Translations under genes and position numbers: made by a program
Origin: Sutcliffiella horikoshii
GTDB lineage: Bacteria > Bacillota > Bacilli > Bacillales > Bacillaceae_I
NCBI GenBank assembly: GCA_001636495.1
Contig: KV440964.1
Span: forward strand, 3,922,666 to 3,986,665
Direction: 5' to 3'
DNA: 64,000 bases
The notes under the pieces: model-generated
The model's input: only the letters and a program-made list of their open reading frames with translations
Told to the model about the DNA's origin: nothing
The model's database searches: none
Part shown: piece by piece, positions 1 to 64,000 of the stretch
Position numbering within the stretch: position 1 is the first letter of the stretch
Layout of the letters: each line of letters opens with the position of its first letter

Positions 1-120
1 CAGGACCGGCCCCTCTAACAGGGAACAACTATTTTCAAATTAAAAAAGCCCCATTCAGGGAACAGGTTTTTCACCTCATCCCCCAAATAGAGTAGTGTCT
101 CAAATCTCCAACGTCAAACC

Positions 121-600
121 TTAGTGATGATGCCCATGATCTCCATGGTCCCCGTCATCATGATTCTCTTTTTCCTCTTCACTTTCCATAATTGCATCGA
201 TTTCTTCCTGACTCATATCTCCGACCACCAGTTGCTTGGTAGGCATGACGTGCATGTCACGTGCGGTCACATGGGATTGCACACGATAAACTCCCTTCGC
301 TTCAAAAGAGTGCTTCACTTCGTAAACCCCGTCACCAACATGTTCCGCATCCACAAGGACACTGTTCTCTTTCCCCTTTTCCACATTCCAAATTTCAATT
401 TGTACTTCCTGGGCGTCTTCTACATTCTCTTCACCCTGTGTGACAAGAGTCCTCACTACAACCTCTTCCGCTTCATCCACACTTTCAGGGAATTGCATTT
501 CCACCTTAACGATCTCTAAAGAAGTCTTCTCTTCCGGTGCACTTGTACACCCTACCAATAACAAAAATAGTGGCACAACAACCAGCATCATTTTTTTCAT
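121..600 (-). CDS. YtkA/FixH-like lipoprotein with His-rich tail
   Basis: Small exported lipoprotein. Residues 1-18 form a signal peptide ending in the lipobox LLVGC, so the mature protein should be anchored to the outer face of the membrane. The middle (about 30-125) resembles the YtkA-like/FixH beta-sandwich fold, with a pattern of EVQIEIWN and HVTARDMHV. The C-terminus ends in HDDGDHGDHGHHH, a likely metal-binding tail. The ATG at 600 is preferred over an in-frame GTG at 609 because AAAGGTG lies about 11 nt upstream of the ATG and only 2 nt from the GTG. It lies 20 nt after the PepSY gene and is probably the last gene of the same transcript. Family assignment is by fold pattern only; a role in copper or other metal handling is inference. 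Confidence 0.7.
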   Translation of the reverse strand: MKKMMLVVVPLFLLLVGCTSAPEEKTSLEIVKVEMQFPESVDEAEEVVVRTLVTQGEENVEDAQEVQIEIWNVEKGKENSVLVDAEHVGDGVYEVKHSFEAKGVYRVQSHVTARDMHVMPTKQLVVGDMSQEEIDAIMESEEEKENHDDGDHGDHGHHH

Positions 601-619
601 TTCCAGCACAACACCTTTC

Positions 620-1999
620 TTACCCTAACCAGGCTTTTAAACGTTTTATTCTTACAAAAACAAGTTTATCTAATAGCAGCACCACAATAATGGAGATGCC
701 GACCAACGGCATGACAAGACCTAGAAGCAGCATGGTAATGGTTACTGCCCTTTTAATCTTGATATCCACATTTCCACCTGGTGCACCTAAACCATTTTCC
801 GGCTTTCTTTTTCTCCACATGACCAGGGAGCTTACCATCATTCCAATAAGGCCAACACACAATAGAAGCCCAAGTAACTGGTTGGCTAAGCCGAATAATT
901 TACCCTCATGCAGGGCGATACCAAGCGTTATTGCTTTCCCCATTATTCCATAATCAGCATACCTGACATCTGTCAGCACGGCACCACTGTATTGGTCCAC
1001 ATGCAATGTTGCATTATCAAAAGGTCTAGAGTGGGAGGTAGCAATCGTGAACACTCCACTTTCCCCTTGTGGCATTGAAATGGTATATGGTTTTTGGATA
1101 TTCTTCATATTTGCAATGCCTGATGCTTCATTTAATGTTAATGGCACATATTGATTGTTCACCGACGAAGGTACTGGGACATTTTCAGCTGCCCATGGCA
1201 CATTCTCTGCAACATCTTTTGTCACTGTCACCGATTCAGGCTTTGGTCCAAAACTGAAAGAGAAGGCCGGATACCCGGTATTTGTCGCAGTTGCCACTCG
1301 GTTGATTTGTTCTCCCATCACCCCGGACCATGGCAGTCCAGTCAAAATCAACACCAAAAGCCCAATGGACATCCAAAAAGCTGGAACAGCATGCATGTCA
1401 CGCCAGAACACACGGCCTTTGCTTCTTAATCTCGGAAGCACCGTTCCCCAGATGGAAGCACGGTTTCGCGGCCACCAAATGTACAGTCCTGTCAAAATAA
1501 GAATAATGGCCCAACAAGCTGCAAGCTCCACGAACCGGTTGGCAACCGTCCCACCTACAATCAGTTCACTGTGTAACTTCTTAAAGATGGTCATCAATTC
1601 TTCTTCAACAGGCATATCCCCCATAACTTTTCCGGAGTATGGGTCAACATAAACACTGACAGGTTTACCATCTTGCATAGTAGCAAACTTGGAAGTGCGT
1701 TCTTCCTTATCAAAAATAGACACTGAAGTAATGGAGGCATTTGGATATTCTTCGCGCACCTTTTCTGCCTGTGCATTAACAGACAAACTTGTTTCCTTTG
1801 TTTCATCTACATAATAAAGATCCTTATAGATATATGATTCAATCTGAGGCTTAAATAAGTACACGGCACCGCTGAATGCCAAAATAATTAAAAAAGGAGC
1901 AAAAATAATCCCAGCATAAAAATGCCATCTCCACATAGTCTGGTAGAAGCCATTTCTGGTTTGATTTTTACCCTTTTCTTGATTTGTTGTATTTTCCAT
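620..1999 (-). CDS. PepSY-associated transmembrane protein
   Basis: Integral membrane protein of about 459 residues with the typical PepSY_TM layout: a first helix near residues 30-52 (after the WRWHFYAGI motif), an extracytoplasmic PepSY-like domain, further helices near 165-185 and 210-235, a second extracytoplasmic domain, and three closing helices. The conserved HAVPAFW and ALHEGKLFGL segments contain histidines typical of the family, which often occurs beside metal or haem uptake genes or reductases. The ATG at 1999 has GGAG 7 nt upstream; an ATG two codons earlier is too close to that site. It follows the sensor kinase gene on the same strand with a 71-nt gap and precedes the His-rich lipoprotein. 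Substrate unknown. Confidence 0.8.
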   Translation of the reverse strand: MENTTNQEKGKNQTRNGFYQTMWRWHFYAGIIFAPFLIILAFSGAVYLFKPQIESYIYKDLYYVDETKETSLSVNAQAEKVREEYPNASITSVSIFDKEERTSKFATMQDGKPVSVYVDPYSGKVMGDMPVEEELMTIFKKLHSELIVGGTVANRFVELAACWAIILILTGLYIWWPRNRASIWGTVLPRLRSKGRVFWRDMHAVPAFWMSIGLLVLILTGLPWSGVMGEQINRVATATNTGYPAFSFSFGPKPESVTVTKDVAENVPWAAENVPVPSSVNNQYVPLTLNEASGIANMKNIQKPYTISMPQGESGVFTIATSHSRPFDNATLHVDQYSGAVLTDVRYADYGIMGKAITLGIALHEGKLFGLANQLLGLLLCVGLIGMMVSSLVMWRKRKPENGLGAPGGNVDIKIKRAVTITMLLLGLVMPLVGISIIVVLLLDKLVFVRIKRLKAWLG

Positions 2000-2070
2000 A
2001 AGCATACTCCTTCAACTTTATCTTCGTATGCTTATATTCTGACGGCCAATTGTGAAAAAAGAATGAAGGA

Positions 2071-3459
2071 TTATAAAAAATTAAATAACGGAATTTCGAC
2101 GGTTACCGCGGTGCCTTTATCAAGTTTAGAATCAATCAAGATATCACCATCATGCTTGTTTATAATCTGCTGAACAATGGATAGTCCAAGACCGGTACCA
2201 CCGCTTTTTCTTGTTCTGGCTTTTTCCACCCGGTAAAACCTATCGAAAATGTACGGAACATCCTCTTCTGGAATTCCAATTCCTTCATCCTCAATTTTAA
2301 ATACCCCCATACCTTTCCCCTCAACGACAGAAATTCGGATTGTTCGATTTTCTGGGGTATATTTGATGGCATTGCTCAAAAGATTATCGATGACCTGATC
2401 CAGTCTCCCGTAATCACCATTAACCACTACTTCTTCATCAAGCTGGAGTTCGGTTTGCAGATTCTTATCGTTCAACTTTAATCGGAAGCGACCTAGCACC
2501 TCTTTTACGAGTTCCGCCAATATGACTGGTTCCTTATTAATCGGATACGAATCTCCTTCCAACTGGGCAAGATCCAAAAGATCGTGTACAAGATGATTCA
2601 TTCTATCAGTTTCTTTCCGGACAGTCTCTGCGTACTTTTCAGTTGTTATGATTCCTTCGTCCAATGCCTCGCTATATCCTTTTAAATAGCTGATTGGCGT
2701 TCTTAATTCGTGGGAAACATTGCCCAAGAACTCACGCCTGCTCCTGTCCACCTCATCAAGATTGGATGACATCGTATTGATTGACCTGCCAAGACTCGCG
2801 ATTTCATCTTCCCCTTTTATGGAGAGCGTTTGTGAAAAATCCCCATGTGCAATGTCTTTTGCCACTTTCTCCATCTGCTTGATTGGTTGTACAATCCGAT
2901 TCGTCATTTTCGTTCCAACAAAGGTAAGGAGTACAATCAATAGAAACATCCCCACTAGAAGTAAGGTTCTGATTGGCTGAAAGGCTTCCACAATTGCCGT
3001 TAAAGGCATATATAGGAAAATAACTGCTTCCAGTCTATTATCTACAATCAACGGGATGACAACTGCACGTATTTCCTGATTCAACCCGGTATGGAATTTC
3101 GTAAAGGTCAACGTCTCCCCTTTTAACAATTCCTGCCTTTCGCTAAAGGTGATAAGGTTCTCCTCTGCAAAGGAATCAAAAGGCGCCCCACTTGCAAGCT
3201 GCATCGGATCATCTGTAAAAATAATGGACGTTTCCGAGCTAGCCTCGAGCCAGTTCAATCGGTCTGAAAAAATCTCCCGACTCTCCTCATAATAAGCCTG
3301 TTCCAAGGTTTGTCCCTGCTTCATCAACATATCTGTCTGCTTTTCTATATATAAAGTTTGATAAAGATAATAAGAAACCCCACCTACCAAGATAATGGTA
3401 ACAACAGATACAGAAAGGATAGTCAGCCAGATTTTATTCCGGATGGATAAAGGTTTCAT
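2071..3459 (-). CDS. Two-component sensor histidine kinase
   Basis: Membrane kinase of 462 residues. TM1 is at about 12-34, an extracytoplasmic sensor at 35-160, TM2 at 164-184, HAMP at 185-238, HisKA with the phospho-acceptor His250 in VSHELRTP, then an HATPase domain with the N box NLLSNAIKYTPE and the G box GTGLGLSI. It should autophosphorylate in response to an envelope signal and pass phosphate to the response regulator encoded immediately upstream, whose stop it overlaps by 4 bp (ATGA), which implies translational coupling. Because the operon also encodes a PepSY protein and a His-rich lipoprotein, a metal or redox signal is plausible but unproven. Confidence 0.9.
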   Translation of the reverse strand: MKPLSIRNKIWLTILSVSVVTIILVGGVSYYLYQTLYIEKQTDMLMKQGQTLEQAYYEESREIFSDRLNWLEASSETSIIFTDDPMQLASGAPFDSFAEENLITFSERQELLKGETLTFTKFHTGLNQEIRAVVIPLIVDNRLEAVIFLYMPLTAIVEAFQPIRTLLLVGMFLLIVLLTFVGTKMTNRIVQPIKQMEKVAKDIAHGDFSQTLSIKGEDEIASLGRSINTMSSNLDEVDRSRREFLGNVSHELRTPISYLKGYSEALDEGIITTEKYAETVRKETDRMNHLVHDLLDLAQLEGDSYPINKEPVILAELVKEVLGRFRLKLNDKNLQTELQLDEEVVVNGDYGRLDQVIDNLLSNAIKYTPENRTIRISVVEGKGMGVFKIEDEGIGIPEEDVPYIFDRFYRVEKARTRKSGGTGLGLSIVQQIINKHDGDILIDSKLDKGTAVTVEIPLFNFL

Positions 3460-4139
3460 GCCTCATCACCCTCAAATTTATAGCCGATTCCCCAAACCGT
3501 TTTTATTTTGTCTCCTGCATCCTTAAGCTTGAATCTCAATGTCTTCACATGGGTATCCACTGTGCGGTAAGAATCTTTTTCCGTATCCAAGCCCCAGATG
3601 ACATCATGAAGCTGTTCTCTAGTGAACACTTTGCCTTCATGCTCCATCAAAAAAAGTAATAAGTCATATTCCCTTCTTGCAAGGTTGACCCTTTCTCCTC
3701 CGACAAGGACTTGCCGGGCACTCTTTTGAACTGTAATCTCAGAATTTGAAACTACATCAAAAAAGGACTGATTGGAACGACGGAGCAATGCTTCTACCCT
3801 AGCTAGGAGCTCCTTTGGACTGAATGGCTTCATCACATAGTCGTCTGCGCCAAGCTTCAATCCTCTGACCTTGTCCCATTCATCACTTTTGGCTGTCAGC
3901 ATCAGGATTGGCATCATGTACTTTTCACGGATTTTTTTACAGGCAGTAAAACCGTCCATGACCGGCATCATCACATCGAGGATGATTAGATGCACCTCAT
4001 GATCGAAGAGTATATCCAGAGCCTCTTCCCCGTTTTCAGCATGGAGGACTTGATAGTTTTCTTTCTTCAAGTAGATACCAAGCATTTCCCTCATATCTGC
4101 TTCATCATCCACCACTAGTACTTGAAAGGCGTTCTTCAC
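3456..4139 (-). CDS. OmpR/PhoB-family response regulator
   Basis: DNA-binding response regulator of 227 residues. The receiver domain (1-120) has the acidic pair DDE near residue 11, phospho-acceptor Asp55 in LIILDVMMP, and the conserved Thr and Lys of LTAKSDEWD and DDYVMKPF. A C-terminal winged helix (about 130-225) carries the OmpR-type RREYDLLLFL and VDTHVKTLRFKL segments. Its start overlaps the stop of the upstream lipoprotein gene by 4 bp and its stop overlaps the kinase start by 4 bp, so the three genes form a tightly coupled unit. Its target promoters are not evident. Confidence 0.92.
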   Translation of the reverse strand: MKNAFQVLVVDDEADMREMLGIYLKKENYQVLHAENGEEALDILFDHEVHLIILDVMMPVMDGFTACKKIREKYMMPILMLTAKSDEWDKVRGLKLGADDYVMKPFSPKELLARVEALLRRSNQSFFDVVSNSEITVQKSARQVLVGGERVNLARREYDLLLFLMEHEGKVFTREQLHDVIWGLDTEKDSYRTVDTHVKTLRFKLKDAGDKIKTVWGIGYKFEGDEA

Positions 4140-5113
4140 TCTCCATCGCCTCCTTTAAATAATAAAAAGGGACCACCCTGAACTCCATACTCCTCTTTAA
4201 CATCCAAGCTATCCTTATCAAGGACAAATACCTCGTCCCCATCAAGACTCGACACATACAAGTTGGATCCATCGGCAATCATAAAGCTTGGATTATCCCC
4301 AACATTGATTTTCTTTTCCACCTCATAGGTGTCCCTATTTAATTTCGTCAAACTGTGATCTCCATGACTAAGTACGTAAATGGAAGAAGTATCAGTAATC
4401 TGAGAAATTTGGATCGGCATTAGCCCGGTTTCCTTTGATAATATTTCATCACCTGTTTGCGGATCATAGGCGAATACCTTCTCATTCATTTCACCTGTCG
4501 CTCCATGGCCACCTGTCCAGATATATTTCCCGTCAAAATGCAACCCTTCTGGCCTTTCATTTACAGAAAATGAATTCGTTATCTCGATTTTTGATGTATC
4601 CAATACATAGACTTCCCCACTTCCGGCGGCAAGTACAAATAGCCTCTCCCCATCCTTGACCATCTTGGACGGATACTCACCCACATTTACCTCCCGAACA
4701 ACCTCTTTTTTCTCCAAATCAATCATTTGTAGTTTATTGCTCTTTCCATTGACGGTATAAAGCAATTTATTATACTGGTCATACAATAGTTCAAGGACTC
4801 CCTCTTCGATATCCATGAATTCGGTAACTTTATTCGCCATTGTATTTATTTCATAAAGCTTTTCTTCTTCCTTGACGGAAGCCATGAATTTTCCTGGCTC
4901 CATCTCCACAATCGACGAAAACCTAAAAGGCACACTTACCTTCTCCTGACTCCCTGTGGATATGTCCAACGCCGTTATGGCATTCTCTTTCAAATGACTC
5001 ACATAGATGACCGACTCTGCATTCTCCGTTTTCGGCAATGCAATATCAGAGCTTGTACATGCGGATAAGGTCAACGTAAGTAATACCGCAATTATAATAA
5101 AGGAATTTTTCAT
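4136..5113 (-). CDS. YncE-like beta-propeller lipoprotein
   Basis: Exported lipoprotein of 325 residues. The signal peptide has lipobox LTLSAC at about residues 15-20. The remainder is built of repeated four-stranded blades with recurring signatures such as YVSHLKENAITALDIS, LLYTVNGKSNKLQMIDL and LYVSSLDGDEVFVLD, as in YncE/surface-layer YVTN seven-bladed propellers. Its last codons overlap the response regulator start, so it is the first gene of the operon and may act as a periplasm-like sensor accessory or ligand binder for the kinase. The propeller call is firm; the sensory role is inferred from position. Confidence 0.8.
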   Translation of the reverse strand: MKNSFIIIAVLLTLTLSACTSSDIALPKTENAESVIYVSHLKENAITALDISTGSQEKVSVPFRFSSIVEMEPGKFMASVKEEEKLYEINTMANKVTEFMDIEEGVLELLYDQYNKLLYTVNGKSNKLQMIDLEKKEVVREVNVGEYPSKMVKDGERLFVLAAGSGEVYVLDTSKIEITNSFSVNERPEGLHFDGKYIWTGGHGATGEMNEKVFAYDPQTGDEILSKETGLMPIQISQITDTSSIYVLSHGDHSLTKLNRDTYEVEKKINVGDNPSFMIADGSNLYVSSLDGDEVFVLDKDSLDVKEEYGVQGGPFLLFKGGDGE

Positions 5114-5180
5114 CCGTTACACTCCTAAACAGAAATATTAACCCTTATTCTACTCCAAAATTGTGAATAATGTGTGAGCA

Positions 5181-5211
5181 AACAAAAAAGTGATTCTTTG
5201 ATTAGAATCAC
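5181..5211 (-). terminator. Intrinsic terminator after the DUF2711-like gene
   Basis: An 8-bp inverted repeat, GTGATTCT/AGAATCAC with a 6-nt loop (5190-5211), is followed on the minus strand by a T-rich run. It sits about 40 nt past the stop of the minus-strand gene ending at 5253 and separates it from the propeller-kinase operon. Confidence 0.75.
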
Positions 5212-5252
5212 CTAAAAAAACTTTTACATATCCCCTTACAAAAGAACTTTTT

Positions 5253-5951
5253 CTAGTATCCTCTTCCAAGAAACTTATCAAAATACCAATCAACATGTGT
5301 ATTCTCATCACATATGACTGCTTCTATATTCAAGGCATCCAATAGGTCACCTAAGTTCTCCTCTTTGGACATGAGGACCGTCGCAAAGGAGTCAAATACA
5401 TTCATGAAAGCGAAATCCTGATTTTCACCTGTTATCATTATTTCTTTGTATGCTAATCTACTTAACTGAAGTGGTGTAATACTTGATATTTCCAAAGTGC
5501 CGCTTTTATTATGGATTGGATCGGAATAGAGTAGCTTTTTTGCACCTTTTGAAGATAGAATTTTCATTAAATCTTCCACTATAAATAAGGAGGGGCTGTC
5601 TTCCACTGGTAGATAAAGATCTGTATGCACGAAAGTAGATAGTGTCTCTTCTAGATCTTTTCTTTCATAATTTCTATTCAGCGCCCCTATAAAAGTTTTA
5701 AGGGCGATGGCCACCTCATCCAAACTGTTCAAACCACTCGCTTTTCTAACCTCTTCCCATTTGACCGCTTTACCAAGAAGAAACAATTCCTCTTCTGTAG
5801 GAAAAAAACGTTTTAGCTTGTTCTCCCGCCTTTTTCCTTCCCAGCCATCAGGCATCTTTTCAAATGGATGGAGAATGAATGCGGCGGATTTAAAATGTTC
5901 AGGAAGCTGTTTTAACAGTGGTTCACCGGTTAACCAGATATATTCAATCAT
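5253..5951 (-). CDS. Conserved hypothetical protein, DUF2711-like
   Basis: Soluble protein of 232 residues with no signal peptide or membrane segment. Its start (IEYIWLTGEPLLKQLPE), the following AFILHPFEKMPDGWE block, and the acidic mid-region resemble what I recall of the Bacillus DUF2711 family; this is memory-based and not certain. The ATG at 5951 has AAAGGAG about 8 nt upstream. It lies 17 nt after the squalene-hopene cyclase gene on the same strand and is probably co-transcribed with it. No catalytic motif was recognised. Confidence 0.6.
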   Translation of the reverse strand: MIEYIWLTGEPLLKQLPEHFKSAAFILHPFEKMPDGWEGKRRENKLKRFFPTEEELFLLGKAVKWEEVRKASGLNSLDEVAIALKTFIGALNRNYERKDLEETLSTFVHTDLYLPVEDSPSLFIVEDLMKILSSKGAKKLLYSDPIHNKSGTLEISSITPLQLSRLAYKEIMITGENQDFAFMNVFDSFATVLMSKEENLGDLLDALNIEAVICDENTHVDWYFDKFLGRGY

Positions 5952-5968
5952 TTTCTAGTCTCCTTTTT

Positions 5969-7885
5969 CTAATGCAAGCCTGCTCTATCACTTCCATACT
6001 TATTCCGATAGTTCCCCAGAGCTTGCAGGGGCCATATATACTTATAGCTATGATAATGGATATAGTATCCCCCGGGAATGGCAGCGCCTGTCGGGTACTC
6101 AGTCCGCCAATCAGATGCTTCCATCAAAACTGTTAATGCATGTATCCCTTTTTCTATTTGTGGAGTTGGTTTTTCTGAACTGGCAATTAATGCATCCAAT
6201 GCCCAGGCTGTTTGAGATGGGGTGCTGTGAGTTAGTGGGACATATTTATTTCGAATATCGCTTGAACAGGACTCCCCCCAGCCTCCATCACTATTTTGAA
6301 TAGAGAGGAGCCAGTTTACAGCATTCCTTATCATTGGATCTGTACTAGGTACGCCTACTGCCTTCAATCCGGTCAAAGCTGCCCAAGTCCCATAGATATA
6401 ACAGTTTCCCCAGCGGCCGTACCAGGAACCATCCTTTTTTTGATGATACTTTAACCATTTTATTGCTTCTAGAATTGAATTGGACTCCTTTGAAATGGTG
6501 GTGTATTCCCCAAGAAAGTATAGGGACCTGCCAGTTAGATCTGCGGTCGATGCATCAAAAAGCACCCTGTCCTCGTAGCGAAACGGGATAAGTGAGAGGA
6601 GATAGTTATCCGTATTCTTTTCAAAGGCTGACCAGCCTCCATCATCATTTTGCATGGAAAGAAGCCAGCGCACCCCTTTTTCCCAAGATTCCTTAAACCG
6701 TTCATCAGTCTGCGCTAAGGCTGTGATGACTCTTAAGGCAGCCGTTGTATCATCTATATCCGGAACCATTGTATTAATATCCGAGAATCCCCAGCCCCCA
6801 GGTAGAACATCGGGGTTTTTCACGGACCAATCTCCATACTTATGATGTTGCCTTGAAAGAAGATAGTCACCAGCGTTAATTACAGCATCATTATGTACCG
6901 GAACTCCTGCATTGATTAACGCTCCAGTCAACAGTGCCGTATCCCAAACGGTTGAAGGGGAGTTCTGAACAAAGATAGAGTCGTCGGGTAGATTTCTACA
7001 AAGATAGGACTTCATTCCCTGAAAAGCATTTTCAATAATCGGGTGATCTTTCTCATAACCAAGTGCAAGGAGAGCATAGATCATAAAAAAGCTCGCACTA
7101 AAATAACTGTACAGGGTACCATTTTCTTCGATTCTATCTATCATGTAATTTTCAGCATTTTTGAAGGCTTTCCTTCGGAGTTCTCTAGGTGGTGAGCCAA
7201 TGTTTTTTACGGTATTTTTCACATAGTGACTGAGGATTTTCAAACCATCTAGCAAGCGGTGATCCGCTTCTTTTCCTTCCCTTGATTGAAGATGCGACAA
7301 TTTCGGAGTTTGTGCATGTACAATGGCCCCATCCAAATTACTGCAAATGATAATAGGTATCCAGTGTGCCCTTGCATAACCAACAAGGTTAAAGATGTTA
7401 ATGGGAGCCCATTTGGGTACTATCATTATTTCTATCGGAATGCTCTTCACAATCGTTGGCCACTTTATCTGTCCATTCATTGCCAGCATCATTCTTGTCA
7501 GCCAATCACTTTTCGTAAGTCCGCCATGATCCGAAATGAAACGTTCCGCCTTAAGCATATAGTCATCATCTTTAGTAACGTATCCTGAATATAATAGGGA
7601 AAAATACGCCTCTATTGTGGCACTTAGATTTCCTCCGTTTTCATCAGTGTAGACCTTCCAAGATCCGTTTGGCGCTTGCTGAGATTTGATTCGTTTTACA
7701 AGCGCCATGACCAGCTTTTCTTCATTGGTCCATTTAAGCGTTCTTATCAAAATGATCATATAGGTATCTGTCATGATACTGCTTCCTTCAAAGCAAAAAT
7801 TCCAAGAACCATTAACCGATTGCTTCCCGAGAATGTCACTTATCAAGTCATTCAGCGAGGCGTTTACTTTATCTATCGTCTTCAT
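5969..7885 (-). CDS. sqhC: Squalene-hopene cyclase / sporulenol synthase
   Basis: Class II triterpene cyclase of about 638 residues, close to the 632 residues of Bacillus subtilis SqhC. It carries the catalytic acid motif DIDDTTA (DxDD type) near residue 372 and several QW-type repeats, for example DGSWYGRWG, DGGWSAFE and DGGWGESC. The family cyclises squalene-type or tetraprenyl precursors on the membrane to hopanoids or, in spore formers, sporulenes. The ATG at 7885 is chosen because GGAGGG lies just upstream; an in-frame GTG at 7918 lacks spacing. Assignment to the spore-type enzyme rests on the bacillar context and length and is likely but not proven. Confidence 0.9.
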   Translation of the reverse strand: MKTIDKVNASLNDLISDILGKQSVNGSWNFCFEGSSIMTDTYMIILIRTLKWTNEEKLVMALVKRIKSQQAPNGSWKVYTDENGGNLSATIEAYFSLLYSGYVTKDDDYMLKAERFISDHGGLTKSDWLTRMMLAMNGQIKWPTIVKSIPIEIMIVPKWAPINIFNLVGYARAHWIPIIICSNLDGAIVHAQTPKLSHLQSREGKEADHRLLDGLKILSHYVKNTVKNIGSPPRELRRKAFKNAENYMIDRIEENGTLYSYFSASFFMIYALLALGYEKDHPIIENAFQGMKSYLCRNLPDDSIFVQNSPSTVWDTALLTGALINAGVPVHNDAVINAGDYLLSRQHHKYGDWSVKNPDVLPGGWGFSDINTMVPDIDDTTAALRVITALAQTDERFKESWEKGVRWLLSMQNDDGGWSAFEKNTDNYLLSLIPFRYEDRVLFDASTADLTGRSLYFLGEYTTISKESNSILEAIKWLKYHQKKDGSWYGRWGNCYIYGTWAALTGLKAVGVPSTDPMIRNAVNWLLSIQNSDGGWGESCSSDIRNKYVPLTHSTPSQTAWALDALIASSEKPTPQIEKGIHALTVLMEASDWRTEYPTGAAIPGGYYIHYHSYKYIWPLQALGNYRNKYGSDRAGLH

Positions 7886-7958
7886 ACGTCCCTCCATGGT
7901 GTAGGCGATTTTATACACCTTATGTAAGTTTACATATTTTAGAAGGGTATTCAGACGC

Positions 7959-8165
7959 CTATCTTAAGGGGAACTCTCCACGAATTCTTCCTGTACTCTT
8001 ATTTGCATCGAAAATCAGCTGATCGATTTCTCTATTGATCGTTATCAGCCTCTCGTGTAATCTGTGGAGCTCTTCACCCCTGTTTGAATTTTCCATCCTC
8101 TTCATTTCTCTTTCTAGATGTATCATTTTTAACTTCGTATCTGATACTGAATTCTTAAAGTTCAT
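7959..8165 (-). CDS. Small coiled protein, possibly Spo0E-like
   Basis: A 68-residue highly charged helical protein. The ATG at 8165 has AGGAGGGG about 7 nt upstream. Two predicted helices are linked by a short turn, the second carrying INREIDQLIF, which recalls the SQELD signature of Spo0E-type aspartyl-phosphate phosphatases, but the key Ser is Asn here. It precedes sqhC on the same strand with a 70-nt gap. It could be a divergent Spo0E family member or an unrelated two-helix protein. Confidence 0.5.
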   Translation of the reverse strand: MNFKNSVSDTKLKMIHLEREMKRMENSNRGEELHRLHERLITINREIDQLIFDANKSTGRIRGEFPLR

Positions 8166-8254
8166 TTTCCGTCCCCTCCTGTTACTCCCAACTTTGCTCC
8201 TAATTTGCTTGGAACACAACTTTAAATGTGTTGTTGGTAAATGAAAAGATATTA

Positions 8255-8283
8255 TTGAAATACAGCTACCTTTCCGTTATAAT
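8255..8283 (+). promoter_or_regulatory. SigmaA-type promoter for the EamA leader
   Basis: TTGAAA (8255-8260), a 17-nt spacer and a perfect TATAAT (8278-8283). The predicted start near 8290 gives a leader of about 130 nt that contains an intrinsic terminator before the EamA start codon. Confidence 0.75.
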
Positions 8284-8346
8284 TTGTTTTGGAAATTTAA
8301 TAATAAAATGTTACTTGTGGATTTTTCTAGAGATATCTCTATTTTC

Positions 8347-8385
8347 GCCACACGATTGTCTTTCGGGCAGTCGTGTGGCTTTTTG
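8347..8385 (+). terminator. Leader terminator upstream of the EamA gene
   Basis: A 9-bp perfect stem, GCCACACGA/TCGTGTGGC (8347-8355 and 8371-8379), is followed by six T residues. It lies downstream of the TTGAAA/TATAAT promoter and 33 nt before the ATG, so it could act as a transcription attenuator. No matching antiterminator was worked out. Confidence 0.7.
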
Positions 8386-8417
8386 TATTTTGGAATCAAT
8401 GAAAGAAGGCGAAAATA

Positions 8418-9329
8418 ATGAAGACTTGGCATTATGCGTTGATTGTATTTATAGGGGGCTGCTGCCTGGGAATTTTGTCTACATTTGTGAAGCTTGCATA
8501 TGCTGGAGGTTACTCCATGGGTGAGGTTACAGGTAGCCAAGTGTTAGTTGGTACCATCATTATTTGGATCGTTACCTTCTTTAGTCGAAAGAAAAAAATT
8601 CATGTCATTAAAAAACTTAAGCTTGTTTTAGCAGGAATACCGATGGGGCTAACAGGATTACTTTACTATCAATCCTTACAAACACTTGAAGCTTCCCTGG
8701 CCATCATTTGTTTGTTTCAATTTATTTGGATTGGAACATTGATTGAATGGATTTTTTATAAGAAACTTCCTTCATCAGGTAAGGTTCTCTCCATTGTAAT
8801 CTTACTTTCAGGTTCTGCTTTAGCAGCCGGAATTTTTGGGGAAAGTGTAGAATCTATTTCATGGCAAGGGGCTTTATGGGGAGTACTTGCTGCTTTTACT
8901 TTCTCTATGTTTATTTTTTTGAGCGGTATCATCGGAAAAGAAATTCCTGCGATTCAAAAAAGTGCCCTTCTTTCCACCGGGGGCTTGATTGTTACTATTA
9001 TCTTGTTTCCCCCAGTATTTTTAGTTGATTTGCAAACTGTGATAGGAATAGCTCCATATGGATTAATTCTAGGTATATTTGGTGTGGTGCTTCCCCCACT
9101 ACTCTTTTCCATCGGAATGCCGCATGTGGGGCCAGGCCTTGGATCGATTCTTACAGCTTCCGAGCTCCCTGTAGCAGTGATTATGTCAGCCCTTGTGTTA
9201 TCCGAACATATCAGTATGTATCAATGGGCCGGAGTTGCTCTTATTTTAGGCGGAATAATGGTTGAGAATCTGAAAAAGATAAAATCGATGGAACCTATAT
9301 CTGCCATGGATAGGGAGACCAGCAACTAA
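8418..9329 (+). CDS. EamA-family (DMT) transporter
   Basis: Ten-helix membrane protein of 303 residues with the internal duplication of the drug/metabolite transporter superfamily. The first EamA half begins at ALIVFIGGCCLGILSTFVKL and contains PMGLTGLLYYQSLQTLEASLA; the second begins near residue 150 and ends with the family-typical LTASELPVAVIMSALVLSE and YQWAGVALILGGIMV segments. Substrate cannot be told from sequence. The promoter with an in-leader terminator suggests conditional expression. It is convergent with the minus-strand gene ending at 9412. Confidence 0.88.
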   Translation: MKTWHYALIVFIGGCCLGILSTFVKLAYAGGYSMGEVTGSQVLVGTIIIWIVTFFSRKKKIHVIKKLKLVLAGIPMGLTGLLYYQSLQTLEASLAIICLFQFIWIGTLIEWIFYKKLPSSGKVLSIVILLSGSALAAGIFGESVESISWQGALWGVLAAFTFSMFIFLSGIIGKEIPAIQKSALLSTGGLIVTIILFPPVFLVDLQTVIGIAPYGLILGIFGVVLPPLLFSIGMPHVGPGLGSILTASELPVAVIMSALVLSEHISMYQWAGVALILGGIMVENLKKIKSMEPISAMDRETSN

Positions 9330-9342
9330 TTGCTATTTTCAA

Positions 9343-9418
9343 AAGGTGAGAAAAAACTAAGAAAAGGAGTAAGGCGATGAGTTATTCTTACTCTTTTTCA
9401 GAAAACCTTTCTCACCTT
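9343..9418. terminator. Nested inverted-repeat, bidirectional terminator
   Basis: Two nested stems: the outer AAGGTGAGAAA (9343-9353) pairs with TTTCTCACCTT (9408-9418), and the inner GGAGTAAG region (9362-9373) pairs with CTTACTCTTTTT (9387-9398). It lies between two convergent genes and includes the stop codon of the minus-strand gene. T/A tracts on both sides suit termination in both directions. Confidence 0.7.
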
Positions 9419-9792
9419 AAATTCTCCAAATCCTCCAAACATCTTACTTCCTGCCTATACCACTCCATATTCCCTGCAAACCTTTCTGAACACTCAAATT
9501 CGATTTTTGCTACCTTCTGTCCTTGCACACAACGCACGCTGGCGATGAATTTTTTCTTTCCCTTAGGCTTATCAAGACTAACTCCTGTAAAAGGTATCAA
9601 CTCATAAAAAAAATCCTCAGCCAATCTATCAAAATAGTTGTGTTTCATAATATCTCTTAACTTGATATAATCGGTTTCCTCTAGTCCCCATCGGATTACC
9701 GTACTCCCATCTGGAAGGATAACTTTGAGTTTTAGATGGCAACCAACTTTATCTTTTGAGACATTCAATATCTTAATATTCTCCTGGTTCAT
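9412..9792 (-). CDS. Hypothetical soluble protein
   Basis: A 126-residue protein of mixed alpha/beta character, not recognised. The ATG at 9792 is preferred because it lies 1 nt after the stop of the preceding small membrane gene and has GGAGG about 11 nt upstream, suggesting translational coupling; an in-frame start at 9828 would overlap that gene. No signal peptide, membrane helix or catalytic motif is seen. Two cysteines (in KVGCHLKL and VRCVQG) are spaced without a metal-site pattern. Confidence 0.55.
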   Translation of the reverse strand: MNQENIKILNVSKDKVGCHLKLKVILPDGSTVIRWGLEETDYIKLRDIMKHNYFDRLAEDFFYELIPFTGVSLDKPKGKKKFIASVRCVQGQKVAKIEFECSERFAGNMEWYRQEVRCLEDLENLR

Positions 9793-9793
9793 T

Positions 9794-9991
9794 CTAGTTC
9801 GAACCTCCGCTATCACTTCCGCCACCATGGTTGTTGAACTGATTGAATTGATATCTAGTTGTTTCGGATTCTATATTTTGATTTCCTTTGTTAACATCTG
9901 GAGGATGATTCATTCCTCTGTTCTTTTTATCCATATAAATGGTAATTGTGATAAGTAGCAAGATAGGTATGATGACAAATAGCCAAATCAT
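9794..9991 (-). CDS. Small single-pass membrane protein
   Basis: A 65-residue protein with one N-terminal hydrophobic helix (residues 2-20, IWLFVIIPILLLITITIY) followed by a polar, Asn/Gly/Ser-rich tail. The ATG has GGGGGAG 5 nt upstream. It is the first of a two-gene unit with the hypothetical gene that starts 1 nt after its stop. Function unknown. Confidence 0.6.
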   Translation of the reverse strand: MIWLFVIIPILLLITITIYMDKKNRGMNHPPDVNKGNQNIESETTRYQFNQFNNHGGGSDSGGSN

Positions 9992-10043
9992 AGAGACTCC
10001 CCCTTATTAATTTAGTGGAATATCTTTTGTACTGTATTACCTC

Positions 10044-10349
10044 TTACTCTTCATCTAGCACTTTTCTTCTAAACCTCAACAAACTGTATAAGATGTACAA
10101 GAACAACCCAATAATTAATAGCATTCCGTACAAAGGATCAAATATGATCGAAACTAAAACTATCGTAATGAAAAACAAGCCAATAACAGAAGCAAAACGG
10201 GTAAACCACAATGCCTCATCCGTAAAGTCAGGTTCTTCCTTATACTTCCACCTTTGTCCAAACAACATTCCTTCTCTGGGGTTGAAATAGTTCCAAATCA
10301 ATACAATATATATTGGCACCGCAATTATTATCCCTATTGCTTGGTCCAT
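10044..10349 (-). CDS. Three-helix membrane protein, DUF6199-like
   Basis: A 101-residue protein with hydrophobic helices near residues 4-22, 50-70 and 72-92. The loop motif MLFGQRWKYKEEPDFTDEAL followed by a membrane helix recalls the DUF6199 group of small Gram-positive membrane proteins, but this is a memory-based match. AGGAGGGG lies just upstream of the ATG. It precedes the 65-residue membrane protein gene on the same strand with a 52-nt gap. Function unknown. Confidence 0.6.
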   Translation of the reverse strand: MDQAIGIIIAVPIYIVLIWNYFNPREGMLFGQRWKYKEEPDFTDEALWFTRFASVIGLFFITIVLVSIIFDPLYGMLLIIGLFLYILYSLLRFRRKVLDEE

Positions 10350-10508
10350 AGAACCCCTCCTAGATTGCTTTCAACTAATATACGAGTTTAAGTGAATAAA
10401 AGTTTCAAATAATTCAGTAAAATCAATTCTTATACATGAAGAAAAACAATCAAATAATTTCTGACAACAATCTGGGCGTTTTTCATACAATATGGTGGGG
10501 TGAGATAA

Positions 10509-10949
10509 ATGGCAAGAGTAAAATATACGGATTCAGACGTGGCCTTAGTGGCCAGAATGATAAGAGCAGAAGCAGAAGGTGAAGGAAAGCAAGGAATGCT
10601 ATATGTAGGCAATGTTATCGTTAATCGTGCAATAGCGGACTGTCTGGACTTTAAAGAAGTAAGGACCATTCCGCAGGTCATCTACCAAGTACAAGGTGGC
10701 AACTATTCATTTGAAGCTGTTCAAAAAGGTAATGTCTTTTATAACAGAGCCAGAGGAGTGGAAAAGAGACTAGCTAAAAAGACTTTGGACTTCTGGAGGG
10801 AGCATCCGGCAAAATTCGCACTTTGGTACTTCAATCCATATGCTCCATGTCCTCCAACTTGGTATGACCAGCCTTTTGCCGGCCAATTCAAACAGCATTG
10901 CTATTACGAGCCGATTGCCAACACTTGTGATAGTGTTTACAGTGGTTAA
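10509..10949 (+). CDS. cwlJ: Cell wall hydrolase CwlJ
   Basis: A 146-residue Hydrolase_2/SleB-type enzyme. It matches the remembered Bacillus CwlJ across its length: DVALVARMIRAEAEGEGKQG with the catalytic Glu, GMLYVGNVIVNR, and the C-terminal KFALWYFNPY...CPPTWYDQPF block. CwlJ is a spore cortex-lytic enzyme needed for germination, located at the outer face of the cortex, and lacks a signal peptide as here. The start has GGTGGGGTG upstream. A bidirectional terminator follows. No gerQ homologue is adjacent. Confidence 0.93.
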   Translation: MARVKYTDSDVALVARMIRAEAEGEGKQGMLYVGNVIVNRAIADCLDFKEVRTIPQVIYQVQGGNYSFEAVQKGNVFYNRARGVEKRLAKKTLDFWREHPAKFALWYFNPYAPCPPTWYDQPFAGQFKQHCYYEPIANTCDSVYSG

Positions 10950-10960
10950 ATGAAAGGTAA

Positions 10961-10998
10961 AAGGAGCTTACCTCAATTTGTAAGCTCCTTGCCTTTTA
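10961..10998. terminator. Bidirectional terminator between cwlJ and the YcxB-like gene
   Basis: An 11-bp perfect stem, AAGGAGCTTAC (10961-10971) with GTAAGCTCCTT (10980-10990), extended imperfectly by AAAGGTA/GCCTTTT. It lies between convergent genes. Confidence 0.8.
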
Positions 10999-11000
10999 TC

Positions 11001-11582
11001 CTATATCCCTTTCCCTTCCTTAATCACAATTCCCTTCTCCTCCAACATGTTAACGATGCGGTCCACCTTGAACTGTTGGTCTTTACCTCCGCCTTTTGGC
11101 AGAAGGAATCGGTCTTCTTGTCCTTTTCCCTTTCCTACATAGAACAGGTAGTTGTTTTCTGTCGAGAATACGTTGAGCGATTGGTTTGCTGGAATCTTTC
11201 TTTTTTCCTGCCCCACAACGAATGCATCAAAACGAAGGTCAAATCCAATTTGGTAGGATGGATTTTTTTCATAGTAAAGGTTATAAAGCTTTTCACTTCT
11301 TTTATCGATGATTTTTCGAAAAAATGTCTTTGTTAGGAAAAGAATGACAAAGTATAATACTAATCCGATGACAACCGTTACAATGTTAAGAATGAGGAAC
11401 TGCACGCCATCTACCGCGACCTGCAAATTGGCGATGATATTATAGGTACAAAAGAGAAAAAGTGCAATTAGGTTCCCGGCCGTTGCCATCTTAAAGATTG
11501 TTTTGAAATAAGGCATGTACTGAAACAGTTCTGTATAATCTTTTCGTTCAATTGGAAATTGTAAAGATAAATTCTTTTTCAA
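11001..11582 (-). CDS. YcxB-like membrane protein
   Basis: A 193-residue protein with a short cytosolic N-terminus (DYTELFQYMPYFK), two membrane helices near 35-55 and 63-88, and a C-terminal soluble domain ending in the pattern YVGKGKGQEDRFLLPK, as in the YcxB-like family. The start is TTG at 11582, with AGGAGG about 7 nt upstream. It lies 24 nt after the DUF218 gene on the same strand. Cellular role unknown. Confidence 0.65.
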   Translation of the reverse strand: MKKNLSLQFPIERKDYTELFQYMPYFKTIFKMATAGNLIALFLFCTYNIIANLQVAVDGVQFLILNIVTVVIGLVLYFVILFLTKTFFRKIIDKRSEKLYNLYYEKNPSYQIGFDLRFDAFVVGQEKRKIPANQSLNVFSTENNYLFYVGKGKGQEDRFLLPKGGGKDQQFKVDRIVNMLEEKGIVIKEGKGI

Positions 11583-11606
11583 GGTGTACCTCCTGATGTG
11601 ATAGAC

Positions 11607-12230
11607 TTATAGATTTTCTGAAATATTTAATTCTTGATCCATGATAATCCCTTGTTTTACATAACTGATAATCTTGGCAGACTCCGCTTCCACCCTTTCT
11701 CTTCCATAGGGATTGAGAAACCAGTTATCCCTCCTCGTCGACTTGTCGTTGACAGGACAAAGAGAGTAGTCGATCCAGTCAGGCATGTAAGTACGGAGAG
11801 TGAGATTAAGCCTCCTCATATGATAATGACTTGTTACCACCAAAAGGCGTCTGATTTTATGAAGGTAAAAAGCTCTGTCTAATACCAATAGGGATGCGAG
11901 CACATTCTCCTTGGTATGAAGGGACTGATTTTCAATCAAAATATCTTCTGAAGGTATCCCGAGTTCCATTGCTTTGTCCGCAAGCATTTGGGCCTCAGTC
12001 AGTCCAGTATCATCCCAGACGACTCCACCGGAAAATAGAATTTTTCCGGCTCTTCCATTTTTATAAAGTTCAATCGCTGTCGGCAACCGGTACTCTACTG
12101 CCTTGCTGCTACCTGCGACTAAAATACAGTCACCACTTTGCTTATCATCTTTAATATTGCTGAAAAGCAGATCTGTCATCTGTTGATCTGTCAGTTTGCT
12201 GGAATCCAATTTTGAGATAGGTATCTTCAT
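11607..12230 (-). CDS. DUF218 / YdcF-ElyC family protein
   Basis: A 207-residue protein with the DUF218 Rossmann-like core: an opening strand with CILVAGSS, then RLPTAIELYKNGRAGKILFSGG, the acidic TEAQMLADKAMELGIP segment, the ENQSLHTKEN motif and the VTSHYHMRR signature. Family members are linked to envelope metabolism in enterobacteria, but here there is no membrane anchor, so the protein is likely cytosolic. AGGAGAAG lies upstream of the ATG. The biochemical activity is not established. Confidence 0.8.
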   Translation of the reverse strand: MKIPISKLDSSKLTDQQMTDLLFSNIKDDKQSGDCILVAGSSKAVEYRLPTAIELYKNGRAGKILFSGGVVWDDTGLTEAQMLADKAMELGIPSEDILIENQSLHTKENVLASLLVLDRAFYLHKIRRLLVVTSHYHMRRLNLTLRTYMPDWIDYSLCPVNDKSTRRDNWFLNPYGRERVEAESAKIISYVKQGIIMDQELNISENL

Positions 12231-12332
12231 GCTTCTCCTCCATGGTGTTCGTGTCGAATGCCTTCTATTAATACATTACACACCGAAGCTTGGATTCCTT
12301 TTTTAAAATTCATTTTAGTGTCGAATTTAAAT

Positions 12333-13709
12333 TTAACTTTCAATAACAAGAGGTAGACTCATTACCACGCGGCAACCGGCAGTGTAGTTCGGATCTATCT
12401 GAACGGCCCCATTATGCTGGGTAATAACCTTTTGAACGATTGCAAGGCCGATTCCCGTGCCGCCGGTGTGAGTGCTGCGTGACTCATCCACTCGGACAAA
12501 TGGTTCGAACACTTTCTCAAGATAGGTTCTTGGAATGCCCTTCCCTTTATCTTCTATTGTAAGTACAGCTTGATCCCCTTCTTTGCATAATGATACAACA
12601 AGAGAATTACCTCCATATGCCATACAATTTTGAAGGATGTTGGCTATTGCTCTTTCAAACAAATGGATATCAAGTTTCACCGTCATCATTTGGTCTGGTA
12701 TATCTACTTCATAATGGATGCCTTTTGCTTCCAGTTCGTCTATATAGGAAGAGAATATTTCTCTAACAGCTTCTGTGAAGTTTTGATTCTCCAGTGAAAT
12801 TCTATTTAAATTCATATCAAGCTGGGACAAGTCGAAAAGATCTTGAATGAGTCTGTTCGCTTTCGTACTGTTGGCCATAACAATGGAGGAATATTGTTTT
12901 CGGTCCTTATGGCTTAAATCAGGGAATCGGTATAATGTTTCCGCATACCCTTGAATATTCGTAAGAGGGGTTTTTATGTCATGGGAAATGTCCAATATCA
13001 GTTGTTTTCTCAGTAATTCGGATTGCTCCTTCAGCCTGATTTCCTCTCCAATTTTAGTAGCCATTTGGTTGATATTTTCCTTCAATTCATTTAATTCTTT
13101 ATTTGCTTGAAACTCAATTTGTGTTTCATAGTTTCCTTGTGAAATATAATCTACACCTTTCAGGAGCTCCTCAACTGGCTGAATGATTTGCTTGGAAGTC
13201 CTTTTTACATACCATCGCAAAATGACCAATAAACAAATCATGAAAAAGAGAACCGTAAACAGGAAAATATCAAGAAAAAACATTTCTAACGGTAAATATA
13301 GTAATAGAAAGTCATCACCTGATTCAGGGACAAAGAGATCTGTGTCATAGTGATTTATTTCTTTAAGAAAGTCATCAACTTTGTATTGATAGCCTGCTTC
13401 ATTTGGACTGTTGTATTGTTTGATTACCGTATAATCCCTACTAAGAGTTTCAAGGTATGCATGTTTTGGCAGCTCATTTTTATAGAATGCCTTCTCCAGC
13501 CCTTCACTCTCTACATCCTCATACAGTTCTTGGAGGTATTCCTGATCCACATCTTCATACATAGATTCTACATAAATAGTGTTGGCAATCAGGGTAACGG
13601 CGCCTATTAATAAGAGAATGATAAACAATAGAGAATAGTTGACCAGAAATTGTCTCTTGATGGGAATGTTCTCTTTTAGAAGGAAAGAAAATAGTTTTCT
13701 AGTTTTCAT
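12333..13709 (-). CDS. Two-component sensor histidine kinase
   Basis: A 458-residue membrane kinase. TM1 is near 25-47 and TM2 near 145-168, bracketing an acidic extracytoplasmic domain rich in Asp/Glu. HAMP follows at about 170-222, HisKA with His in ILDISHDIKTPLTNIQGYAE, and HATPase with NILQNCMAYG and GTGIGLAIVQ. The DIKTPL variant of the H box is typical of VanS/CssS-like kinases. The start overlaps the response regulator stop by 11 bp. The signal is unknown; the divergent toxin-immunity remnant upstream gives no clue. Confidence 0.9.
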   Translation of the reverse strand: MKTRKLFSFLLKENIPIKRQFLVNYSLLFIILLLIGAVTLIANTIYVESMYEDVDQEYLQELYEDVESEGLEKAFYKNELPKHAYLETLSRDYTVIKQYNSPNEAGYQYKVDDFLKEINHYDTDLFVPESGDDFLLLYLPLEMFFLDIFLFTVLFFMICLLVILRWYVKRTSKQIIQPVEELLKGVDYISQGNYETQIEFQANKELNELKENINQMATKIGEEIRLKEQSELLRKQLILDISHDIKTPLTNIQGYAETLYRFPDLSHKDRKQYSSIVMANSTKANRLIQDLFDLSQLDMNLNRISLENQNFTEAVREIFSSYIDELEAKGIHYEVDIPDQMMTVKLDIHLFERAIANILQNCMAYGGNSLVVSLCKEGDQAVLTIEDKGKGIPRTYLEKVFEPFVRVDESRSTHTGGTGIGLAIVQKVITQHNGAVQIDPNYTAGCRVVMSLPLVIES

Positions 13710-14394
13710 GTCGGGCCATCCGATATCCTAAACCTTTTATTGTTTTTATATAGATCGGTGATTTAGGGTTAGGCTCTATTTGTTCCCTGATCCTGCTGAT
13801 ATGGACCATGATAGTATTACTGTCGCAAAGATAGTCCGTGTTCCAGACCAGCTCATATAATTGGGCTTTCGTATAGAGGCGATTCGGGTTTTTCATGAAG
13901 ATGGAAAGAAGCTGTGTTTCTTTGGGCTTTAAAGGGAGCGTCAATCCTTTTTTAGTAATGACCTGGTTGACAGGATTGTATTCTAGATCACCATTGCGAA
14001 GAATAATCTCCCGTTCCACTTTTCCATAATCTGAGCATCTACGAATCAGTGCGTGCACTCTGGAAATAAGTTCAACCACACTGAATGGCTTTACCAGATA
14101 GTCGTCTGCACCCAAACCAAATCCCAACACCTTATCGCTATCAGCACCTCTTGCTGTCAGCAACATAATGGGAACATTGGAATACTCTCTCACCCTTTGT
14201 ATGATCTGCAAACCATCCATCCCAGGCATCATTAGGTCCAAAATTAGAAGTTCAGGGATTCTTTCCCCTAATCTCATTAATACTTCTTCTCCACAATAAG
14301 ACTGTACTACGTTATAACCTTCTTTTCTTAGGTGCAGGGCAAGCAATTGATTTATTTCATTATCGTCTTCTGCAATATATATTAGCTTTCGCAT
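13699..14394 (-). CDS. OmpR/PhoB-family response regulator
   Basis: A 231-residue response regulator. The receiver has EDD near residue 9, phospho-acceptor Asp in LLILDLMMPGMDG, and DDYLVKPFSV; the C-terminal winged helix contains LPLKPKETQLLSIF and MVHISRIREQIE. AAGGAG precedes the ATG by about 8 nt. Its kinase overlaps downstream. About 70 bp upstream of its start there are three TTAAGG repeats spaced exactly 11 bp, which fit autoregulation by a member of this family. Confidence 0.92.
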   Translation of the reverse strand: MRKLIYIAEDDNEINQLLALHLRKEGYNVVQSYCGEEVLMRLGERIPELLILDLMMPGMDGLQIIQRVREYSNVPIMLLTARGADSDKVLGFGLGADDYLVKPFSVVELISRVHALIRRCSDYGKVEREIILRNGDLEYNPVNQVITKKGLTLPLKPKETQLLSIFMKNPNRLYTKAQLYELVWNTDYLCDSNTIMVHISRIREQIEPNPKSPIYIKTIKGLGYRMARHEN

Positions 14395-14464
14395 AGGTGT
14401 ACTCCTTGGTCTATGTCAATCTATCTCCATATTTTATCATGAAAACGCTCCTCAAAATGACAAT

Positions 14465-14492
14465 TTAAGGTTTATTTAAGGTTTGGTTAAGG
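14465..14492. promoter_or_regulatory. Three TTAAGG direct repeats with 11-bp period
   Basis: TTAAGG occurs at 14465, 14476 and 14487, one helical turn apart. OmpR/PhoB-type regulators bind such tandem direct repeats. The site lies between the response regulator and the toxin-immunity remnant, so either side could be controlled. Binding by the neighbouring regulator is inference. Confidence 0.6.
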
Positions 14493-14511
14493 TTGTGTTT
14501 ACTTTTAATAA

Positions 14512-14646
14512 ATACAATTAAAATCTAGTAAGCTACCAAAAGGAACACCTGTTTCACATTTTAATGTCTATAAAGACAAGGATACAGGGAGACTTTGGCT
14601 TTTTGAAATCAAGGGGCTAAACGAAAAATTCCAACCTATGAAGTAA
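14512..14646 (+). pseudogene. C-terminal remnant of a polymorphic-toxin-like gene
   Basis: An open frame of about 44 codons with no start codon that fits, preceded in frame by a stop at 14509-14511 and ending at TAA 14644-14646. The peptide contains LPKGTPVSHFNVYKDKDTG and RLWLFEIKGLNEKFQPMK, which reads like the extreme C-terminus of a secreted toxin domain. It ends 24 nt before a DUF4279-type immunity-like gene, the usual toxin-then-immunity order. The toxin family could not be named. It is probably the leftover of a deleted toxin module. Confidence 0.5.
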
Positions 14647-14670
14647 ATTAATTCAAGGAGTGTTAAGGAA

Positions 14671-15081
14671 ATGACCAATATATATTGCACACTAACTTTT
14701 CATAGTAATAAAGAAAAATTTGATTTGAGCAATTTCGAAAGAAAAATTCAACTGTACAGAAAAACTTCATGGTCTATTGGAGATCTTCAACAACCGAATT
14801 ATGAAGATTCAGCTCGCCTTGATAGTACAGCAGTCATTAAATCTGAGACATCAAAAGACTATGATGGAAAAGAAGTAATTTCATCATTCTTTCATTATCT
14901 TTATTCCAAAAAAGAAGTGATTTTGGAACTTAAAAGTCAATACATGGCCAATCTTTACTTTGATGTTATCGTTAATCAAGAATCGAGCGATTCACCTGTA
15001 ATTTTCTTAGAGCCTAACCATTTGACTCTCTTAAGTGAGCTTGATGCTTCTATGAATGTTTCCATATATGATTATAGATAA
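14671..15081 (+). CDS. DUF4279-like immunity protein
   Basis: A 136-residue soluble protein. The pattern FSIGDLQQP-like WSIGDLQQPNYEDSARLDS after a short beta-rich N-terminus, followed by helical and beta segments, resembles DUF4279, a family often found as immunity protein next to polymorphic toxins. AAGGAG lies about 11 nt upstream of the ATG. The toxin remnant immediately upstream supports this reading. It may persist because it protects against toxins made by neighbours. Family call by memory, moderate certainty. Confidence 0.6.
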   Translation: MTNIYCTLTFHSNKEKFDLSNFERKIQLYRKTSWSIGDLQQPNYEDSARLDSTAVIKSETSKDYDGKEVISSFFHYLYSKKEVILELKSQYMANLYFDVIVNQESSDSPVIFLEPNHLTLLSELDASMNVSIYDYR

Positions 15082-15086
15082 TTATA

Positions 15087-15161
15087 ATGGAAGAGGAGTT
15101 AACTGAAGTAAAAGCATCAAAATTGTTGGAGGAGTTTTTGAAGGAGAAAAAGTTAATATAA
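15087..15161 (+). CDS. 24-residue ORF after the immunity gene
   Basis: ATG at 15087, TAA at 15159-15161. It encodes an acidic, lysine-rich helix (EEELTEVKASKLLEEFLKEK). The upstream sequence lacks a clear ribosome binding site, so this may be the remnant tail of another immunity or effector gene rather than a functional peptide. Confidence 0.25.
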   Translation: MEEELTEVKASKLLEEFLKEKKLI

Positions 15162-15213
15162 AGTAAGCGAATAAAGAACCTCAGTTTTCCATGTTTGGAT
15201 ACTTCATAAATTT

Positions 15214-15236
15214 AGAGGAGGGGCTTCTCCTCTTTT
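15214..15236 (+). terminator. Terminator after the immunity gene
   Basis: AGAGGAG (15214-15220) pairs with CTCCTCT (15227-15233), with a 6-nt loop and a following TTT. It lies between the plus-strand immunity remnant and the convergent acetyltransferase gene. Confidence 0.5.
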
Positions 15237-15275
15237 CCTTATTGAAAATGCCCCTCTATGAGAATTACCAATTGG

Positions 15276-15776
15276 TTATTGAAACAACTTTACCTGATTT
15301 GAATCATTTGAGAATGCAATTACCTTGTGAAACTTCAATCCTAATTTCCCAAGCACTTTTGCCGAGCTTTCGTTGTCCAGCGCGGTAATAGCCACTATTT
15401 TCTTGAGATTAAGAACGCTCCTTCCATATTCCATAACCGCAGCAGCCGATTCAAAGGCATAGCCTTTTGACCAATAACTTGGAAGAAAAGCAAAGCCTAT
15501 ATCCACATCCTCCAATAGATCTCTTTTTATGAGACCGCAAAGTCCAATCGGTGTTCCTTCCTCTTTCAGCTCGGCTAAATATAGGCAAAACCCAAAACGT
15601 TCATACATTGTATTTGGGCCCTCCGCTATATATCTCCTAGCATCTTCAAGCGTCCTGACTCCCTTATCACCGATATTTTCTATCCATGAGGGGTCATTCA
15701 GAAGCTCTAATATGAAGCTAGCATCATCACTAGTTAACTTGCGAAGCACCAATCTATCTGTCTCCAATACTTTCAT
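15276..15776 (-). CDS. GNAT-family N-acetyltransferase
   Basis: A 166-residue acetyltransferase of the RimJ/RimL type: it opens with VLETDRLVLRKLTSDDASFI, has the FGFCLYLAELKEEGTPIGLCGL strand pair, then DVDIGFAFLPSYWSKGYAFESA with the acetyl-CoA binding loop and NESSAKVLGKLGLKF. The ATG at 15776 is chosen because AGGGGG lies 8 nt upstream; a longer frame would run into the MFS gene. It lies 38 nt after the MFS exporter stop on the same strand. Substrate unknown; a protein N-terminus or small amine is possible. Confidence 0.85.
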   Translation of the reverse strand: MKVLETDRLVLRKLTSDDASFILELLNDPSWIENIGDKGVRTLEDARRYIAEGPNTMYERFGFCLYLAELKEEGTPIGLCGLIKRDLLEDVDIGFAFLPSYWSKGYAFESAAAVMEYGRSVLNLKKIVAITALDNESSAKVLGKLGLKFHKVIAFSNDSNQVKLFQ

Positions 15777-15814
15777 AGTTGGTTCCCCCTCTCTTCCTAC
15801 AATCATATCAGAAT

Positions 15815-17116
15815 TTACCGTGCTACAGTCCCTGGCTTCACAGCATGAAAGACCTGTTTCTCTTTCCATTCAGGATGAACTTTACGGATGATGGAAGTTC
15901 TCATCATGCTTAACGTGGTAATGATCAACATCGCTGCAGAGAAGAGAAGGACCCATTGAGCTGGAAAGATGTCATACAGAACGCCATAGATCACCATACC
16001 AAGAGGAGTAAGCGCCATGGACATTGTTTCGACGATGGAAAATACCCTTCCTTTGTACTCGTCATCAATGGTTTTTTGAAACATGACATGAAGCGGTGTA
16101 TTCACTGTAATAATCAATATGCCGAAGCAGAACATGAGAACCAAGTAGTAGCTAAACATCGTCCAATAACCCATAGGTAGCAGTAGTGGCAGCGCAATGG
16201 ATCCAATAACTGCTCCAAGTCCCACAATCCCCCTCTTGGATACTAGCAGAGGAAATTTCACTTCCTTGCGCGCTGAAAAATAAACCGACATTAATAGCAT
16301 CCCAAGTGAAAATGCACCTTGTGTAAACCCAAAATGCTGGGATTGCATTTTTAAGTTTTCTATTAGTATATAAGAATAACCTACCTCAAACGCTCCGAAG
16401 AAAAAGTTGATAAGAAGACTGATCCAAAGGATAACCAAGATCGTCGATTGTACTCGCAAATAGCGGATGCCCGCTTTCATGCTTTGCCACATTGTTTCCT
16501 TCTGTTCTTCTATTTTATTTACTACCGCAAAAAGCCGGAAATTCATGGTGGATTCTAAAATGACAGCGATAATGGATGCAAGGATAAAAATGATAAGGAA
16601 AACGGGAATGGAGACGGTACCATACAATAGCCCTCCGACAGCGGGGCTACCTATTGCTGCAAAAGAAATTGCCATTTGATTCATGGCCGTTGCCTTTTGT
16701 ATTCTCGGTTGATCGATAAGTCCCGTTATGGAAGAAGTAAAAGCAATTCCAGAAAACATGGATGTAAGAGATAATATACTGGTTGTCGTGTAAATAGCGA
16801 TAAGGGAGAGTCCTGATGTAAGGGTGTATATGAGAAGGCCTGTGATAGCAAGTGTGGTCGCGATTTGTGAGACAATAACGATCATTTTCCTAGAATACCG
16901 GTCCGTGATAGCCCCGGCAAATGGTGCAGCAAGCGTCCTTGGGAGAATATTGCATAACAGGTTTGTCGCAAAGCTTGTCGCAGATCCAGTAAGCTGCAAA
17001 ATATAGAAGCTGATAGCAAAGGCATAAACTTGTGACCCAAAAGTGGAAATCAATTTACTAATCATAAACGTATACAGATGATATGTTGCTTTTTTCAGCT
17101 TTAAACTTTCTTCCAT
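15815..17116 (-). CDS. MFS exporter
   Basis: A 433-residue twelve-helix major facilitator transporter, MefA/multidrug efflux-like. The first helix region FMISKLISTFGSQVYAFAIS and the inter-helix motif GAITDRYSRKMIVI match the MFS A motif (G-x3-D-x-x-x-R-K). GGGGTG lies 7 nt upstream of the ATG. It is divergent from an HTH-TPR regulator, and the 130-bp gap holds two identical-type palindromes, one 24 bp from its start codon. This layout suggests the regulator represses or activates the exporter. Substrate unknown. Confidence 0.88.
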   Translation of the reverse strand: MEESLKLKKATYHLYTFMISKLISTFGSQVYAFAISFYILQLTGSATSFATNLLCNILPRTLAAPFAGAITDRYSRKMIVIVSQIATTLAITGLLIYTLTSGLSLIAIYTTTSILSLTSMFSGIAFTSSITGLIDQPRIQKATAMNQMAISFAAIGSPAVGGLLYGTVSIPVFLIIFILASIIAVILESTMNFRLFAVVNKIEEQKETMWQSMKAGIRYLRVQSTILVILWISLLINFFFGAFEVGYSYILIENLKMQSQHFGFTQGAFSLGMLLMSVYFSARKEVKFPLLVSKRGIVGLGAVIGSIALPLLLPMGYWTMFSYYLVLMFCFGILIITVNTPLHVMFQKTIDDEYKGRVFSIVETMSMALTPLGMVIYGVLYDIFPAQWVLLFSAAMLIITTLSMMRTSIIRKVHPEWKEKQVFHAVKPGTVAR

Positions 17117-17139
17117 TTAAAAGCACCCCATTTTTAAAA

Positions 17140-17156
17140 GTTTAATTTAATTAAAC
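17140..17156. promoter_or_regulatory. Palindromic operator, copy 1
   Basis: GTTTAATTTAATTAAAC, a 17-bp palindrome (arms GTTTAAT/ATTAAAC) located 24 bp upstream of the MFS start. A near-identical copy is 55 bp away, centre to centre. Confidence 0.65.
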
Positions 17157-17194
17157 AAATCGTACCATATTAAGGTATTCCAATTCAAGGAAAA

Positions 17195-17211
17195 GTTTAA
17201 TATAATTAAAC
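17195..17211. promoter_or_regulatory. Palindromic operator, copy 2
   Basis: GTTTAATATAATTAAAC, differing from copy 1 only at the central position, located 36 bp upstream of the HTH-TPR start. It embeds TATAAT (17201-17206), so binding could block a promoter reading toward the regulator. Confidence 0.65.
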
Positions 17212-17246
17212 AAAATATATTTTTTTTACAAGGAGTGCACAACTGT

Positions 17247-18464
17247 ATGCTCGGAGATCGGATACGAAGATTAAGAAAACAAAAAAAGATGACCTTAGAA
17301 GCACTTGCTGGGTCAGAGCTGACAAAAGGGATGCTCAGCCTTATTGAGAACAACAAGGCCAACCCTTCCATGGAAAGCCTCGCTCATATTGCCAATCAGC
17401 TTGGAGTAGATATAGCAGAATTAATGGGTGAGGTCAGTACCGATGAATTGCGGGCAACACTGGAGCAAGTGGAAAAAATCTTCAATGTACCGTTTAGAAA
17501 TGATTTTCCTGATAAATATAAGCAATTAATTGAACTAATTGAGCCTCACATTGGGAAACTCTCCAAAGGATATGAGAGCGCACGGTTATTGGAAATATAC
17601 AGCTACTCCCTTCAACGGGAAGGGCTACCCGGATGGGAAAGCCTACTTGAGAATGCCTCTGATATGTTTGATCAGATGAATATTTCTTCCAATCGTACTG
17701 CCATTGGAATTTTTCGTTCCAATCTTGCTTTTTTTGAACACAATTATCAAGAGTCGTTGAATATCTTAATGGCTGAACGGAGAGAAATTGAAGCAAAACA
17801 TGCATACATTGAACCAATGGCCCGGTTGGACCTTGATTACAGTGAAGCAATTTTGTTATATGCAGTAGGGAATTCAGTGGCTGCCATCCAAACCATGGAG
17901 CAGGCGCTTGCCTACTCCAAGGAAAAGCGGATGTTCTACCTGATTGATGACCTATACCGCCTTGCAGCTGCACATGCAATGATGGAAGGAAATGAGAAAG
18001 AAAAGGATTACTACCTGTTGAAATTGAAGCAATACGGAGAGTTTGCAGACCATGCTTCCTCGATTTACTTTTGTGAACTGTTCGAGATCATTGATTTGAT
18101 TACGGAAAAACAGGAATATAAAAAAGCACTTGCAAAAATTGAAACACGCCTCTCCACCGGGGATCTAATGGACTACTACAGCCCATGGTTCATTCTCGAA
18201 AAAGCAAAAGCACTCTACTATCTCAGCCGGTTTGAGGAGGCACTTCAATCTATGGAAAAGGTGGTTATACCAGACATCCACCACCCGATTGACCTTTCCA
18301 ATTTTTATCTAAAAGACTCCTACCAAGCACTCATCCTGATGGAGCTTGGGAGAGCCGAAGAAGCCGTAACTGCCGCACAAAAAGCCCTCGACAACTTCGA
18401 GCCTCTCCTTGATTCCAAGATGAAGGATTTCAGTAGAAAAGTGTTGGAGCAAGTTCGTGGGTAG
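17247..18464 (+). CDS. XRE HTH-TPR transcriptional regulator
   Basis: A 405-residue protein. The N-terminal XRE helix-turn-helix spans about 1-62 (MLGDRIRRLRKQKKMTLEAL, then NPSMESLAHIANQLGV). A long array of tetratricopeptide-like helix pairs covers about 95-400, as in RRNPP-type peptide-responsive regulators and in the TPR-carrying HTH proteins of Bacilli. The ATG at 17247 is preferred because AAGGAG lies 10 nt upstream; an in-frame GTG at 17235 overlaps that site. It is divergent from an MFS exporter with paired operators. No small signalling-peptide gene was seen next to it. Confidence 0.85.
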   Translation: MLGDRIRRLRKQKKMTLEALAGSELTKGMLSLIENNKANPSMESLAHIANQLGVDIAELMGEVSTDELRATLEQVEKIFNVPFRNDFPDKYKQLIELIEPHIGKLSKGYESARLLEIYSYSLQREGLPGWESLLENASDMFDQMNISSNRTAIGIFRSNLAFFEHNYQESLNILMAERREIEAKHAYIEPMARLDLDYSEAILLYAVGNSVAAIQTMEQALAYSKEKRMFYLIDDLYRLAAAHAMMEGNEKEKDYYLLKLKQYGEFADHASSIYFCELFEIIDLITEKQEYKKALAKIETRLSTGDLMDYYSPWFILEKAKALYYLSRFEEALQSMEKVVIPDIHHPIDLSNFYLKDSYQALILMELGRAEEAVTAAQKALDNFEPLLDSKMKDFSRKVLEQVRG

Positions 18465-18465
18465 C

Positions 18466-18510
18466 AGGGACAGGCACTTCTGCCCAATAAGGGTCGAAGT
18501 GCCTGTCCCT
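18466..18510. repeat. 15-bp stem hairpin repeat after the HTH-TPR gene
   Basis: AGGGACAGGCACTTC (18466-18480) pairs perfectly with GAAGTGCCTGTCCCT (18496-18510) around a 15-nt loop. It starts 1 nt after the stop codon and lacks a T-tract. Hairpins with a GGGACAGGCAC arm are familiar to me as dispersed intergenic repeats in Bacillus genomes. Confidence 0.65.
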
Positions 18511-18594
18511 AAACGCACAAAAATACTTTTTAAAATTTTCTGATTTCTGTTACAATGTTTCTTAATATATTTTAAGAAGAATGGGGTTTTCACC

Positions 18595-19227
18595 ATGGAG
18601 AACTTTTTACTATTTGTTTTTATGAGTATATTACTTATCATTCTGCCCGGACCTGACACTGCGATCGCCACAAAAAACACCTTGTCTGCAGGAAGCATTG
18701 GTGGATTCAAAACTGTTTTAGGTACCTTTTGCGCCATCCTCATCCATACCATCGCAGCCGTAGTCGGTCTCTCCGCCATTATTGTTAAATCTGCATTTCT
18801 GTTCTCTGTCTTTAAATATGTTGGTGCCGTTTACCTTGTCTACCTGGGGATAAAGACCATATGGGCACTTCGTAGCAAGAAACCCGAGGTGCTTGGTGAG
18901 ACTGTCGCAACAAATAAGTATGGGAATCAATCACACTTCAAACAAGGTTTCCTGACTAATATGCTAAATCCAAAAGTGGCCGTCTTTTTCCTAACCTTTC
19001 TGCCACAATTCGTTGACCCGGGAATAAGCACAATCGGACCATTCCTTCTAATGGGAGTTACCTACGCTGTCCTGACAGCCATTTGGTTTGTCCTTTACAT
19101 CTATCTAGTTGATCAGATTAGTACATTTATGAAAAGACCTCGTACCACCACTGTTATTGAATCTATTACAGGGATTGTGTTGATTGGATTTGGGGTCAAG
19201 TTGGCGTTGGAGAAGGGTTCAGAGTAA
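18595..19227 (+). CDS. LysE/RhtB-family amino acid exporter
   Basis: A 210-residue membrane protein with six predicted helices. It shows the LysE/RhtB signature near the start, SILLIILPGPDTAIATKNTL, followed by a GGFKTVLGTFCAILIHTIAA helix and the later NPKVAVFFLTFLPQFVDP motif. The family exports amino acids or their derivatives across the cytoplasmic membrane. A GGGG ribosome binding site lies before the ATG. It is convergent with the sulfatase gene and followed by a strong terminator. Confidence 0.9.
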   Translation: MENFLLFVFMSILLIILPGPDTAIATKNTLSAGSIGGFKTVLGTFCAILIHTIAAVVGLSAIIVKSAFLFSVFKYVGAVYLVYLGIKTIWALRSKKPEVLGETVATNKYGNQSHFKQGFLTNMLNPKVAVFFLTFLPQFVDPGISTIGPFLLMGVTYAVLTAIWFVLYIYLVDQISTFMKRPRTTTVIESITGIVLIGFGVKLALEKGSE

Positions 19228-19251
19228 ATATTAAACAAACATAAATAAGAA

Positions 19252-19291
19252 GCCAAACAACCTATTTTGACAAGGTCGTTTGGCCTTTTTT
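19252..19291. terminator. Bidirectional terminator after the LysE-type gene
   Basis: GCCAAACAACCT pairs with AGGTCGTTTGGC (one mismatch), followed by a T run on the plus strand, between convergent genes. Confidence 0.85.
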
Positions 19292-21074
19292 AGTTTTTAC
19301 ACGAAGGCATCCCCGGCACTTCACCACTCGTTGGCTCCAACCTTTTTTGCTTGCACTGTTCCTCTAAACCCACCATCAGGAGCTTTTGGATAGCCAGCGT
19401 TTCTGGAGTTCGATTGTCTGGATAAGCTAGATTGGTTTCTTCTAACGGATCGTTTGTCAAATTGTATAGTTCATACTGATCGGGGACCGGTCTAGTTTTG
19501 GTGGTCGTGACACACAATGCACAGTCTACGTGCTCACCTGTGGATGTTTGAGAAACTTGAGTGGTTGTGACGTTTTCGACTCCCGGATTGCTCCAGAATT
19601 GTGGGTTGTCATAGTAGCGTGTGAGTTTCCAGATTTCTTTTGTTCCGTTCTCGCCTGTGGAAAGCTTGGTGATAATCGCTTCTGTGTGGTTTGGTTGGAT
19701 GACGGAATGGTATGGTTCCCCTGTTGCTGACACTTGATTAAGACCTTGGGTAACGTCATCATCACTCATAAAATAGAGTGGTTCGTTGGCTCGGTAGAAT
19801 TTGTTTTTCCCCATGAGTAACGGTGTTAGGTCCCTGCCTACTAGTTGGTGGACTTCTGTATGGTTGCGTTTAAGCTTTTGTTGGATCTCCTCGGCGTCGA
19901 TGTCTGCGAGTCCTAACATTGTCGGAAGTACGTCAACATGGCTTGTGAGCATATCCGTTGTTTCTTTACCGGAGAAGAGCCTCGGACTGTGGATAATCAA
20001 TGGTACATGAATGGACTCCTCGTAGGTGTTGTACCATTTTTGATATAAGCCTCCATGAGCGCCTAGCAGTTCACCATGGTCAGAAAGGAAAATGACAATT
20101 GTATTTTCATAGAATGTAGATTTTTGTAGGGCCCGGAATACTTTGCCCATTTCCTGATCCGCTTTCTTTTGCAGGGAATAGTATAGCTGTCTATATGAGA
20201 CGTTATCCTTTATTGGCTGGAGAGCTTTTGGATAGGTTTCCTTATAGCTTTTCTGGGCGGTCGGCTTTGTTCTTAATGATTCGTCTGCAGTTGGCGGTGG
20301 CGGGATGAATGGGACAGTGGGATCTATTTCAAAGTTGAACAAAGGACTGAGCTCGGTGTAGATTCCATAGATTGCAATGTCATGTGGGTTTACAAGCGAG
20401 CACATGACTAACCATGGAGACGGGTCTCTATCGCAATCATGTTCCAATGATTGAAGGAGTTCGACTGTTTCTTGTGCATAGATGACGTCCCTTCCGCTTA
20501 CTCCAATTGCAGCTGAGCTAGCCGAATTCCGAGGAGATGATCCATGTGGCTCCGGTCCGACCCAACCATCAAAACCGTACCCATCTAGACGGTTGGATGC
20601 CAAATATCTTTCTACATTTCTTCTGTCCGGTCTTCCCGTAGAGGTGTAGCTTGGCAGAGAGTTTTTCGTTCCTGGAATAAGAATGTCCTCCTCTGAGGCA
20701 TGCCATTTTCCTTTCCAGAAGGTTTTGTAGCCTGCTGCCCGGAAATACTCCCCCATCGTCGGGACGGTATTTGGGTCAAGCCAAAACATGTCTGGGTCAA
20801 AAGAGGTTTTCGCCGCACCACTCGTTTGGGTCACTCCATGGAGGGATGGATATTGCCCAGTGTATAGAGTGGTTCTGCTTGGAGAGCAAGCGGTGCTTCC
20901 GACATAGTGCTTTGTAAATTCGTATCCGTTTTTCTTAAGGAGCTCCTGGGTATGCAGATTTTCCCGTTGCCATTTTTTCAGTTCCTCATTTTCGTAAACA
21001 GTTGGATAGCGTTGCTGGTCGACCATTAATATAAGAAAGTTGGGTTTCCTTTTGGATTGTGATTCTTTTGCCAT
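19290..21074 (-). CDS. Type I sulfatase (alkaline phosphatase superfamily)
   Basis: A protein of about 594 residues. It has the metal-binding NFLILMVDQQR start, the sulfatase signature ACSPSRTTLYTGQYP with the cysteine (near residue 62) that is normally converted to formylglycine, the second signature GYKTFWKGKWH, and the late metal ligands in FLSDHGELLGAHG. No signal peptide is apparent, so it is likely cytosolic. The ATG at 21074 has AAGGTGGG about 9 nt upstream; an ATG at 21101 is an alternative. A formylglycine-generating maturase is not encoded in the window. Substrate unknown; choline- or aryl-sulfate-type esters are possible. Confidence 0.85.
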   Translation of the reverse strand: MAKESQSKRKPNFLILMVDQQRYPTVYENEELKKWQRENLHTQELLKKNGYEFTKHYVGSTACSPSRTTLYTGQYPSLHGVTQTSGAAKTSFDPDMFWLDPNTVPTMGEYFRAAGYKTFWKGKWHASEEDILIPGTKNSLPSYTSTGRPDRRNVERYLASNRLDGYGFDGWVGPEPHGSSPRNSASSAAIGVSGRDVIYAQETVELLQSLEHDCDRDPSPWLVMCSLVNPHDIAIYGIYTELSPLFNFEIDPTVPFIPPPPTADESLRTKPTAQKSYKETYPKALQPIKDNVSYRQLYYSLQKKADQEMGKVFRALQKSTFYENTIVIFLSDHGELLGAHGGLYQKWYNTYEESIHVPLIIHSPRLFSGKETTDMLTSHVDVLPTMLGLADIDAEEIQQKLKRNHTEVHQLVGRDLTPLLMGKNKFYRANEPLYFMSDDDVTQGLNQVSATGEPYHSVIQPNHTEAIITKLSTGENGTKEIWKLTRYYDNPQFWSNPGVENVTTTQVSQTSTGEHVDCALCVTTTKTRPVPDQYELYNLTNDPLEETNLAYPDNRTPETLAIQKLLMVGLEEQCKQKRLEPTSGEVPGMPSCKN

Positions 21075-21337
21075 CTCAATGTTCCCACCTTTTCTGTTCA
21101 TTCTGTTCCCTTTTTACTATATGCGTATGTTATTGGGATTAGGTGAGAATAATTGGTCCTTGATACGGCCTCACAAATGAAAAACGCCACTCCATAAATT
21201 TGAATGGAGATTTTATCAACTATTTTAAAAAGCATCATCATGTTATAATAGGACCTCAAGATATTTTCTGCTTTTATTAAAACGAACGGATGCAAAGAAA
21301 AGCCTCCGCAAAAGATAAATAATGGAGGTGTTAGAGA

Positions 21338-21547
21338 ATGAATAAACGATGGACCATCGGGAAAATCATTGAATTCGTAGAAAAGAATTCGGATAGTAAG
21401 TTACTATCCACGGAATATCATGGCTTCTCTCAAAAGTTATTATTTAAGTGTGCTTGTGGCAGTAACTTTGAAAAGACTTTTACAAAGTTTAAAAATAATA
21501 ACCAACGCAAATGTGACGTATGCCAGCCGCCAAAGGCTTCACGATAA
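21338..21547 (+). CDS. Small zinc-ribbon-like protein
   Basis: A 69-residue basic protein. After a 25-residue N-terminal segment (WTIGKIIEFVEKNSDS) it shows FKCACGSNFEKTFTKF and RKCDVCQPP, a CxC...CxxC arrangement that could bind zinc. This pattern resembles the small DNA-binding modules found in homing endonucleases and phage proteins. GGAGGTG lies upstream of the ATG and a good terminator follows, so it is a free-standing gene. Function unknown. Confidence 0.6.
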   Translation: MNKRWTIGKIIEFVEKNSDSKLLSTEYHGFSQKLLFKCACGSNFEKTFTKFKNNNQRKCDVCQPPKASR

Positions 21548-21558
21548 TAGATACTAAC

Positions 21559-21588
21559 AAAGTGCCAATTCTTTTTGGCACTTTTTAT
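21559..21588 (+). terminator. Terminator after the zinc-ribbon-like gene
   Basis: AAAGTGCCAA (21559-21568) pairs with TTGGCACTTT (21575-21584), with a 6-nt loop and following T residues. Confidence 0.85.
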
Positions 21589-21683
21589 TTTGTCCTCAAG
21601 TTCAAAGAACTTTTTATTGGCAGGAACTCCTAATAGTTTTATCGAAATAGTTGTTAAAGGTTACTAAAAAGGAGGAAGGGAAC

Positions 21684-22472
21684 TTGGTTCAAACATATAC
21701 CGTCATGTCCTTTAATCTACGTGTTATTGTCCCTTCTGATCCATTCAACTGGGAAGAGCGCAAACACTGGATGGCAGAAACCATTCAAACGTACATGCCT
21801 GACATGATAGGCACACAGGAAGCAACCATCCCAATGCTAGAATGGCTGAAAGATACATTTAAAGATTCCTATGAAATATACGCAGTCAATCGTACTGATT
21901 CCAACGAGGTTGGAGAATTCTGTGCTGTATTTGTTAAAAAGTCCAGTTTCACCATAGGTTCAAAAGGGTCCTTTATGTTATCAGAAACTCCCGACATTAT
22001 TGGTAGTATGGGATGGGATGCACACTGTGAAAGAATTTGCTCTTGGGTGGAGCTTATACCAAAGGGAAAAACCGATCCAGTTTTGCGTTTTTTCAATACG
22101 CACTTGGATCATATGGGGAAGCTTGCTAGGAAGGAAGGCTTAAGGTTAGTGAAACATGTTATGAATAACGAGAAAAGCCTGCCAGTTATTTTGACAGGGG
22201 ATTTTAACGATGTTCCTGACAGTGAAGCTTTAAGAGAGATGTCATCCATGAAGAGCTGCTATTCTTGTTTTACTGCAGAAGAAATGAAAAATAGTCTTAC
22301 TTTTCATGCATTCGAGGGCGGAACCGAAGGCGCTCCAATAGATTACATACTCAGCTCCCATGGGGTAGATATACTTTCTACTTCCATCATCAGGGACCGC
22401 ATAAAAGGTGGATTTCCATCCGACCATTATCCCGTGTTAGCTACCATCGAGTTAAAAGGAGAGAACCAATGA
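21684..22472 (+). CDS. Endonuclease/exonuclease/phosphatase family protein
   Basis: A 262-residue DNase I-fold hydrolase. Visible motifs are VMSFNLRV at the N-terminus, IGTQEATIPMLEWL with the metal-binding Glu, the FNTHLDHMGKLAR motif, ILTGDFNDVPDS, and the terminal SDHYPVLATI with the catalytic His. Bacterial relatives act on phosphodiesters or phosphomonoesters. The start is TTG at 21684 with AAGGAGG 8 nt upstream. Its stop overlaps the start of the next small membrane gene (ATGA). Substrate unknown. Confidence 0.88.
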   Translation: MVQTYTVMSFNLRVIVPSDPFNWEERKHWMAETIQTYMPDMIGTQEATIPMLEWLKDTFKDSYEIYAVNRTDSNEVGEFCAVFVKKSSFTIGSKGSFMLSETPDIIGSMGWDAHCERICSWVELIPKGKTDPVLRFFNTHLDHMGKLARKEGLRLVKHVMNNEKSLPVILTGDFNDVPDSEALREMSSMKSCYSCFTAEEMKNSLTFHAFEGGTEGAPIDYILSSHGVDILSTSIIRDRIKGGFPSDHYPVLATIELKGENQ

Positions 22473-22714
22473 AAAGCAGTATTCATGTTGTATTACTGAC
22501 TCTAACCATACTATCCACCATTTTACTTATTTGGGCAGGATTCTCCGGAAAAAACGATTTATTTCCGTTACTGCTCACCTTAGTTGTTACACTGTCCATG
22601 GCAAATTTAATGCTACAGAATCGTCAAAATAAAGCTTACCAACTTTATCGGGTGGCCTTTGGTTTTGCCTTTGTATCCTTGGTGTTGAGCGTAACCTTGT
22701 TTGTTGTAGGATAA
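22469..22714 (+). CDS. Small two-to-three-helix membrane protein, DUF3953-like
   Basis: An 81-residue protein with hydrophobic segments near 6-24, 30-48 and 60-80. Its length and layout recall the YczI/DUF3953 group, but this is a weak match. Translation is coupled to the upstream DNase I-fold gene by a 4-bp overlap, implying a related job or shared expression. Function unknown. Confidence 0.55.
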   Translation: MKSSIHVVLLTLTILSTILLIWAGFSGKNDLFPLLLTLVVTLSMANLMLQNRQNKAYQLYRVAFGFAFVSLVLSVTLFVVG

Positions 22715-22774
22715 TTCATTTCTGGGACCGACTGAAAGCGAATCGGTAAATTAAATAGAATAGGAGAAAAGCTG

Positions 22775-23302
22775 ATGACCACAAAAATCACCCTACATAT
22801 CAAATCTCTCCCTAATTATGAACCTGAAATCGGACGCTCTTTATGGTGCTTGGAAGATGTGCGCCAAAACCTATCGAAAAGATTAACGGGAATTAGCCAG
22901 AATCTGTTAGATAGTAAAATGGGTGATCGGCAGTCCATCGGCTCCCTCTTGTATCATATTGCCTATGTTGAAGCTGGCTGGTTGTATGGTGAAGTCATGG
23001 AAAAGGAGGCATGGGATCCAGAAATAGAAGCACTTTTCCCGTTAGAGGGTTGGCCTGATGGAAAATTGATTCATGTGGAAGGTGATTCGATTGAAGACCA
23101 TCTTCACCGCTTAAACACAGTCAGGGAGAAACTACTTTCTCACTTTCACTCTATGGATATGGAGGACTGGCGCAGACCCAGGACGTTTGAGGAATATGAT
23201 GTTACACCAGAATGGGTGATTTATCACCTGGTGGAGCATGAAGCCCATCATCGGGGACAAATTTTCCAGATGATAAGAGAATTCCGCAATCTTGAAAGGT
23301 AA
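22775..23302 (+). CDS. DinB-family protein
   Basis: A 175-residue four-helix-bundle protein of the DinB/DinB_2 family. Metal-ligand histidines appear in SLLYHIAYVEAGW and in the closing HLVEHEAHHRGQIFQM motif. Family members in Bacilli are metal-dependent thiol-S-transferase-like or damage-inducible proteins of mostly unknown substrate. AGGAGAAAAGC lies upstream of the ATG. A tandem hairpin array starts about 70 bp downstream. Confidence 0.85.
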   Translation: MTTKITLHIKSLPNYEPEIGRSLWCLEDVRQNLSKRLTGISQNLLDSKMGDRQSIGSLLYHIAYVEAGWLYGEVMEKEAWDPEIEALFPLEGWPDGKLIHVEGDSIEDHLHRLNTVREKLLSHFHSMDMEDWRRPRTFEEYDVTPEWVIYHLVEHEAHHRGQIFQMIREFRNLER

Positions 23303-23372
23303 TCCTATGGCCAGGTATTTTTACTAATAGAATTGCAAACTGATTAAATAACAGTTAGGGCAAATGACAACG

Positions 23373-23572
23373 ATGAAGACCTCAGTGCGTCCATTTTCAC
23401 ATCGGAGAGGTCTTCATCTATGCCATGAAGACCTCAGTGCATCCTTTTTCACGTCGGAGAGGTCTTCATCCCCCTTATGATGACATTCTCGCATCGAGTT
23501 TCCCCTCAGAATGGTCTTCATCCTCTCTATGAAGACAGTATCCCATCCATGCCCCCTCCAGAAACACCTCAT
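23373..23572. repeat. Tandem 52-bp hairpin array, 4 copies (family A)
   Basis: Units begin at 23373, 23425, 23477 and 23529, exactly 52 bp apart. The first two are 45-bp palindromic units with perfect 11-bp arms ATGAAGACCTC/GAGGTCTTCAT around a 23-nt centre containing TTTTCAC, separated by 7-bp spacers. Copies 3 and 4 are degenerate. The period is not a multiple of three, so the array is not a coding repeat. The same unit recurs at 54181-54329. This array fills most of the 420-bp gap between the DinB and M28 genes. Confidence 0.85.
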
Positions 23573-23720
23573 CTCTCTCCCATCTAACAAAAAGTAAAAA
23601 AATCACAGAATAGCCCTTTTCTACTGCATATTAATAGGAAATTTCTCCCTTACACCAAAACTATATTTTAACTATTATTAATATTAATATAATTCAAATT
23701 ATTACATAGGAGGAATTTCA

Positions 23721-25127
23721 TTGAAAAAGAAAAACAGACTACTTACCGCCGCACTTGCTACGACATTAACCTTTGGGGCATTCAGTGTACAAACTTATGC
23801 ACAGCCAACTGTTATAGCAGAACAACAATATAGTGTGGTTAACGCACTGGATAATAAGATTCTCAACAAAATCAACGCTGACAACATTTACAATATGATC
23901 GCCCATCTGGAACAAACTCCGCGTGTTGCCGCATCACCTGAAGAGTTCGCTGCTGTTCAATACATAAAACAACAATTTGAATCTTATGGCTATGAAGCTG
24001 AAGTTCAGCCATTTGAATTCTATGGTTTCACTGCACCTCATACCGTTGAATTAATCGTGGATGGGACAAGCCTCAGCCCTGGTGCCTTCACTTATACCCC
24101 TAGCGGTGAAGTAACTGCTCCTTTGGAATACGTTGGTTTGGGCACCTCAACAGACTTAGCTGGCAAGGATCTTACCGGTAAAATCGCTCTCATTCAGCGC
24201 GGGGAAATAAGTTTTGGAGATAAAGTTCTCAATGCTGCTAGAAGTGGAGCTGAAGGAGTTATCATCTTTAACAATGCTGCTGGTGCATTGAATGGTACAT
24301 TGAGTGCAGCAAATGATGCGTATGTTCCTGCTGTTTCTATCTCACAGGCAGAAGGAAATCAGCTAGTTTCCAAACTTAATAGTGGTGAAACGGTGGAGGC
24401 ATCCATAACTGTACTTGGAGCTTCTTCAGGAGTCCGCACTTCTCACAATGTGATCGCATCAAAAAATGCTACAAATAAAAACAAAGATAACGGCAATGTC
24501 ATTGTTTTAACTTCCCATCATGACTCTGTTCCTGGTGCGCCAGGAGCAAACGATAATGCCTCTGGTACCGCAATGGTGCTTGAACTTGCAAGAGTTTTGA
24601 AAGATGCTCCGACAGATACAGAAATTCGTTTTGTCACATTTGGAGCAGAAGAAATTGGCCTTGTTGGTTCCAGACATTATGTAAATAATTTACCAGAAAG
24701 AGAACTTAATAGAATTGTAGCAAACTTTAATTTAGACATGGTCGGTAGCCGTGATGCTGGTGACCTTGTCATGAGGACTGTAGATGGACAAGCGAACCTG
24801 GTAACAGACCTTGCTCAGTCAACGAGTTCCAGATTAAATGGGGAACCGACACCGTTCGGCCGCGGGGGAAGCAGTGATCATGTTCCATTTGGCGAAAAAG
24901 GAATTCCTGCAGCACTGTTTATCCACAGCCCGCTTGAGCCATGGTACCACACACCAGAAGACACTCTAGATAAAATCAGCAAGGAAAAACTACAGGATGT
25001 AGCAGAAATCGTTGGGACTGCAATTTATGATTATGCCCGCTTTGATAACCAAGGTCCAAAGCCGAAAAAGAGAGAGAAGATAGACAACCTACCTAAGCAA
25101 ATGTATTTTGAAGAAGACGTGCAGTAA
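23721..25127 (+). CDS. Secreted M28 aminopeptidase with PA domain
   Basis: A 468-residue exported metallopeptidase. The signal peptide spans about 1-27 (ending SVQTYA). A PA insert domain covers about 130-240 (LAGKDLTGKIALIQRG). The M28 core shows zinc-ligand motifs HHDSVPGAPGANDNASG, FGAEEIGLVGS, NLDMVGS and HTPEDT. The B. subtilis counterpart YwaD has about 455 residues, and this is close to it. The start is TTG at 23721 with GGAGG about 9 nt upstream. It releases N-terminal residues from peptides outside the cell. A strong terminator follows. Confidence 0.92.
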   Translation: MKKKNRLLTAALATTLTFGAFSVQTYAQPTVIAEQQYSVVNALDNKILNKINADNIYNMIAHLEQTPRVAASPEEFAAVQYIKQQFESYGYEAEVQPFEFYGFTAPHTVELIVDGTSLSPGAFTYTPSGEVTAPLEYVGLGTSTDLAGKDLTGKIALIQRGEISFGDKVLNAARSGAEGVIIFNNAAGALNGTLSAANDAYVPAVSISQAEGNQLVSKLNSGETVEASITVLGASSGVRTSHNVIASKNATNKNKDNGNVIVLTSHHDSVPGAPGANDNASGTAMVLELARVLKDAPTDTEIRFVTFGAEEIGLVGSRHYVNNLPERELNRIVANFNLDMVGSRDAGDLVMRTVDGQANLVTDLAQSTSSRLNGEPTPFGRGGSSDHVPFGEKGIPAALFIHSPLEPWYHTPEDTLDKISKEKLQDVAEIVGTAIYDYARFDNQGPKPKKREKIDNLPKQMYFEEDVQ

Positions 25128-25138
25128 ATTATTAATAA

Positions 25139-25182
25139 GGGACGGCTCAGTTGCTTCACAAGCAATCAAGCCGTCCCCTTTA
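25139..25182. terminator. Terminator between M28 and aminotransferase genes
   Basis: GGGACGGCT (25139-25147) pairs with AGCCGTCCC (25169-25177), with an inner TTGCTT/AAGCAA stem, between convergent genes. Confidence 0.8.
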
Positions 25183-25188
25183 ATTCAT

Positions 25189-26382
25189 TCAATTTAGACT
25201 GGAACTAACTACCTTCCCTAACTTCTGAATGCCTTTTAAAATCCCCTCTTCATTCTCATAACTGAATGACAATCGGAGATATTCAATCCCCTCAGTTTGA
25301 TCAAGGAAAAAGTATTTTCCCGGAAGAAAAGATACCCCTTCCTTCATTGCGTCTGTGAGCAACTTCTCTGTGTCGATCCCCGGAAGCTTCACCCATACGA
25401 AATATCCGCCACCTGGCACAAACCACTCTGCGTCTTCTGGAAGATACTTTTCAAGAGCATCCAACATAACTTGGCATTTTTCTTTATAGTTCTTACTTAA
25501 AGTCTGCAACCGAGATGTAAAATCTGTATTTTCCAAGAGTGTGGCCATGGTCGCTTGTGCGAAAGGATGCTCCAGATCTTTTTTAAACCAGAACAGGGCA
25601 TGGATGAACTTTACCGTAGCATGAACCCAGCCAATCCGCATACCGGGCGCGACCACTTTTGACAAGGATCCTACATAAAGAACTCTGTCCTTCGTATCCA
25701 TGGATTTAAGCGTATTAGGATTGTCAGTGAATCCAAGCTCACCATATGCATCGTCTTCTAGCACCAAGAAATCATATTCCTCTGCAAGTTCTAGAACATG
25801 ACCCCTCCGATCTTCTGACATCGTTGTACCAGTTGGATTGTGAAAAGTTGGAATCGTATATAAAAAGCTTGGCATCGTAAGCCCTATTTGTTTTCTCTCC
25901 GCAAGCATCTTCGCTAAATGTTCTGTATGAAGACCGTTCTTATCAATCGGAACGGTAATAATCTGATCTGTGTAATTTTGAAAAATTTCGAGTGCCTCCA
26001 TATAGGTCGGCGATTCAACTACCACTACAGCATCTTTATCAAGGAAAATGCGAGCAATGAGGTCTATACCCTGGCATGCCCCGGCTGTAATTAAAAGCTC
26101 TTCTACTTTTGCAGGCATACCACGTACACCCTGCCTCAATCGTACCCACTCTTTCAGCTTATCGATTCTCGGACTTCCTATGTAATGTAGTGGAAGGTCA
26201 TTTTCTTCATCAAGCAATTGAGCTACTGCTTCTTTTAATTCCTTACTCGGAACAAGCTGAGGTGCCGGATAGCCAGAATGCAATCGTATTGCATTAGTGG
26301 GAACGGACGGGATCCATTCACCGGGAGGGTTATTATGTAAGGCTGCTTTGATGTTTTTTGGAAAAAAGGATTCCGCGTTCAT
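25189..26382 (-). CDS. PLP-dependent aminotransferase (class I/II)
   Basis: A 397-residue fold-type I aminotransferase of the MocR-related/LysN-like type but without an HTH domain. The PLP lysine lies in YVGSLSKVVAPGMRIGW; other conserved segments are ITAGACQGIDLIARIFL, PTFHNPTGTTMS and LVLEDDAYGEL. Relatives transaminate 2-aminoadipate, aromatic or branched-chain substrates, and the exact one is not clear here. The ATG at 26382 has AAAGGTGA 10 nt upstream, a better distance than the in-frame TTG at 26391. Confidence 0.9.
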   Translation of the reverse strand: MNAESFFPKNIKAALHNNPPGEWIPSVPTNAIRLHSGYPAPQLVPSKELKEAVAQLLDEENDLPLHYIGSPRIDKLKEWVRLRQGVRGMPAKVEELLITAGACQGIDLIARIFLDKDAVVVVESPTYMEALEIFQNYTDQIITVPIDKNGLHTEHLAKMLAERKQIGLTMPSFLYTIPTFHNPTGTTMSEDRRGHVLELAEEYDFLVLEDDAYGELGFTDNPNTLKSMDTKDRVLYVGSLSKVVAPGMRIGWVHATVKFIHALFWFKKDLEHPFAQATMATLLENTDFTSRLQTLSKNYKEKCQVMLDALEKYLPEDAEWFVPGGGYFVWVKLPGIDTEKLLTDAMKEGVSFLPGKYFFLDQTEGIEYLRLSFSYENEEGILKGIQKLGKVVSSSLN

Positions 26383-26450
26383 TGGTACCAATCACCTTTC
26401 CACTTTATAAGTTCCTTCTATTTTAAACTTTCTTTCAGTTAATAAACAAT

Positions 26451-26488
26451 AGAGCAAACCCGATTTCCGGGCTTGCTCTATGCATTTT
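26451..26488. terminator. Terminator between two minus-strand genes
   Basis: AGAGCAAACCCG pairs with CGGGCTTGCTCT (one bulge) across a short loop (26451-26480). It lies between the 63-residue gene and the aminotransferase gene and should end transcription of the former on the minus strand. Confidence 0.7.
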
Positions 26489-26495
26489 TTTGTCG

Positions 26496-26687
26496 TTAAT
26501 TTTTCGGTGCGTCAAGCGCTTGGTAATCTGTTTGATATTTTCCGCCTTCCGCCACTTCGGAGTGGTAGAGAGCTTTTAAGGCGAAGTTTTTCTCCAATCC
26601 GTGCTCGTCCATCAACTCTCTTAAGCGTTCCTGCAATTCGTCATTGTCTTTAATAAGCTGCTTCATCTGTGATTTAAAATATTTCAT
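26496..26687 (-). CDS. Small charged hypothetical protein
   Basis: A 63-residue protein, mostly a charged helix (KQLIKDNDELQERLRELMDE) followed by a polar tail. The ATG at 26687 has AGGGGGA about 8 nt upstream; a longer frame to 26720 lacks a good site. It is flanked by its own terminator and looks like a small free-standing gene. Not recognised. Confidence 0.55.
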   Translation of the reverse strand: MKYFKSQMKQLIKDNDELQERLRELMDEHGLEKNFALKALYHSEVAEGGKYQTDYQALDAPKN

Positions 26688-26956
26688 GGGTCTAGTCCCC
26701 CTTCGTTTATGGAATGCCATCTATCAGCTTAGTATACATGAAATCAAAGTTAACAGTGCAACTTGCATTTAGCTAATCCAACTACATGGGTCATTCTACC
26801 ACAAAATTACACCCCCTTTCTATTCAAAGATTTCCAATTTAATAGTAAGATAGTATTAGAAACCTTTCAGTTGAGTGCCACGTACATATTACATACAGAG
26901 ACATGATAATAGCGAGAGCTTTAATTAAGCAGAAGAAGTACCTAAAGGAGGACCAG

Positions 26957-28660
26957 ATGACAAAAACACAATATATGACTGCTTTACTTTTAAGTAGCTG
27001 CTTGGTTTTATCTGCATGTACGGATAAGGATGCCGGCGGGAAAGACAATGATGGCAGTGTTCAAGCAGAGCAAGAGGTAAAGGATCAGTATGAACAGCTT
27101 GTGGATAAAAAGAATGAAGATTTGAAGCTAGAGCCGCTCGAACTTACATCTTATGCAGACGAGGTGAATGCGAACATCAGCGCGCCTTTATATAAGGAGT
27201 TCAGTGCAAACGGGCAAGTAGAAATCTCCGGTACTGTTGAAAGGCATGCTGATTTAAAAGGTGAGTTTGTTTGGATTAAGGTTCGTTCAGTCGAGGACGG
27301 ACCGACCGGGAATCAGAAGGAGTATTATGCGCCAATTAAGGACGGGGCTTTTAACGAGAATATTTCCTTCTTTAATGGCGAGGGAGAGTATCAGGTCACC
27401 GTTCAACTACCGGACACGGATCGTGAAAACTATTACTACGACACTACCAAGTTTACGGTACACAATGTAAATCCGGTGGCAAAGCATGATATTGCGTTAA
27501 CTCCTTTCGGTCATAATGCAGGGCTTCAAATCGATTTGGAATCAGGCTTCTTAGAAGAAAACGAGATTTTCTATTTTGGCGGAAAAGCTGGGAACTTATC
27601 AGATGGGAATACCATCATGCTTCATTTAAAAAAGGACTCTGATATCTGGAAGCATATGGTGACTGTGGAGGACGGACAGTTTTCTCTTGATATTCCTTTG
27701 TTTTATGGAAAAGGTATCCATCAGCTTGAGGTGATGGTTCCGGATAAGGAGCGTGAAAATTACTACCAGCTTGCAACGACCCTCTATGTCGACAATGCGT
27801 CGGAACGAGTAATGCAGCCGTTGGAGTACTTTACTGCCTATAAGGAGCGTGGTGTCACGCTTGAATCTCCGCAATTCGGAGGAGATGAGGCGGAAGGTAC
27901 TTATTCTGTAAGGGGCCGGATTGACCCCGAAGCAGAGTTCGGACCTGAGACCACCCATATTTTTGTAACGACAAAAAAGGGTGAGGACGAGGCCCTCGAT
28001 GTGATTCCTGTGGAAAACTATGAATTTGACGGCTCCTTTTATTTGCGATTCGGGCCTGGTGAGTATGAAATAACGTTAAGCGTGCCGGAAATCAAAGAGG
28101 AAAACAGCAACTACTTCCGTTATTACGGTTTTACCAAATTCGAGGTTACCGGGAATGCTGAGGATAAGCGAGACTTGTTGCCTTCCCGCGGTGTTCAGTC
28201 AGATGCACCCGAGATCATCAAGCTTGCTGAGGAGCTGACGGCAGGAAAAGATTCAACTCGCGACAAAGCAAAAGCCATTTACGATTATGTCGCAAATAAT
28301 GTTACCTATGATGTAAAAAAATATAGAAACAACGAGTTTGAGTGGGACGATAGTGCACTGAAGACCTTGGATTCTATGACTGGCGTCTGCCAAGATTATG
28401 CCTACCTCTCCATTGCCCTTATGCGGGCGAGCGGTGTGGAAGCGAGATATGTGGAAGGGCGGGCCGGTTCACCATGGCCTGGTAACCATGCTTGGGTCGA
28501 GGCCAACTTGGATGGTACGTGGGTCGAGATGGATCCTACTTGGGGCTCTGGCTATCTTGATCGTGATGATAATTTTGTACCTGCTTTTAATGAGGATTAT
28601 TTTGATCCAGATCCGGAAGAGTTTAAGAAGACACATACTCGGACTGGGGTTAAGTATTAA
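26957..28660 (+). CDS. Transglutaminase-domain lipoprotein
   Basis: A 567-residue exported lipoprotein. The lipobox is VLSAC near residue 18. Three beta-sandwich repeats of about 110 residues follow; each contains a QVEISGTV/YFGGKAG/YSVRGRI-type opening and a GEYQVTVQLPD/GIHQLEVMVPD/GEYEITLSVPE closing strand, and each ends in an ENY or ENSNY motif. The C-terminal transglutaminase-like domain has the catalytic triad in GVCQDYAYLS (Cys near 477), NHAWVE (His) and EMDPTW (Asp). The ATG at 26957 has AAAGGAGG about 6 nt upstream. It may cross-link or hydrolyse cell-surface proteins or peptides; the target is unknown. Confidence 0.88.
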   Translation: MTKTQYMTALLLSSCLVLSACTDKDAGGKDNDGSVQAEQEVKDQYEQLVDKKNEDLKLEPLELTSYADEVNANISAPLYKEFSANGQVEISGTVERHADLKGEFVWIKVRSVEDGPTGNQKEYYAPIKDGAFNENISFFNGEGEYQVTVQLPDTDRENYYYDTTKFTVHNVNPVAKHDIALTPFGHNAGLQIDLESGFLEENEIFYFGGKAGNLSDGNTIMLHLKKDSDIWKHMVTVEDGQFSLDIPLFYGKGIHQLEVMVPDKERENYYQLATTLYVDNASERVMQPLEYFTAYKERGVTLESPQFGGDEAEGTYSVRGRIDPEAEFGPETTHIFVTTKKGEDEALDVIPVENYEFDGSFYLRFGPGEYEITLSVPEIKEENSNYFRYYGFTKFEVTGNAEDKRDLLPSRGVQSDAPEIIKLAEELTAGKDSTRDKAKAIYDYVANNVTYDVKKYRNNEFEWDDSALKTLDSMTGVCQDYAYLSIALMRASGVEARYVEGRAGSPWPGNHAWVEANLDGTWVEMDPTWGSGYLDRDDNFVPAFNEDYFDPDPEEFKKTHTRTGVKY

Positions 28661-28676
28661 TCTTTGTGAAACAATG

Positions 28677-28710
28677 AAGCACCGTTCCAAAGGGAGGAAC
28701 GGTGCTTTAT
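28677..28710. terminator. Terminator after the transglutaminase lipoprotein
   Basis: AAGCACCGTTCC (28677-28688) pairs perfectly with GGAACGGTGCTT (28696-28707), between convergent genes. Confidence 0.85.
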
Positions 28711-28735
28711 TAATCAAAATTAGAGGACTTAAAGA

Positions 28736-29401
28736 TCAACCTAATTGCTTCACTACTTCCTTTGCCACACTGATGGTCGATTGTGGATTCTGACCGGTAA
28801 TCAATTTACCGTCCGCTTGCATATGGTCTGCCCAATTATCCTTCGCAATGAACTCCGCCCCAAGTTCACGAAGTCGTGTTTCCAATAGGAATGGCATATA
28901 CTTGTCCAAAGTTGTCTCTCTCTCTTCATCATCTGTGAAAGCAGTCAATGTTTTGCCTGCTACTAGTGGCGTTCCATCTGAAAGCTTCACTCCTACAAGA
29001 CCCGCTGGACCGTGGCAGACCGCGGCAACCAATTTGTTCGCTTCATAAATGTCACGAATAAGCTGGTGCAATTTTTCGTTATCAGGTAGATCAAACATCG
29101 TACCATGTCCACCTGGAAGGAAGATGGCATCGTATTTCGATGCATCTGTGATCTCGTCCAATTTAATTGTGTACTCTAGGTATTTAGCTGTGTCCAATAT
29201 CTCTTGTGGTGTTTCTCCACCTTCTAGGCTTCTTGCATCAACAGGAGATTTTCCACCAAGTGGACTTGCAACCGTAACCTCATACCCTTTATTTGTGAAT
29301 TCCACATATGCTTCACCGAATTCTGAAAGCCAGATTCCTGTCTCATGCCCGTCCTTCATTTTATCTGCAGTAGTAACAACCATTAATATATGTTTAGTCA
29401 T
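28736..29401 (-). CDS. DJ-1/PfpI (Hsp31-like) family protein
   Basis: A 221-residue cytosolic protein of the class I glutamine amidotransferase-like DJ-1 group. The nucleophile elbow AAVCHGPAGL holds the reactive Cys, preceded by the LPGGHGTMFDLP loop. The spacing and the GIWLSEFGEAYVEF start resemble Hsp31-type glyoxalase III/chaperones that detoxify methylglyoxal. AGGAGG lies upstream of the ATG at 29401. It is likely a stress protein. The exact activity, glyoxalase or chaperone, cannot be decided. Confidence 0.88.
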   Translation of the reverse strand: MTKHILMVVTTADKMKDGHETGIWLSEFGEAYVEFTNKGYEVTVASPLGGKSPVDARSLEGGETPQEILDTAKYLEYTIKLDEITDASKYDAIFLPGGHGTMFDLPDNEKLHQLIRDIYEANKLVAAVCHGPAGLVGVKLSDGTPLVAGKTLTAFTDDEERETTLDKYMPFLLETRLRELGAEFIAKDNWADHMQADGKLITGQNPQSTISVAKEVVKQLG

Positions 29402-29612
29402 TATCGTTTCCTCCTAAAATGTGTTTGATTCTCTTACGTTTTTCTTTATAGAAACTCTTTACCAATAATACAAATTTGTTTATTTTTTTGCATTATGTAT
29501 AACTATATTTATGCATACTCTCCTTCTACTTTACATTACCCAATTTGATCAGTTTTAAAAGGTTGGATGTGTTGTTGATTGACAGGACACCGGAAGTGAA
29601 AAGTGGATAAAC

Positions 29613-29656
29613 AAAAAAAACAAGCCCTAAAGCATGATTTATGCTTCGGGGCTTGT
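29613..29656 (-). terminator. Terminator overlapping the end of the HD-GYP gene
   Basis: AACAAGCCC pairs with GGGCTTGTT with an inner AGCAT/ATGCT stem, followed on the minus strand by eight T residues. The stem includes the stop codon of the gene ending at 29639. Confidence 0.8.
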
Positions 29657-30565
29657 TACTTTTAATTTACCTTCTTCTTGGAGAACTTCTATAAGTGCGT
29701 TTACTACTTCAGGATCGTATTGGGATGGAGAAAGCCTTTGTAATTCCTCAATGGCATATTCTGGAGTGAAGGCACTACGATATGCACGGTCTTCTGTCAT
29801 GGCGTCAAAGGTGTCGCTTACTGCGATGATACGGGCTTCGAGGAGGATTTCGTCACCTTTTAGTCCTCTAGGATACCCGCGCCCGTTAAGCCGCTCATGA
29901 TGTTGCTCAATGATATTAGCTATTGTCTCACCATAGTATAAGTCTTTTACCATATCCGCTCCGTCTTCAGGGTGCTTTTTTATGAGGGAAAATTCCTCTT
30001 CGGTAAGTTTAGCAGGTTTGTTTAAAACTTCGGATGGGATGTTTATTTTTCCAATATCATGAAGAATAGAAGCTAGAAACAGATTTTCAAGTCTATCAGT
30101 GGATAATGAAAATTTTTTTGCAATCTTAATAGAATACTCAGAAACTCTTTCGCTATGGTTAAAAGTGTATATATCTCTTTTTTCTACTCTTTGCACAACT
30201 TCCCTAAGTGACCTTATACTATCGCTAAGCTGATGGAATGTTGGCTCTGTAATCACCCAAATATACGTTACATCCGTAATAGCTGAAAAGTGAACAGGAA
30301 CTTCTATATCGGTAGCTGTAAAATAATCCTGTGGTCCTAAATAAATTTTTTCTCCATTTACTTCACAAAGCACTTCACCACTAAGTATATAAAAAAACTC
30401 CATAACTCCCTCATTATCACTCGGATAAACATAAAATATATTACCTTTTGTAATGTTTTGGAGTATTACTTCAGTTCCGTTACCTTTAGCAATTAGACTC
30501 ATATCAAAATTATTTAAAGTAACTTGTTCTAAGCTAGTTCCTTTCTTACCAATCGTAAAAGCCAC
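29639..30565 (-). CDS. Cupin/HD-GYP domain protein
   Basis: A protein of about 308 residues. The N-terminal part (about 40-115) is a cupin-like barrel (MEFFYILSGEVLCEVNGEK, then GPQDYFTA). The C-terminal HD-GYP domain has HNHSERVSEYS-like HSERVSEYSIKIA, the metal pair in ILHDIGKINIP, KKHPEDGADM, HHERLNGRGYPRGLKG and AVSDTFDAM. HD-GYP enzymes hydrolyse c-di-GMP or related dinucleotides. No membrane segment or receiver domain is present, so the cupin could be the sensor. The GTG at 30565 has GAGGTGA 9 nt upstream; a GTG at 30574 is too close. Confidence 0.82.
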   Translation of the reverse strand: MAFTIGKKGTSLEQVTLNNFDMSLIAKGNGTEVILQNITKGNIFYVYPSDNEGVMEFFYILSGEVLCEVNGEKIYLGPQDYFTATDIEVPVHFSAITDVTYIWVITEPTFHQLSDSIRSLREVVQRVEKRDIYTFNHSERVSEYSIKIAKKFSLSTDRLENLFLASILHDIGKINIPSEVLNKPAKLTEEEFSLIKKHPEDGADMVKDLYYGETIANIIEQHHERLNGRGYPRGLKGDEILLEARIIAVSDTFDAMTEDRAYRSAFTPEYAIEELQRLSPSQYDPEVVNALIEVLQEEGKLKVTSPEA

Positions 30566-30632
30566 CCTAATCACTCACCTCTACCAATTTGAGCGTCTTT
30601 TATCTTGAGTCGCTCTATAAATTAAAGATTTT

Positions 30633-31187
30633 TCAAGTTGCAACTACACGCACTGGATCAATCCAAGCCCAACGATCAGCAAATCTTACATACTTCCAGA
30701 AACATTCTGCAATAACGCCATACTCTGCTACTTCATCGATTGTATCCTGTGTCATTTGTAATGTGATATCAAAAACGTAAGTGATGATTGCATCAACTTC
30801 TTGATCAAATTGAGCAGTTCTTTGGTCCATTCGCTCTTCTAACAGGCCTTTTTCTACTAATAGCGCAGATAGTGCTGCATTTAATTCCTCTTGTTGAGAA
30901 GCTTCTGTTGAGTTTGTTAAGTCTGTTTCAACTCTAGCAATCTCTTGATTTAGATTTTCTAGTTCATTTTTCATTACTTCTAATTCTTCTAAATACACGG
31001 CCCATAAAGCGTCCGCATCTTGCACACCAGTTTCAATAATTAGATCCATTTCAATGTTTGCTGCATCAATAATTTCTAGTGCCTTTTCAATGTCCGCGTC
31101 ACTCGCAGCCTGAGCATTAGAAGATAAACCTAATGAAACCCCTAAAAATAAAATTGTAAAGAAAGCAAGCATACCAAATTTTCTCAC
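30633..31187 (-). CDS. Secreted coiled-coil protein
   Basis: A 184-residue exported protein with a signal peptide of about 27 residues (ending SNAQA, consistent with AxA cleavage). The mature part is mostly acidic helix with a long heptad-like stretch (about 65-125: ELENLNQEIARVETDL, then LLEERMDQRTAQFDQEV). The C-terminal segment contains aromatic CFWKYVRFADRWAWIDP. The start is GTG with AGGGGGA about 8 nt upstream. Not recognised; it could be an extracellular or sporulation-related structural protein. Confidence 0.6.
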   Translation of the reverse strand: MRKFGMLAFFTILFLGVSLGLSSNAQAASDADIEKALEIIDAANIEMDLIIETGVQDADALWAVYLEELEVMKNELENLNQEIARVETDLTNSTEASQQEELNAALSALLVEKGLLEERMDQRTAQFDQEVDAIITYVFDITLQMTQDTIDEVAEYGVIAECFWKYVRFADRWAWIDPVRVVAT

Positions 31188-31437
31188 TTTAAAATCCCCC
31201 TACTTTTTTTAGTTTTTTTTTCCTTATCTCGGTGTAATTATGCGAACTTCTCTCATGTAGTTACATTATGTATTTTCGTGCTTTTTTCCTATATATCACC
31301 ATAATTATACAAGTAACATATAGTTAAATCTATATTTTTTTGTAATATTTTGTTCTTTCTTAGAGGTCTCGTCTTTTATATCGGTTAAAAATGAAATTTT
31401 TCAAGTGATAGGACATTTAATTATTCAACAAGTACAC
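31188..31437. other. Intergenic stretch without a recognised gene
   Basis: AT-rich region upstream of the secreted coiled-coil gene. It should contain that gene's promoter but no convincing -35/-10 pair, repeat or RNA structure was found. Confidence 0.4.
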
Positions 31438-31475
31438 AAAAAAACCAGCCCCCAACTGAACAGGACTGGTTTCAA
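31438..31475 (-). terminator. Terminator after the desaturase gene
   Basis: AAACCAG/CTGGTTT stem around a GC-rich loop, with seven T residues on the minus strand just past the desaturase stop. Confidence 0.65.
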
Positions 31476-31480
31476 ACAAT

Positions 31481-32518
31481 TTATAGTTCTGGTTTCATTT
31501 CCACCGAGGAGACGCTTTTGCGTACAAGCTTCTTCGCTTCTCTGAACGTTACAAAGTTTTTGCTTTTCTCATCCCATAAACGGAACTTTAAGGATCTCAA
31601 GCTGGTAGCCAGTGTAATGGTTGGTACATGTTGAAGTGGCGGTGTGCTATGATGGCACTTTTCCAGTTCATAGTTCGGTACCCTTGGACTTAAATGGTGA
31701 ATATGGTGGTAGCCGATGTTTCCTGTCAGGAACTGCAATACTTTAGGAAGTTTGTAGAAAGAACTTCCTTCTACTGCCGCTAATACATATTCCCAATCTT
31801 TATCCATTTCAAAGTAGGAATCTTCAAATGTATGTTGTACATAAAACAACCAAATCCCAACACTTCCTGCAATCATGAAGATGGTGCCGTGAACAATCAG
31901 GAATGCCTGCCAACCAATTGCTAAGCTTAACAATACTGCTACAGCAACAATTAGTATGTTTGTCAGGTATAAGTTGTTGCGTTCTTTTTGTCTTGCTTCT
32001 TTACGGTTGAAACGATTTCTGATCAGGAATGTGTAGATTGGACCTATTCCGAACATTACCAAAGGATTACGATATAGACGATAGGATAGACGCGTCTTCA
32101 ATGATGCTTCTTTGTATTCTTCTACAGTCAGTGTCCAGATATCACCAACACCGCGCTTGTCTAAGTTTCCACTTGTTGCATGATGGACAGAGTGGTCATG
32201 TCCCCATTGGTCGAACGGGAACATGGTTAGAACTCCCGTCAAGGTTCCTACTGCACGGTTCCACTTACGGTTTTTGAAAAAGGAGTGATGCGTGCAATCG
32301 TGAAAAATAATGAAGATACGTGTCATGAATCCAGCTGCAAAAATAGCCGGTACTAACGCCAACCAGTAGGAAACGGATAGGCTTATATAAGTGAGATACC
32401 ATAACAGGAAAAAAGGCGTTAGCGTATTGATCAGCTGCCAGATACTCTTTTTAGTTTGCGATTTTTCGAAAGGAGCGACTTGTTTTTTTAGGTTTTTCAT
32501 TTCATTTTGAATTGACAT
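31481..32518 (-). CDS. Membrane fatty acid desaturase
   Basis: A 345-residue acyl-lipid desaturase, near the 352 residues of the B. subtilis delta-5 enzyme Des. Three histidine boxes are present: HDCTHHSFF near residue 75, HDHSVHH near 107, and HHIHHLSP near 268. Four membrane helices flank them. It introduces a double bond in membrane lipids to keep fluidity in the cold. The ATG at 32518 has GAAGGGA about 9 nt upstream; a frame open to 32752 would cross the promoter. The promoter has a good -10, a poor -35 and dyad repeats upstream, as expected for DesR-type activation. Confidence 0.92.
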   Translation of the reverse strand: MSIQNEMKNLKKQVAPFEKSQTKKSIWQLINTLTPFFLLWYLTYISLSVSYWLALVPAIFAAGFMTRIFIIFHDCTHHSFFKNRKWNRAVGTLTGVLTMFPFDQWGHDHSVHHATSGNLDKRGVGDIWTLTVEEYKEASLKTRLSYRLYRNPLVMFGIGPIYTFLIRNRFNRKEARQKERNNLYLTNILIVAVAVLLSLAIGWQAFLIVHGTIFMIAGSVGIWLFYVQHTFEDSYFEMDKDWEYVLAAVEGSSFYKLPKVLQFLTGNIGYHHIHHLSPRVPNYELEKCHHSTPPLQHVPTITLATSLRSLKFRLWDEKSKNFVTFREAKKLVRKSVSSVEMKPEL

Positions 32519-32554
32519 TTTATTAAATCCCTTCGTGTTGACTTGATAAAACTT

Positions 32555-32620
32555 ATTATATCCAAATGAAAAAAATAAGTTAGTAGCAGGTGTCATATGT
32601 AGAGTATGACAAATGTCATA
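32555..32620 (-). promoter_or_regulatory. Desaturase promoter with DesR-like dyads
   Basis: On the minus strand a TATAAT (32560-32555) lies 37 nt before the start codon, with no recognisable -35. Upstream are TATGACA-AA-TGTCATA (32605-32620, a perfect dyad) and another TGTCATA (32591-32597). The dyads fall at about -43 to -72 from the predicted start, close to the position reported for DesR on the B. subtilis des promoter. Binding is inferred. Confidence 0.6.
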
Positions 32621-32748
32621 TAGTTTTTGTAAAGGATTGTAAGACCTCTTGAAAACCCTTGGGGGACGTGTTGTTTTTATTTTGGAAAATCCGAAAAAAA
32701 ATATTCGATAAAATAAAAAAAGAGTGACTCCAAATGGAATTACTCTCT

Positions 32749-33699
32749 TCAAGCAGCCAACTGTTTGGGCTTTACTCTTTTTTGTGTAAAAAAGCTATGC
32801 AGGAGCATGCCTACTATAATAATGAATAAACCAAACATCCCTACCCCATTTGGCAGCGGGGTGGATAAAAGTATTACCTCTCCGATCAGTACAAACAACA
32901 CCTGCGTCGACTGGGTCGCTTCCACTGCAGCAAGCTTTTGATGGCTGTTTCTTACCATATCTGTTGCAACGAAGAACAGGGTGGTGGCAATCACTCCAGA
33001 GGAAATGGCAACAATGAATGTTTGGATCACCTGATCTTGTGATGGCGCCCCTACTGTCACATATCCTCTTGCCGCAACAAGCAGCCATACAGGGATGGTG
33101 GCCAAGGTCATGCCAAACACCCGTTGGAATGTATCTAGTCTTCCACCGCACACCTCCATCATTTTCCGGTTACCAAGTGGATAAGCAAAAGAAGCAATGG
33201 CAACTGGAAGGATTCCATAAAGGATCATGGATAAGGTGAGTCCGCTATTTTGTTGCGTCTGGATTAGCAGCACGCCAGCAAAAATGACAATAGAAATCAA
33301 AAGCCCACGCAGCGGAATACGTTCGCGTACCTTCTTTCCCTGTACTATTTTATAGAAGAAAGGGCCTAAAAGAACACCAGCGATGATGGTCAACTGCCAC
33401 GTTCCGGCGACAAGCCAACCTGGTCCATATGCGGCGGCGAAAGTGATTGGCCCGTAGAAAAGGACAAAACCGGTGAAGCTCCATAGAAACCATGGAACCG
33501 GATTGGACCTCATCTCATGGAACAGTTGCTTCAGGTTCCCCCTCATCCATACAATCAGTAAGAGAAATGGCACCATAAAAAAGAAACGCAGGGATGAACT
33601 CCACAGCCAACTGCCGCCTGACAGCTCCATGGAGCGGTTCAAAATAAAGGTGACGGCAAAAAACATCGAAGCTACTATGCCGATTAGAATTGCTTTCAC
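32749..33699 (-). CDS. EmrE-type multidrug resistance efflux transporter (DMT)
   Basis: A 316-residue, ten-helix DMT-superfamily transporter of the multidrug resistance efflux group. Conserved segments include FFAVTFILNRSMELSGGSWLW near the start, FVLFYGPITFAAAYGPGWLVAGTWQ, and VEATQSTQVLFVLIGEVILL near the end. GAGGGGAGG lies upstream of the ATG. It precedes the desaturase on the same strand, but the desaturase has its own promoter. Substrate unknown. Confidence 0.88.
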   Translation of the reverse strand: MKAILIGIVASMFFAVTFILNRSMELSGGSWLWSSSLRFFFMVPFLLLIVWMRGNLKQLFHEMRSNPVPWFLWSFTGFVLFYGPITFAAAYGPGWLVAGTWQLTIIAGVLLGPFFYKIVQGKKVRERIPLRGLLISIVIFAGVLLIQTQQNSGLTLSMILYGILPVAIASFAYPLGNRKMMEVCGGRLDTFQRVFGMTLATIPVWLLVAARGYVTVGAPSQDQVIQTFIVAISSGVIATTLFFVATDMVRNSHQKLAAVEATQSTQVLFVLIGEVILLSTPLPNGVGMFGLFIIIVGMLLHSFFTQKRVKPKQLAA

Positions 33700-33821
33700 G
33701 GAAACATCCTCCCCTCTAAAGATTTATTTTCATCATTATAATATAGATGGAGCAGAAATATTTCGAATTTCGAAAATTATGATAAAATATATGAAAATAA
33801 TAGATAAAGGGATGGTTGGAA

Positions 33822-34529
33822 TTGAAACGGATGCTTGCTATTAGTGATATCCATGGGGAACTGGATAAATTCGAGAGACTCCTTAATGTAGTTCAATACG
33901 ACAACGAACAGGATCAGCTCTTGTTACTTGGGGATTATGTGGATCGAGGTCCAAAATCGCGTGCGGTCTTAGACAAAGTGATCCAATTGACTTCTGAAGG
34001 AGCCATCACTCTGTTGGGAAATCACGATAAAATGATGATTGATGCATTTGAGAATCCCGAAGATCCCTTCCATTTAAAAAGATGGTACTACAACGGAGGA
34101 ATTAAAACGCTAAAGAACTATGGGTATGAAATTGAAAATGATGACGCAAAGTATTGGTACAATACGGAGAAAATACCCGAGCCTCTAGTATTAAATGAGC
34201 AGATTCGCCCACACATAGCGTTTCTCAAAACCCTTCCCTTCTACTATGAGACAGATACACATATCTTCGTTCATGCAGGTGTTCACCCTGATACAGCTTT
34301 AGAACTAACAGATTCCCATACTTTAGTGTGGATTAGGGAAGAATTCCATAAAGGGTACAATGGAGAGAAGACCGTTATCTTCGGCCATACGCCAACAAAG
34401 CATCTACATAAAAAGCCTGAAGTGTACATTGGTGAAAATAATATTATTGGAATTGATGGTGGTTGTGCATATGGTGGACGGCTTTATTGTTTCGAAGCTG
34501 TGGAGAAAAGTATTTACTATGTAGAGTAA
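33822..34529 (+). CDS. Metallophosphoesterase (ApaH/PrpE-like)
   Basis: A 235-residue calcineurin-type phosphoesterase. Metal-binding motifs are SDIHGELDKF, LLGDYVDRGPKS, LLGNHDKMM, HIFVHAGVHP and IFGHTPTKH, in the order typical of serine/threonine protein phosphatase or Ap4A hydrolase relatives. The start is taken as TTG at 33822, with AAAGGGA 9 nt upstream; ATG 33831 is an alternative. It likely removes phosphate from proteins or dinucleotides in the cytosol. Exact substrate unknown. Confidence 0.9.
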   Translation: MKRMLAISDIHGELDKFERLLNVVQYDNEQDQLLLLGDYVDRGPKSRAVLDKVIQLTSEGAITLLGNHDKMMIDAFENPEDPFHLKRWYYNGGIKTLKNYGYEIENDDAKYWYNTEKIPEPLVLNEQIRPHIAFLKTLPFYYETDTHIFVHAGVHPDTALELTDSHTLVWIREEFHKGYNGEKTVIFGHTPTKHLHKKPEVYIGENNIIGIDGGCAYGGRLYCFEAVEKSIYYVE

Positions 34530-34670
34530 GAATCTAAGCAAAAAAACATTACACTAATGAGCTCGGTGAGTGGCAATTCTATCTTTTAATAATTTCTCTA
34601 TCATTTCTAGTACTTTCATACAAACACCTTCTACTAATCTTTCATTTAATATGGTAGGAGGTGATACTAG

Positions 34671-35624
34671 TTGAAAAAAATAATCTTGTTTGCTGATACG
34701 GGGATTGATGATGCAATTGCCTTGATTTACGCATTGAAAAATCCCGAGATAGAGTTGAAAGCGATTGTTGCAGGCTATGGAAATACAGATCGCAATCGAA
34801 GTGCAAGAAATGCAGAGTATCTGCTCGAATTGGCTGGTCAGGAAAGCGTTCCAGTCATTAATGGAAGTACAAGACCATTGAGCGGGGAGGAACCGGAGTT
34901 CTTTCCGGAAATCCATGGAGAAGAGGGCTTGGGACCAATTTCTCCTCCCATACCAGCAAACCGATTTCGGAATAGAACCAATTTCAGTCAGCTGTTCCGT
35001 ATCATAAAAGACAATCCTAATGAAATAACGATTGTGAATGTCGGTCGCTGCACATCCCTCTCCATGGCTTGGTTTCTGAGTCCTTCTGTAATGGAGTTGG
35101 TTAAAGAGACGTATGTCATGGGAGGAGCCTTTATCGAACCTGGAAACGTCACGGAGGTAGCAGAAGCCAACTTTTATGGAGATCCCATCGCTGCCAATTT
35201 CATTGCACAAAATGCCCCAAATCTAACCATCATCCCATTGAATGTGACTCGCAGAGCACTCATTACGCCAACAGTCGTTGACTTTATTGACAGTGTTTCC
35301 AACACTCCCCTTCAGCAAATCATTAAACCCATTCTTGATTTCTACTATGACGCTTATCAGGAGCTGGAACCAGGAATTGCAGGGACACCTCAGCACGATA
35401 TGGCTGCTGTGATGGCTAGCCTAGAGATTCCCGGTTTATTCACTTACACAAACAAACAGGTGAAGGTCGAATATAAGGAAGGGTATGCCGAGGGGCTATC
35501 CATTGCCGACTTCAGGCCGGGAGTTCCAGAATGCACTGGCGCAGGTTGCGTAAGGATTGCAACAGATATCAATGAGAGCATCTACTTTGTTGACATGTTG
35601 AGGACTTTGATACGGAACGACTAA
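34671..35624 (+). CDS. Nucleoside hydrolase
   Basis: A 317-residue inosine/uridine-preferring nucleoside hydrolase family member. The N-terminal calcium site FADTGIDDAIALIYAL is a variant of DTDPGIDD. The conserved core AIVAGYGNTDRN, the NVGRC segment, the VMGGAF motif and the late AGTPQHDMAAVMA with a metal-binding Asp follow. It cleaves the N-glycosidic bond of nucleosides to base and ribose. The start is TTG at 34671 with TAGGAGGTGA about 7 nt upstream. A terminator follows. Confidence 0.9.
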   Translation: MKKIILFADTGIDDAIALIYALKNPEIELKAIVAGYGNTDRNRSARNAEYLLELAGQESVPVINGSTRPLSGEEPEFFPEIHGEEGLGPISPPIPANRFRNRTNFSQLFRIIKDNPNEITIVNVGRCTSLSMAWFLSPSVMELVKETYVMGGAFIEPGNVTEVAEANFYGDPIAANFIAQNAPNLTIIPLNVTRRALITPTVVDFIDSVSNTPLQQIIKPILDFYYDAYQELEPGIAGTPQHDMAAVMASLEIPGLFTYTNKQVKVEYKEGYAEGLSIADFRPGVPECTGAGCVRIATDINESIYFVDMLRTLIRND

Positions 35625-35625
35625 G

Positions 35626-35668
35626 AAAAAAACATGAAATCTCACAAGGAGGTTTCATGTTTTTTGTC
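35626..35668. terminator. Terminator after the nucleoside hydrolase gene
   Basis: AAACATGAAA pairs with TTTCATGTTT, with A and T tracts on both sides. It lies between convergent genes and can act in both directions. Confidence 0.8.
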
Positions 35669-35703
35669 TGAAAATAGTTTTCTTGAGAGTTCTTGTTATC
35701 CCC

Positions 35704-37527
35704 TTATTTCTCCAATACCTCTTCTTTTATATTCAATCTCAATGATGTCCTCTTCACCTTAAACTTCTTCTTCTTGTGCTTAAAGCTTTGCAGATACTCC
35801 GCATATTTGGCATGCCAGTTTTTCAATGCCGCTACATAGAGGACTGCCGTAATCACAAGTAGAATGGAAGTGCTTGGCCAGAACCATGGCGAGACGATTC
35901 CCGATTGATAGGCCAGTCCGATTGGTGAGAAAACGATATACACAAGAATGATGGATGCTACAAGCGTGATGGAAACGGGAATCGCATATTTCCATGGCAC
36001 CATTCTTTCTTTTGAAACGGTGTAGGAAAATGGCTGAACCTGCTCGTTTGGCTTAAACTTAGCCATGAGGAGCATGAATGCCACTTCCACTACCAGCAGT
36101 ATTCCGTATATGTGGATAAAGTTAATGCCAAGCTCCACATTGAAAATCTGCTTTGTTCCCCAGACAAGGAAATAGTAAGCGAAAACGTGAAAAATGATTA
36201 CCACTTTGGCTGCAAGTGCAGGTATCTTGCGGAAAAGCATTCCCATCAGTACGATAACCAAAATTGGAATGTTAAAGAAACCGGTGAATTGTCGGATCAA
36301 GTTCCAAAGACCGTCCGGAGCATACATCAGCAACGGAGCCACTATAAACGAGATCAGTGCCACTGCAACACTGAACAGTTTGCTGACCTTAATTAACTTT
36401 TGATCATCCGCATCTGGGGCGAATTTCGGTTTGTAAATGTCCAATACAAACAAGGTTGAAATACTGTTAAGGAGCGAGTTGAATGAACTAAAGACCGCAC
36501 CGAGCAGAACTGCCAGGAAAAATCCCATCAGCCATACTGGCAGAAGGTCTGCAATCAGGGTTGGATAAGCCAAATCAGAGTTTGACACACTGCTTCCATA
36601 CAAGTGAAAACCGATCACACCCGGTAGAAGCATGAAGATTGGAACCAACAGCTTCAGAAACCCGGTCATCAAGACACCTTTTTGACCTTCAGCAAGATTT
36701 TTCGCCCCTAAAACACGCTGGATGACGTATTGATTCAGCGCCCAATAGAAGAGGTTGGCAAAAAGGATCCCTGTGAAAATGGAGAAAAACGGAACAGAAT
36801 CCCCCTTCCCTCCAATGGCATTCAACTTTTCCGGTGAAGTGGTGGCAATCTGTTTCATACCGGCCACCACATTGCCGTCTCCGAGAGCGATGAAACCTAG
36901 AATCGGAACCAAAAATCCGATCAGTACCAGACCGACTCCATTTATGGTATCTGATACAGCGACTGCACGAAGACCACCAAAGATAGCATAAATCGCACCG
37001 ACGATTCCGACAAACCAGATGACCATCCATAAAGCCTGGGTGTAGGAAATGCCGAAAAGTGCCGGTACATCAAACAACTGCAGAACAGCAATTGCCCCTG
37101 AATACAGCATCGAAGGGATTGTGACACACATATATCCTAGCAAAAACAGCAGCACTGTCATCCTGCGCACATCTTCATCATATCGTTTGCTCAAAAATTC
37201 AGGGATGGTGGAAATGCCAATGCCTAGTAACTTCGGCAACAGATAGATGGCCATGATGATGGCAGCGAATCCTGCCGTGACCTCCCAGGCCATGCTGGAC
37301 ATATTCCCACTGAACGATTGTCCATTCAATCCAATTAGCTGTTCAGCGGATAGATTTGTTAAAAGCAAGGAACCGGCGATGAAAATTCCCGTTAGCCCTC
37401 TTCCCGCAAGAAAGTACTCATTTGCACTTCCTACTCTTCCTTTTGTCATTTGATATGATATGTAGGCCACAAGTGCCATCAAAATAGAGCAACTTACCAA
37501 TATGAAAGCTATTTCACCTAATCCCAT
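35704..37527 (-). CDS. Sodium:solute symporter (SSS family)
   Basis: A transporter of about 607 residues with 13-14 helices. SSS motifs include YFLAGRGLTGIFIAGSLLLTNLSAEQLIGLNGQ, split here as AGRGLTGIFIAGS and LLTNLSAEQLIGLNG, then YAIFGGLRAVAVSDTINGVG and the C-terminal FSSFNSLLNSISTLF motif. It resembles the SGLT-type sugar or inositol branch. The ATG at 37527 has AAAGAG about 8 nt upstream; an ATG at 37545 lacks one. It is convergent with the nucleoside hydrolase gene. Substrate not determinable. Confidence 0.88.
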   Translation of the reverse strand: MGLGEIAFILVSCSILMALVAYISYQMTKGRVGSANEYFLAGRGLTGIFIAGSLLLTNLSAEQLIGLNGQSFSGNMSSMAWEVTAGFAAIIMAIYLLPKLLGIGISTIPEFLSKRYDEDVRRMTVLLFLLGYMCVTIPSMLYSGAIAVLQLFDVPALFGISYTQALWMVIWFVGIVGAIYAIFGGLRAVAVSDTINGVGLVLIGFLVPILGFIALGDGNVVAGMKQIATTSPEKLNAIGGKGDSVPFFSIFTGILFANLFYWALNQYVIQRVLGAKNLAEGQKGVLMTGFLKLLVPIFMLLPGVIGFHLYGSSVSNSDLAYPTLIADLLPVWLMGFFLAVLLGAVFSSFNSLLNSISTLFVLDIYKPKFAPDADDQKLIKVSKLFSVAVALISFIVAPLLMYAPDGLWNLIRQFTGFFNIPILVIVLMGMLFRKIPALAAKVVIIFHVFAYYFLVWGTKQIFNVELGINFIHIYGILLVVEVAFMLLMAKFKPNEQVQPFSYTVSKERMVPWKYAIPVSITLVASIILVYIVFSPIGLAYQSGIVSPWFWPSTSILLVITAVLYVAALKNWHAKYAEYLQSFKHKKKKFKVKRTSLRLNIKEEVLEK

Positions 37528-37767
37528 TTCATCACTCTTTCCCATGTTGTTTCATATTTAAATATCCTTAAATGAAAAAACAAAACATGGTATTTTGATA
37601 TAACAATTTTCAATATTTGTAATAAACCGTTTACAAACCGATTCCACGGGGATTTGTGTAAAATAAGAAAATATTTTTATAATAAGAGGTAAGTGAACGT
37701 TTCTACGTTTTCCTCGATATCTAATACCTGAAAACATAGTCCTTTTTTCTCACGGGACTATTCCATC

Positions 37768-37808
37768 AAAAAAACAGCACTTTCCTCTTTTGGGAAAATG
37801 CTGTTTTA
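37768..37808 (-). terminator. Terminator after the DUF1456 gene
   Basis: AAAACAGCA pairs with TGCTGTTTT across CTTTCC/GGGAAA, with an A tract that becomes a T run on the minus strand, just past the DUF1456 stop. Confidence 0.75.
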
Positions 37809-37822
37809 CCAGTTTGAGCAAA

Positions 37823-38344
37823 TTAGTCGCGATACCTAATCGCCAAACCTTTTAAGAAGTTTCTCGCATATTTATCCATGCATACCTTATAGTTCTTATG
37901 CCCTTTCTTCCGCAAGAAAGCACCCAGTTCACCTTTTGTTACCGTAACGCCAGTTTCTCCAATGATGTCAATGATATCTTCTGCAGTTAGCGTCAGCGCG
38001 ATCTTTACTTTTTTCAAAAGGATATTGTTTGCGGGTTCATTGGAAAATGGCGGCTTTGCAGGTTGACCTGGCTTTGGTTCCTGTCTGCCTCTTTTGAAGA
38101 TAATCAAGCCGTTCAGGAAAGATTCCAGCTTATTATTGTTAATTGGCAGGATTTCTTCTTCTTCTAGCGCCTGCTCGTATTCTTCCTCTGTTTCATAATC
38201 GTAGCTGTCCACCTGTTTGGTAAGCATCATTTGCACATCTTCTCTCGATACATCGATGTCACCAAGCTTAAATATCTCAACCATGTCGTTGTCTTTAATA
38301 TCAAGTGCGTATCTTAGTCTGATTAGAATATCATTGTTTGTCAT
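37823..38344 (-). CDS. DUF1456 family protein (YehS-like)
   Basis: A 173-residue protein with the duplicated DUF1456 helical unit: NNDILIRLRYALDIKDNDMVEIFKLG at the start and ILLKKVKIALTLTAEDIIDIIGETG in the second half, each followed by a helix-loop-helix (VSREDVQMML; VTKGELGAFLRKKGHKNY). A charged linker of Glu residues separates the halves. Homologues such as E. coli YehS are widespread but of unknown function. AAGGAG lies upstream of the ATG. Confidence 0.88.
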   Translation of the reverse strand: MTNNDILIRLRYALDIKDNDMVEIFKLGDIDVSREDVQMMLTKQVDSYDYETEEEYEQALEEEEILPINNNKLESFLNGLIIFKRGRQEPKPGQPAKPPFSNEPANNILLKKVKIALTLTAEDIIDIIGETGVTVTKGELGAFLRKKGHKNYKVCMDKYARNFLKGLAIRYRD

Positions 38345-38486
38345 GAATAAACTCCTTTTCTTTCTATGTGGATAACCTGTTAGTTATTATAGTGTGGCGT
38401 TTATATAAGCTTGCCCAGTCGTATCTCTCCCAACAATATACCACCTGTTCACCTTAAAACCAAGCGCAATCCAACATTTGCAAGTA

Positions 38487-39128
38487 TTAGATTCCTTGGA
38501 CGCCACTCTTTCTTTTTGCTGCCACACGTATCCTATAAACTTCAAAAACCGTACTATATATAAAGGCAACTAGAAACATAGATGCCACCATGTCTAGGAT
38601 TACATGTTGTTTAATGAATAATGTAGACAAGATTATAAGACTTCCCATTATATGAATGATGTACTTATGGAGTCTATACATATTTTTTATATGAAAGCTT
38701 GCAAGCATAATGGCGTACGTTGTTAGTACATGAATACTAGGGAAACAGTTAACCGGACGGTCGTGAGCGTAAATATATTTCACTAACATCACAGACCACC
38801 CACTGCCTTCTAATGTCGGCCTTGGGACGGTAGTTTGAAAGAAGAAGTATATAACAAAACAAATTAATTCACCTATCACAATAGTAAGAAGCGTTTTTAC
38901 ATAAACACTAGTGTCCTTAAAACAAAAATACACTAAGTATCCGAATACAAACGCATACCAAATAACATATGGTATGACAAACTCTTCAATAAAGGGAATG
39001 TTGCTATCAATAGGCAAAGCAATCTTTTCCGCTTTCCTTTTGGCTTCATTTAGAACTGTATAGATTAAGCCCAGCACAGGCATAGCTAACAATAATAATA
39101 GATAGGGCAATTTCTCTTTAACTCTCAC
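38487..39128 (-). CDS. PAP2-family membrane phosphatase
   Basis: A 213-residue six-helix membrane protein. The PAP2 signature is present as HDRPVNCFPSIHVLTTYA with the catalytic His, and a downstream KQHVILDMVAS that supplies the second His. It likely dephosphorylates lipid phosphates such as phosphatidic acid or undecaprenyl-PP. The start is GTG at 39128 with GGAG about 10 nt upstream; a longer frame to 39188 lacks a ribosome binding site. The first catalytic block (KxxxxxxRP) is represented by KYIYAHDRP. Confidence 0.8.
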   Translation of the reverse strand: MRVKEKLPYLLLLLAMPVLGLIYTVLNEAKRKAEKIALPIDSNIPFIEEFVIPYVIWYAFVFGYLVYFCFKDTSVYVKTLLTIVIGELICFVIYFFFQTTVPRPTLEGSGWSVMLVKYIYAHDRPVNCFPSIHVLTTYAIMLASFHIKNMYRLHKYIIHIMGSLIILSTLFIKQHVILDMVASMFLVAFIYSTVFEVYRIRVAAKRKSGVQGI

Positions 39129-39273
39129 ACATACATCACACTCCGAATAATAAAGGCAGTTTTCTTTGAAAATAACAAATGAAATCACTTACACAGTATT
39201 ACGACGATCTATCTTTAAAGATGGTTTTAATATTTTCATAATTAGATAGATAAAATTTTAATTCGGCAAAAAA

Positions 39274-39312
39274 GAAAAGGCAACTACCACAAGGGTAATC
39301 GCCTTTTTTTCC
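39274..39312. terminator. Terminator between kinase and PAP2 genes
   Basis: AAAAGGCAACTACC pairs imperfectly with GGGTAATCGCCTTTTTTT. It lies between the 3' end of the EPS-cluster kinase and the PAP2 gene region and is likely bidirectional. Confidence 0.7.
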
Positions 39313-39328
39313 AATATTTATTGATTAA

Positions 39329-41752
39329 CTAATTTTTTGCAACAGGAAGTAAAATCGTAACCGTGGTACCTTCATCTAGCTGTGATGCTATCCTGATATC
39401 TCCATCGTGTGCTTGGACGATTTCTTTTACAATAGATAAGCCTAAACCTGTTCCACCAATTTTTCTGAGATCGGAATTATCTACCCGATAGAATTTAGTG
39501 AATAGATTTGGAATAGCTTCTTCCGGAATCCCAATGCCGTTGTCCTTTATGTCTATTTGTAGCATATTGTTGCGAGAAGAGAGTGTGATATGGATTTCTC
39601 CACCCCCTGGAGAGTATTTGATAGAGTTGCTCAATAAATTAGCCATTACCTGCAAGAGCTTCTCCCGGTCTCCCTCCACTTTTGTGTTAGCTGTTAAAAC
39701 TTTAAGGTCAATAGGATGCGTACTCGAGTTTACCTGGAAAACTCCACTTACCTCCTGAATGATGTCCACTATATCTTCTTCCGCCCTACGGTAAAGCTGT
39801 TTTCCTGCTTCCATCTTCTGTACATCCAAGAAGTCATTAATCAGGGCTGTCAAACGCTTTGCTTCCTGATAGATGGTTGTCAGGTATGTTTTTTTCCGAT
39901 CCTCTGAAAGTTCTTTATATAGCATTCTCTCCGTGAAGCCCAGTACACTTGCCAAAGGTGTGCGTAATTCATGACTTACGGTACTGACAAATTCCGATTT
40001 CATCCTGTCTACTTCATACTCTTTGGTGATATCACGGAACACCAATATATATCCGTAACTCAAGTCTTGTCTGTACACCTTTTCCTTATACATTTTCATG
40101 ACGCATGTTTCATCCTTTTGATTTAATTCAAATATGAAGGCGGCATCGTTTGTTACTTTCATATCGAATGTATGAAGAAGGTCGGATCGGAGTTTCTCTT
40201 TATCATCTGCTTTTTCCACCAAAACTGTCGTCCATTCTTCAAAAGATAAATGCAAGAGACGTTTAGGATTAGGGTAATCCATTATTCCACACATTTTTGT
40301 GTTGGATTGAAGGATACTTCCTTTCTCATCTACTAGCAGGACTCCCTCCTGTATGGTGTTAAGGATGTCTTGATAAAACAGGCGATTTTCTTCTGAGTCT
40401 TCATATAAATCAACTTTTTCCAAAGCCATGCTGACTTGTTTGGCCAAGGCTTCCCCTGTCTCCACATCCCTGTATGAAAATGGAGCATCATATCTGGTAA
40501 ACTGCATATAGGCTGCCATTGTTCCCTTAGATGTGATAACAGGAATAAACAAATCAAAGGCAGTCAAATCAATAGTATGGTAGGTATTCTCCTGCGGACT
40601 GCATTTCCTGCTGATTTTAAAGGATTTGTGTGTTTCCTTTAATTGTTGCAGGAATACATTATTCTCTTCTTCCCTCAACTGCTTTACTGCCCCCTGTGAT
40701 AAACCGATAGAAGCAGCTGATTTATTATCATTAAGCATCATCATGATGCCTACATGTGCATTCAATACTTTCCCCATATTCCTGACAACATTCTCAAGCA
40801 GTGTCTCTCTGCTCAATGTCTCTGCCATATCATGAATGAAGGTGTTCCTTATGCCTAATTGTTCATTACTTTCTTCAATTAATGATAAGGTCTCTTGCAA
40901 CTGTTCCTGCTGTGCTTGCAACTCATCTTGTTGGGCAATCAATTCCTCGTTCTGCCCAATTAATTCTTCTTCCTTGTATTGTAAGGTATTCACCATTTTT
41001 TGCAGCGCATTGGATAATACCGCTATTTCATTAGAATCATTTTGATAAGAGGGCAGCTTAGCGGTTCTGCCGTTTGTTATATCTTCAGCAGCTTCTGAAA
41101 GCTCCCGTAACGGTCTTCCCACTTTTTTAATAAGCACCCATGTAATCGTGAATAGGAGGGAAATGACAAGGAGAAAATACAAGGCAAACAACAGTTGACT
41201 GGCTTGTATTTTATCTGCCATAAGCTCTACATTGTTTTCTATTTCCCCGTCGACTTTATATCGATAGTCCTTCATATCTTTCATAAAAGACATGATATCA
41301 GCAGAATTTCCTTGGATAAACAGATAATCTTTAAGTTCATCCATGGCATCTTGTTCCATTAGATTTTCCACTTTTGGCAGATAGATTGAAAAATAAAACT
41401 GGTGGAAGTCTGTTACTTGACCCACAAACTGAGCATCATTTTCATCCATCACCATTTCCTCAAGACTATCAATATCCTTTTTGATTTGAAATTCGGACTC
41501 TTTTGCCTCTGCTAACATCTCCTGATCAGAAAAAGCAACATAGCCTCGATACTTCAAAAATGAACTATTTATTTCATCATCAATGGATTTTATCAGCTCT
41601 TCCTTTTCTTCCAACTCCTTGTTCCTGTCGATGAAGTCTTTAGAAAGAGAGTACTCGTAAACTAACAATGCTATGATTCCAGTGACCAGGACAAGAAAAA
41701 AGATTCCATTAATGATTAAAAATTGTGTAGAAATACTATTTTTCCATTTCAT
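39329..41752 (-). CDS. Large sensor histidine kinase (HAMP-GAF-PAS-HisKA-HATPase)
   Basis: An 807-residue membrane kinase. TM1 is near 10-32, a helical extracytoplasmic CHASE3-like sensor spans 33-185, TM2 is near 188-210, HAMP at 211-264, a Gln/Glu-rich coiled coil (EELIAQQDELQAQQEQLQET) at 265-300, GAF at about 305-455, PAS at about 465-580, HisKA with His near 592 (STVSHELRTPLASVLGF), and HATPase with NLLSNSIKYSPGG and GGTGLGLSIVKEI. It overlaps the single-domain response regulator gene by 17 bp and is the last gene of the exopolysaccharide-like cluster. It probably controls the output of that cluster. Confidence 0.92.
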   Translation of the reverse strand: MKWKNSISTQFLIINGIFFLVLVTGIIALLVYEYSLSKDFIDRNKELEEKEELIKSIDDEINSSFLKYRGYVAFSDQEMLAEAKESEFQIKKDIDSLEEMVMDENDAQFVGQVTDFHQFYFSIYLPKVENLMEQDAMDELKDYLFIQGNSADIMSFMKDMKDYRYKVDGEIENNVELMADKIQASQLLFALYFLLVISLLFTITWVLIKKVGRPLRELSEAAEDITNGRTAKLPSYQNDSNEIAVLSNALQKMVNTLQYKEEELIGQNEELIAQQDELQAQQEQLQETLSLIEESNEQLGIRNTFIHDMAETLSRETLLENVVRNMGKVLNAHVGIMMMLNDNKSAASIGLSQGAVKQLREEENNVFLQQLKETHKSFKISRKCSPQENTYHTIDLTAFDLFIPVITSKGTMAAYMQFTRYDAPFSYRDVETGEALAKQVSMALEKVDLYEDSEENRLFYQDILNTIQEGVLLVDEKGSILQSNTKMCGIMDYPNPKRLLHLSFEEWTTVLVEKADDKEKLRSDLLHTFDMKVTNDAAFIFELNQKDETCVMKMYKEKVYRQDLSYGYILVFRDITKEYEVDRMKSEFVSTVSHELRTPLASVLGFTERMLYKELSEDRKKTYLTTIYQEAKRLTALINDFLDVQKMEAGKQLYRRAEEDIVDIIQEVSGVFQVNSSTHPIDLKVLTANTKVEGDREKLLQVMANLLSNSIKYSPGGGEIHITLSSRNNMLQIDIKDNGIGIPEEAIPNLFTKFYRVDNSDLRKIGGTGLGLSIVKEIVQAHDGDIRIASQLDEGTTVTILLPVAKN

Positions 41753-42113
41753 TTAGCAATGCCTCTACTCTTTCCGAAAGCTCCATCGGACTAAACGGTT
41801 TGGACATGAACCCCGAAGCTCCGGAGGCGAGTACCTCTTGCCGGACAGAATCCTGACTTTTTGCTGTAAGGATAAGAACAGGCGGAAAATGCTTGAGTTC
41901 CATTTCCCTCATTCGGGTCAGTACTTCTAATCCTGTGTAAACAGGCATCATATAATCCAGGATAACTAGATCAAAAGTACCTCCTGCCTCCATAATACCC
42001 ACTGCCTCTTTTCCACTGCATGCCTCGACAATGCTGTGTCCTTCATCTTCAAGTGTATCTGATATGAGCATGCGAAGAACACCCTCGTCTTCTGCCAGCA
42101 ATATTTTTGCCAT
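41736..42113 (-). CDS. Stand-alone receiver-domain response regulator
   Basis: A 125-residue CheY-like receiver with no output domain. Acidic pocket EDE near residue 8, phospho-acceptor Asp in LVILDYMMPVYTG, Thr in ILTAKSQDS, and Lys in GFMSKPFSP. The ATG at 42113 has GGGGGA 8 nt upstream. The gene overlaps the start of the large kinase, its likely phosphate donor, and lies 27 nt after the glycosyltransferase. It may dock with the glycosyltransferase or HEAT partner, which is inference. Confidence 0.9.
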   Translation of the reverse strand: MAKILLAEDEGVLRMLISDTLEDEGHSIVEACSGKEAVGIMEAGGTFDLVILDYMMPVYTGLEVLTRMREMELKHFPPVLILTAKSQDSVRQEVLASGASGFMSKPFSPMELSERVEALLNEMEK

Positions 42114-42140
42114 CTTTGATTCCCCCATTTATCTATCAAT

Positions 42141-43550
42141 CTATTGAGAAACACCCTTGCGCTGCATTTCTCCCCAACCTCTCTTCTTCCTTAACACATC
42201 CACTATGCCTTGACACCTCCAAATAACCGTTAAGGGCCTGTACCAGATGGTTTCTGTTAAGGAATATAGGAATAATACAACAATATGCCTTGCTTTTGGA
42301 TATCGTTTTAGACTCCACTCTTCCATCAATACAGCCAACATGGAATAGATGGAACCGTAAATGACAAAGAGCAGGAAAAGGAGCAACGCCAACTCTTCAT
42401 AAATTCCGCCAAGAAAAAAGGATAGGATGATAAATAAATAACCCGCCAATTCCACCACTGGTCCTAGAAATTCAATTAGAATAAAATAAGGCATCGATAC
42501 CATTCCAATCGAACCGTATTTTGGATTGAATGCCATGGAACGATGTATCCACAAGCTTTCAAATAAACCCCTGTGCCATCTGTTTCTCTGTCTTTTTAAA
42601 GAGGTCATCTCTTCCGGAGCTTCTGTCCAGCATACAGGATCTGCTACATATACAATTTTCTTATTCGACTTTTTTTCCTTCACATGCCTATGCAGCCTGA
42701 CGACCAGTTCCATATCCTCTCCCACTGTATGGGAGTATCCACCTGCATCTATGACCCATTTTTTCGAAAAGACACCGAATGCGCCTGATACTATCAGTAA
42801 CAAATTGTGTCTGCTCAGCCCAATCCGCCCCACCAAAAAGGCTCGCAAGTACTCAATGACTTGCATGATGACCAAAGGATTTGCTGAAAGCCCTACCTTT
42901 ATGATTGAACCGTTTTCTATATGAGAACCGTTGGCAATCCTCACACTTCCCCCTGAAGCAATGACATCCCCATCAGAATCGATGATCGGTTTCATTACTT
43001 TCAAAAATGCGTCCCTTTCTAAAATGGAATCCCCATCGACTGAGCAAAAATAAGGATAGGAGCAAAGGTTTATGCCCGTATTCAAAGCATCCGACTTTCC
43101 ACCATTCTCTTTATCTATCACATATAAATAGTCAATAGTTGAAGACTGATAGATGGCTCTTACTTCTTTTGTGATCAGCTTTTGCTTCACTATCTTCTTT
43201 ATCTTTTTCAATTGGAATTCCTCGATAAGCTTATCCATCGTGTCATCTTTCGAACCGTCATTTATCACAATGATTTCATATTGAGGATATTCAATGCTGA
43301 GCAGGGATCTTACAGATGCAATAATCCCAAGTGATTCATTATAGGCCGGTACCAATATGGACAGTGGCTTAGAATAACTTACATCAAGCAAGTCTTCATA
43401 TGGCTCTGTTGCATCCAACTGGTAGTTCTTCCTAACCTGGAACAATGAAACCAGCAGCATGAACAAATAAAATACTATTACAAATCCCATATAAGCAACG
43501 ACAAACCACCCAATCCCTTTTAAGAGAGTATATAAAATATTAATGTCCAC
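42141..43550 (-). CDS. Membrane GT2 glycosyltransferase, processive type
   Basis: A 469-residue protein. One N-terminal helix (about 5-30) precedes a family 2 catalytic domain: SILVPAYNES, VINDGSKDDT, the DxD-like SVDGDSIL near residue 168, the acceptor-site GEDMELVVRL and the QRNRWHRG motif near 321; three to four C-terminal helices follow. This motif set (D, DxD, ED, QxxRW) is that of IcaA/HasA/BcsA-type polysaccharide synthases. The GTG at 43550 has AAGGAGG 8 nt upstream, and the gene overlaps the HEAT gene end by 11 bp. It likely polymerises and exports an extracellular polysaccharide. Confidence 0.9.
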   Translation of the reverse strand: MDINILYTLLKGIGWFVVAYMGFVIVFYLFMLLVSLFQVRKNYQLDATEPYEDLLDVSYSKPLSILVPAYNESLGIIASVRSLLSIEYPQYEIIVINDGSKDDTMDKLIEEFQLKKIKKIVKQKLITKEVRAIYQSSTIDYLYVIDKENGGKSDALNTGINLCSYPYFCSVDGDSILERDAFLKVMKPIIDSDGDVIASGGSVRIANGSHIENGSIIKVGLSANPLVIMQVIEYLRAFLVGRIGLSRHNLLLIVSGAFGVFSKKWVIDAGGYSHTVGEDMELVVRLHRHVKEKKSNKKIVYVADPVCWTEAPEEMTSLKRQRNRWHRGLFESLWIHRSMAFNPKYGSIGMVSMPYFILIEFLGPVVELAGYLFIILSFFLGGIYEELALLLFLLFVIYGSIYSMLAVLMEEWSLKRYPKARHIVVLFLYSLTETIWYRPLTVIWRCQGIVDVLRKKRGWGEMQRKGVSQ

Positions 43551-44601
43551 GCCTTTCCCCTCCTTTATAGAGCCATTCCTCGGCCATATCTCTTGCATAA
43601 CGGTCTGGGGATGTTTCATAGACCTGGCGAAGAAGGTCTGCTCCTCCTTCAATAGCCATAATTGATTTTGCGGCATTATTGCGGACATCAAAATTCGAAT
43701 CACTCAGGAACTCCGTCAAAATGGAGAAACTTTCTTTTAGATTAGTCCTGCCGAGAAGCTTACTGAGCATTAGCCGCTCTTCCCATGTATTCTTGGGTGA
43801 ATGAACCTGTTCCATACGTTTCAGGATCCCAGAGTAACCCAACTCATTCATCGCTTTAAGAATTCGGATTTTCTTTTCCCCTGACGCACTGTCCAACTGC
43901 GCCTCAAGAAAAGCAAGATACTCCCTCTTCCCATCAATCCCTATCATATCAAGCACAGGTAACTGGATATATTCAGGAAACTCTTTCAAACGGGTGACCA
44001 TCGTATGAAACTGACCCTCTGTCATCACGCCCAACAGCGAACGATACATAAATTCAGAAAGCCGCCACTGCGGTTCTCTAAGTAAATCTTCCCATTGGGT
44101 TGCTTGAAAACAGACCAATATCTTTAATAACTGTCTTCTCTCTTCCACAGAAAGTTTGCGAGATTGAAAGGTACCAAGCAGGAATGGAACCATTCCTTTC
44201 ATATGAAAATCCTCGATTGCATAGAGACTATTCATCCTGATGCTCCAGCGATAATGAAGAAGGTTCCGCTTATAAACCTCGCTAAAATGGGTTTCTGCAA
44301 AAAGGGCGATTCTCTCCTGCACCTCATCCCCCTGTACCACATCGGCAAAATCACTGAACAATTCTTCCATCGCTTTTCTTTGTTGACCCTTCCATTCTTG
44401 TTCAAGAATGACATTACTTCTCCGGTATAAAAATTCGAATACCTTAGCCCTTAGTTCTTCTTTATTCTGCTCGTTTTTTTCACGCAGCCTGTTCTGCATC
44501 AATTTTGTGACAATCATATATAAAAATAAAACGGAAAGCACGATAAAGAAAGATAGAATAATAACAAGCACAATGTATAAAAGATTATTTACCAATGTCA
44601 C
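43540..44601 (-). CDS. Membrane-anchored HEAT-repeat protein
   Basis: A 353-residue protein with one N-terminal membrane helix (about 8-32) and a cytosolic domain of alpha-helical repeats. The clearest HEAT units are at the C-terminus (SILTEFLSDSNFDVRNNAAKS and the following DLLRQVYETSP). HEAT arrays usually scaffold protein partners. It sits between the GGDEF protein and the glycosyltransferase, overlapping both (4 bp and 11 bp), so it may link the c-di-GMP or phospho-signal to the synthase. Exact role unknown. Confidence 0.82.
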   Translation of the reverse strand: MTLVNNLLYIVLVIILSFFIVLSVLFLYMIVTKLMQNRLREKNEQNKEELRAKVFEFLYRRSNVILEQEWKGQQRKAMEELFSDFADVVQGDEVQERIALFAETHFSEVYKRNLLHYRWSIRMNSLYAIEDFHMKGMVPFLLGTFQSRKLSVEERRQLLKILVCFQATQWEDLLREPQWRLSEFMYRSLLGVMTEGQFHTMVTRLKEFPEYIQLPVLDMIGIDGKREYLAFLEAQLDSASGEKKIRILKAMNELGYSGILKRMEQVHSPKNTWEERLMLSKLLGRTNLKESFSILTEFLSDSNFDVRNNAAKSIMAIEGGADLLRQVYETSPDRYARDMAEEWLYKGGERRGH

Positions 44602-46184
44602 ATCCCCCGCTTAATCAGATGCTGAAGCCTTGCTTCCACCTCAAGGAGTTTAAAGGGTTTTGTCACATAATCATCCGCGCCAAGCTGCAAGGCTTTTTGT
44701 ATATCTCTTTCACTTTTCCTTGACGTTAACATCATTACTTTAAACAGGTCATGGCGCCTTTCTGCACGAAGCTTCTGCAATACCTCCAACCCATCCATTT
44801 TCGGCATCATCCCATCAAGAATGATGACATATCTGTCCTCACTCTGTAGCCACTCCGATTGTAAAAAGCTCATTCCATCTGCAAAAACTTCTATTTCAAT
44901 GGCCCTGTTGGCAGGAAGAGACAGTTGCCCAATCACTTCTGAAAGCATCATCCTTACAATTTCATCATCGTCAACAATCGCGACCTTGACCTTTTGTACG
45001 ACTGCCTCTTGACTCCCTTCATATATCTCCACTCTTGCCTTGCCCTTATTTTTCGCTTCATAAAGCGCCTTATCCGCCCGCTCCATGACCCTTTCCAATG
45101 ACAAACCTTCCTCCGTCACCTGTACGACTCCTCCAGAAAAAGAACAGGAAAAATATCCTTGCTCCGCATGAAAATGTAGCTTCATGAAGCTCTCCAGAAG
45201 ACGTCCGACAAGCTTTTCCGCCTGCTCCTTGGTTGTATTCGGCAACAACATGGCAAACTCTTCGCCTCCGTACCTTGCAAAAACATCACCCGATCGCATA
45301 TGTTTCTTCATGTGTCCTGCAAGCCCCTTCAGCACCTCATCACCAACCACATGGCCATATGTATCATTTACCTGCTTAAAATGATCAAGATCGATTACTC
45401 CTACACTAAAAGACTCACTCACTCTTGAAAGGTTTGCCTGTAATTTAGAGAAGAATGAATGGAAATACTTCCGGTTATATGCCTTCGTCAGTTCATCCAT
45501 CAGCAACAATTCATCATACTGCTTCTTTCTCCCCACTTGCCTTGAGATCCTTACATCAAACTCTTCTAAATCAAACGGTTTGGAAATAAAATCATCCGCT
45601 CCTGCGCGGTATGCGTCCAACCGGTTTTCCCTATCACCATCGGCGCTAATCACCATAACCGGCGTCAGCATTTGCTGACCACTTGTTTGAAGCCGTTCCA
45701 ACAAATGCAGCCCATTTTCATCTCTCAAGCCATCATCTAATATCAGGCAATCAGGTTTAACATCATAAAATGTATCAATCGACTTATCGACATCCGTACT
45801 GACCAATACATGAAAGGACCTGCTCTCAAGGTATTCTTTCCATTCCACAAGTAAAGAAGCATCAGCATCTGCTATGAGGATCCTTGGTTGTTCTGTCATT
45901 AATTCCGTAGGCGTGTTAACTTTTTGACAATAGGCGATGACATCTTGCAAGAATGATTGGCACTCCACCCATTGCCATAATCTCTTTTCCGAACCATCAA
46001 TTTTCTCATATAATGCTTCTGTCACATTCCCTAGCTCATCCAACCCCACTGTCCTCGCAGTTCCTTTAATAGAATGAACAAACCGATACACTTCTTCATG
46101 TGGAATATCGCTGGCGCTACTTCCCCACTGATTTACTTGACTCAATATGTTCGTAATCAATTTCGTTTTATATTTATCCAACAA
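44598..46184 (-). CDS. Hpt-REC-GGDEF-REC diguanylate cyclase
   Basis: A 528-residue signalling protein. The order is Hpt domain (about 1-95) with FVHSIKGTARTVGL (phospho-His near 36), receiver 1 (about 110-235) with CLILDDGLRD, GGDEF domain (about 245-405) with the active site YGGEEF near 307 and an RxxD inhibitory site five residues before it (RSGD), and receiver 2 (about 415-528) with IILDGMMPKMDG and DDYVTKPF. It should make c-di-GMP and feed back through its I-site. The start is taken as TTG at 46184 with GAAGGG 7 nt upstream; TTG 46181 is equally possible. First gene of the five-gene cluster. Confidence 0.92.
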   Translation of the reverse strand: MLDKYKTKLITNILSQVNQWGSSASDIPHEEVYRFVHSIKGTARTVGLDELGNVTEALYEKIDGSEKRLWQWVECQSFLQDVIAYCQKVNTPTELMTEQPRILIADADASLLVEWKEYLESRSFHVLVSTDVDKSIDTFYDVKPDCLILDDGLRDENGLHLLERLQTSGQQMLTPVMVISADGDRENRLDAYRAGADDFISKPFDLEEFDVRISRQVGRKKQYDELLLMDELTKAYNRKYFHSFFSKLQANLSRVSESFSVGVIDLDHFKQVNDTYGHVVGDEVLKGLAGHMKKHMRSGDVFARYGGEEFAMLLPNTTKEQAEKLVGRLLESFMKLHFHAEQGYFSCSFSGGVVQVTEEGLSLERVMERADKALYEAKNKGKARVEIYEGSQEAVVQKVKVAIVDDDEIVRMMLSEVIGQLSLPANRAIEIEVFADGMSFLQSEWLQSEDRYVIILDGMMPKMDGLEVLQKLRAERRHDLFKVMMLTSRKSERDIQKALQLGADDYVTKPFKLLEVEARLQHLIKRGM

Positions 46185-46315
46185 AAAACAACCCTTCAAT
46201 GAGGCAACCTGAACGATTATACCTCTTATTTCCAATACACTATTACAATTATAAAGATGTATGTTAACCATGTCATGAATATTTTTCAGGATTTACTCCT
46301 TCAAAAACAAAGAGA

Positions 46316-46341
46316 GTGCCACTTCATTGGAGAAGTGGCAC
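46316..46341 (-). terminator. Terminator after rlmD
   Basis: GTGCCACTTC (46316-46325) pairs perfectly with GAAGTGGCAC (46332-46341), 7 nt past the rlmD stop, with a T-rich stretch on the minus strand. Confidence 0.75.
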
Positions 46342-46347
46342 CTAGTT

Positions 46348-47754
46348 TTAATGGTTATTTTTTACAAATTTAACAACACACTCAACATGAGCAGTCTGAG
46401 GGAACATATCCACAGGCTGGATCCAATCCACTTTATATTTTTTGCTTAAGAACTGAATATCTTTCGCAAGTGTGGATGGATTACAGGAAACATAAACAAA
46501 ATTCTTCGGTTCTACGTCAAGAACAGTCTTCATGAAGGTTTCGTCCAGTCCTGTACGTGGAGGATCCACTACAATCGTGTCCGGTCTCCAACCTTCTTTA
46601 ACCCATCTGGGCAGCCATTTCTCTGCTTTACCTGCAACATATTTCATGTTGGTATAACCATGGCGTTTGGCGTTTTCCTTCGCGTCCTCGATCGATTCTG
46701 CAATGGTGTCCATACCCCGAACCTCTCCAGCACCTTCTGCCAGCCAAAGCCCGATGGTTCCGACTCCACAGTATGCATCTACGACTTTTTCTTTTCCAGT
46801 CAATTGTGCCGCTTCTTTCACCAAGTCATAAAGCTTAACAGTCTGTACAGGGTTGAGCTGGAAGAATGCGCGTGCGCTCAGCTCAAACGATACATCTCCA
46901 AGCGTCTCCTGAATTACTTTTTCTCCACTTAAGTGAATTGTTTCTTCCCCGAAAATAAGGGAGGTCTTTTTGCCGTTCACATTTTGAATGATGCTCTTCA
47001 CTTTTGGCAGGCGTTTCTGAATCTCTTCCACCACCAGATGTTTACGAGGTAACTTCTCCTCTGTGGTAATCAGAACAACTTGGATTTCCCCTGTGGAAAA
47101 TCCTACTCTTGTCATGATGGTGCGGACGGATGGTTGCCCTTTTTTCTCATTTTGAACAGGTATGTTGAAATCCTGAAGAATCTTTTTGACGGTGTTGGTA
47201 ACTTCCGTTGTAGCACTGTGTTGGACGATACAGTTATCAATATCAATCAATTTGTGCGAGTTTGCCCCGTAAAGCCCTGCGATGACTTTTTCCTTCTGCT
47301 TGCCGACCTGGAACTGGCTTTTGTTCCGGTAGTACCATGGATCTTCCATTCCGATTGTCGGCTTGATGTCGAGTTTATCCACATTCAGCTTTGTATGACG
47401 TTCTAGGGACTGTATGACAATATCGCGTTTCAGTGTCAGCTGTTGCTCATATTTAAGATGCTGCAGCTGACAGCCTCCGCATTGCTCGTAGATCGGGCAT
47501 GGGGGTGTGGTGCGGTGCGGAGACTTGCTTCTGAATTTCTTAATTTTCGCTTCCGCAAACTTGTTTTTGACATCTGTCACTTCGGCTACGACCACTTCTT
47601 CTGGCAGTGCTCCCGGGACAAATACAACTTGCTTTTTAAAATAGCCCACACCTTCTCCGTTAATTCCAAGACGCTTGATGGTTAATGGGAAGGTCTGGCC
47701 CACTTTCATATCGACACTAGATTGTTGCTTGTTATATGGTTTCTTCGTTTTCAT
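46348..47754 (-). CDS. rlmD: 23S rRNA (uracil-5-)-methyltransferase RlmD/RlmCD type
   Basis: A 468-residue TrmA-family RNA methyltransferase. The N-terminal TRAM domain (about 20-75) binds RNA; a 4Fe-4S cluster is expected at [15 protein letters not shown]; the SAM-binding core contains [15 protein letters not shown], and the catalytic loop [10 protein letters not shown] and [10 protein letters not shown] carries the nucleophilic Cys. It methylates uridine in 23S rRNA. The start overlaps the stop of the upstream glycosylase by 4 bp, an arrangement also seen for B. subtilis yfjO/yfjP as I recall it. A hairpin terminator follows. Confidence 0.92.
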
Positions 47755-48632
47755 TTTACTAACTCCTCAGCTTGCGGTTCGATGCTTCTCCAAAGATAAA
47801 GGGAGGCATAGCTTAAATATGGTTCCCAGTCCTTGCTCCATTCCTGCATCTGCAGGTGGGTTGGTTTTTGGTCGAGTCCTTTTAGTTTTTTTAAGGCATT
47901 CTGGATGCCAATATCTGCGATTGGAAAAAGATTTGGCCTTCCGAGTCCAAACAGAAGCAAGTTCTGGACTGTCCATGGGCCGATCCCTCTTACTTTTACT
48001 AGTTCTTTCAGTATCTCTTCATCCGTTTTTAAGCGCAGATCGTATAGCGGCAATTCTCCATCTGCTATCAGTTTGGATGTATCTATAATATATTCCGCTT
48101 TGCGGCGGCTCATTTTCAGTTCGGTGATTTGTTCGTAATCGAGTTTTGCGACGTCCGCAGGCTTTGGATAAAACCAGACGCCTTCTTTTTCAAAACCAAA
48201 TGTATGCACAAAACGCTGTGTCAACGTGTGCGCGAATTTCATGTTGACCTGTTGATGGATGATGCATTTCATCAGACAGTGGTACAGATCGAAATCCAGA
48301 ACAAGCGGCGTTCCTTCATGCTCTTGGAAAATGTTTTTGAGATCTGTTGTGGCAAAATGATCGGCGATGTCATGGAGCGGCTTGTCCCATTGAAATATGG
48401 ATTTGATATGATAAACTTCTTTGTCCGTTAGCTCTGCAGAACTCGTTAATTGGAAGCTCGGCTTCTGCTTCGTCCCTGTCGCTTTGACTTTTACAACAAT
48501 CGGTGTTTCTCCTTGGTAGATCGGGACTTTAACCGCGCGTTCATTTTGATTGATGACCATTAAAGGGTCAATGGATAAACGTTGCAATACTCTGTCAAAA
48601 TCGTATGGTCCATCTATCTTTATTTTAACCAA
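47751..48632 (-). CDS. AlkA-type DNA-3-methyladenine glycosylase
   Basis: A base-excision repair enzyme of about 293 residues. The HhH-GPD core spans about 120-285: [26 protein letters not shown], the hairpin [17 protein letters not shown], and the catalytic [16 protein letters not shown] with its Asp. The N-terminal domain ([15 protein letters not shown]) matches the AlkA N-terminal fold. It excises alkylated purines from DNA. The TTG at 48632 is preferred for ribosome binding site distance; a GTG at 48641 is possible. Coupled to rlmD. Confidence 0.9.
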
Positions 48633-48733
48633 CTTCCCCACCGTCCTTCATTTACTGTCCCAATTATAACGGCTTTCTGTTGTGTTGCCAAACTCGGGAA
48701 ATGGAAAGATCAATATGTGGGAAAGGGGACACC

Positions 48734-48766
48734 AAAAAACTCCTTTGCTAAAGGGCGAAGGAGTCA
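48734..48766 (-). terminator. Terminator overlapping the end of pdaA
   Basis: ACTCCTTTGC pairs with GCGAAGGAGT (one mismatch) and runs into a T tract on the minus strand. The stem reaches the stop codon. Confidence 0.7.
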
Positions 48767-49579
48767 GTTTTCTTGTATAAGCAATATCGGATTGGGGATA
48801 GTATGTTGTGCAGCGATATGATCCAGACTTTTAAATTCATATCCCTGCTTTTGAAGGTCATCAATCACTTTTTCCATCGCTTCGGCATTGTCCTTGGAAA
48901 CAGTGTGAAGCAACAGAATCGCTCCAGGATGAATTTGTGCCATGATGTTGTCATAGGAATATCTCCAGCCTTTTTGCTGGTCCGTGTACCAGTCCACATA
49001 TGCCAAAGACCAGAATACATGCTGATAGCCCATTTGATTGGCAAGCGCCAAGGTGCGATCACTGAACGTTCCTCTCGGCGGTCTCAAGTATGTCATATTA
49101 TCGAGTCCTGTAATGTTTTTGTACTCCTCTTTAATCATATCGAGCTCTTTTTTGAAGCGTACATCGTTTACTTGCGTCATATCAGGGTGATGCCAGCTGT
49201 GGTTTCCGACGATGTGTCCTTCGTTGACCATCCGCTTGACAAGATCAGGCTGGTCTTTCAGGTAATAGCCTGTTACAAAAAAGGCTGCGGGAACCTTTTT
49301 CTTTTTTAATACATCTAGAACTTTTTCGGTATATCCATTTTCGTAGCCATTATCAAAGGTAAGATATATTTCCTTTTTGTTGGTGTCGCCAAGGTAAAAT
49401 GCGTTGTGCTTTTTTAGTAGTTCATTGTATTTATGACCTGCATCTGGCGGCTCGTGGTTCTGGCTTTTTTTGAATCCCCAGTGCAGGGTGGTCGTGGAAT
49501 AGTTATCCGCCTGGCTCAGCTGCGGAATGAGAAATAGTGCAATAGTAGTAATCGTTAGGATGTTGAGCAGCTTTCGCAT
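48764..49579 (-). CDS. pdaA: Polysaccharide deacetylase PdaA (delta-lactam biosynthesis)
   Basis: A 271-residue exported NodB-type deacetylase. A signal peptide covers about 1-24 (ending LSQA). The family-typical TLHWGFKKSQNHEPP precedes the NodB domain, with IYLTFDNGYENG (catalytic Asp), VGNHSWHHPDM (metal His pair), YLRPPRGTFSD and ILLHTVSKDNAEAM. PdaA removes the acetyl group of muramic acid so that muramic delta-lactam forms in spore cortex, a step needed for germination. B. subtilis PdaA is about 263 residues. The ATG has AGGGAGGA 6 nt upstream. Confidence 0.9.
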   Translation of the reverse strand: MRKLLNILTITTIALFLIPQLSQADNYSTTTLHWGFKKSQNHEPPDAGHKYNELLKKHNAFYLGDTNKKEIYLTFDNGYENGYTEKVLDVLKKKKVPAAFFVTGYYLKDQPDLVKRMVNEGHIVGNHSWHHPDMTQVNDVRFKKELDMIKEEYKNITGLDNMTYLRPPRGTFSDRTLALANQMGYQHVFWSLAYVDWYTDQQKGWRYSYDNIMAQIHPGAILLLHTVSKDNAEAMEKVIDDLQKQGYEFKSLDHIAAQHTIPNPILLIQEN

Positions 49580-49720
49580 TAGTGGTCCTCCCTTCCATGT
49601 TTTGTGACTACTATTATGGTTCGTCTCGGTTGGTGTAATGATACGGTGCATTGTTTTCCAATTAGAGTTATTTTTTGGGAGAGTTTAATGGAGAATACGG
49701 AGTGATATATCTGGTTGTTG

Positions 49721-49890
49721 GGGTATCAAGACGACTCTTTGATTACCCTTGAAGCATCTTTTGGACTGTCTGGGGGCATCAGAAACACTCTTTGGTTACC
49801 CCTGATGCTTCTTTCGGACTGTCTTGGAGTATCAGAACGACTCTTTGGTTACCCCTGAAGCTTCTTTAGGTCTGTTTTGGGGGCATCAGA
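49721..49890. repeat. Tandem 53-bp hairpin array (family B), interrupted by an IS
   Basis: Units start at about 49724, 49777 and 49830, with a fourth partial copy at 49884. Each has a short arm with TCA(A/G) and a matching (T/C)TGA about 19 nt on; the fourth base and its partner change together (A-T in copy 1, G-C in copies 2 and 3). The arms of copy 2 are GCATCAG/CTGATGC. The conserved loop contains CTCTTTGRTTACCC. The partial copy ends at the left target duplication of the IS256-type element. This array plus the IS left end fills the gap after pdaA. Confidence 0.8.
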
Positions 49891-51390
49891 GATTAAGTCT
49901 ATATAATTGTGTAAAAAGAAAGGCCATTATCAATGTCCGTGTTACAATGTGTTCGACGAAAAACAACCACACACGGAGGCAATGATAATGACCAACATTA
50001 ATATTACTATAAATTTGGAACAACTTAAAGCCGAGGTAGAAAAAAGTTCTTTAGGATCGCCGGTAAAAGCATCTTTAGCCCTTGTATTGAATTCGCTTAT
50101 GGAGAAAGAAAGGGATGAATATATTAATGCTCTCTCTCACGAGAGAACGGATGACCGCAGAGGATATCGGAATGGCTACTATGAACGTGAATTAATTACT
50201 GGCACGGGCTCACTCACATTAAAGGTTCCCCGAACTCGTGATGGTGAATTTTCAACTTCTGTTTTTCAAAAGTATGAGCGATGCGAACAAGCTCTAATTC
50301 TTTCTATGATTGAGATGGTTGTAAATGGAGTCTCAACTCGTAAAGTTACCAAGATTGTAGAAGAACTGTGCGGAAAAAGTGTATCTAAATCACTAGTATC
50401 TAATCTCACTAAATCATTGGATCCAATAGTTAATGAGTGGAGAAACCGTCCATTAAACACCCATTATTATCCATACATATATGTTGATGCAATGTATATA
50501 AAAGTTCGTGAGAACGATAGGGTTGTTTCAAAAGGAGTACTTATAGCTTGCGGTGTAAACGAAGAAGGACATAGAGAGATTATTGGGTTAAGGGTTACCC
50601 ATGGGGAATCAGAAGATAGTTGGTCTAATTTCTTTGATCACTTAAAGTCAAGGGGGATACAATCACCTAAGATGGTGATTTCTGATGCACATGCAGGATT
50701 AGTGGCTGCTATAAAAGAATCCTTTTTAGGAACCTCTTGGCAAAGGTGTTGTGTTCATTTTCTTAGGAATATAATGGACTCCTTTCCTAAGAAAAACTCT
50801 TCAGAAGCAAAAACAGAACTCAAGGAAATCTTTAGAACATCCAACATTAAATTGAGCCGAGAACTGAAGAGCGACTTTATTGAGAAGTATTACGAAGTAA
50901 AAGGGTTTACTAAGGTAATTGAAACGTTGGATGCTGGGTTTGAAGATGCAATGCAGTTTCATTCTCAAAAAGCTGAACTTCATAAACACTTACGTACAAC
51001 CAATATGCTAGAAAGAGTAAATAGGGAAATAAGGAGAAGAGAAAGGGTAATTCAGATTTTCCCCAACGATCAATCTGCAATACGTATAATTGGATCTGTA
51101 CTGATGAAAATGGAGGAAGAATGGAGTAAGTCAAAGTATATACACCATATCTAAATAAAATAGTTTTTTAATTCCCTAAATGGAATTATGTGAACTGTCA
51201 CATTAATGATTGTTACTTAAATAAAAAAGCGTTTACATTGACTGGGCTATAAAAAGGAAAAATTTTACCCCCTAGGGGGTAAGGAATACACCCTAAACCT
51301 TTAAGACCAATACTTAAAAACCTAACCCCTTAACACATTTAGCATTAGATCTCATTGTAACTATTTTTACACATTAATATGGACTTGACT
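49891..51390 (+). mobile_element. IS256-family insertion sequence, complete
   Basis: An element of about 1500 bp. Imperfect terminal inverted repeats are visible: AAGTCTATATAATTGTGTAAAAA (49895-49917) and, on the other strand, AAGTCCATATTAATGTGTAAAAA (51386-51364), 20 of 23 matching. An 8-bp direct repeat GCATCAGA flanks it (49883-49890 and 51391-51398). It holds one intact transposase gene. The 3' non-coding part contains an 18-bp perfect palindrome TTACCCCCTAGGGGGTAA (51265-51282). Confidence 0.85.
49988..51154 (+). CDS. IS256-family transposase
   Basis: A 388-residue DDE transposase (Transposase_mut family). It has the RTDDRRGYRNGYYER zinc-finger-like DNA-binding region, LTLKVPRTRDGEF, and catalytic residues in YVDAMYIKVR (Asp near 166), MVISDAHAGL (Asp near 232) and MLERVNREIRRR (Glu near 340). 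The frame is intact, so the element may be active. The ATG at 49988 has GGAGG about 8 nt upstream. Confidence 0.95.
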   Translation: MTNINITINLEQLKAEVEKSSLGSPVKASLALVLNSLMEKERDEYINALSHERTDDRRGYRNGYYERELITGTGSLTLKVPRTRDGEFSTSVFQKYERCEQALILSMIEMVVNGVSTRKVTKIVEELCGKSVSKSLVSNLTKSLDPIVNEWRNRPLNTHYYPYIYVDAMYIKVRENDRVVSKGVLIACGVNEEGHREIIGLRVTHGESEDSWSNFFDHLKSRGIQSPKMVISDAHAGLVAAIKESFLGTSWQRCCVHFLRNIMDSFPKKNSSEAKTELKEIFRTSNIKLSRELKSDFIEKYYEVKGFTKVIETLDAGFEDAMQFHSQKAELHKHLRTTNMLERVNREIRRRERVIQIFPNDQSAIRIIGSVLMKMEEEWSKSKYIHHI

Positions 51391-51457
51391 GCATCAGAAC
51401 CAGCCCCTCTCCATAATCCCTTAAGGTACCTCACTCCAGCTACTCTTACCTTCTCCT

Positions 51458-51491
51458 CAAAAAAAACAACCCAACAATTACGTCAGGTTGC
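51458..51491 (-). terminator. Terminator after the fumarase gene
   Basis: CAACC pairs with GGTTG across a 15-nt loop with a run of eight T on the minus strand, just past the fumarase stop. Confidence 0.6.
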
Positions 51492-51505
51492 TCTTTCACT
51501 TAAAT

Positions 51506-53047
51506 TCAGTTAAACACTCTATCCTTAAACTGCGCAAGCTTCTCTAAAGAAGACTTCTCCACATCCGCATGCAAGCTGTTGCCATGGGAATCCATTGTTA
51601 CAACAGCAGTGAAACCTTCCACATTCAAGTGCCACATCGCTTCTGGAATACCGAATTGCATCAGATCTACACCGTCGACACCCTTGATACAGTCTGCATA
51701 ATATTGTGCAGCTCCGCCAATTGCATTTAAGTAAACGCCACCGTGCTCTTCTAATGCCATTAGCGTTTTCGCACCCATTCCGCCTTTACCCATGACCGCG
51801 CGGATACCGAAGCGCTTCATGATATCTCCTTGGTAAGGCTCCTCCCGGATACTTGTCGTAGGACCAGCTGCTTTTACATGCCAGTTTCCTTCTTCATCTT
51901 TCAGCATAACGGGTCCACAGTGATAAATGATTTGACCATCTAAATCAACTGGGGCATCATTGTCGCTCAAGTGCTTGTGGATAGCATCACGGCCTGTGTA
52001 CATTCTGCCATTGATGCGCACCACGTCGCCTACTTTCAATGAACGGATTTTTTCTTCCGTAATAGGTGCTTCCAAAACGATTTCATTCGCTTCAGAAGTT
52101 GCAGCTACTTCCTGCTGCTCAGCCAATTCCTTAGAGAAATCGATCATTTCGCCTTCTTGATACAGCCATTCGTTAATCTCACCGGTTTCCGGACTGATTT
52201 TCACTCCGAGACGGCGATATGCCCAACAGTTGTAGGCAACTGAAACGAAGAAGCTCGCTGGAATACGGTGCGCAACTCCGACCTTACAGCCAAGCAAAGT
52301 CGTTTCGCCGCCAAACCCCATCGTTCCAATACCAAGTTTATTTGCGTTTTCCATCACATACTCTTCCAGCTCTTTCAATTCCGGAACCGTATTTTCGTCA
52401 TCAAGGCTGCGGAATAGTTGTTCTTTTGCAAGCTCATAACCGGACGTACGGTCGCCACCGATTCCAACCCCGATGACACCCGCGCTACAGCCCTGGCCTT
52501 GTGCCTGGTATACAGAATGCATGACACATTTGCGGATACCATCCAAGTCACGACCCGCACGTCCAAGTCCTTCAAGCTCACACGGCAAGCTATACTGGAT
52601 ATTCTTGTTCTCACAGCCACCACCTTTTAGGATTAGGCGTGCGTCGATATAATCTTTTTCCCACTGTTCAAACTTGATGACAGGAACGCCATCCCCAAGG
52701 TTGTCCCCACTGTTGTCACCAGTCAGGGAGTCAACAGAATTCGGGCGAAGCTTGCCGTCCTTTGTTGCCTGGACAATTGCTTCTTTAATTACCTTTTTAA
52801 TTTCGAGCTGGTTCACACCAACCGGCGTTTTTATTTTAAAAGTAGGCAGACCTGTGTCCTGGCAAATCGGTGACACCTTCTCATCTGCCATTGAAATATT
52901 ATTTGTAATGGTCGCAAGTGACATCGCTGCACGAGTTCCAGCACTTTCGCTAAGTTTTGCTTTCGCTATCGCACGGCGCACGTCTTTAGGCAGTTTTGTA
53001 GAGGTTTCCACAATCAGATCATACATGCTCTCATATAATTTATTCAT
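51506..53047 (-). CDS. Fumarate hydratase class I (iron-sulfur)
   Basis: A 513-residue oxygen-sensitive fumarase with both class I domains fused. The alpha-like domain (about 1-290) has ICQDTGLPTF, KGGGCENKN and GCSAGVIGVGIGGDR with the three cysteines that hold the 4Fe-4S cluster. The beta-like C-terminal domain (about 330-510) has NGRMYTGRDAIHKHL and GKGGMGAKTLMALEEHGGVYL. It interconverts fumarate and malate in the TCA cycle. AGGAGAGGG lies upstream of the ATG. Tartrate dehydratase is a possible alternative. Confidence 0.93.
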   Translation of the reverse strand: MNKLYESMYDLIVETSTKLPKDVRRAIAKAKLSESAGTRAAMSLATITNNISMADEKVSPICQDTGLPTFKIKTPVGVNQLEIKKVIKEAIVQATKDGKLRPNSVDSLTGDNSGDNLGDGVPVIKFEQWEKDYIDARLILKGGGCENKNIQYSLPCELEGLGRAGRDLDGIRKCVMHSVYQAQGQGCSAGVIGVGIGGDRTSGYELAKEQLFRSLDDENTVPELKELEEYVMENANKLGIGTMGFGGETTLLGCKVGVAHRIPASFFVSVAYNCWAYRRLGVKISPETGEINEWLYQEGEMIDFSKELAEQQEVAATSEANEIVLEAPITEEKIRSLKVGDVVRINGRMYTGRDAIHKHLSDNDAPVDLDGQIIYHCGPVMLKDEEGNWHVKAAGPTTSIREEPYQGDIMKRFGIRAVMGKGGMGAKTLMALEEHGGVYLNAIGGAAQYYADCIKGVDGVDLMQFGIPEAMWHLNVEGFTAVVTMDSHGNSLHADVEKSSLEKLAQFKDRVFN

Positions 53048-53238
53048 CTTTAAATCCCTCTCCTATCCCCTGTTGAAAAGTTATCTACGTTTCTTTTATA
53101 CATCCCTCATTATACTTGTTCTAATTAGAAGGTTAAAGGAATTTGTAACCGATTCCATCAAAAGCCTAATACACACGTCCTATGATTGGGTTTTTGTGGT
53201 AAAGTGGGAAATAAATTAGGTAGATGGGAGAAACAAAC

Positions 53239-54144
53239 ATGACACAGATAAAACTTTTACCGGCAAGTATTGGAGATGCGGAGCAATTGACAGCCATTAT
53301 GAAAAGAACATTTGATGAGGAAGCGTGCAGGTGGCTTGGTGGGCAAGAGTCGCATATAGTTGACTACAACATCCAACCCCCTGGCTATGATTCAGTTCAG
53401 ACTACGCGATATATGATAGAAGAACTTACTTATTTTAAAATAATGATGGGAGAAAAACTGGTTGGCGGGATTATTTTGACGCTGACGGGGAGCCGTTTCG
53501 GCAGGATTGATCGTATTTTTATTGACCCTGCTCTTCAAGGTCAAGGCATCGGTTCTGAAGTGATTCGGTTAGTGGAAAAAGCCCTTCCAAGTGTGTCGAC
53601 TTGGGACTTGGAAACCTCTCCAAGACAAAAGGGCAACCTTCATTTCTATGAAAAGATGGGGTATGAACGAACATTTGAAACGGAAGATGAAGTGTGTTTT
53701 ATCAAGCGAATTGATACCGGGTTGGCTGTCGCTGCGGAGAATGAATTTGAATCCTGCAATTTGGAGAGCGCGACCTTTTATGAGTCGAATTTAGCTAACA
53801 GTGCTTTCAGCAATAGCACTTTAGTCGGCGCTCATTTCAGCAATATTAATTTAAGTGGATCTAAGTTTCAAAACATTAACTTTCGGGATACATTGATTGC
53901 TGACTTGATTCTTTCGGGGAGTAGGGTCAAGCATGTGGAGATGAGTGGTGTGGTGTTTAGCGATACGACCATTGAAGGTGCACCTGTAAGCTTTGAGCGC
54001 TGTGAATTGATGGGGACTAGATTTAATGATTGCCGGATGGGTGATGTAGAGATCAATGCTTGCGACATTTCCGGGATGAAGATTGATGGGGTGTCGGTGG
54101 AGGAAATGTTAGAGGTTTATAGGAAGGTCATACAGAAGGGGTGA
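53239..54144 (+). CDS. GNAT acetyltransferase fused to pentapeptide-like repeats
   Basis: A 301-residue two-part protein. The GNAT domain covers about 1-155, with the acetyl-CoA loop RIFIDPALQGQGIGSEVI and the closing HFYEKMGYERTFE. From about 165 to 285 there is a run of pentapeptide-like A(D/N)LXX repeats (NLESATFYESNLANSAFSNS and later SGSKFQNINFRDT), which should form a right-handed beta-helix. The ATG at 53239 has GGGAG 8 nt upstream; an ATG at 53224 lacks a site. Function unknown; the beta-helix may bind a partner or a nucleic acid-like surface. Confidence 0.85.
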   Translation: MTQIKLLPASIGDAEQLTAIMKRTFDEEACRWLGGQESHIVDYNIQPPGYDSVQTTRYMIEELTYFKIMMGEKLVGGIILTLTGSRFGRIDRIFIDPALQGQGIGSEVIRLVEKALPSVSTWDLETSPRQKGNLHFYEKMGYERTFETEDEVCFIKRIDTGLAVAAENEFESCNLESATFYESNLANSAFSNSTLVGAHFSNINLSGSKFQNINFRDTLIADLILSGSRVKHVEMSGVVFSDTTIEGAPVSFERCELMGTRFNDCRMGDVEINACDISGMKIDGVSVEEMLEVYRKVIQKG

Positions 54145-54180
54145 TTGGCCATTTCGCATGCAGAGGTGAATGGCCTTTCT

Positions 54181-54329
54181 ATGAAGACCTCTGCACATGC
54201 CTTTTCACCTTAAAGAGGTCTTCATAACCTCTATGAAGACCTCTCCTCATGCTTTTTCACCTTTAAGAGGCCCTCATAAACACTATGAAGACCTCTACTA
54301 CAGCTTTTTCACTTTAAAGAGGTCTTCAT
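54181..54329. repeat. Tandem 52-bp hairpin array, 3 copies (family A)
   Basis: 45-bp units at 54181-54225, 54233-54277 and 54285-54329, again exactly 52 bp apart with 7-bp spacers. Arms ATGAAGACCTC/GAGGTCTTCAT are perfect in copies 1 and 3; copy 2 has substitutions in the right arm. The centres share TTTTCACYTT. Same family as 23373-23572. It lies between convergent genes and may act as terminator. Confidence 0.85.
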
Positions 54330-54362
54330 CTCTTATCAAGGATGAGCCCCACTCTATCCCTT

Positions 54363-54545
54363 TTACCAGTCCTTCTTAAACTGATTATACTTCCCTTCCA
54401 AATCGTCCAGCATCTGGATCAGGCGGTCAATGTCCTCTACATCCGTTGATTCTGGATCTAATGAATCCACGACCTCTAAAAACATATTCAATCTATTTTT
54501 CAAGTAATCCACTTGGGAATCTTTGTTTTCTGTTGCTTTACCCAT
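54363..54545 (-). CDS. SE1561 family protein
   Basis: A 60-residue cytosolic protein. The core YLKNRLNMFLEVVDSLDPES and DVEDIDRLIQMLDDLEGKY match what I recall of the SE1561 family, small conserved proteins of Staphylococcaceae and Bacillaceae. AGGTGCG precedes the ATG. Function unknown. Confidence 0.85.
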   Translation of the reverse strand: MGKATENKDSQVDYLKNRLNMFLEVVDSLDPESTDVEDIDRLIQMLDDLEGKYNQFKKDW

Positions 54546-54676
54546 TATAATCGCACCTTTCTGTCATTCCTGTAAGTTTGTCTTTATACTACCGCACTGC
54601 GGCACTTCCGGCAACCTTCGTGTGAAAATTCCCGGCCTGCAATCACGCAAATCATGATACAATGAAGGGTAAGGTT

Positions 54677-54877
54677 TTTAATAAAGCACTTTTCTCAAAG
54701 AATGTTGCTATTCACTGGTAAAAAGTCGGCAATTGGACTTTTTACTGATTACATACTCTATAAATCGCAAGTAGTATGCTTTGTAAAACAGAGAAAAGAG
54801 CACGACAGTAAGTAATATATCGGCTAGTTTGAGTATACGAAACAGCAACAAAGTTTACGAAAACAGCCTTTATTAAA
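54677..54877 (+). repeat. MITE-like structured element before yfkAB
   Basis: A 200-bp non-coding segment bounded by TTTAATAAAG (54677-54686) and CTTTATTAAA (54868-54877). Inside are the hairpin GTAAAAAGTC/GACTTTTTAC (54718-54727, 54736-54745), CATACT/AGTATG (54752-54757, 54773-54778) and CTTTTCTC/GAGAAAAG (54689-54696, 54791-54798). The right end overlaps the yfkAB ribosome binding site. It accounts for the 340-bp gap before yfkAB. It could be a dispersed repeat or a regulatory leader RNA. Confidence 0.6.
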
Positions 54878-54887
54878 GGAGTTTACG

Positions 54888-55559
54888 ATGAAGACAACTA
54901 TACTACCACCAATTACCCCTTCCTATGATCCGTGGGAAGCTTATTTAGATGTGAAAGAATATGGCCAGATGGAGCTCACCAACGTCGAATTCACGACGAC
55001 GACGCTTTGCAATATGCGTTGTGAACACTGCGCCGTGGGATACACGTTACAACCAAAGGACCCACAGGCTTTGCCAATTGAACTGTTAATCCAACGTCTG
55101 GAAGAGATTCCGCGCCTTCGCTCCATCAGCATTACTGGCGGAGAGCCGATGATGAGCATGAAGTCAGTGAACGAATACGTTGTGCCACTGTTAAAATATG
55201 CGCATGAACGGGGTGTGCGAACGCAGATCAATTCGAACTTAACCTTAGATTTAGCCAGATATGAGAAAATCATTCCTTACTTGGATGTGCTACATATTTC
55301 TCATAACTGGGGGACGATGGATGACTTTGTCGAGGGCGGATTTGCGATGATGGACCGCAAGCCTACGTATGAGCAGCGGGCGAAGTACTTTGAACGTATG
55401 ATTGAAAATTCGAAGGCACTTACAGCAGCAGGCGTTATTGTGTCAGCGGAAACGATGCTGAACAAGCGTACCCTTCCTCATATCGAGCATATCCATAAAC
55501 AGATCGTCGAGGAGATGAACTGCCAAAGGCATGAGGTGCACCCTATGTATACTATGTAA
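54888..55559 (+). pseudogene. yfkAB: yfkAB radical SAM gene, 3'-truncated
   Basis: A 223-residue N-terminal part of the radical SAM/CxCxxxxC protein YfkAB (about 370 residues in B. subtilis). The start IEELTNVEF-like MELTNVEFTTTTLCNMRCEH carries the CxxxCxxC iron-sulfur motif, followed by SISITGGEPMM and the SAM-binding strands. Homology ends after HEVHPMYTM with TAATAA, and the sequence composition then changes to the accessory element. The C-terminal CxCxxxxC part is missing from the window. AAAGGAG lies 8 nt upstream of the ATG. Probably an integration site. Confidence 0.85.
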
Positions 55560-55619
55560 TAAATCACTTGTCAAACAATTATAAGAAAAAAAGAAGACGC
55601 TACCCTCATAGACGCAAGT

Positions 55620-55772
55620 CTATAAAGATAACGTTTTTTTTATTAACTTCTCCGTATTAAGTTTTCCTTTTATTACTACCACTACTCCATTACTATTTAC
55701 CCTTATGTTATCTACTTTCGGTTGCGGTCTGTTTAGTAGCTCCGCTATCTTGGATACTGTTTTATTTTCCAT
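55620..55772 (-). CDS. 50-residue element-encoded small protein
   Basis: ATG at 55772, TAG at 55622-55620. The peptide contains VSKIAELLNRPQPKVDNIRV, then a Val-rich strand VVVVIKGKL and a basic C-terminus. GGGG lies about 8 nt upstream, and the leader motif shared with two other genes of the element is 22 nt upstream. The helix-turn-helix-like N-terminus could bind DNA; not recognised otherwise. Confidence 0.5.
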   Translation of the reverse strand: MENKTVSKIAELLNRPQPKVDNIRVNSNGVVVVIKGKLNTEKLIKKTLSL

Positions 55773-55794
55773 ATATACGCCCCCGTAAATTCAT

Positions 55795-55812
55795 TTACAG
55801 TGACATAGGCGC
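55795..55812 (-). promoter_or_regulatory. Shared leader motif, copy 1
   Basis: TTACAGTGACATAGGCGC on the plus strand (coding strand GCGCCTATGTCACTGTAA), 22 nt upstream of the 50-residue gene. Just downstream of it the coding strand has GTAAAT-GA-ATTTAC. Confidence 0.5.
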
Positions 55813-55974
55813 AGCTATCTTAATTAGTTGGCGTACTCTTCGAAAAAACACGCATATATGGTACGTTTTTGACTCTAGCAGCCATTTTAATGTGTTCTTT
55901 AACGTGGCTAATACAGTGATAACCCCCGCTCTAGATACGTTCTAAAAACGGCTAGTATCTCAATTTTCGTACCT

Positions 55975-56169
55975 TTATCTGAACAATCTACTCACTGCTC
56001 TTTTCTTCGCTTTCGGTACTCGGTACTGCAAGGCGCAGACTCGCCCCTCTTTTTGGTATGTAGCCATAATTTCAAAAGTCGGGTAACTGCGTTTTACTTT
56101 CCGCATTATGTTCTTGTCTTCCGTGTATGCCGCTAGGTACTCCTTATCTACTTTCCAGACATCGTTCAT
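55975..56169 (-). CDS. Small basic element-encoded protein
   Basis: A 64-residue protein with Lys/Arg-rich C-terminus (YRVPKAKKRAVSRLFR). The ATG at 56169 has AAAGGAGGAG about 8 nt upstream. No known domain. It follows the 65-residue gene on the same strand after a terminator, and a copy of the shared leader motif lies immediately upstream of its ribosome binding site. Confidence 0.6.
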   Translation of the reverse strand: MNDVWKVDKEYLAAYTEDKNIMRKVKRSYPTFEIMATYQKEGRVCALQYRVPKAKKRAVSRLFR

Positions 56170-56182
56170 ATTCTCTCCTCCT

Positions 56183-56205
56183 TTACGTGACATAGATATA
56201 GGCGC
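56183..56205 (-). promoter_or_regulatory. Shared leader motif, copy 2
   Basis: TTACGTGACATAGATATAGGCGC (plus strand), the same motif with a 5-bp length change in the middle, ending next to the ribosome binding site of the 64-residue gene. Confidence 0.45.
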
Positions 56206-56224
56206 TGCTTATTATCCTTATTGG

Positions 56225-56260
56225 CATAAAAAAAACACAGGCATAAACGTTTGCCTGTGT
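56225..56260 (-). terminator. Terminator after the 65-residue gene
   Basis: ACACAGGCA (56235-56243) pairs perfectly with TGCCTGTGT (56252-56260), with eight T residues on the minus strand. Confidence 0.85.
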
Positions 56261-56267
56261 CCGTGTT

Positions 56268-56465
56268 CTAATATACTTCTATTGTTCTATCGTTAAATAC
56301 GAAAACTAAAATCGTTCCTTCTAATTCTTCCGTTAAAGAAAGTACTAGATCATAAAGTGATGGTTCATAGTCTAACAACTCTAAATGCTCACCCTCGATT
56401 CTTTCCCTGTATAACTCTAATTGTTGTGTTTTAAAATCATCGTAAACATAATATGTCTGTCTCAT
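56268..56465 (-). CDS. Small acidic element-encoded protein
   Basis: A 65-residue acidic protein (RQTYYVYDDFKTQQLELYRE; ends FVFNDRTIEVY). AGGGGGAAC lies upstream of the ATG. The leader motif lies 27 nt upstream and a terminator follows, so it is a single-gene unit. Not recognised; anti-restriction or regulatory roles would be guesses. Confidence 0.6.
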   Translation of the reverse strand: MRQTYYVYDDFKTQQLELYRERIEGEHLELLDYEPSLYDLVLSLTEELEGTILVFVFNDRTIEVY

Positions 56466-56492
56466 ATCAGTTCCCCCTATATATTTTTTGCC

Positions 56493-56510
56493 TTACGATA
56501 ACATAGGCGC
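56493..56510 (-). promoter_or_regulatory. Shared leader motif, copy 3
   Basis: TTACGATAACATAGGCGC (plus strand), 15 of 18 identical to copy 1, 27 nt upstream of the 65-residue gene. Confidence 0.5.
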
Positions 56511-56641
56511 ATTATATTGTTTTTTTGGGTAGATATAATATAAAAAAATATAAATTTATTTTCCTATTTAATTCTTTAGTCTAATATTCAAAAAAAACAA
56601 ACGCAGCAGCCTCCAATCGTAACCCCTGCGCCTTGTCTGAT

Positions 56642-57394
56642 TTAAAATGCTTTATTCTTCACGCTTTTAATTAATTCGCCTTTAACACTCATATACACGC
56701 TAGGCTTATTTGCGTAGTTGCCTAAGTCCTTGCTAATTTCACCAAGAGCGCTAACTAAGATAGGAGAAACGAGGTCAAAACGTAACATTCTATTCGTCTC
56801 TTCCACTACTCTTTTCGCCTCTGCTGCGTGTTCTGACTGTGCTTTACTCATTAACTCGTTATACAAACCGTTAAGCTGCTTCTTTACTTGAAGTCGCTCT
56901 TCGTTCGTTGCATTGGCTAGTATCTCCTTAGAAAGAGCTAGTACGTTATCCGCTGCCTGTTTTGCAAGCGCTCTGTTGTTAACGTCTGAAAGCTTTTGTA
57001 ATGCGTCTACTGCGGTCTTAGACGTTAGCGCAAACTGGACATTAGCCTTCACTTCCTGCAAGTTATAGTCGAAGAATTGTTGCGTAAATTCGTCTACTTT
57101 AGGAAGCGGCTTGGATAGTTCTCTCTTGGCGGAATTACCTGCTGAAACTACTGCCTGTTTGTACGTTCTATCCATGTCGTATAATGCCTGCATTGTCTCT
57201 ACTTCTGTCTTGTCTCGCAACCTAGAGAACTTGTGACGCTTTCCTTCTTCACTTAACATACTATTGCCATGTATTGCGGCTCTTTCTTTTTGGTACTTTT
57301 CGATATGAAATTCTCGCATAATAGTAAGAACACTTTCGCGAATGTCGTATGCCTTCTTTAAGTCGTTTCTAATACTTTCGATATTGCTATTCAT
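56642..57394 (-). CDS. Helical element-encoded protein
   Basis: A 250-residue, almost wholly alpha-helical charged protein without cysteine and without membrane segments. Long amphipathic stretches (LRDKTEVETMQALYDMDRTY; ALAKQAADNVLALSKEILAN) suggest a coiled or bundle structure, as in phage structural/scaffold-like proteins, but no family was recognised. GAGGAGGAAC lies upstream of the ATG. It starts 16 nt after the stop of the XRE gene and is likely co-transcribed with it. Confidence 0.6.
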   Translation of the reverse strand: MNSNIESIRNDLKKAYDIRESVLTIMREFHIEKYQKERAAIHGNSMLSEEGKRHKFSRLRDKTEVETMQALYDMDRTYKQAVVSAGNSAKRELSKPLPKVDEFTQQFFDYNLQEVKANVQFALTSKTAVDALQKLSDVNNRALAKQAADNVLALSKEILANATNEERLQVKKQLNGLYNELMSKAQSEHAAEAKRVVEETNRMLRFDLVSPILVSALGEISKDLGNYANKPSVYMSVKGELIKSVKNKAF

Positions 57395-57410
57395 TATAGT
57401 TCCTCCTCTG

Positions 57411-57644
57411 TTATAGTAAGCCTGCTGCTTCGTAGTCTGCTAATTTCTTGTATAGCTCGTCCAGTTTCCTGCTATCTAGCGAGTATGCTTCTAATATTCT
57501 AATTGTTGCTTCCTTACTGATAGGTGCGCCGTGCTCATATTTTTTGATTGTGTCTTCTGCGTAACCTGTTAATGCAGCGGTGTGCTTTTGCTTGTGGTTG
57601 TGTGTGTATCGGATTAATTTAAGTAGCCTTGGTGTGATTCGCAT
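57411..57644 (-). CDS. XRE/Cro-like HTH regulator
   Basis: A 77-residue protein, essentially one helix-turn-helix domain: LLKLIRYTHNHKQKHTAALT, then YAEDTIKKYEHGAPISKEAT. It is the size of a phage or plasmid copy-control repressor. GGAGAGGG precedes the ATG. It lies after the rep-like gene and its terminator and just before the 250-residue gene. It probably controls genes of the element. Confidence 0.8.
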   Translation of the reverse strand: MRITPRLLKLIRYTHNHKQKHTAALTGYAEDTIKKYEHGAPISKEATIRILEAYSLDSRKLDELYKKLADYEAAGLL

Positions 57645-57689
57645 GTATAACCCTCTCCTTTCCGTGTGTTTTCGGGTATGACTCTTTTA

Positions 57690-57724
57690 AATAAAAAAGC
57701 CGCCCGTTCGCTTTAGCGGTGGGA
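57690..57724 (-). terminator. Terminator after the rep-like gene
   Basis: GCCGCCCGTTCGCT pairs imperfectly with AGCGGTGGGACGAC, followed on the minus strand by TTTTTTATTT. It sits between the rep-like gene and the XRE gene. Confidence 0.75.
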
Positions 57725-57838
57725 CGACTTCTCTTTTAGCGGAAACAATAGCACTGCTCCAGGGAACATCTACTTCCTTTACTTATAGGTACGGATAGCA
57801 GGGGATTACTTGTATAGTTAAGTTAGTGTTTTTCCGTT

Positions 57839-58672
57839 TTAGCTCTGCGCTATTCTAAAAAGCTTTGCAACTAACGATACTACTACATCTTCATCGTTGC
57901 CCCTGTCGCATATATAAGGGTGTAATATTATCGTGTTACCTCTAACGCCTGTGCTGAATGTAGCCGCTGCGCCTTTCTTTCTAAGACCCGAAAGTATCGT
58001 ACTAATATACGGCACTTCTACCCCTAGTAGTTCCGCTAGGTCTTCCTGTCGGATCGACTGTAGTTTTGTTTCGTCTTGTTCTCTAGGATTGTACGCTAAT
58101 ACTAGAAAGTTGTGGCTTACGTATGCCGTCGCTTTTAATATAAAGCCTGCCTCGCTATCTGTTAGCTTGTCTAACATTTCTTTCGCCTGTGTTCGATATA
58201 CCTTAGTAAACGGCTCGCTCTTCTTATTGCTGCCCATCGATACTACGTCTTCACTAATAAAGTATAGTCTTTCTTCTTTGCGCACTACACCTAGATTAAT
58301 TAGGCGCTTTAAAGCGGTATCTATTCCGCTCTTACTCGATCTTCCAATAATGCGGCCTATTTCGGCTTTCTTTAGTGGTCTTTTGTCGCTACCTGTTACT
58401 AGCATGTTGCCGAAGCCTAGACGTAAATTAAGTGAGAGCTTTAGTAGCAGCCCTGCGTCTACTAGTGAAAGGTCTTTGTTAAGTTCGCCCATACTTGCGT
58501 TATACACCTGTAAAAATTGCCTGTGGTCGCCCCTTTCTTTCGCCCGCTCTCGTTCAAGTTTCTCTTTATATGCGTGGCGCTGTCTTCGCTCACTCTCGTA
58601 TCGTTCTAGTACCTCTCTTTGACTAACTAGTATCTCGCCTGTTTCTTCGTCTACAAACTGCTTTAAGTTCAT
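57839..58672 (-). CDS. Replication initiator-like winged-helix protein
   Basis: A 277-residue protein. It opens with FVDEETGEILVSQREVLERY, like the start of Firmicute RepL-type plasmid initiators, then a charged coil (about 25-60). Two helix-turn-helix-type regions follow: KKAEIGRIIGRSSKSGIDTA (about 105-135) and IRQEDLAELLGVEVPYISTI (about 210-240) with a wing that ends TIILHPYI. AGGGGG lies upstream of the ATG. A leader terminator 28 nt upstream and direct repeats about 165 bp upstream are features of copy-controlled plasmid rep genes. Function is inferred, not proven. Confidence 0.55.
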   Translation of the reverse strand: MNLKQFVDEETGEILVSQREVLERYESERRQRHAYKEKLERERAKERGDHRQFLQVYNASMGELNKDLSLVDAGLLLKLSLNLRLGFGNMLVTGSDKRPLKKAEIGRIIGRSSKSGIDTALKRLINLGVVRKEERLYFISEDVVSMGSNKKSEPFTKVYRTQAKEMLDKLTDSEAGFILKATAYVSHNFLVLAYNPREQDETKLQSIRQEDLAELLGVEVPYISTILSGLRKKGAAATFSTGVRGNTIILHPYICDRGNDEDVVVSLVAKLFRIAQS

Positions 58673-58699
58673 TGTTTAGCCCCCTTCGATTATTGAACG

Positions 58700-58729
58700 C
58701 AAAAAAGCGCCCTCGAATAGATAGGCGCT
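58700..58729 (-). terminator. Leader terminator (attenuator) of the rep-like gene
   Basis: AGCGCC (58706-58711) pairs with GGCGCT (58724-58729); on the minus strand the stem is followed by seven T residues. It lies 28 nt upstream of the rep-like start, so read-through would control expression. Confidence 0.6.
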
Positions 58730-58836
58730 ATCTTGCTTTGCGTTTGGTTTGGTTTGTTTTCTTAAAAATTATTCCTCACTTATTAGTACGCGTAGGAGCT
58801 AGTAGCTTGCGCAACTCCGAGATTGTTTTGTTTACA

Positions 58837-58893
58837 CACTTTAAAAATATCGTACCTTTTCTACGTTTCACTTTAAAAATATCGCACCTTTTC
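58837..58893. repeat. 25-bp direct repeats upstream of the rep-like gene
   Basis: CACTTTAAAAATATCGTACC and its continuation TTTTC at 58837-58861, repeated at 58869-58893 with one difference, 32 bp apart (three helical turns). They lie about 165 bp upstream of the rep-like start. They could be an initiator or repressor binding site. The rest of 58673-59213 holds no gene I can support. Confidence 0.6.
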
Positions 58894-59118
58894 AAATCGC
58901 TTCCATCCCTTGCGGCTGTAAGGTCTAGTGTGTTTTTTGTGGTATATGCTCTCTTATCTCATAGTATCGGTTTCGTAAATATCTACGCAATATATCTAAT
59001 AATAGTGGCGCTTGTACTGTGGGCTACGCCCCTCCTCGCCTCCGGCTCTCAGATTAACTATTGCAAGCTCATTTACTATCCTAAATTTATGCGCATAAGG
59101 ATACTAGAGTAAGTTTGA

Positions 59119-59163
59119 GCGTTAGCGAAAAACATAGGCGACAGCCTATTAACTTCGCTTTTT
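59119..59163 (+). terminator. Plus-strand hairpin with T run in the rep upstream region
   Basis: Inner perfect stem ATAGGC/GCCTAT with a 4-nt loop inside AGCGAA/TTCGCT, then TTTTT. There is no plus-strand gene before it, so it might end an antisense RNA. Speculative. Confidence 0.4.
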
Positions 59164-59169
59164 CGTACA

Positions 59170-59204
59170 TAAAAAAGCCCCTACGCTTAGCGTAAAGGCT
59201 CTTA
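59170..59204 (-). terminator. Terminator after the 105-residue gene
   Basis: AGCCCCTACGC pairs with GCGTAAAGGCT (mismatched centre), with six T on the minus strand, 10 nt past the stop of the gene ending at 59214. Confidence 0.8.
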
Positions 59205-59213
59205 CAATACCAC

Positions 59214-59531
59214 TTATAATATTTCTGCGTAAGGTCTGTCGTTTAAAATACCGAATTCAATTTCCGCAGGCGTTAGTTTAATTCCTTGCGCACTTTGAAG
59301 CATTAAGTTGGCTGCCCAGCCGCTAAGCTCGTTCGGCAATAAATACGCAATCGCTTTGCTTCCTTCTTTAACAGTTACTAACGGTTTGTTGCCGTACTTT
59401 CCTACCGAAAGCACTTCGTAAACTTTACCTTTTTCGGACGTCTTACTAAGGATGGGCATAACTAATTCAGGGTGCTTAGATATGTCTTTGTAAATTTTTG
59501 CGCCTGCTTGGTTTGTAACAAATCCCTTCAT
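59214..59531 (-). CDS. Hypothetical element protein
   Basis: A 105-residue soluble protein. The first half has an SH3-like strand pattern (KGKVYEVLSVGKYGNKPLV) with a conserved-looking YLLPNELSGWA segment. AGAGGGG lies upstream of the ATG. It has its own terminator. Not recognised. Confidence 0.55.
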   Translation of the reverse strand: MKGFVTNQAGAKIYKDISKHPELVMPILSKTSEKGKVYEVLSVGKYGNKPLVTVKEGSKAIAYLLPNELSGWAANLMLQSAQGIKLTPAEIEFGILNDRPYAEIL

Positions 59532-60001
59532 AAATAACCCCTCTTTTCTTGTTATCTAGTAATATTTTACACCATTCAACATTATATTTAACATTTTTTC
59601 GAAATGAGTTGAGATCTATTAGAAGGTAACATGAAATTCTACATTGCATTATTCCTGGTTATTTAGAGAAAACTATATCACTAGCACTAAAAACAGAAAA
59701 ATATATAAAGCTTTCTTTAAACTCAAATTGAGTGAAGTACAAGCAAAAATAAAATTATAGAACTATTTTTGGGTGGAAGCATTAGTGATTTTCTCCCCTC
59801 CTATTTTTATTACACCGTAAGGAAATTAGAGATTATTTGTTTATTACACTCGTTAATATTAGTATCTTTATAGAAATAATATATACACATATAGGTGCAG
59901 CACCCCTATTTTTATGTTGTTTTTAAACTTTTCGCTTGTTTTTTACAGTGCTGCTACATTATAATACATTTATAACAAAAAATATTAAGGAGTTGTTTAT
60001 A
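59532..60001. other. 470-bp gap before the DUF262 gene
   Basis: AT-rich. It holds the presumed promoter of the 105-residue gene at the left, a hairpin TAGGTG-CAG-CACCCCTA followed by T residues at 59891-59913, and the DUF262 promoter at the right. No gene could be supported. Confidence 0.4.
59936..59965 (+). promoter_or_regulatory. Promoter of the DUF262 gene
   Basis: TTGTTT (59936-59941), an 18-nt spacer and TATAAT (59960-59965), about 30 nt before the AAGGAG ribosome binding site. Confidence 0.65.
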
Positions 60002-61177
60002 TTGGCAACAATAAACAAGGAATTAATTAAAGCCACATCTTTTAACCCCACAAAAAGATCTTATCAAGCCTCAATAAAAAGTTTATGCGAACGCATTGAA
60101 AAGAAACAACTTTTTTTACCGTTATATCAATCTGGTATGCGTTGGACGCTCGGAAAGAATATAGATCTACTTAACTTTCAGTTATTAGGAAAAGCTCCTG
60201 TGTCACCCATATCAATAAACGAGATAAATAATACAGAAATTGCTGTCGAACAAGTATCGTTTATTAACAGAGACCTTATTGAGGGGAACATACAAGGCAA
60301 ACAATCGGTTACAGATGGACAACAACGTTTAACCTGTAATTACAAGGCTTTCACTGATGACGACAGCTTCAGGAGTGTGGTGTTAGATATTGGTAGAGGC
60401 CGTTTTTACGAAGTCAACGGAGAAATTCAAAGATATCAAATACCTGTAGGGAAATTGCTAAACAAGGATGTACAAGTATTCTTCGATTACACAAACAGTA
60501 ACTCTTTCTTGAAAAAACAAGAAGTTAAAGACGTGTTAATGTCTGTACGAAGCAAGTTATTTGATTACAATTACACAGTAAACATCGCTGAAGACTTAAC
60601 AGAATCTGAACAAGTACATTGGTTCGAAGTACTCAACAACGCTGGAAGCCGAGTGTCACAAGTACAAATTAAGTTCGCTAAACTTTTAGTTCAGGGTTTA
60701 GATATTTATTCAGATTATACAGATGTATTCGTTACAATAATGAAAGAAAACGGCTACGGAAATTTATTTTCGCAAAAAAACACAGAAGTTTCTATACCCG
60801 TAGCTACGTTAAATCCTGCATACGAAGTAATTTTAGAGAAAGAACATGTCCGTAACTTCTGTCCAATGGCATCAGACACTAAAGAAAATCAACTTTGCTC
60901 ATTAGGTGTCGAAAAGTTAAAACGGTGTTTTGATATAACCTTAGACGCGCTACACAAAGCAATTAACTTTATAGATAACAATGATCTTGTACCACCTACA
61001 AGAATAGACTTCATAACCTATATAACTGGACTATATGTATTTAATAAGAATGAGGAGCTTACCCTCTCCCAAACAAAAGCATTGATAGAATGGTATCAAG
61101 AAGCAGATTTTTCTAACAAATCAAATGATGAAAGAAGAGATATGTTTAAAGATATTATTAAAATCAAAAATTACTAA
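60002..61177 (+). CDS. DUF262 (ParB/Srx-fold) protein
   Basis: A 391-residue cytosolic protein. Residues about 30-130 carry the DUF262 signatures: LPLYQSGMRWTLGKNIDLLN (the xPxxQRxxxW-type motif) and SVTDGQQRLT near 105, the DGQQR nucleotide-binding/hydrolase motif. EVLNNAGSRVSQVQIKFAKL near 212 matches the third conserved block. No DUF1524 HNH domain is fused, unlike GmrSD. The start is TTG at 60002 with AAGGAG about 10 nt upstream. DUF262 proteins occur in Type IV restriction and other anti-phage systems. It is convergent with the XRE-McrB_N-HNH gene and shares its terminator. Confidence 0.85.
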   Translation: MATINKELIKATSFNPTKRSYQASIKSLCERIEKKQLFLPLYQSGMRWTLGKNIDLLNFQLLGKAPVSPISINEINNTEIAVEQVSFINRDLIEGNIQGKQSVTDGQQRLTCNYKAFTDDDSFRSVVLDIGRGRFYEVNGEIQRYQIPVGKLLNKDVQVFFDYTNSNSFLKKQEVKDVLMSVRSKLFDYNYTVNIAEDLTESEQVHWFEVLNNAGSRVSQVQIKFAKLLVQGLDIYSDYTDVFVTIMKENGYGNLFSQKNTEVSIPVATLNPAYEVILEKEHVRNFCPMASDTKENQLCSLGVEKLKRCFDITLDALHKAINFIDNNDLVPPTRIDFITYITGLYVFNKNEELTLSQTKALIEWYQEADFSNKSNDERRDMFKDIIKIKNY

Positions 61178-61183
61178 AAAAAT

Positions 61184-61217
61184 GCCCGCTTCTAGTATTA
61201 CTAGAGGCAGGCTTTTT
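61184..61217. terminator. Shared bidirectional terminator
   Basis: GCCCGCTTCTAGT pairs with ACTAGAGGCAGGC around ATT, with A residues before and T residues after. It serves both the DUF262 and XRE-McrB_N-HNH genes. Confidence 0.85.
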
Positions 61218-61224
61218 CATATTA

Positions 61225-62613
61225 TTACACAATACCATACGCTACTTTCAGCTCGTCAAAACTTATTGTTATACCTACCCTTTTTAAACCTTCGTTTTTC
61301 TTTTCATATAACTTCCTTAATAACCTCTCTCTTTCAATATCCAGACCATGATGTAATAAACGGTGAATAGCTGGTGATAAGCATAAAATGTTACTACCCT
61401 TATCTAAACTGTTTTCATACTTATGCTGAAGAGCCATTGGAACAAGGTGATGCGCTTCCATATAAGGCTTCCCTGTTACTTTTGATATAAATTCCATATA
61501 TACTTCACCACTTTCACATTTGTACCCAGCTTTTTTTAAAGCTTTTGCGGCAATCTTTGCATTTCTTGGCCAACGTCTCTTTCCCCCTTTGTCAATTATC
61601 GCATCTGGTCGCGGCTCTGCTCGCTCATCATCTTCCACCTCTCCATTTGTATCTGTTACCACTGAAGAAACAGTTTCTTGATATTTTTCTTCCGATTCTT
61701 CTATTTCTAGAAATTGTTGATCATCTTCCAAAAGGACCATGTTATTAAACTGGTCAATTGTGCGTCCTTCGAGCATTCCTTCGATTTCTTTATAAGCAAC
61801 TAACAGATCTTGCAAATCCTGAACTAACTCACTTGGATTATCTAACTCTTCTAAACTATAATATCTTCCTAAAATATGGCCCTCTTCATACCCTTTACTT
61901 AGGTACCCTGTACCATTCAAATGAATTTTATCCTGCTGCAATCTAGGCGGAACGAAGTTCAATTTACCCCTAATAGAATCTGCTACTTTTTTCACTTTTT
62001 GCTTTCCTATCTTATTGCCATACTTCTCTTGAAAAAAAGAGTATCCTTGGTTCAAACTCAAATAGAATCCACTCATGTCTGCTTTAAATAGATAAACAAC
62101 ATAATAACCACGAGTAGCAGAATTAGTAACATTTCTCGAAAAGATACACAACCATGGTATTTCAGCCCACTGACCTTGGCCTACAGATCCTGTTACTTGA
62201 TACTTAGATTCATTTAAAGGCACTCCCTTAATAAAGCTGCTTTTAAGATTCTCACGGATAAAACTTCCCATTGCATGCCCTTTAAACTGTTCTGTCTTAG
62301 ATTTGAGATAATTACCAAGCACAAACTGCAAATGTTCAACTAGAATTAATTGATTTCTCCTCGGAAGTTTTTTGAGCTCTGACATTTCATTAGTTGTAAC
62401 TGAATGGTTAAGCAATTGGTTTAGAGAAACTCCAAACAACTCGGCAAGTTTTATTAAAGTCTCTCCATCGACTCTTTGCTCACCGTTTTCTATTTTACCT
62501 AACGATGTATACGGCACACCAATCTCACGGGATAATTCCCTTAAAGACAAACCTTTTGATTCCCTTTGACTACGGATACTTCTTCCAATGTATATTTTAT
62601 CAATCCTTGACAC
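61225..62613 (-). CDS. XRE-McrB_N(DUF3578)-HNH restriction-like protein
   Basis: A 462-residue fusion. Residues about 8-70 are an XRE helix-turn-helix (RESKGLSLRELSREIGVPYT). Residues about 100-280 match the McrB N-terminal/DUF3578 domain, with GQGQWAEIPWLCIFSRNVTN, YYVVYLFKADMSGFYLSLNQ and the closing KYYG-like EKYGNK block; this domain reads modified DNA bases in McrBC-type enzymes. An acidic linker follows, then an HNH nuclease (about 345-450) with YMEAHHLVPMALQ near 386 and NILCLSPAIHRLLHHG. The start is GTG with GGGGAG upstream. Likely a self-regulated, modification-dependent nuclease; the specificity is inferred. Confidence 0.85.
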   Translation of the reverse strand: MSRIDKIYIGRSIRSQRESKGLSLRELSREIGVPYTSLGKIENGEQRVDGETLIKLAELFGVSLNQLLNHSVTTNEMSELKKLPRRNQLILVEHLQFVLGNYLKSKTEQFKGHAMGSFIRENLKSSFIKGVPLNESKYQVTGSVGQGQWAEIPWLCIFSRNVTNSATRGYYVVYLFKADMSGFYLSLNQGYSFFQEKYGNKIGKQKVKKVADSIRGKLNFVPPRLQQDKIHLNGTGYLSKGYEEGHILGRYYSLEELDNPSELVQDLQDLLVAYKEIEGMLEGRTIDQFNNMVLLEDDQQFLEIEESEEKYQETVSSVVTDTNGEVEDDERAEPRPDAIIDKGGKRRWPRNAKIAAKALKKAGYKCESGEVYMEFISKVTGKPYMEAHHLVPMALQHKYENSLDKGSNILCLSPAIHRLLHHGLDIERERLLRKLYEKKNEGLKRVGITISFDELKVAYGIV

Positions 62614-62644
62614 AACTACATCTCCCCTATGTTTTTATGCTTTA

Positions 62645-62674
62645 ATATTAACATGAATATTTGAGTGCAAGCAA
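62645..62674 (-). promoter_or_regulatory. Promoter of the XRE-McrB_N-HNH gene
   Basis: On the minus strand TTGCTT (62674-62669), an 18-nt spacer and TAATAT (62650-62645), about 32 nt before the GTG start. Confidence 0.5.
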
Positions 62675-62713
62675 TTTTTTCAACCTTTCCCAGTCGTTTT
62701 TTTATTATTCAAT

Positions 62714-62793
62714 GTTTCTAAAAAAGAAACATATATAAAATTATTTTTGTTTCTATATAAGAAACACGGATATATTTCTAAACAAATAGAAAC
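62714..62793. promoter_or_regulatory. Three GTTTCT-AGAAAC palindromes
   Basis: GTTTCTAAAAAAGAAAC (62714-62730) and GTTTCTATATAAGAAAC (62749-62765) are perfect 17-bp palindromes of 6-bp arms and 5-bp centres. A third, imperfect copy has ATTTCT and AGAAAC 8 bp apart (62774-62793). They lie 40-120 bp upstream of the predicted -35 of the XRE-HNH gene and look like binding sites of a dimeric HTH protein, plausibly its own XRE domain. Confidence 0.65.
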
Positions 62794-62818
62794 TGCTTTG
62801 CGTCTTAACCAAGCAGTT
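62791..62818. other. Hairpin AACTGCTT/AAGCAGTT and following AT-rich gap
   Basis: An 8-bp perfect stem with a 12-nt loop, partly overlapping the third palindrome. Its role is unclear. From 62819 to 63110 the sequence is AT-rich, and I see no gene or further structure in it. Confidence 0.4.
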
Positions 62819-63121
62819 CCATAACCTTTTTGATTTTTATTATCTTAAATTTTTTATTAATTACAAAAACTCCCAACAACTACATGCTTTGAGAATACTA
62901 TTCTTCTTGCAACTCAATAGAATAATACAAATGATTTTTTGAATTATTTCCGTGCTTTTAGTTAAAGTGAAATCACATCTATTTTAGAATACAGTGGATA
63001 CCCAATTTCGATTTTAGTATTAATTAAAATATGTCCTGTCTATACAATAAGAACTGCTTACAAATTCTCCACCATCTTAAAGTAAAAACATAATTAAAAA
63101 AGAAAATATTGGATATATACC

Positions 63122-63149
63122 TTTCACTGATAAAAAAAGAATATATAAT
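63122..63149 (+). promoter_or_regulatory. Promoter of the ATT-start membrane gene
   Basis: TTTCAC (63122-63127), a 16-nt spacer and TATAAT (63144-63149), about 20 nt before the AGGAGGG ribosome binding site. Confidence 0.55.
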
Positions 63150-63181
63150 GTAACTAGCTTGCTTTTTAGGAGGGAATAAAT

Positions 63182-63811
63182 ATTAAAAAACTATTATTCT
63201 TTATTATATTTTTAGGTGTTTTATATTTTATTGTAGGCTTTTTAGCAGTTAAATTAGGTTGGCTTGACAATAATACTTATCATTCTTATGCAACAGTTGT
63301 CGGTGGGATTGCAACATTATGCGGTTTAATAACTTTCACTTTACCTAATTTAACAGCAGATGATTTAGAAAAACTTGAAATCAAATCCCTAGAAAGAGTA
63401 ACAAAAATAGCAGAAGATTTAAATTTAAAAAAAGGCGAGCTTTACATTAAGGAATCTGAAATAAGTAGGCTAGACCAACAAAAAAAAGAAATGGAATTTC
63501 TAGTTAGAAAAGCAAGTTTAAGTCTTTTCTTACAAGATCAAGTAGAAAGAAATGAGACCAGAGTTTTAAAATTAATTAGCGAGGATAAAGAACTCATCCG
63601 TTCACTAGAAGAAATAATGGCGAACAGGGAAAAATTAGCTGCACTAGATGAAGAAATCAAAGTGAGTGAACAAGTGGAATTATTAGAGGAGATCATCAAA
63701 AGGGCCAAAGGAAATGAAAATAGCTCTATTACATTTATGGGCATAGGTACTATTCCTATTCCTATTACTCCTTTTATAGAAAGGTTGATTCAAGTATTCC
63801 GTCTTAAATAA
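63182..63811 (+). CDS. Two-helix membrane protein with coiled coil, probable ATT start
   Basis: A 209-residue protein if translation begins at ATT 63182, which has AGGAGGG 7 nt upstream. The frame is closed by a TAG at 63167 and has no ATG, GTG or TTG before 63491. N-terminal KKLLFFIIFLGVLYFIVGFL and YATVVGGIATLCGLITFTL are two membrane helices (about 2-24 and 40-58). A long coiled coil follows (about 65-180), then a short Pro/Ile-rich C-terminus (GIGTIPIPITPF). An ATG-start internal product (63491, 106 residues) would lack both helices. It is in the defence-type cargo; function unknown. Confidence 0.6.
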   Translation: MKKLLFFIIFLGVLYFIVGFLAVKLGWLDNNTYHSYATVVGGIATLCGLITFTLPNLTADDLEKLEIKSLERVTKIAEDLNLKKGELYIKESEISRLDQQKKEMEFLVRKASLSLFLQDQVERNETRVLKLISEDKELIRSLEEIMANREKLAALDEEIKVSEQVELLEEIIKRAKGNENSSITFMGIGTIPIPITPFIERLIQVFRLK

Positions 63812-63918
63812 AATAATTTCCTGGATATCGAAAAAAGAAAGTGTTTTATTTCTTAGCATGGGTTCTCCATTTTACCCATTGAGTACAAAAATATATTAAG
63901 TAAATCCTGTATGTAAGC

Positions 63919-63951
63919 CGTACCCCCGTCTCTATATGGCTTGGGGGTACG
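63919..63951 (+). other. Strong hairpin near the window end
   Basis: CGTACCCCC (63919-63927) pairs perfectly with GGGGGTACG (63943-63951). There is no T run after it, so it could be a structural or attachment-site-related hairpin rather than a terminator. Confidence 0.4.
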
Positions 63952-64000
63952 CAATCTACACATACCTCTACTGCGGACGTATTAACTAGGTTCCTTAATT

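What the first reader, a model, noticed from the sequence alone, without database searches (positions are those of the whole stretch)
60002..62613. Candidate new defence pair: DUF262 protein and XRE-McrB_N-HNH nuclease
In GmrSD the DUF262 and HNH (DUF1524) parts act together. Here a DUF262 protein is encoded back-to-back with an HNH nuclease that instead carries a McrB-type modified-base reader and its own XRE repressor domain, and both genes share one terminator. The pair could be a split, self-regulated modification-dependent restriction system.
Basis: partly seen in the sequence, partly recalled or inferred. Interest (0 to 1): 0.75.

Follow-up and report, generated by a model that had tools for sequence, protein, structure and literature searches.

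The report
Self-controlled modified-DNA cutter beside lone DUF262
Two neighbouring genes on a mobile DNA element probably each guard the cell against foreign DNA, but they appear to be separate devices rather than one, and the more unusual of the two looks like a modified-DNA cutter that carries its own gene switch.

Summary
The domains are real: window:60002-61177(+) is a standalone DUF262 protein; window:61225-62613(-) is XRE + McrB-type reader + McrA-type HNH. The genes converge on one bidirectional terminator. 'Self-regulated' gains support: two exact TGTTTCT-N5-AGAAACA palindromes lie upstream of the nuclease gene (4 core sites in the 4.26-Mb genome); the motif recurs before one of three other XRE-bearing relatives and before 0 of 17 XRE-less genes or the DUF262 gene. 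Reader-pocket and HNH residues are kept; apparent zinc ligands are lost. Both genes are cargo of a ~15.2-kb serine-recombinase element in yfkAB. Best reading: two independent anti-invader genes, one a Type IV-like endonuclease with a built-in controller: a new variant of a known kind. No activity was tested.

The parts
60002..61177 (+). Standalone DUF262 (GmrSD_N / ParB-Srx-like) protein, 391 aa, no DUF1524; own family of ~390-aa proteins, seen mostly in Bacillota
61225..62613 (-). XRE (aa 13-66) + MrcB_N reader (aa 98-278) + HNH_2 (aa 379-424) protein, 462 aa
61188..61208 (.). Shared bidirectional terminator stem-loop between the convergent genes
62713..62731 (.). Operator-like palindrome TGTTTCT-N5-AGAAACA, exact, upstream of the XRE-reader-HNH gene
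62748..62766 (.). Second exact copy of the same palindrome, 35 bp further upstream
63182..63811 (+). Divergent ORF for a ~209-aa membrane/coiled-coil-like protein (apparent ATT start after AGGAGG; topology and start judged by eye); cargo neighbour, partnership not shown
54888..55559 (+). Truncated host yfkAB 5' end; left junction of the ~15.2-kb element that carries the pair (right junction lies outside the window)

Best explanation
The locus is cargo of a ~15.2-kb serine-recombinase element inserted in yfkAB, and it holds two functionally separate genes that share only a terminator. The XRE-MrcB_N-HNH protein is a single-chain, Type IV-like (modification-dependent) endonuclease: the McrB-type domain flips out and reads a modified cytosine (inferred from homology and kept pocket residues), the McrA-type HNH domain cuts (inferred from kept catalytic positions), and the XRE domain binds the two TGTTTCT-N5-AGAAACA palindromes upstream of its own gene and sets its expression (inferred from sequence; whether it represses or activates is open). 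The DUF262 protein is a solo NTPase-type protein of a separate family seen in prophages, plasmids and some restriction-modification loci, acting on its own or on a partner not identified here.
For: Shown by computation: independent distribution; XRE-reader-HNH architecture recurring in L049 and L090, and in L051 with an in-frame stop, all four inside one supported clade of seven rows; McrA and McrB-N as nearest structures for HNH and reader; residues aligned to McrB W49, Y64 and L68 kept and HNH positions kept; operator motif at 2 of 4 XRE-bearing and 0 of 17 XRE-less genes; 4 exact core sites in the whole genome of which 2 are here. The L049 gene with the same motif has a similar XRE recognition-helix stretch (8 of 12 identical), while L090 and L051, without the motif, differ more. 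A C-protein/REase fusion active as both is published for a Type II enzyme (PMC3850674, abstract).
Against: No cleavage, binding or phage data. The HNH has lost three of four apparent zinc ligands (CYSI where 17 of 19 rows, own included, have CHCC), so activity is not certain. Two of 26 genomes show a related HNH beside the DUF262 gene, a hint of a functional link. No motif was found for L090 and L051. As a single inverted repeat the palindrome is not exceptional for this AT-rich stretch (6 of 60 shuffles have one as long); the window-wide scan with 2 mismatches gives 3 matches, reached by 1 of 100 shuffles; the L049 match is reached by 10 of 200 shuffles of its locus. The XRE domain matches C.BclI and C.AhdI but as well ClgR, SinR, BldD and P22 c2, so it is not specifically a C protein. 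The pocket position of McrB Y41 is Gln here. The XRE label needs 4 changes on the tree, no fewer than in 500 of 500 shuffles.
Confidence: 0.7

Rival explanations
1. A split GmrSD-like system: the DUF262 NTPase senses or gates, and the HNH protein cuts in trans with its own reader.
For: Tail-to-tail pairing with a shared terminator. Among 26 genomes with the DUF262 family the only two P0002-type HNH hits at E <= 1e-15 (L077, L081) lie 227 and 19 bp from the DUF262 gene, both HNH frames open. DUF262 without DUF1524 is known beside a predicted OLD nuclease in Menshen (PMC10952713 passages).
Confidence: 0.13
2. The XRE-MrcB_N-HNH protein is mainly a regulator: the XRE and reader domains bind DNA, and the zinc-less HNH is a dead or weak nuclease.
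For: Apparent Zn positions lost in it and in its nearest relative L050 only; operator-like sites.
Against: All six checked HNH positions (H388 H389 D404 N408 H417 H421) are kept in it and in L050; relatives without XRE keep reader and HNH together.
Confidence: 0.12
3. Neither gene is expressed or functional: relics in a decaying element.
For: Rare in the genus (DUF262 in 1 of 16 genomes; the full-length reader-HNH in 1 of 16).
Against: Both frames are intact with ribosome-binding sites, operator-like sites and a terminator; 28 of 28 aligned full-length rows keep DGQQR.
Confidence: 0.05

Closest known systems
EcoKMcrA (McrA; reader + HNH, Type IV)
   Same: Single chain, C-terminal HNH of the same kind (profile hit to 6ghc E 8.1e-12; Foldseek best hit)
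   Different: Reader is McrB-N-like, not McrA's own N-terminal domain; extra XRE domain and operator-like sites; apparent zinc ligands lost
EcoKMcrB N-terminal domain (DUF3578/ADAM; McrBC)
   Same: Base-flipping reader fold; residues aligned to W49, Y64 and L68 kept (contacts of Y64 and L68 from PMC3874153 passages; the role of W49 is not from a call)
C protein-REase fusions such as CR.NsoJS138I (Type IIP)
   Same: Controller domain fused to a restriction enzyme (PMC3850674 abstract); the XRE domain resembles C.BclI and C.AhdI, among other XRE proteins
   Different: Here the enzyme is modification-dependent in type and no cognate methyltransferase gene was seen among the element ORFs examined
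EVE-HNH (VcaM4I) and SRA-HNH (TagI) endonucleases
   Same: Reader + HNH design (starts of abstracts in the listing)
   Different: Different reader fold; no XRE mentioned in those abstract starts
SspE / BrxU / GmrSD (DUF262 + DUF1524)
   Same: DUF262 with DGQQR; SspE is the best PDB hit for the model (E 4.2e-3)
   Different: P0001 has no DUF1524 match and its family no conserved histidine
Menshen, Dazbog, PD-T4-2, and GmrS-only proteins (DUF262 without DUF1524)
   Same: DUF262 without DUF1524, in defence (PMC10952713 passages) or as incomplete GmrSD variants (PMC4619093 passages)
   Different: The only PADLOC match of P0001 is a weak REase_II model (E 4.7e-4); whether the library holds models of these three was not checked and no direct comparison was made

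Membership tests
GmrSD (Type IV, DUF262 + DUF1524) | DUF262 domain with DGQQR | tested here: met
   (below curated cut-off)
GmrSD (Type IV, DUF262 + DUF1524) | DUF1524 nuclease in the same protein or an adjacent gene | tested here: not met
   the only DUF1524 hit of the genome lies at C1:69982-70272, far away; 13 of 23 genomes searched (the window's own and 22 of the 26 DUF262-family genomes) have none
Type IV modification-dependent endonuclease (reader + nuclease) | Modified-base reader domain with pocket | tested here: met
   (by homology; Y41 position differs)
Type IV modification-dependent endonuclease (reader + nuclease) | Nuclease domain with catalytic residues | tested here: met
   (apparent zinc ligands lost)
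Type IV modification-dependent endonuclease (reader + nuclease) | Cleaves modified but not unmodified DNA | not testable with these tools
   needs enzyme assay
McrBC | McrB AAA+ GTPase and McrC | tested here: not met
   no AAA+ match in the protein; the neighbours scanned are not McrC; the genome's separate MrcB_N protein lies at C1:4207310
C protein-REase fusion (CR) | XRE-type controller domain fused to a restriction enzyme | tested here: met
   (XRE generic, not specifically a C protein)
C protein-REase fusion (CR) | Binding of its own promoter region | tested here: inconclusive
   palindromes present and rare; binding not assayed
C protein-REase fusion (CR) | Cognate methyltransferase in a Type IIP system | tested here: not met
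   no methyltransferase among the element ORFs listed and annotated; the smallest ORFs were not scanned
Conserved two-gene defence system | The two families co-occur | tested here: not met

The most novel reading that the evidence does not exclude
DUF262 NTPases of this family may recruit interchangeable McrA-type HNH nucleases in trans (with a McrB reader here, other N-termini in L077 and L081), a modular relative of GmrSD, with the HNH partner here under the control of its own fused XRE switch.
Probability: 0.11. Interest if true: 0.65.

Novelty: new variant of a known kind. Interest (0 to 1): 0.42.

Why it matters
Type II restriction enzymes are often timed by controller proteins because the host must be methylated first. 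A modification-dependent enzyme has no methyltransferase to wait for, so a built-in controller with its own operator raises a testable question: does a mobile Type IV-like nuclease need delayed or limited expression to enter hosts whose own DNA carries modified cytosine? The pair also shows how neighbour-based guesses about defence systems can be checked and turned down.

Tried and rejected
Considered and rejected: (1) a conserved DUF262 + reader-HNH operon. (2) Co-regulation by one XRE operator: no motif up to 3 mismatches in 59533-60001. (3) DUF262 acting with a distant DUF1524: one hit in the own genome, far away; 13 of 23 genomes have none. (4) A constant partner for the DUF262 family: no neighbour cluster is found in more than 5 of 31 loci within 6 kb: resolvase-like 5, integrase-like 5, C5 methyltransferases 5. 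(5) XRE ancestral to the whole reader-HNH family: the four XRE-bearing rows fall in one supported clade of seven, but the label needs 4 changes, no fewer than in shuffles, so one gain and several losses or several gains.

Papers: no description of a MrcB_N/DUF3578-HNH fusion was seen in the listings (15 of 24 papers listed) or in the passages I saw of PMC3874153, PMC7641849, PMC11090510, PMC10030836 and PMC12707154; other listed papers were not opened, and the library lacks most subscription journals.

Dropped or limited: sample the order and score only a few candidates per genome (4). L082 and L083 (short matches) were left out of the 26 genomes and, with L072 and L081, out of the 28-row alignment; L042, L048 and L086 were left out as duplicates of the neighbour counts (31 of 34 loci); L061, L070, L072 and L081 were left out of the DUF1524 search. 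Only 3 of 29 staphylococcal plasmids and 6 of 1,372 plasmid records with P0002-like matches were viewed. The 200-bp test of L090 leaves out a palindrome overlapping its start codon. On checking, a stop that I had held against the L081 HNH is only the end of its own frame, so I moved the pair reading from 0.12 to 0.13, the regulator reading from 0.13 to 0.12 and the novel case from 0.10 to 0.11.
Full report
What is there. The window lies in a 4.26-Mb genome at C1:3922666-3986665. The + strand gene 60002-61177 is a 391-aa DUF262 (GmrSD_N) protein and the - strand gene 61225-62613 a 462-aa protein with XRE, MrcB_N and HNH_2 domains. They converge, with 47 bp between them. A stem-loop at 61188-61208 can end transcription from both sides. 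Upstream of the nuclease gene and divergent from it lies an ORF for a ~209-aa protein that looks by eye like a membrane plus coiled-coil protein with an ATT start; it has relatives in 3 of 397 genomes of the order, the own one included, and one on a Pseudomonas plasmid.

Do the two families go together? Without the own genome this is 2 and 7 of 396 with 0 shared; at these frequencies about 0.04 shared genomes would be expected by chance, so the count has little power to exclude a weak link. Six DUF262 proteins (own, two from the order, three plasmid ones) were aligned and used to fetch 28 loci from named genomes, two of them short matches, and 4 from viral contigs; 29 staphylococcal plasmids carry relatives, one of them over half the length. 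In 26 of the 28 genomes a profile of nine reader-HNH proteins finds, at E <= 1e-15, no reader-HNH protein; it finds two HNH proteins matching only the C-terminal part of the profile, L077 and L081, which lie 227 and 19 bp from the DUF262 gene. Both HNH frames are open and give no MrcB_N match. This is the best remaining hint of a link. It is weakened because the L081 DUF262 copy lacks roughly its first 110 residues with the DGQQR motif.

The DUF262 protein. It is a family of ~390-aa proteins seen mostly in Bacillota; the 28 full-length rows aligned keep P40, Q43, W48 and DGQQR. No histidine is conserved at 90%, so an HNH or DUF1524 site is unlikely. The model has mean pLDDT 89.4. The best PDB hit is SspE (E 4.2e-3, with a low TM-score over the whole chain); a giant-virus protein of similar length annotated as GmrSD N-terminal domain matches better (E 1.1e-7). 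Neighbours vary: within 6 kb no cluster occurs in more than 5 of 31 loci; C5 methyltransferases occur in 5 of 31, and an NgoPII-type and an Abi_2 gene in one locus each among the ten proteins scanned. PMC10952713 (passages) lists DUF262 proteins without DUF1524 in Menshen, Dazbog and PD-T4-2, and PMC4619093 (passages) reports GmrS-only proteins, so a defence role is plausible and a lone DUF262 protein is not new in itself; the role is inferred, not shown.

The XRE-reader-HNH protein. A profile of nine family members finds EcoKMcrA (6ghc) at E 8.1e-12 and the McrB N-terminal domain (3ssc) at E 0.03. The model (mean pLDDT 82.9, pTM 0.57) finds McrA first, then McrB-N structures, and for the XRE domain C.BclI and C.AhdI as well as ClgR, SinR, BldD and P22 c2. 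PMC3874153 (passages) gives Y64 and L68 of McrB as contacts of the flipped base; these align with Y171 and L175, and W49 with W154. Tyr is kept in 8 of 9 rows of A2 and 11 of 11 of A4, Leu in 9 of 9 and 10 of 11, Trp in all (the own protein is in both). The Y41 position is Gln here and varies. The HNH positions H388, H389, D404, H417 and H421 are kept in all rows; N408 is Gln in two. Four apparent zinc ligands (C, H, C, C; assigned by me from the alignment) are complete in 17 of the 19 rows (L055 and L098 are copies), but are CYSI here and CLSA in L050, its nearest relative (53% identical). So this is a zinc-less HNH subgroup by prediction.

The switch. Of 21 genes examined, four carry the XRE domain: this one, L049, L090, and L051, in which an in-frame stop lies between the XRE piece and the rest. 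All four fall in one clade of seven rows (98/96 support), though the label as such is no more clustered than in shuffles. Two exact TGTTTCT-N5-AGAAACA palindromes start 118 and 153 bp upstream of the start codon. With up to 2 mismatches the window has 3 matches, one of them inside the nuclease gene; 1 of 100 shuffles reaches 3. The core GTTTCT-N5-AGAAAC has only four sites in the whole genome, and two are these. L049, from another family of the order, 46% identical and with a similar recognition-helix stretch (VPFTSLSKMESG against VPYTSLGKIENG, 8 of 12 identical; that this is the recognition helix is my reading), has the motif with one mismatch 69 bp upstream. None of 17 XRE-less genes (two pairs are copies) has it within 200 bp at up to 2 mismatches, nor do L090 and L051, whose helices differ more; L051 has a different 24-bp palindrome at -48. 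By length alone the own palindrome is not exceptional: 6 of 60 shuffles hold an inverted repeat as long; the case rests on the exact repetition, the genome-wide rarity and the recurrence at L049. The DUF262 promoter region has no such site up to 3 mismatches. This pattern fits self-regulation by the XRE domain. The sign is open: the L049 site sits just upstream of a promoter-like sequence as an activator site would, judged by eye only. Controller-REase fusions have been shown to do both jobs in a Type II system (PMC3850674, abstract; also mentioned in PMC12707154, passages).

The element. The host's yfkAB is cut after about 230 codons (window 54888-55559); a complete yfkAB stands 15.2 kb to the right, next to a 504-aa serine recombinase. 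Its first 232 codons are on average 70% identical to those of 15 genus relatives, while the rest is 89% identical; the truncated copy is 97% identical. So the element brought a foreign 5' end that restores the gene. The recombinase occurs in 9 of 397 genomes at E <= 1e-80, the own one included, and lies beside yfkAB in all 8 others.

Verdict. The protein is a new variant of a known kind: Type IV-like reader-HNH nuclease with a fused controller. No paper describing a MrcB_N-HNH fusion came up in the listings, within an open-licence library.

Noticed in passing
window 54888-55559 and L002:15106-17926 (C1:3991105-3993925): A ~15.2-kb serine-recombinase element splits yfkAB and carries its own diverged first ~230 codons so that the gene is restored; related recombinases sit beside yfkAB in 8 of 8 other genomes.
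   Followed up: partly
L002:5368-5728 and L002:11222-11506 (window about 58702-59062, the second copy just beyond the window): Direct repeats of the same region (83%, 87% and 77% in three blocks) flank the DUF262/HNH cargo about 5.8 kb apart, with internal units resembling CACTTTRAAAATATCGYAYCTTTT; possible cassette boundaries or binding sites.
   Followed up: no
window 63182-63811: Membrane/coiled-coil-like protein with apparent ATT start; a 38%-identical relative on a Pseudomonas plasmid lies next to an S-4TM effector and a nucleotidyltransferase gene.
   Followed up: partly
   Followed up: partly
   Followed up: no
window 53224-54144: Fusion of a GNAT acetyltransferase domain with a pentapeptide-repeat domain.
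   Followed up: no
P0002 aa 366, 372, 413, 416: HNH domain without three of four apparent zinc ligands; among 19 aligned rows only it and L050 lack them.
   Followed up: yes
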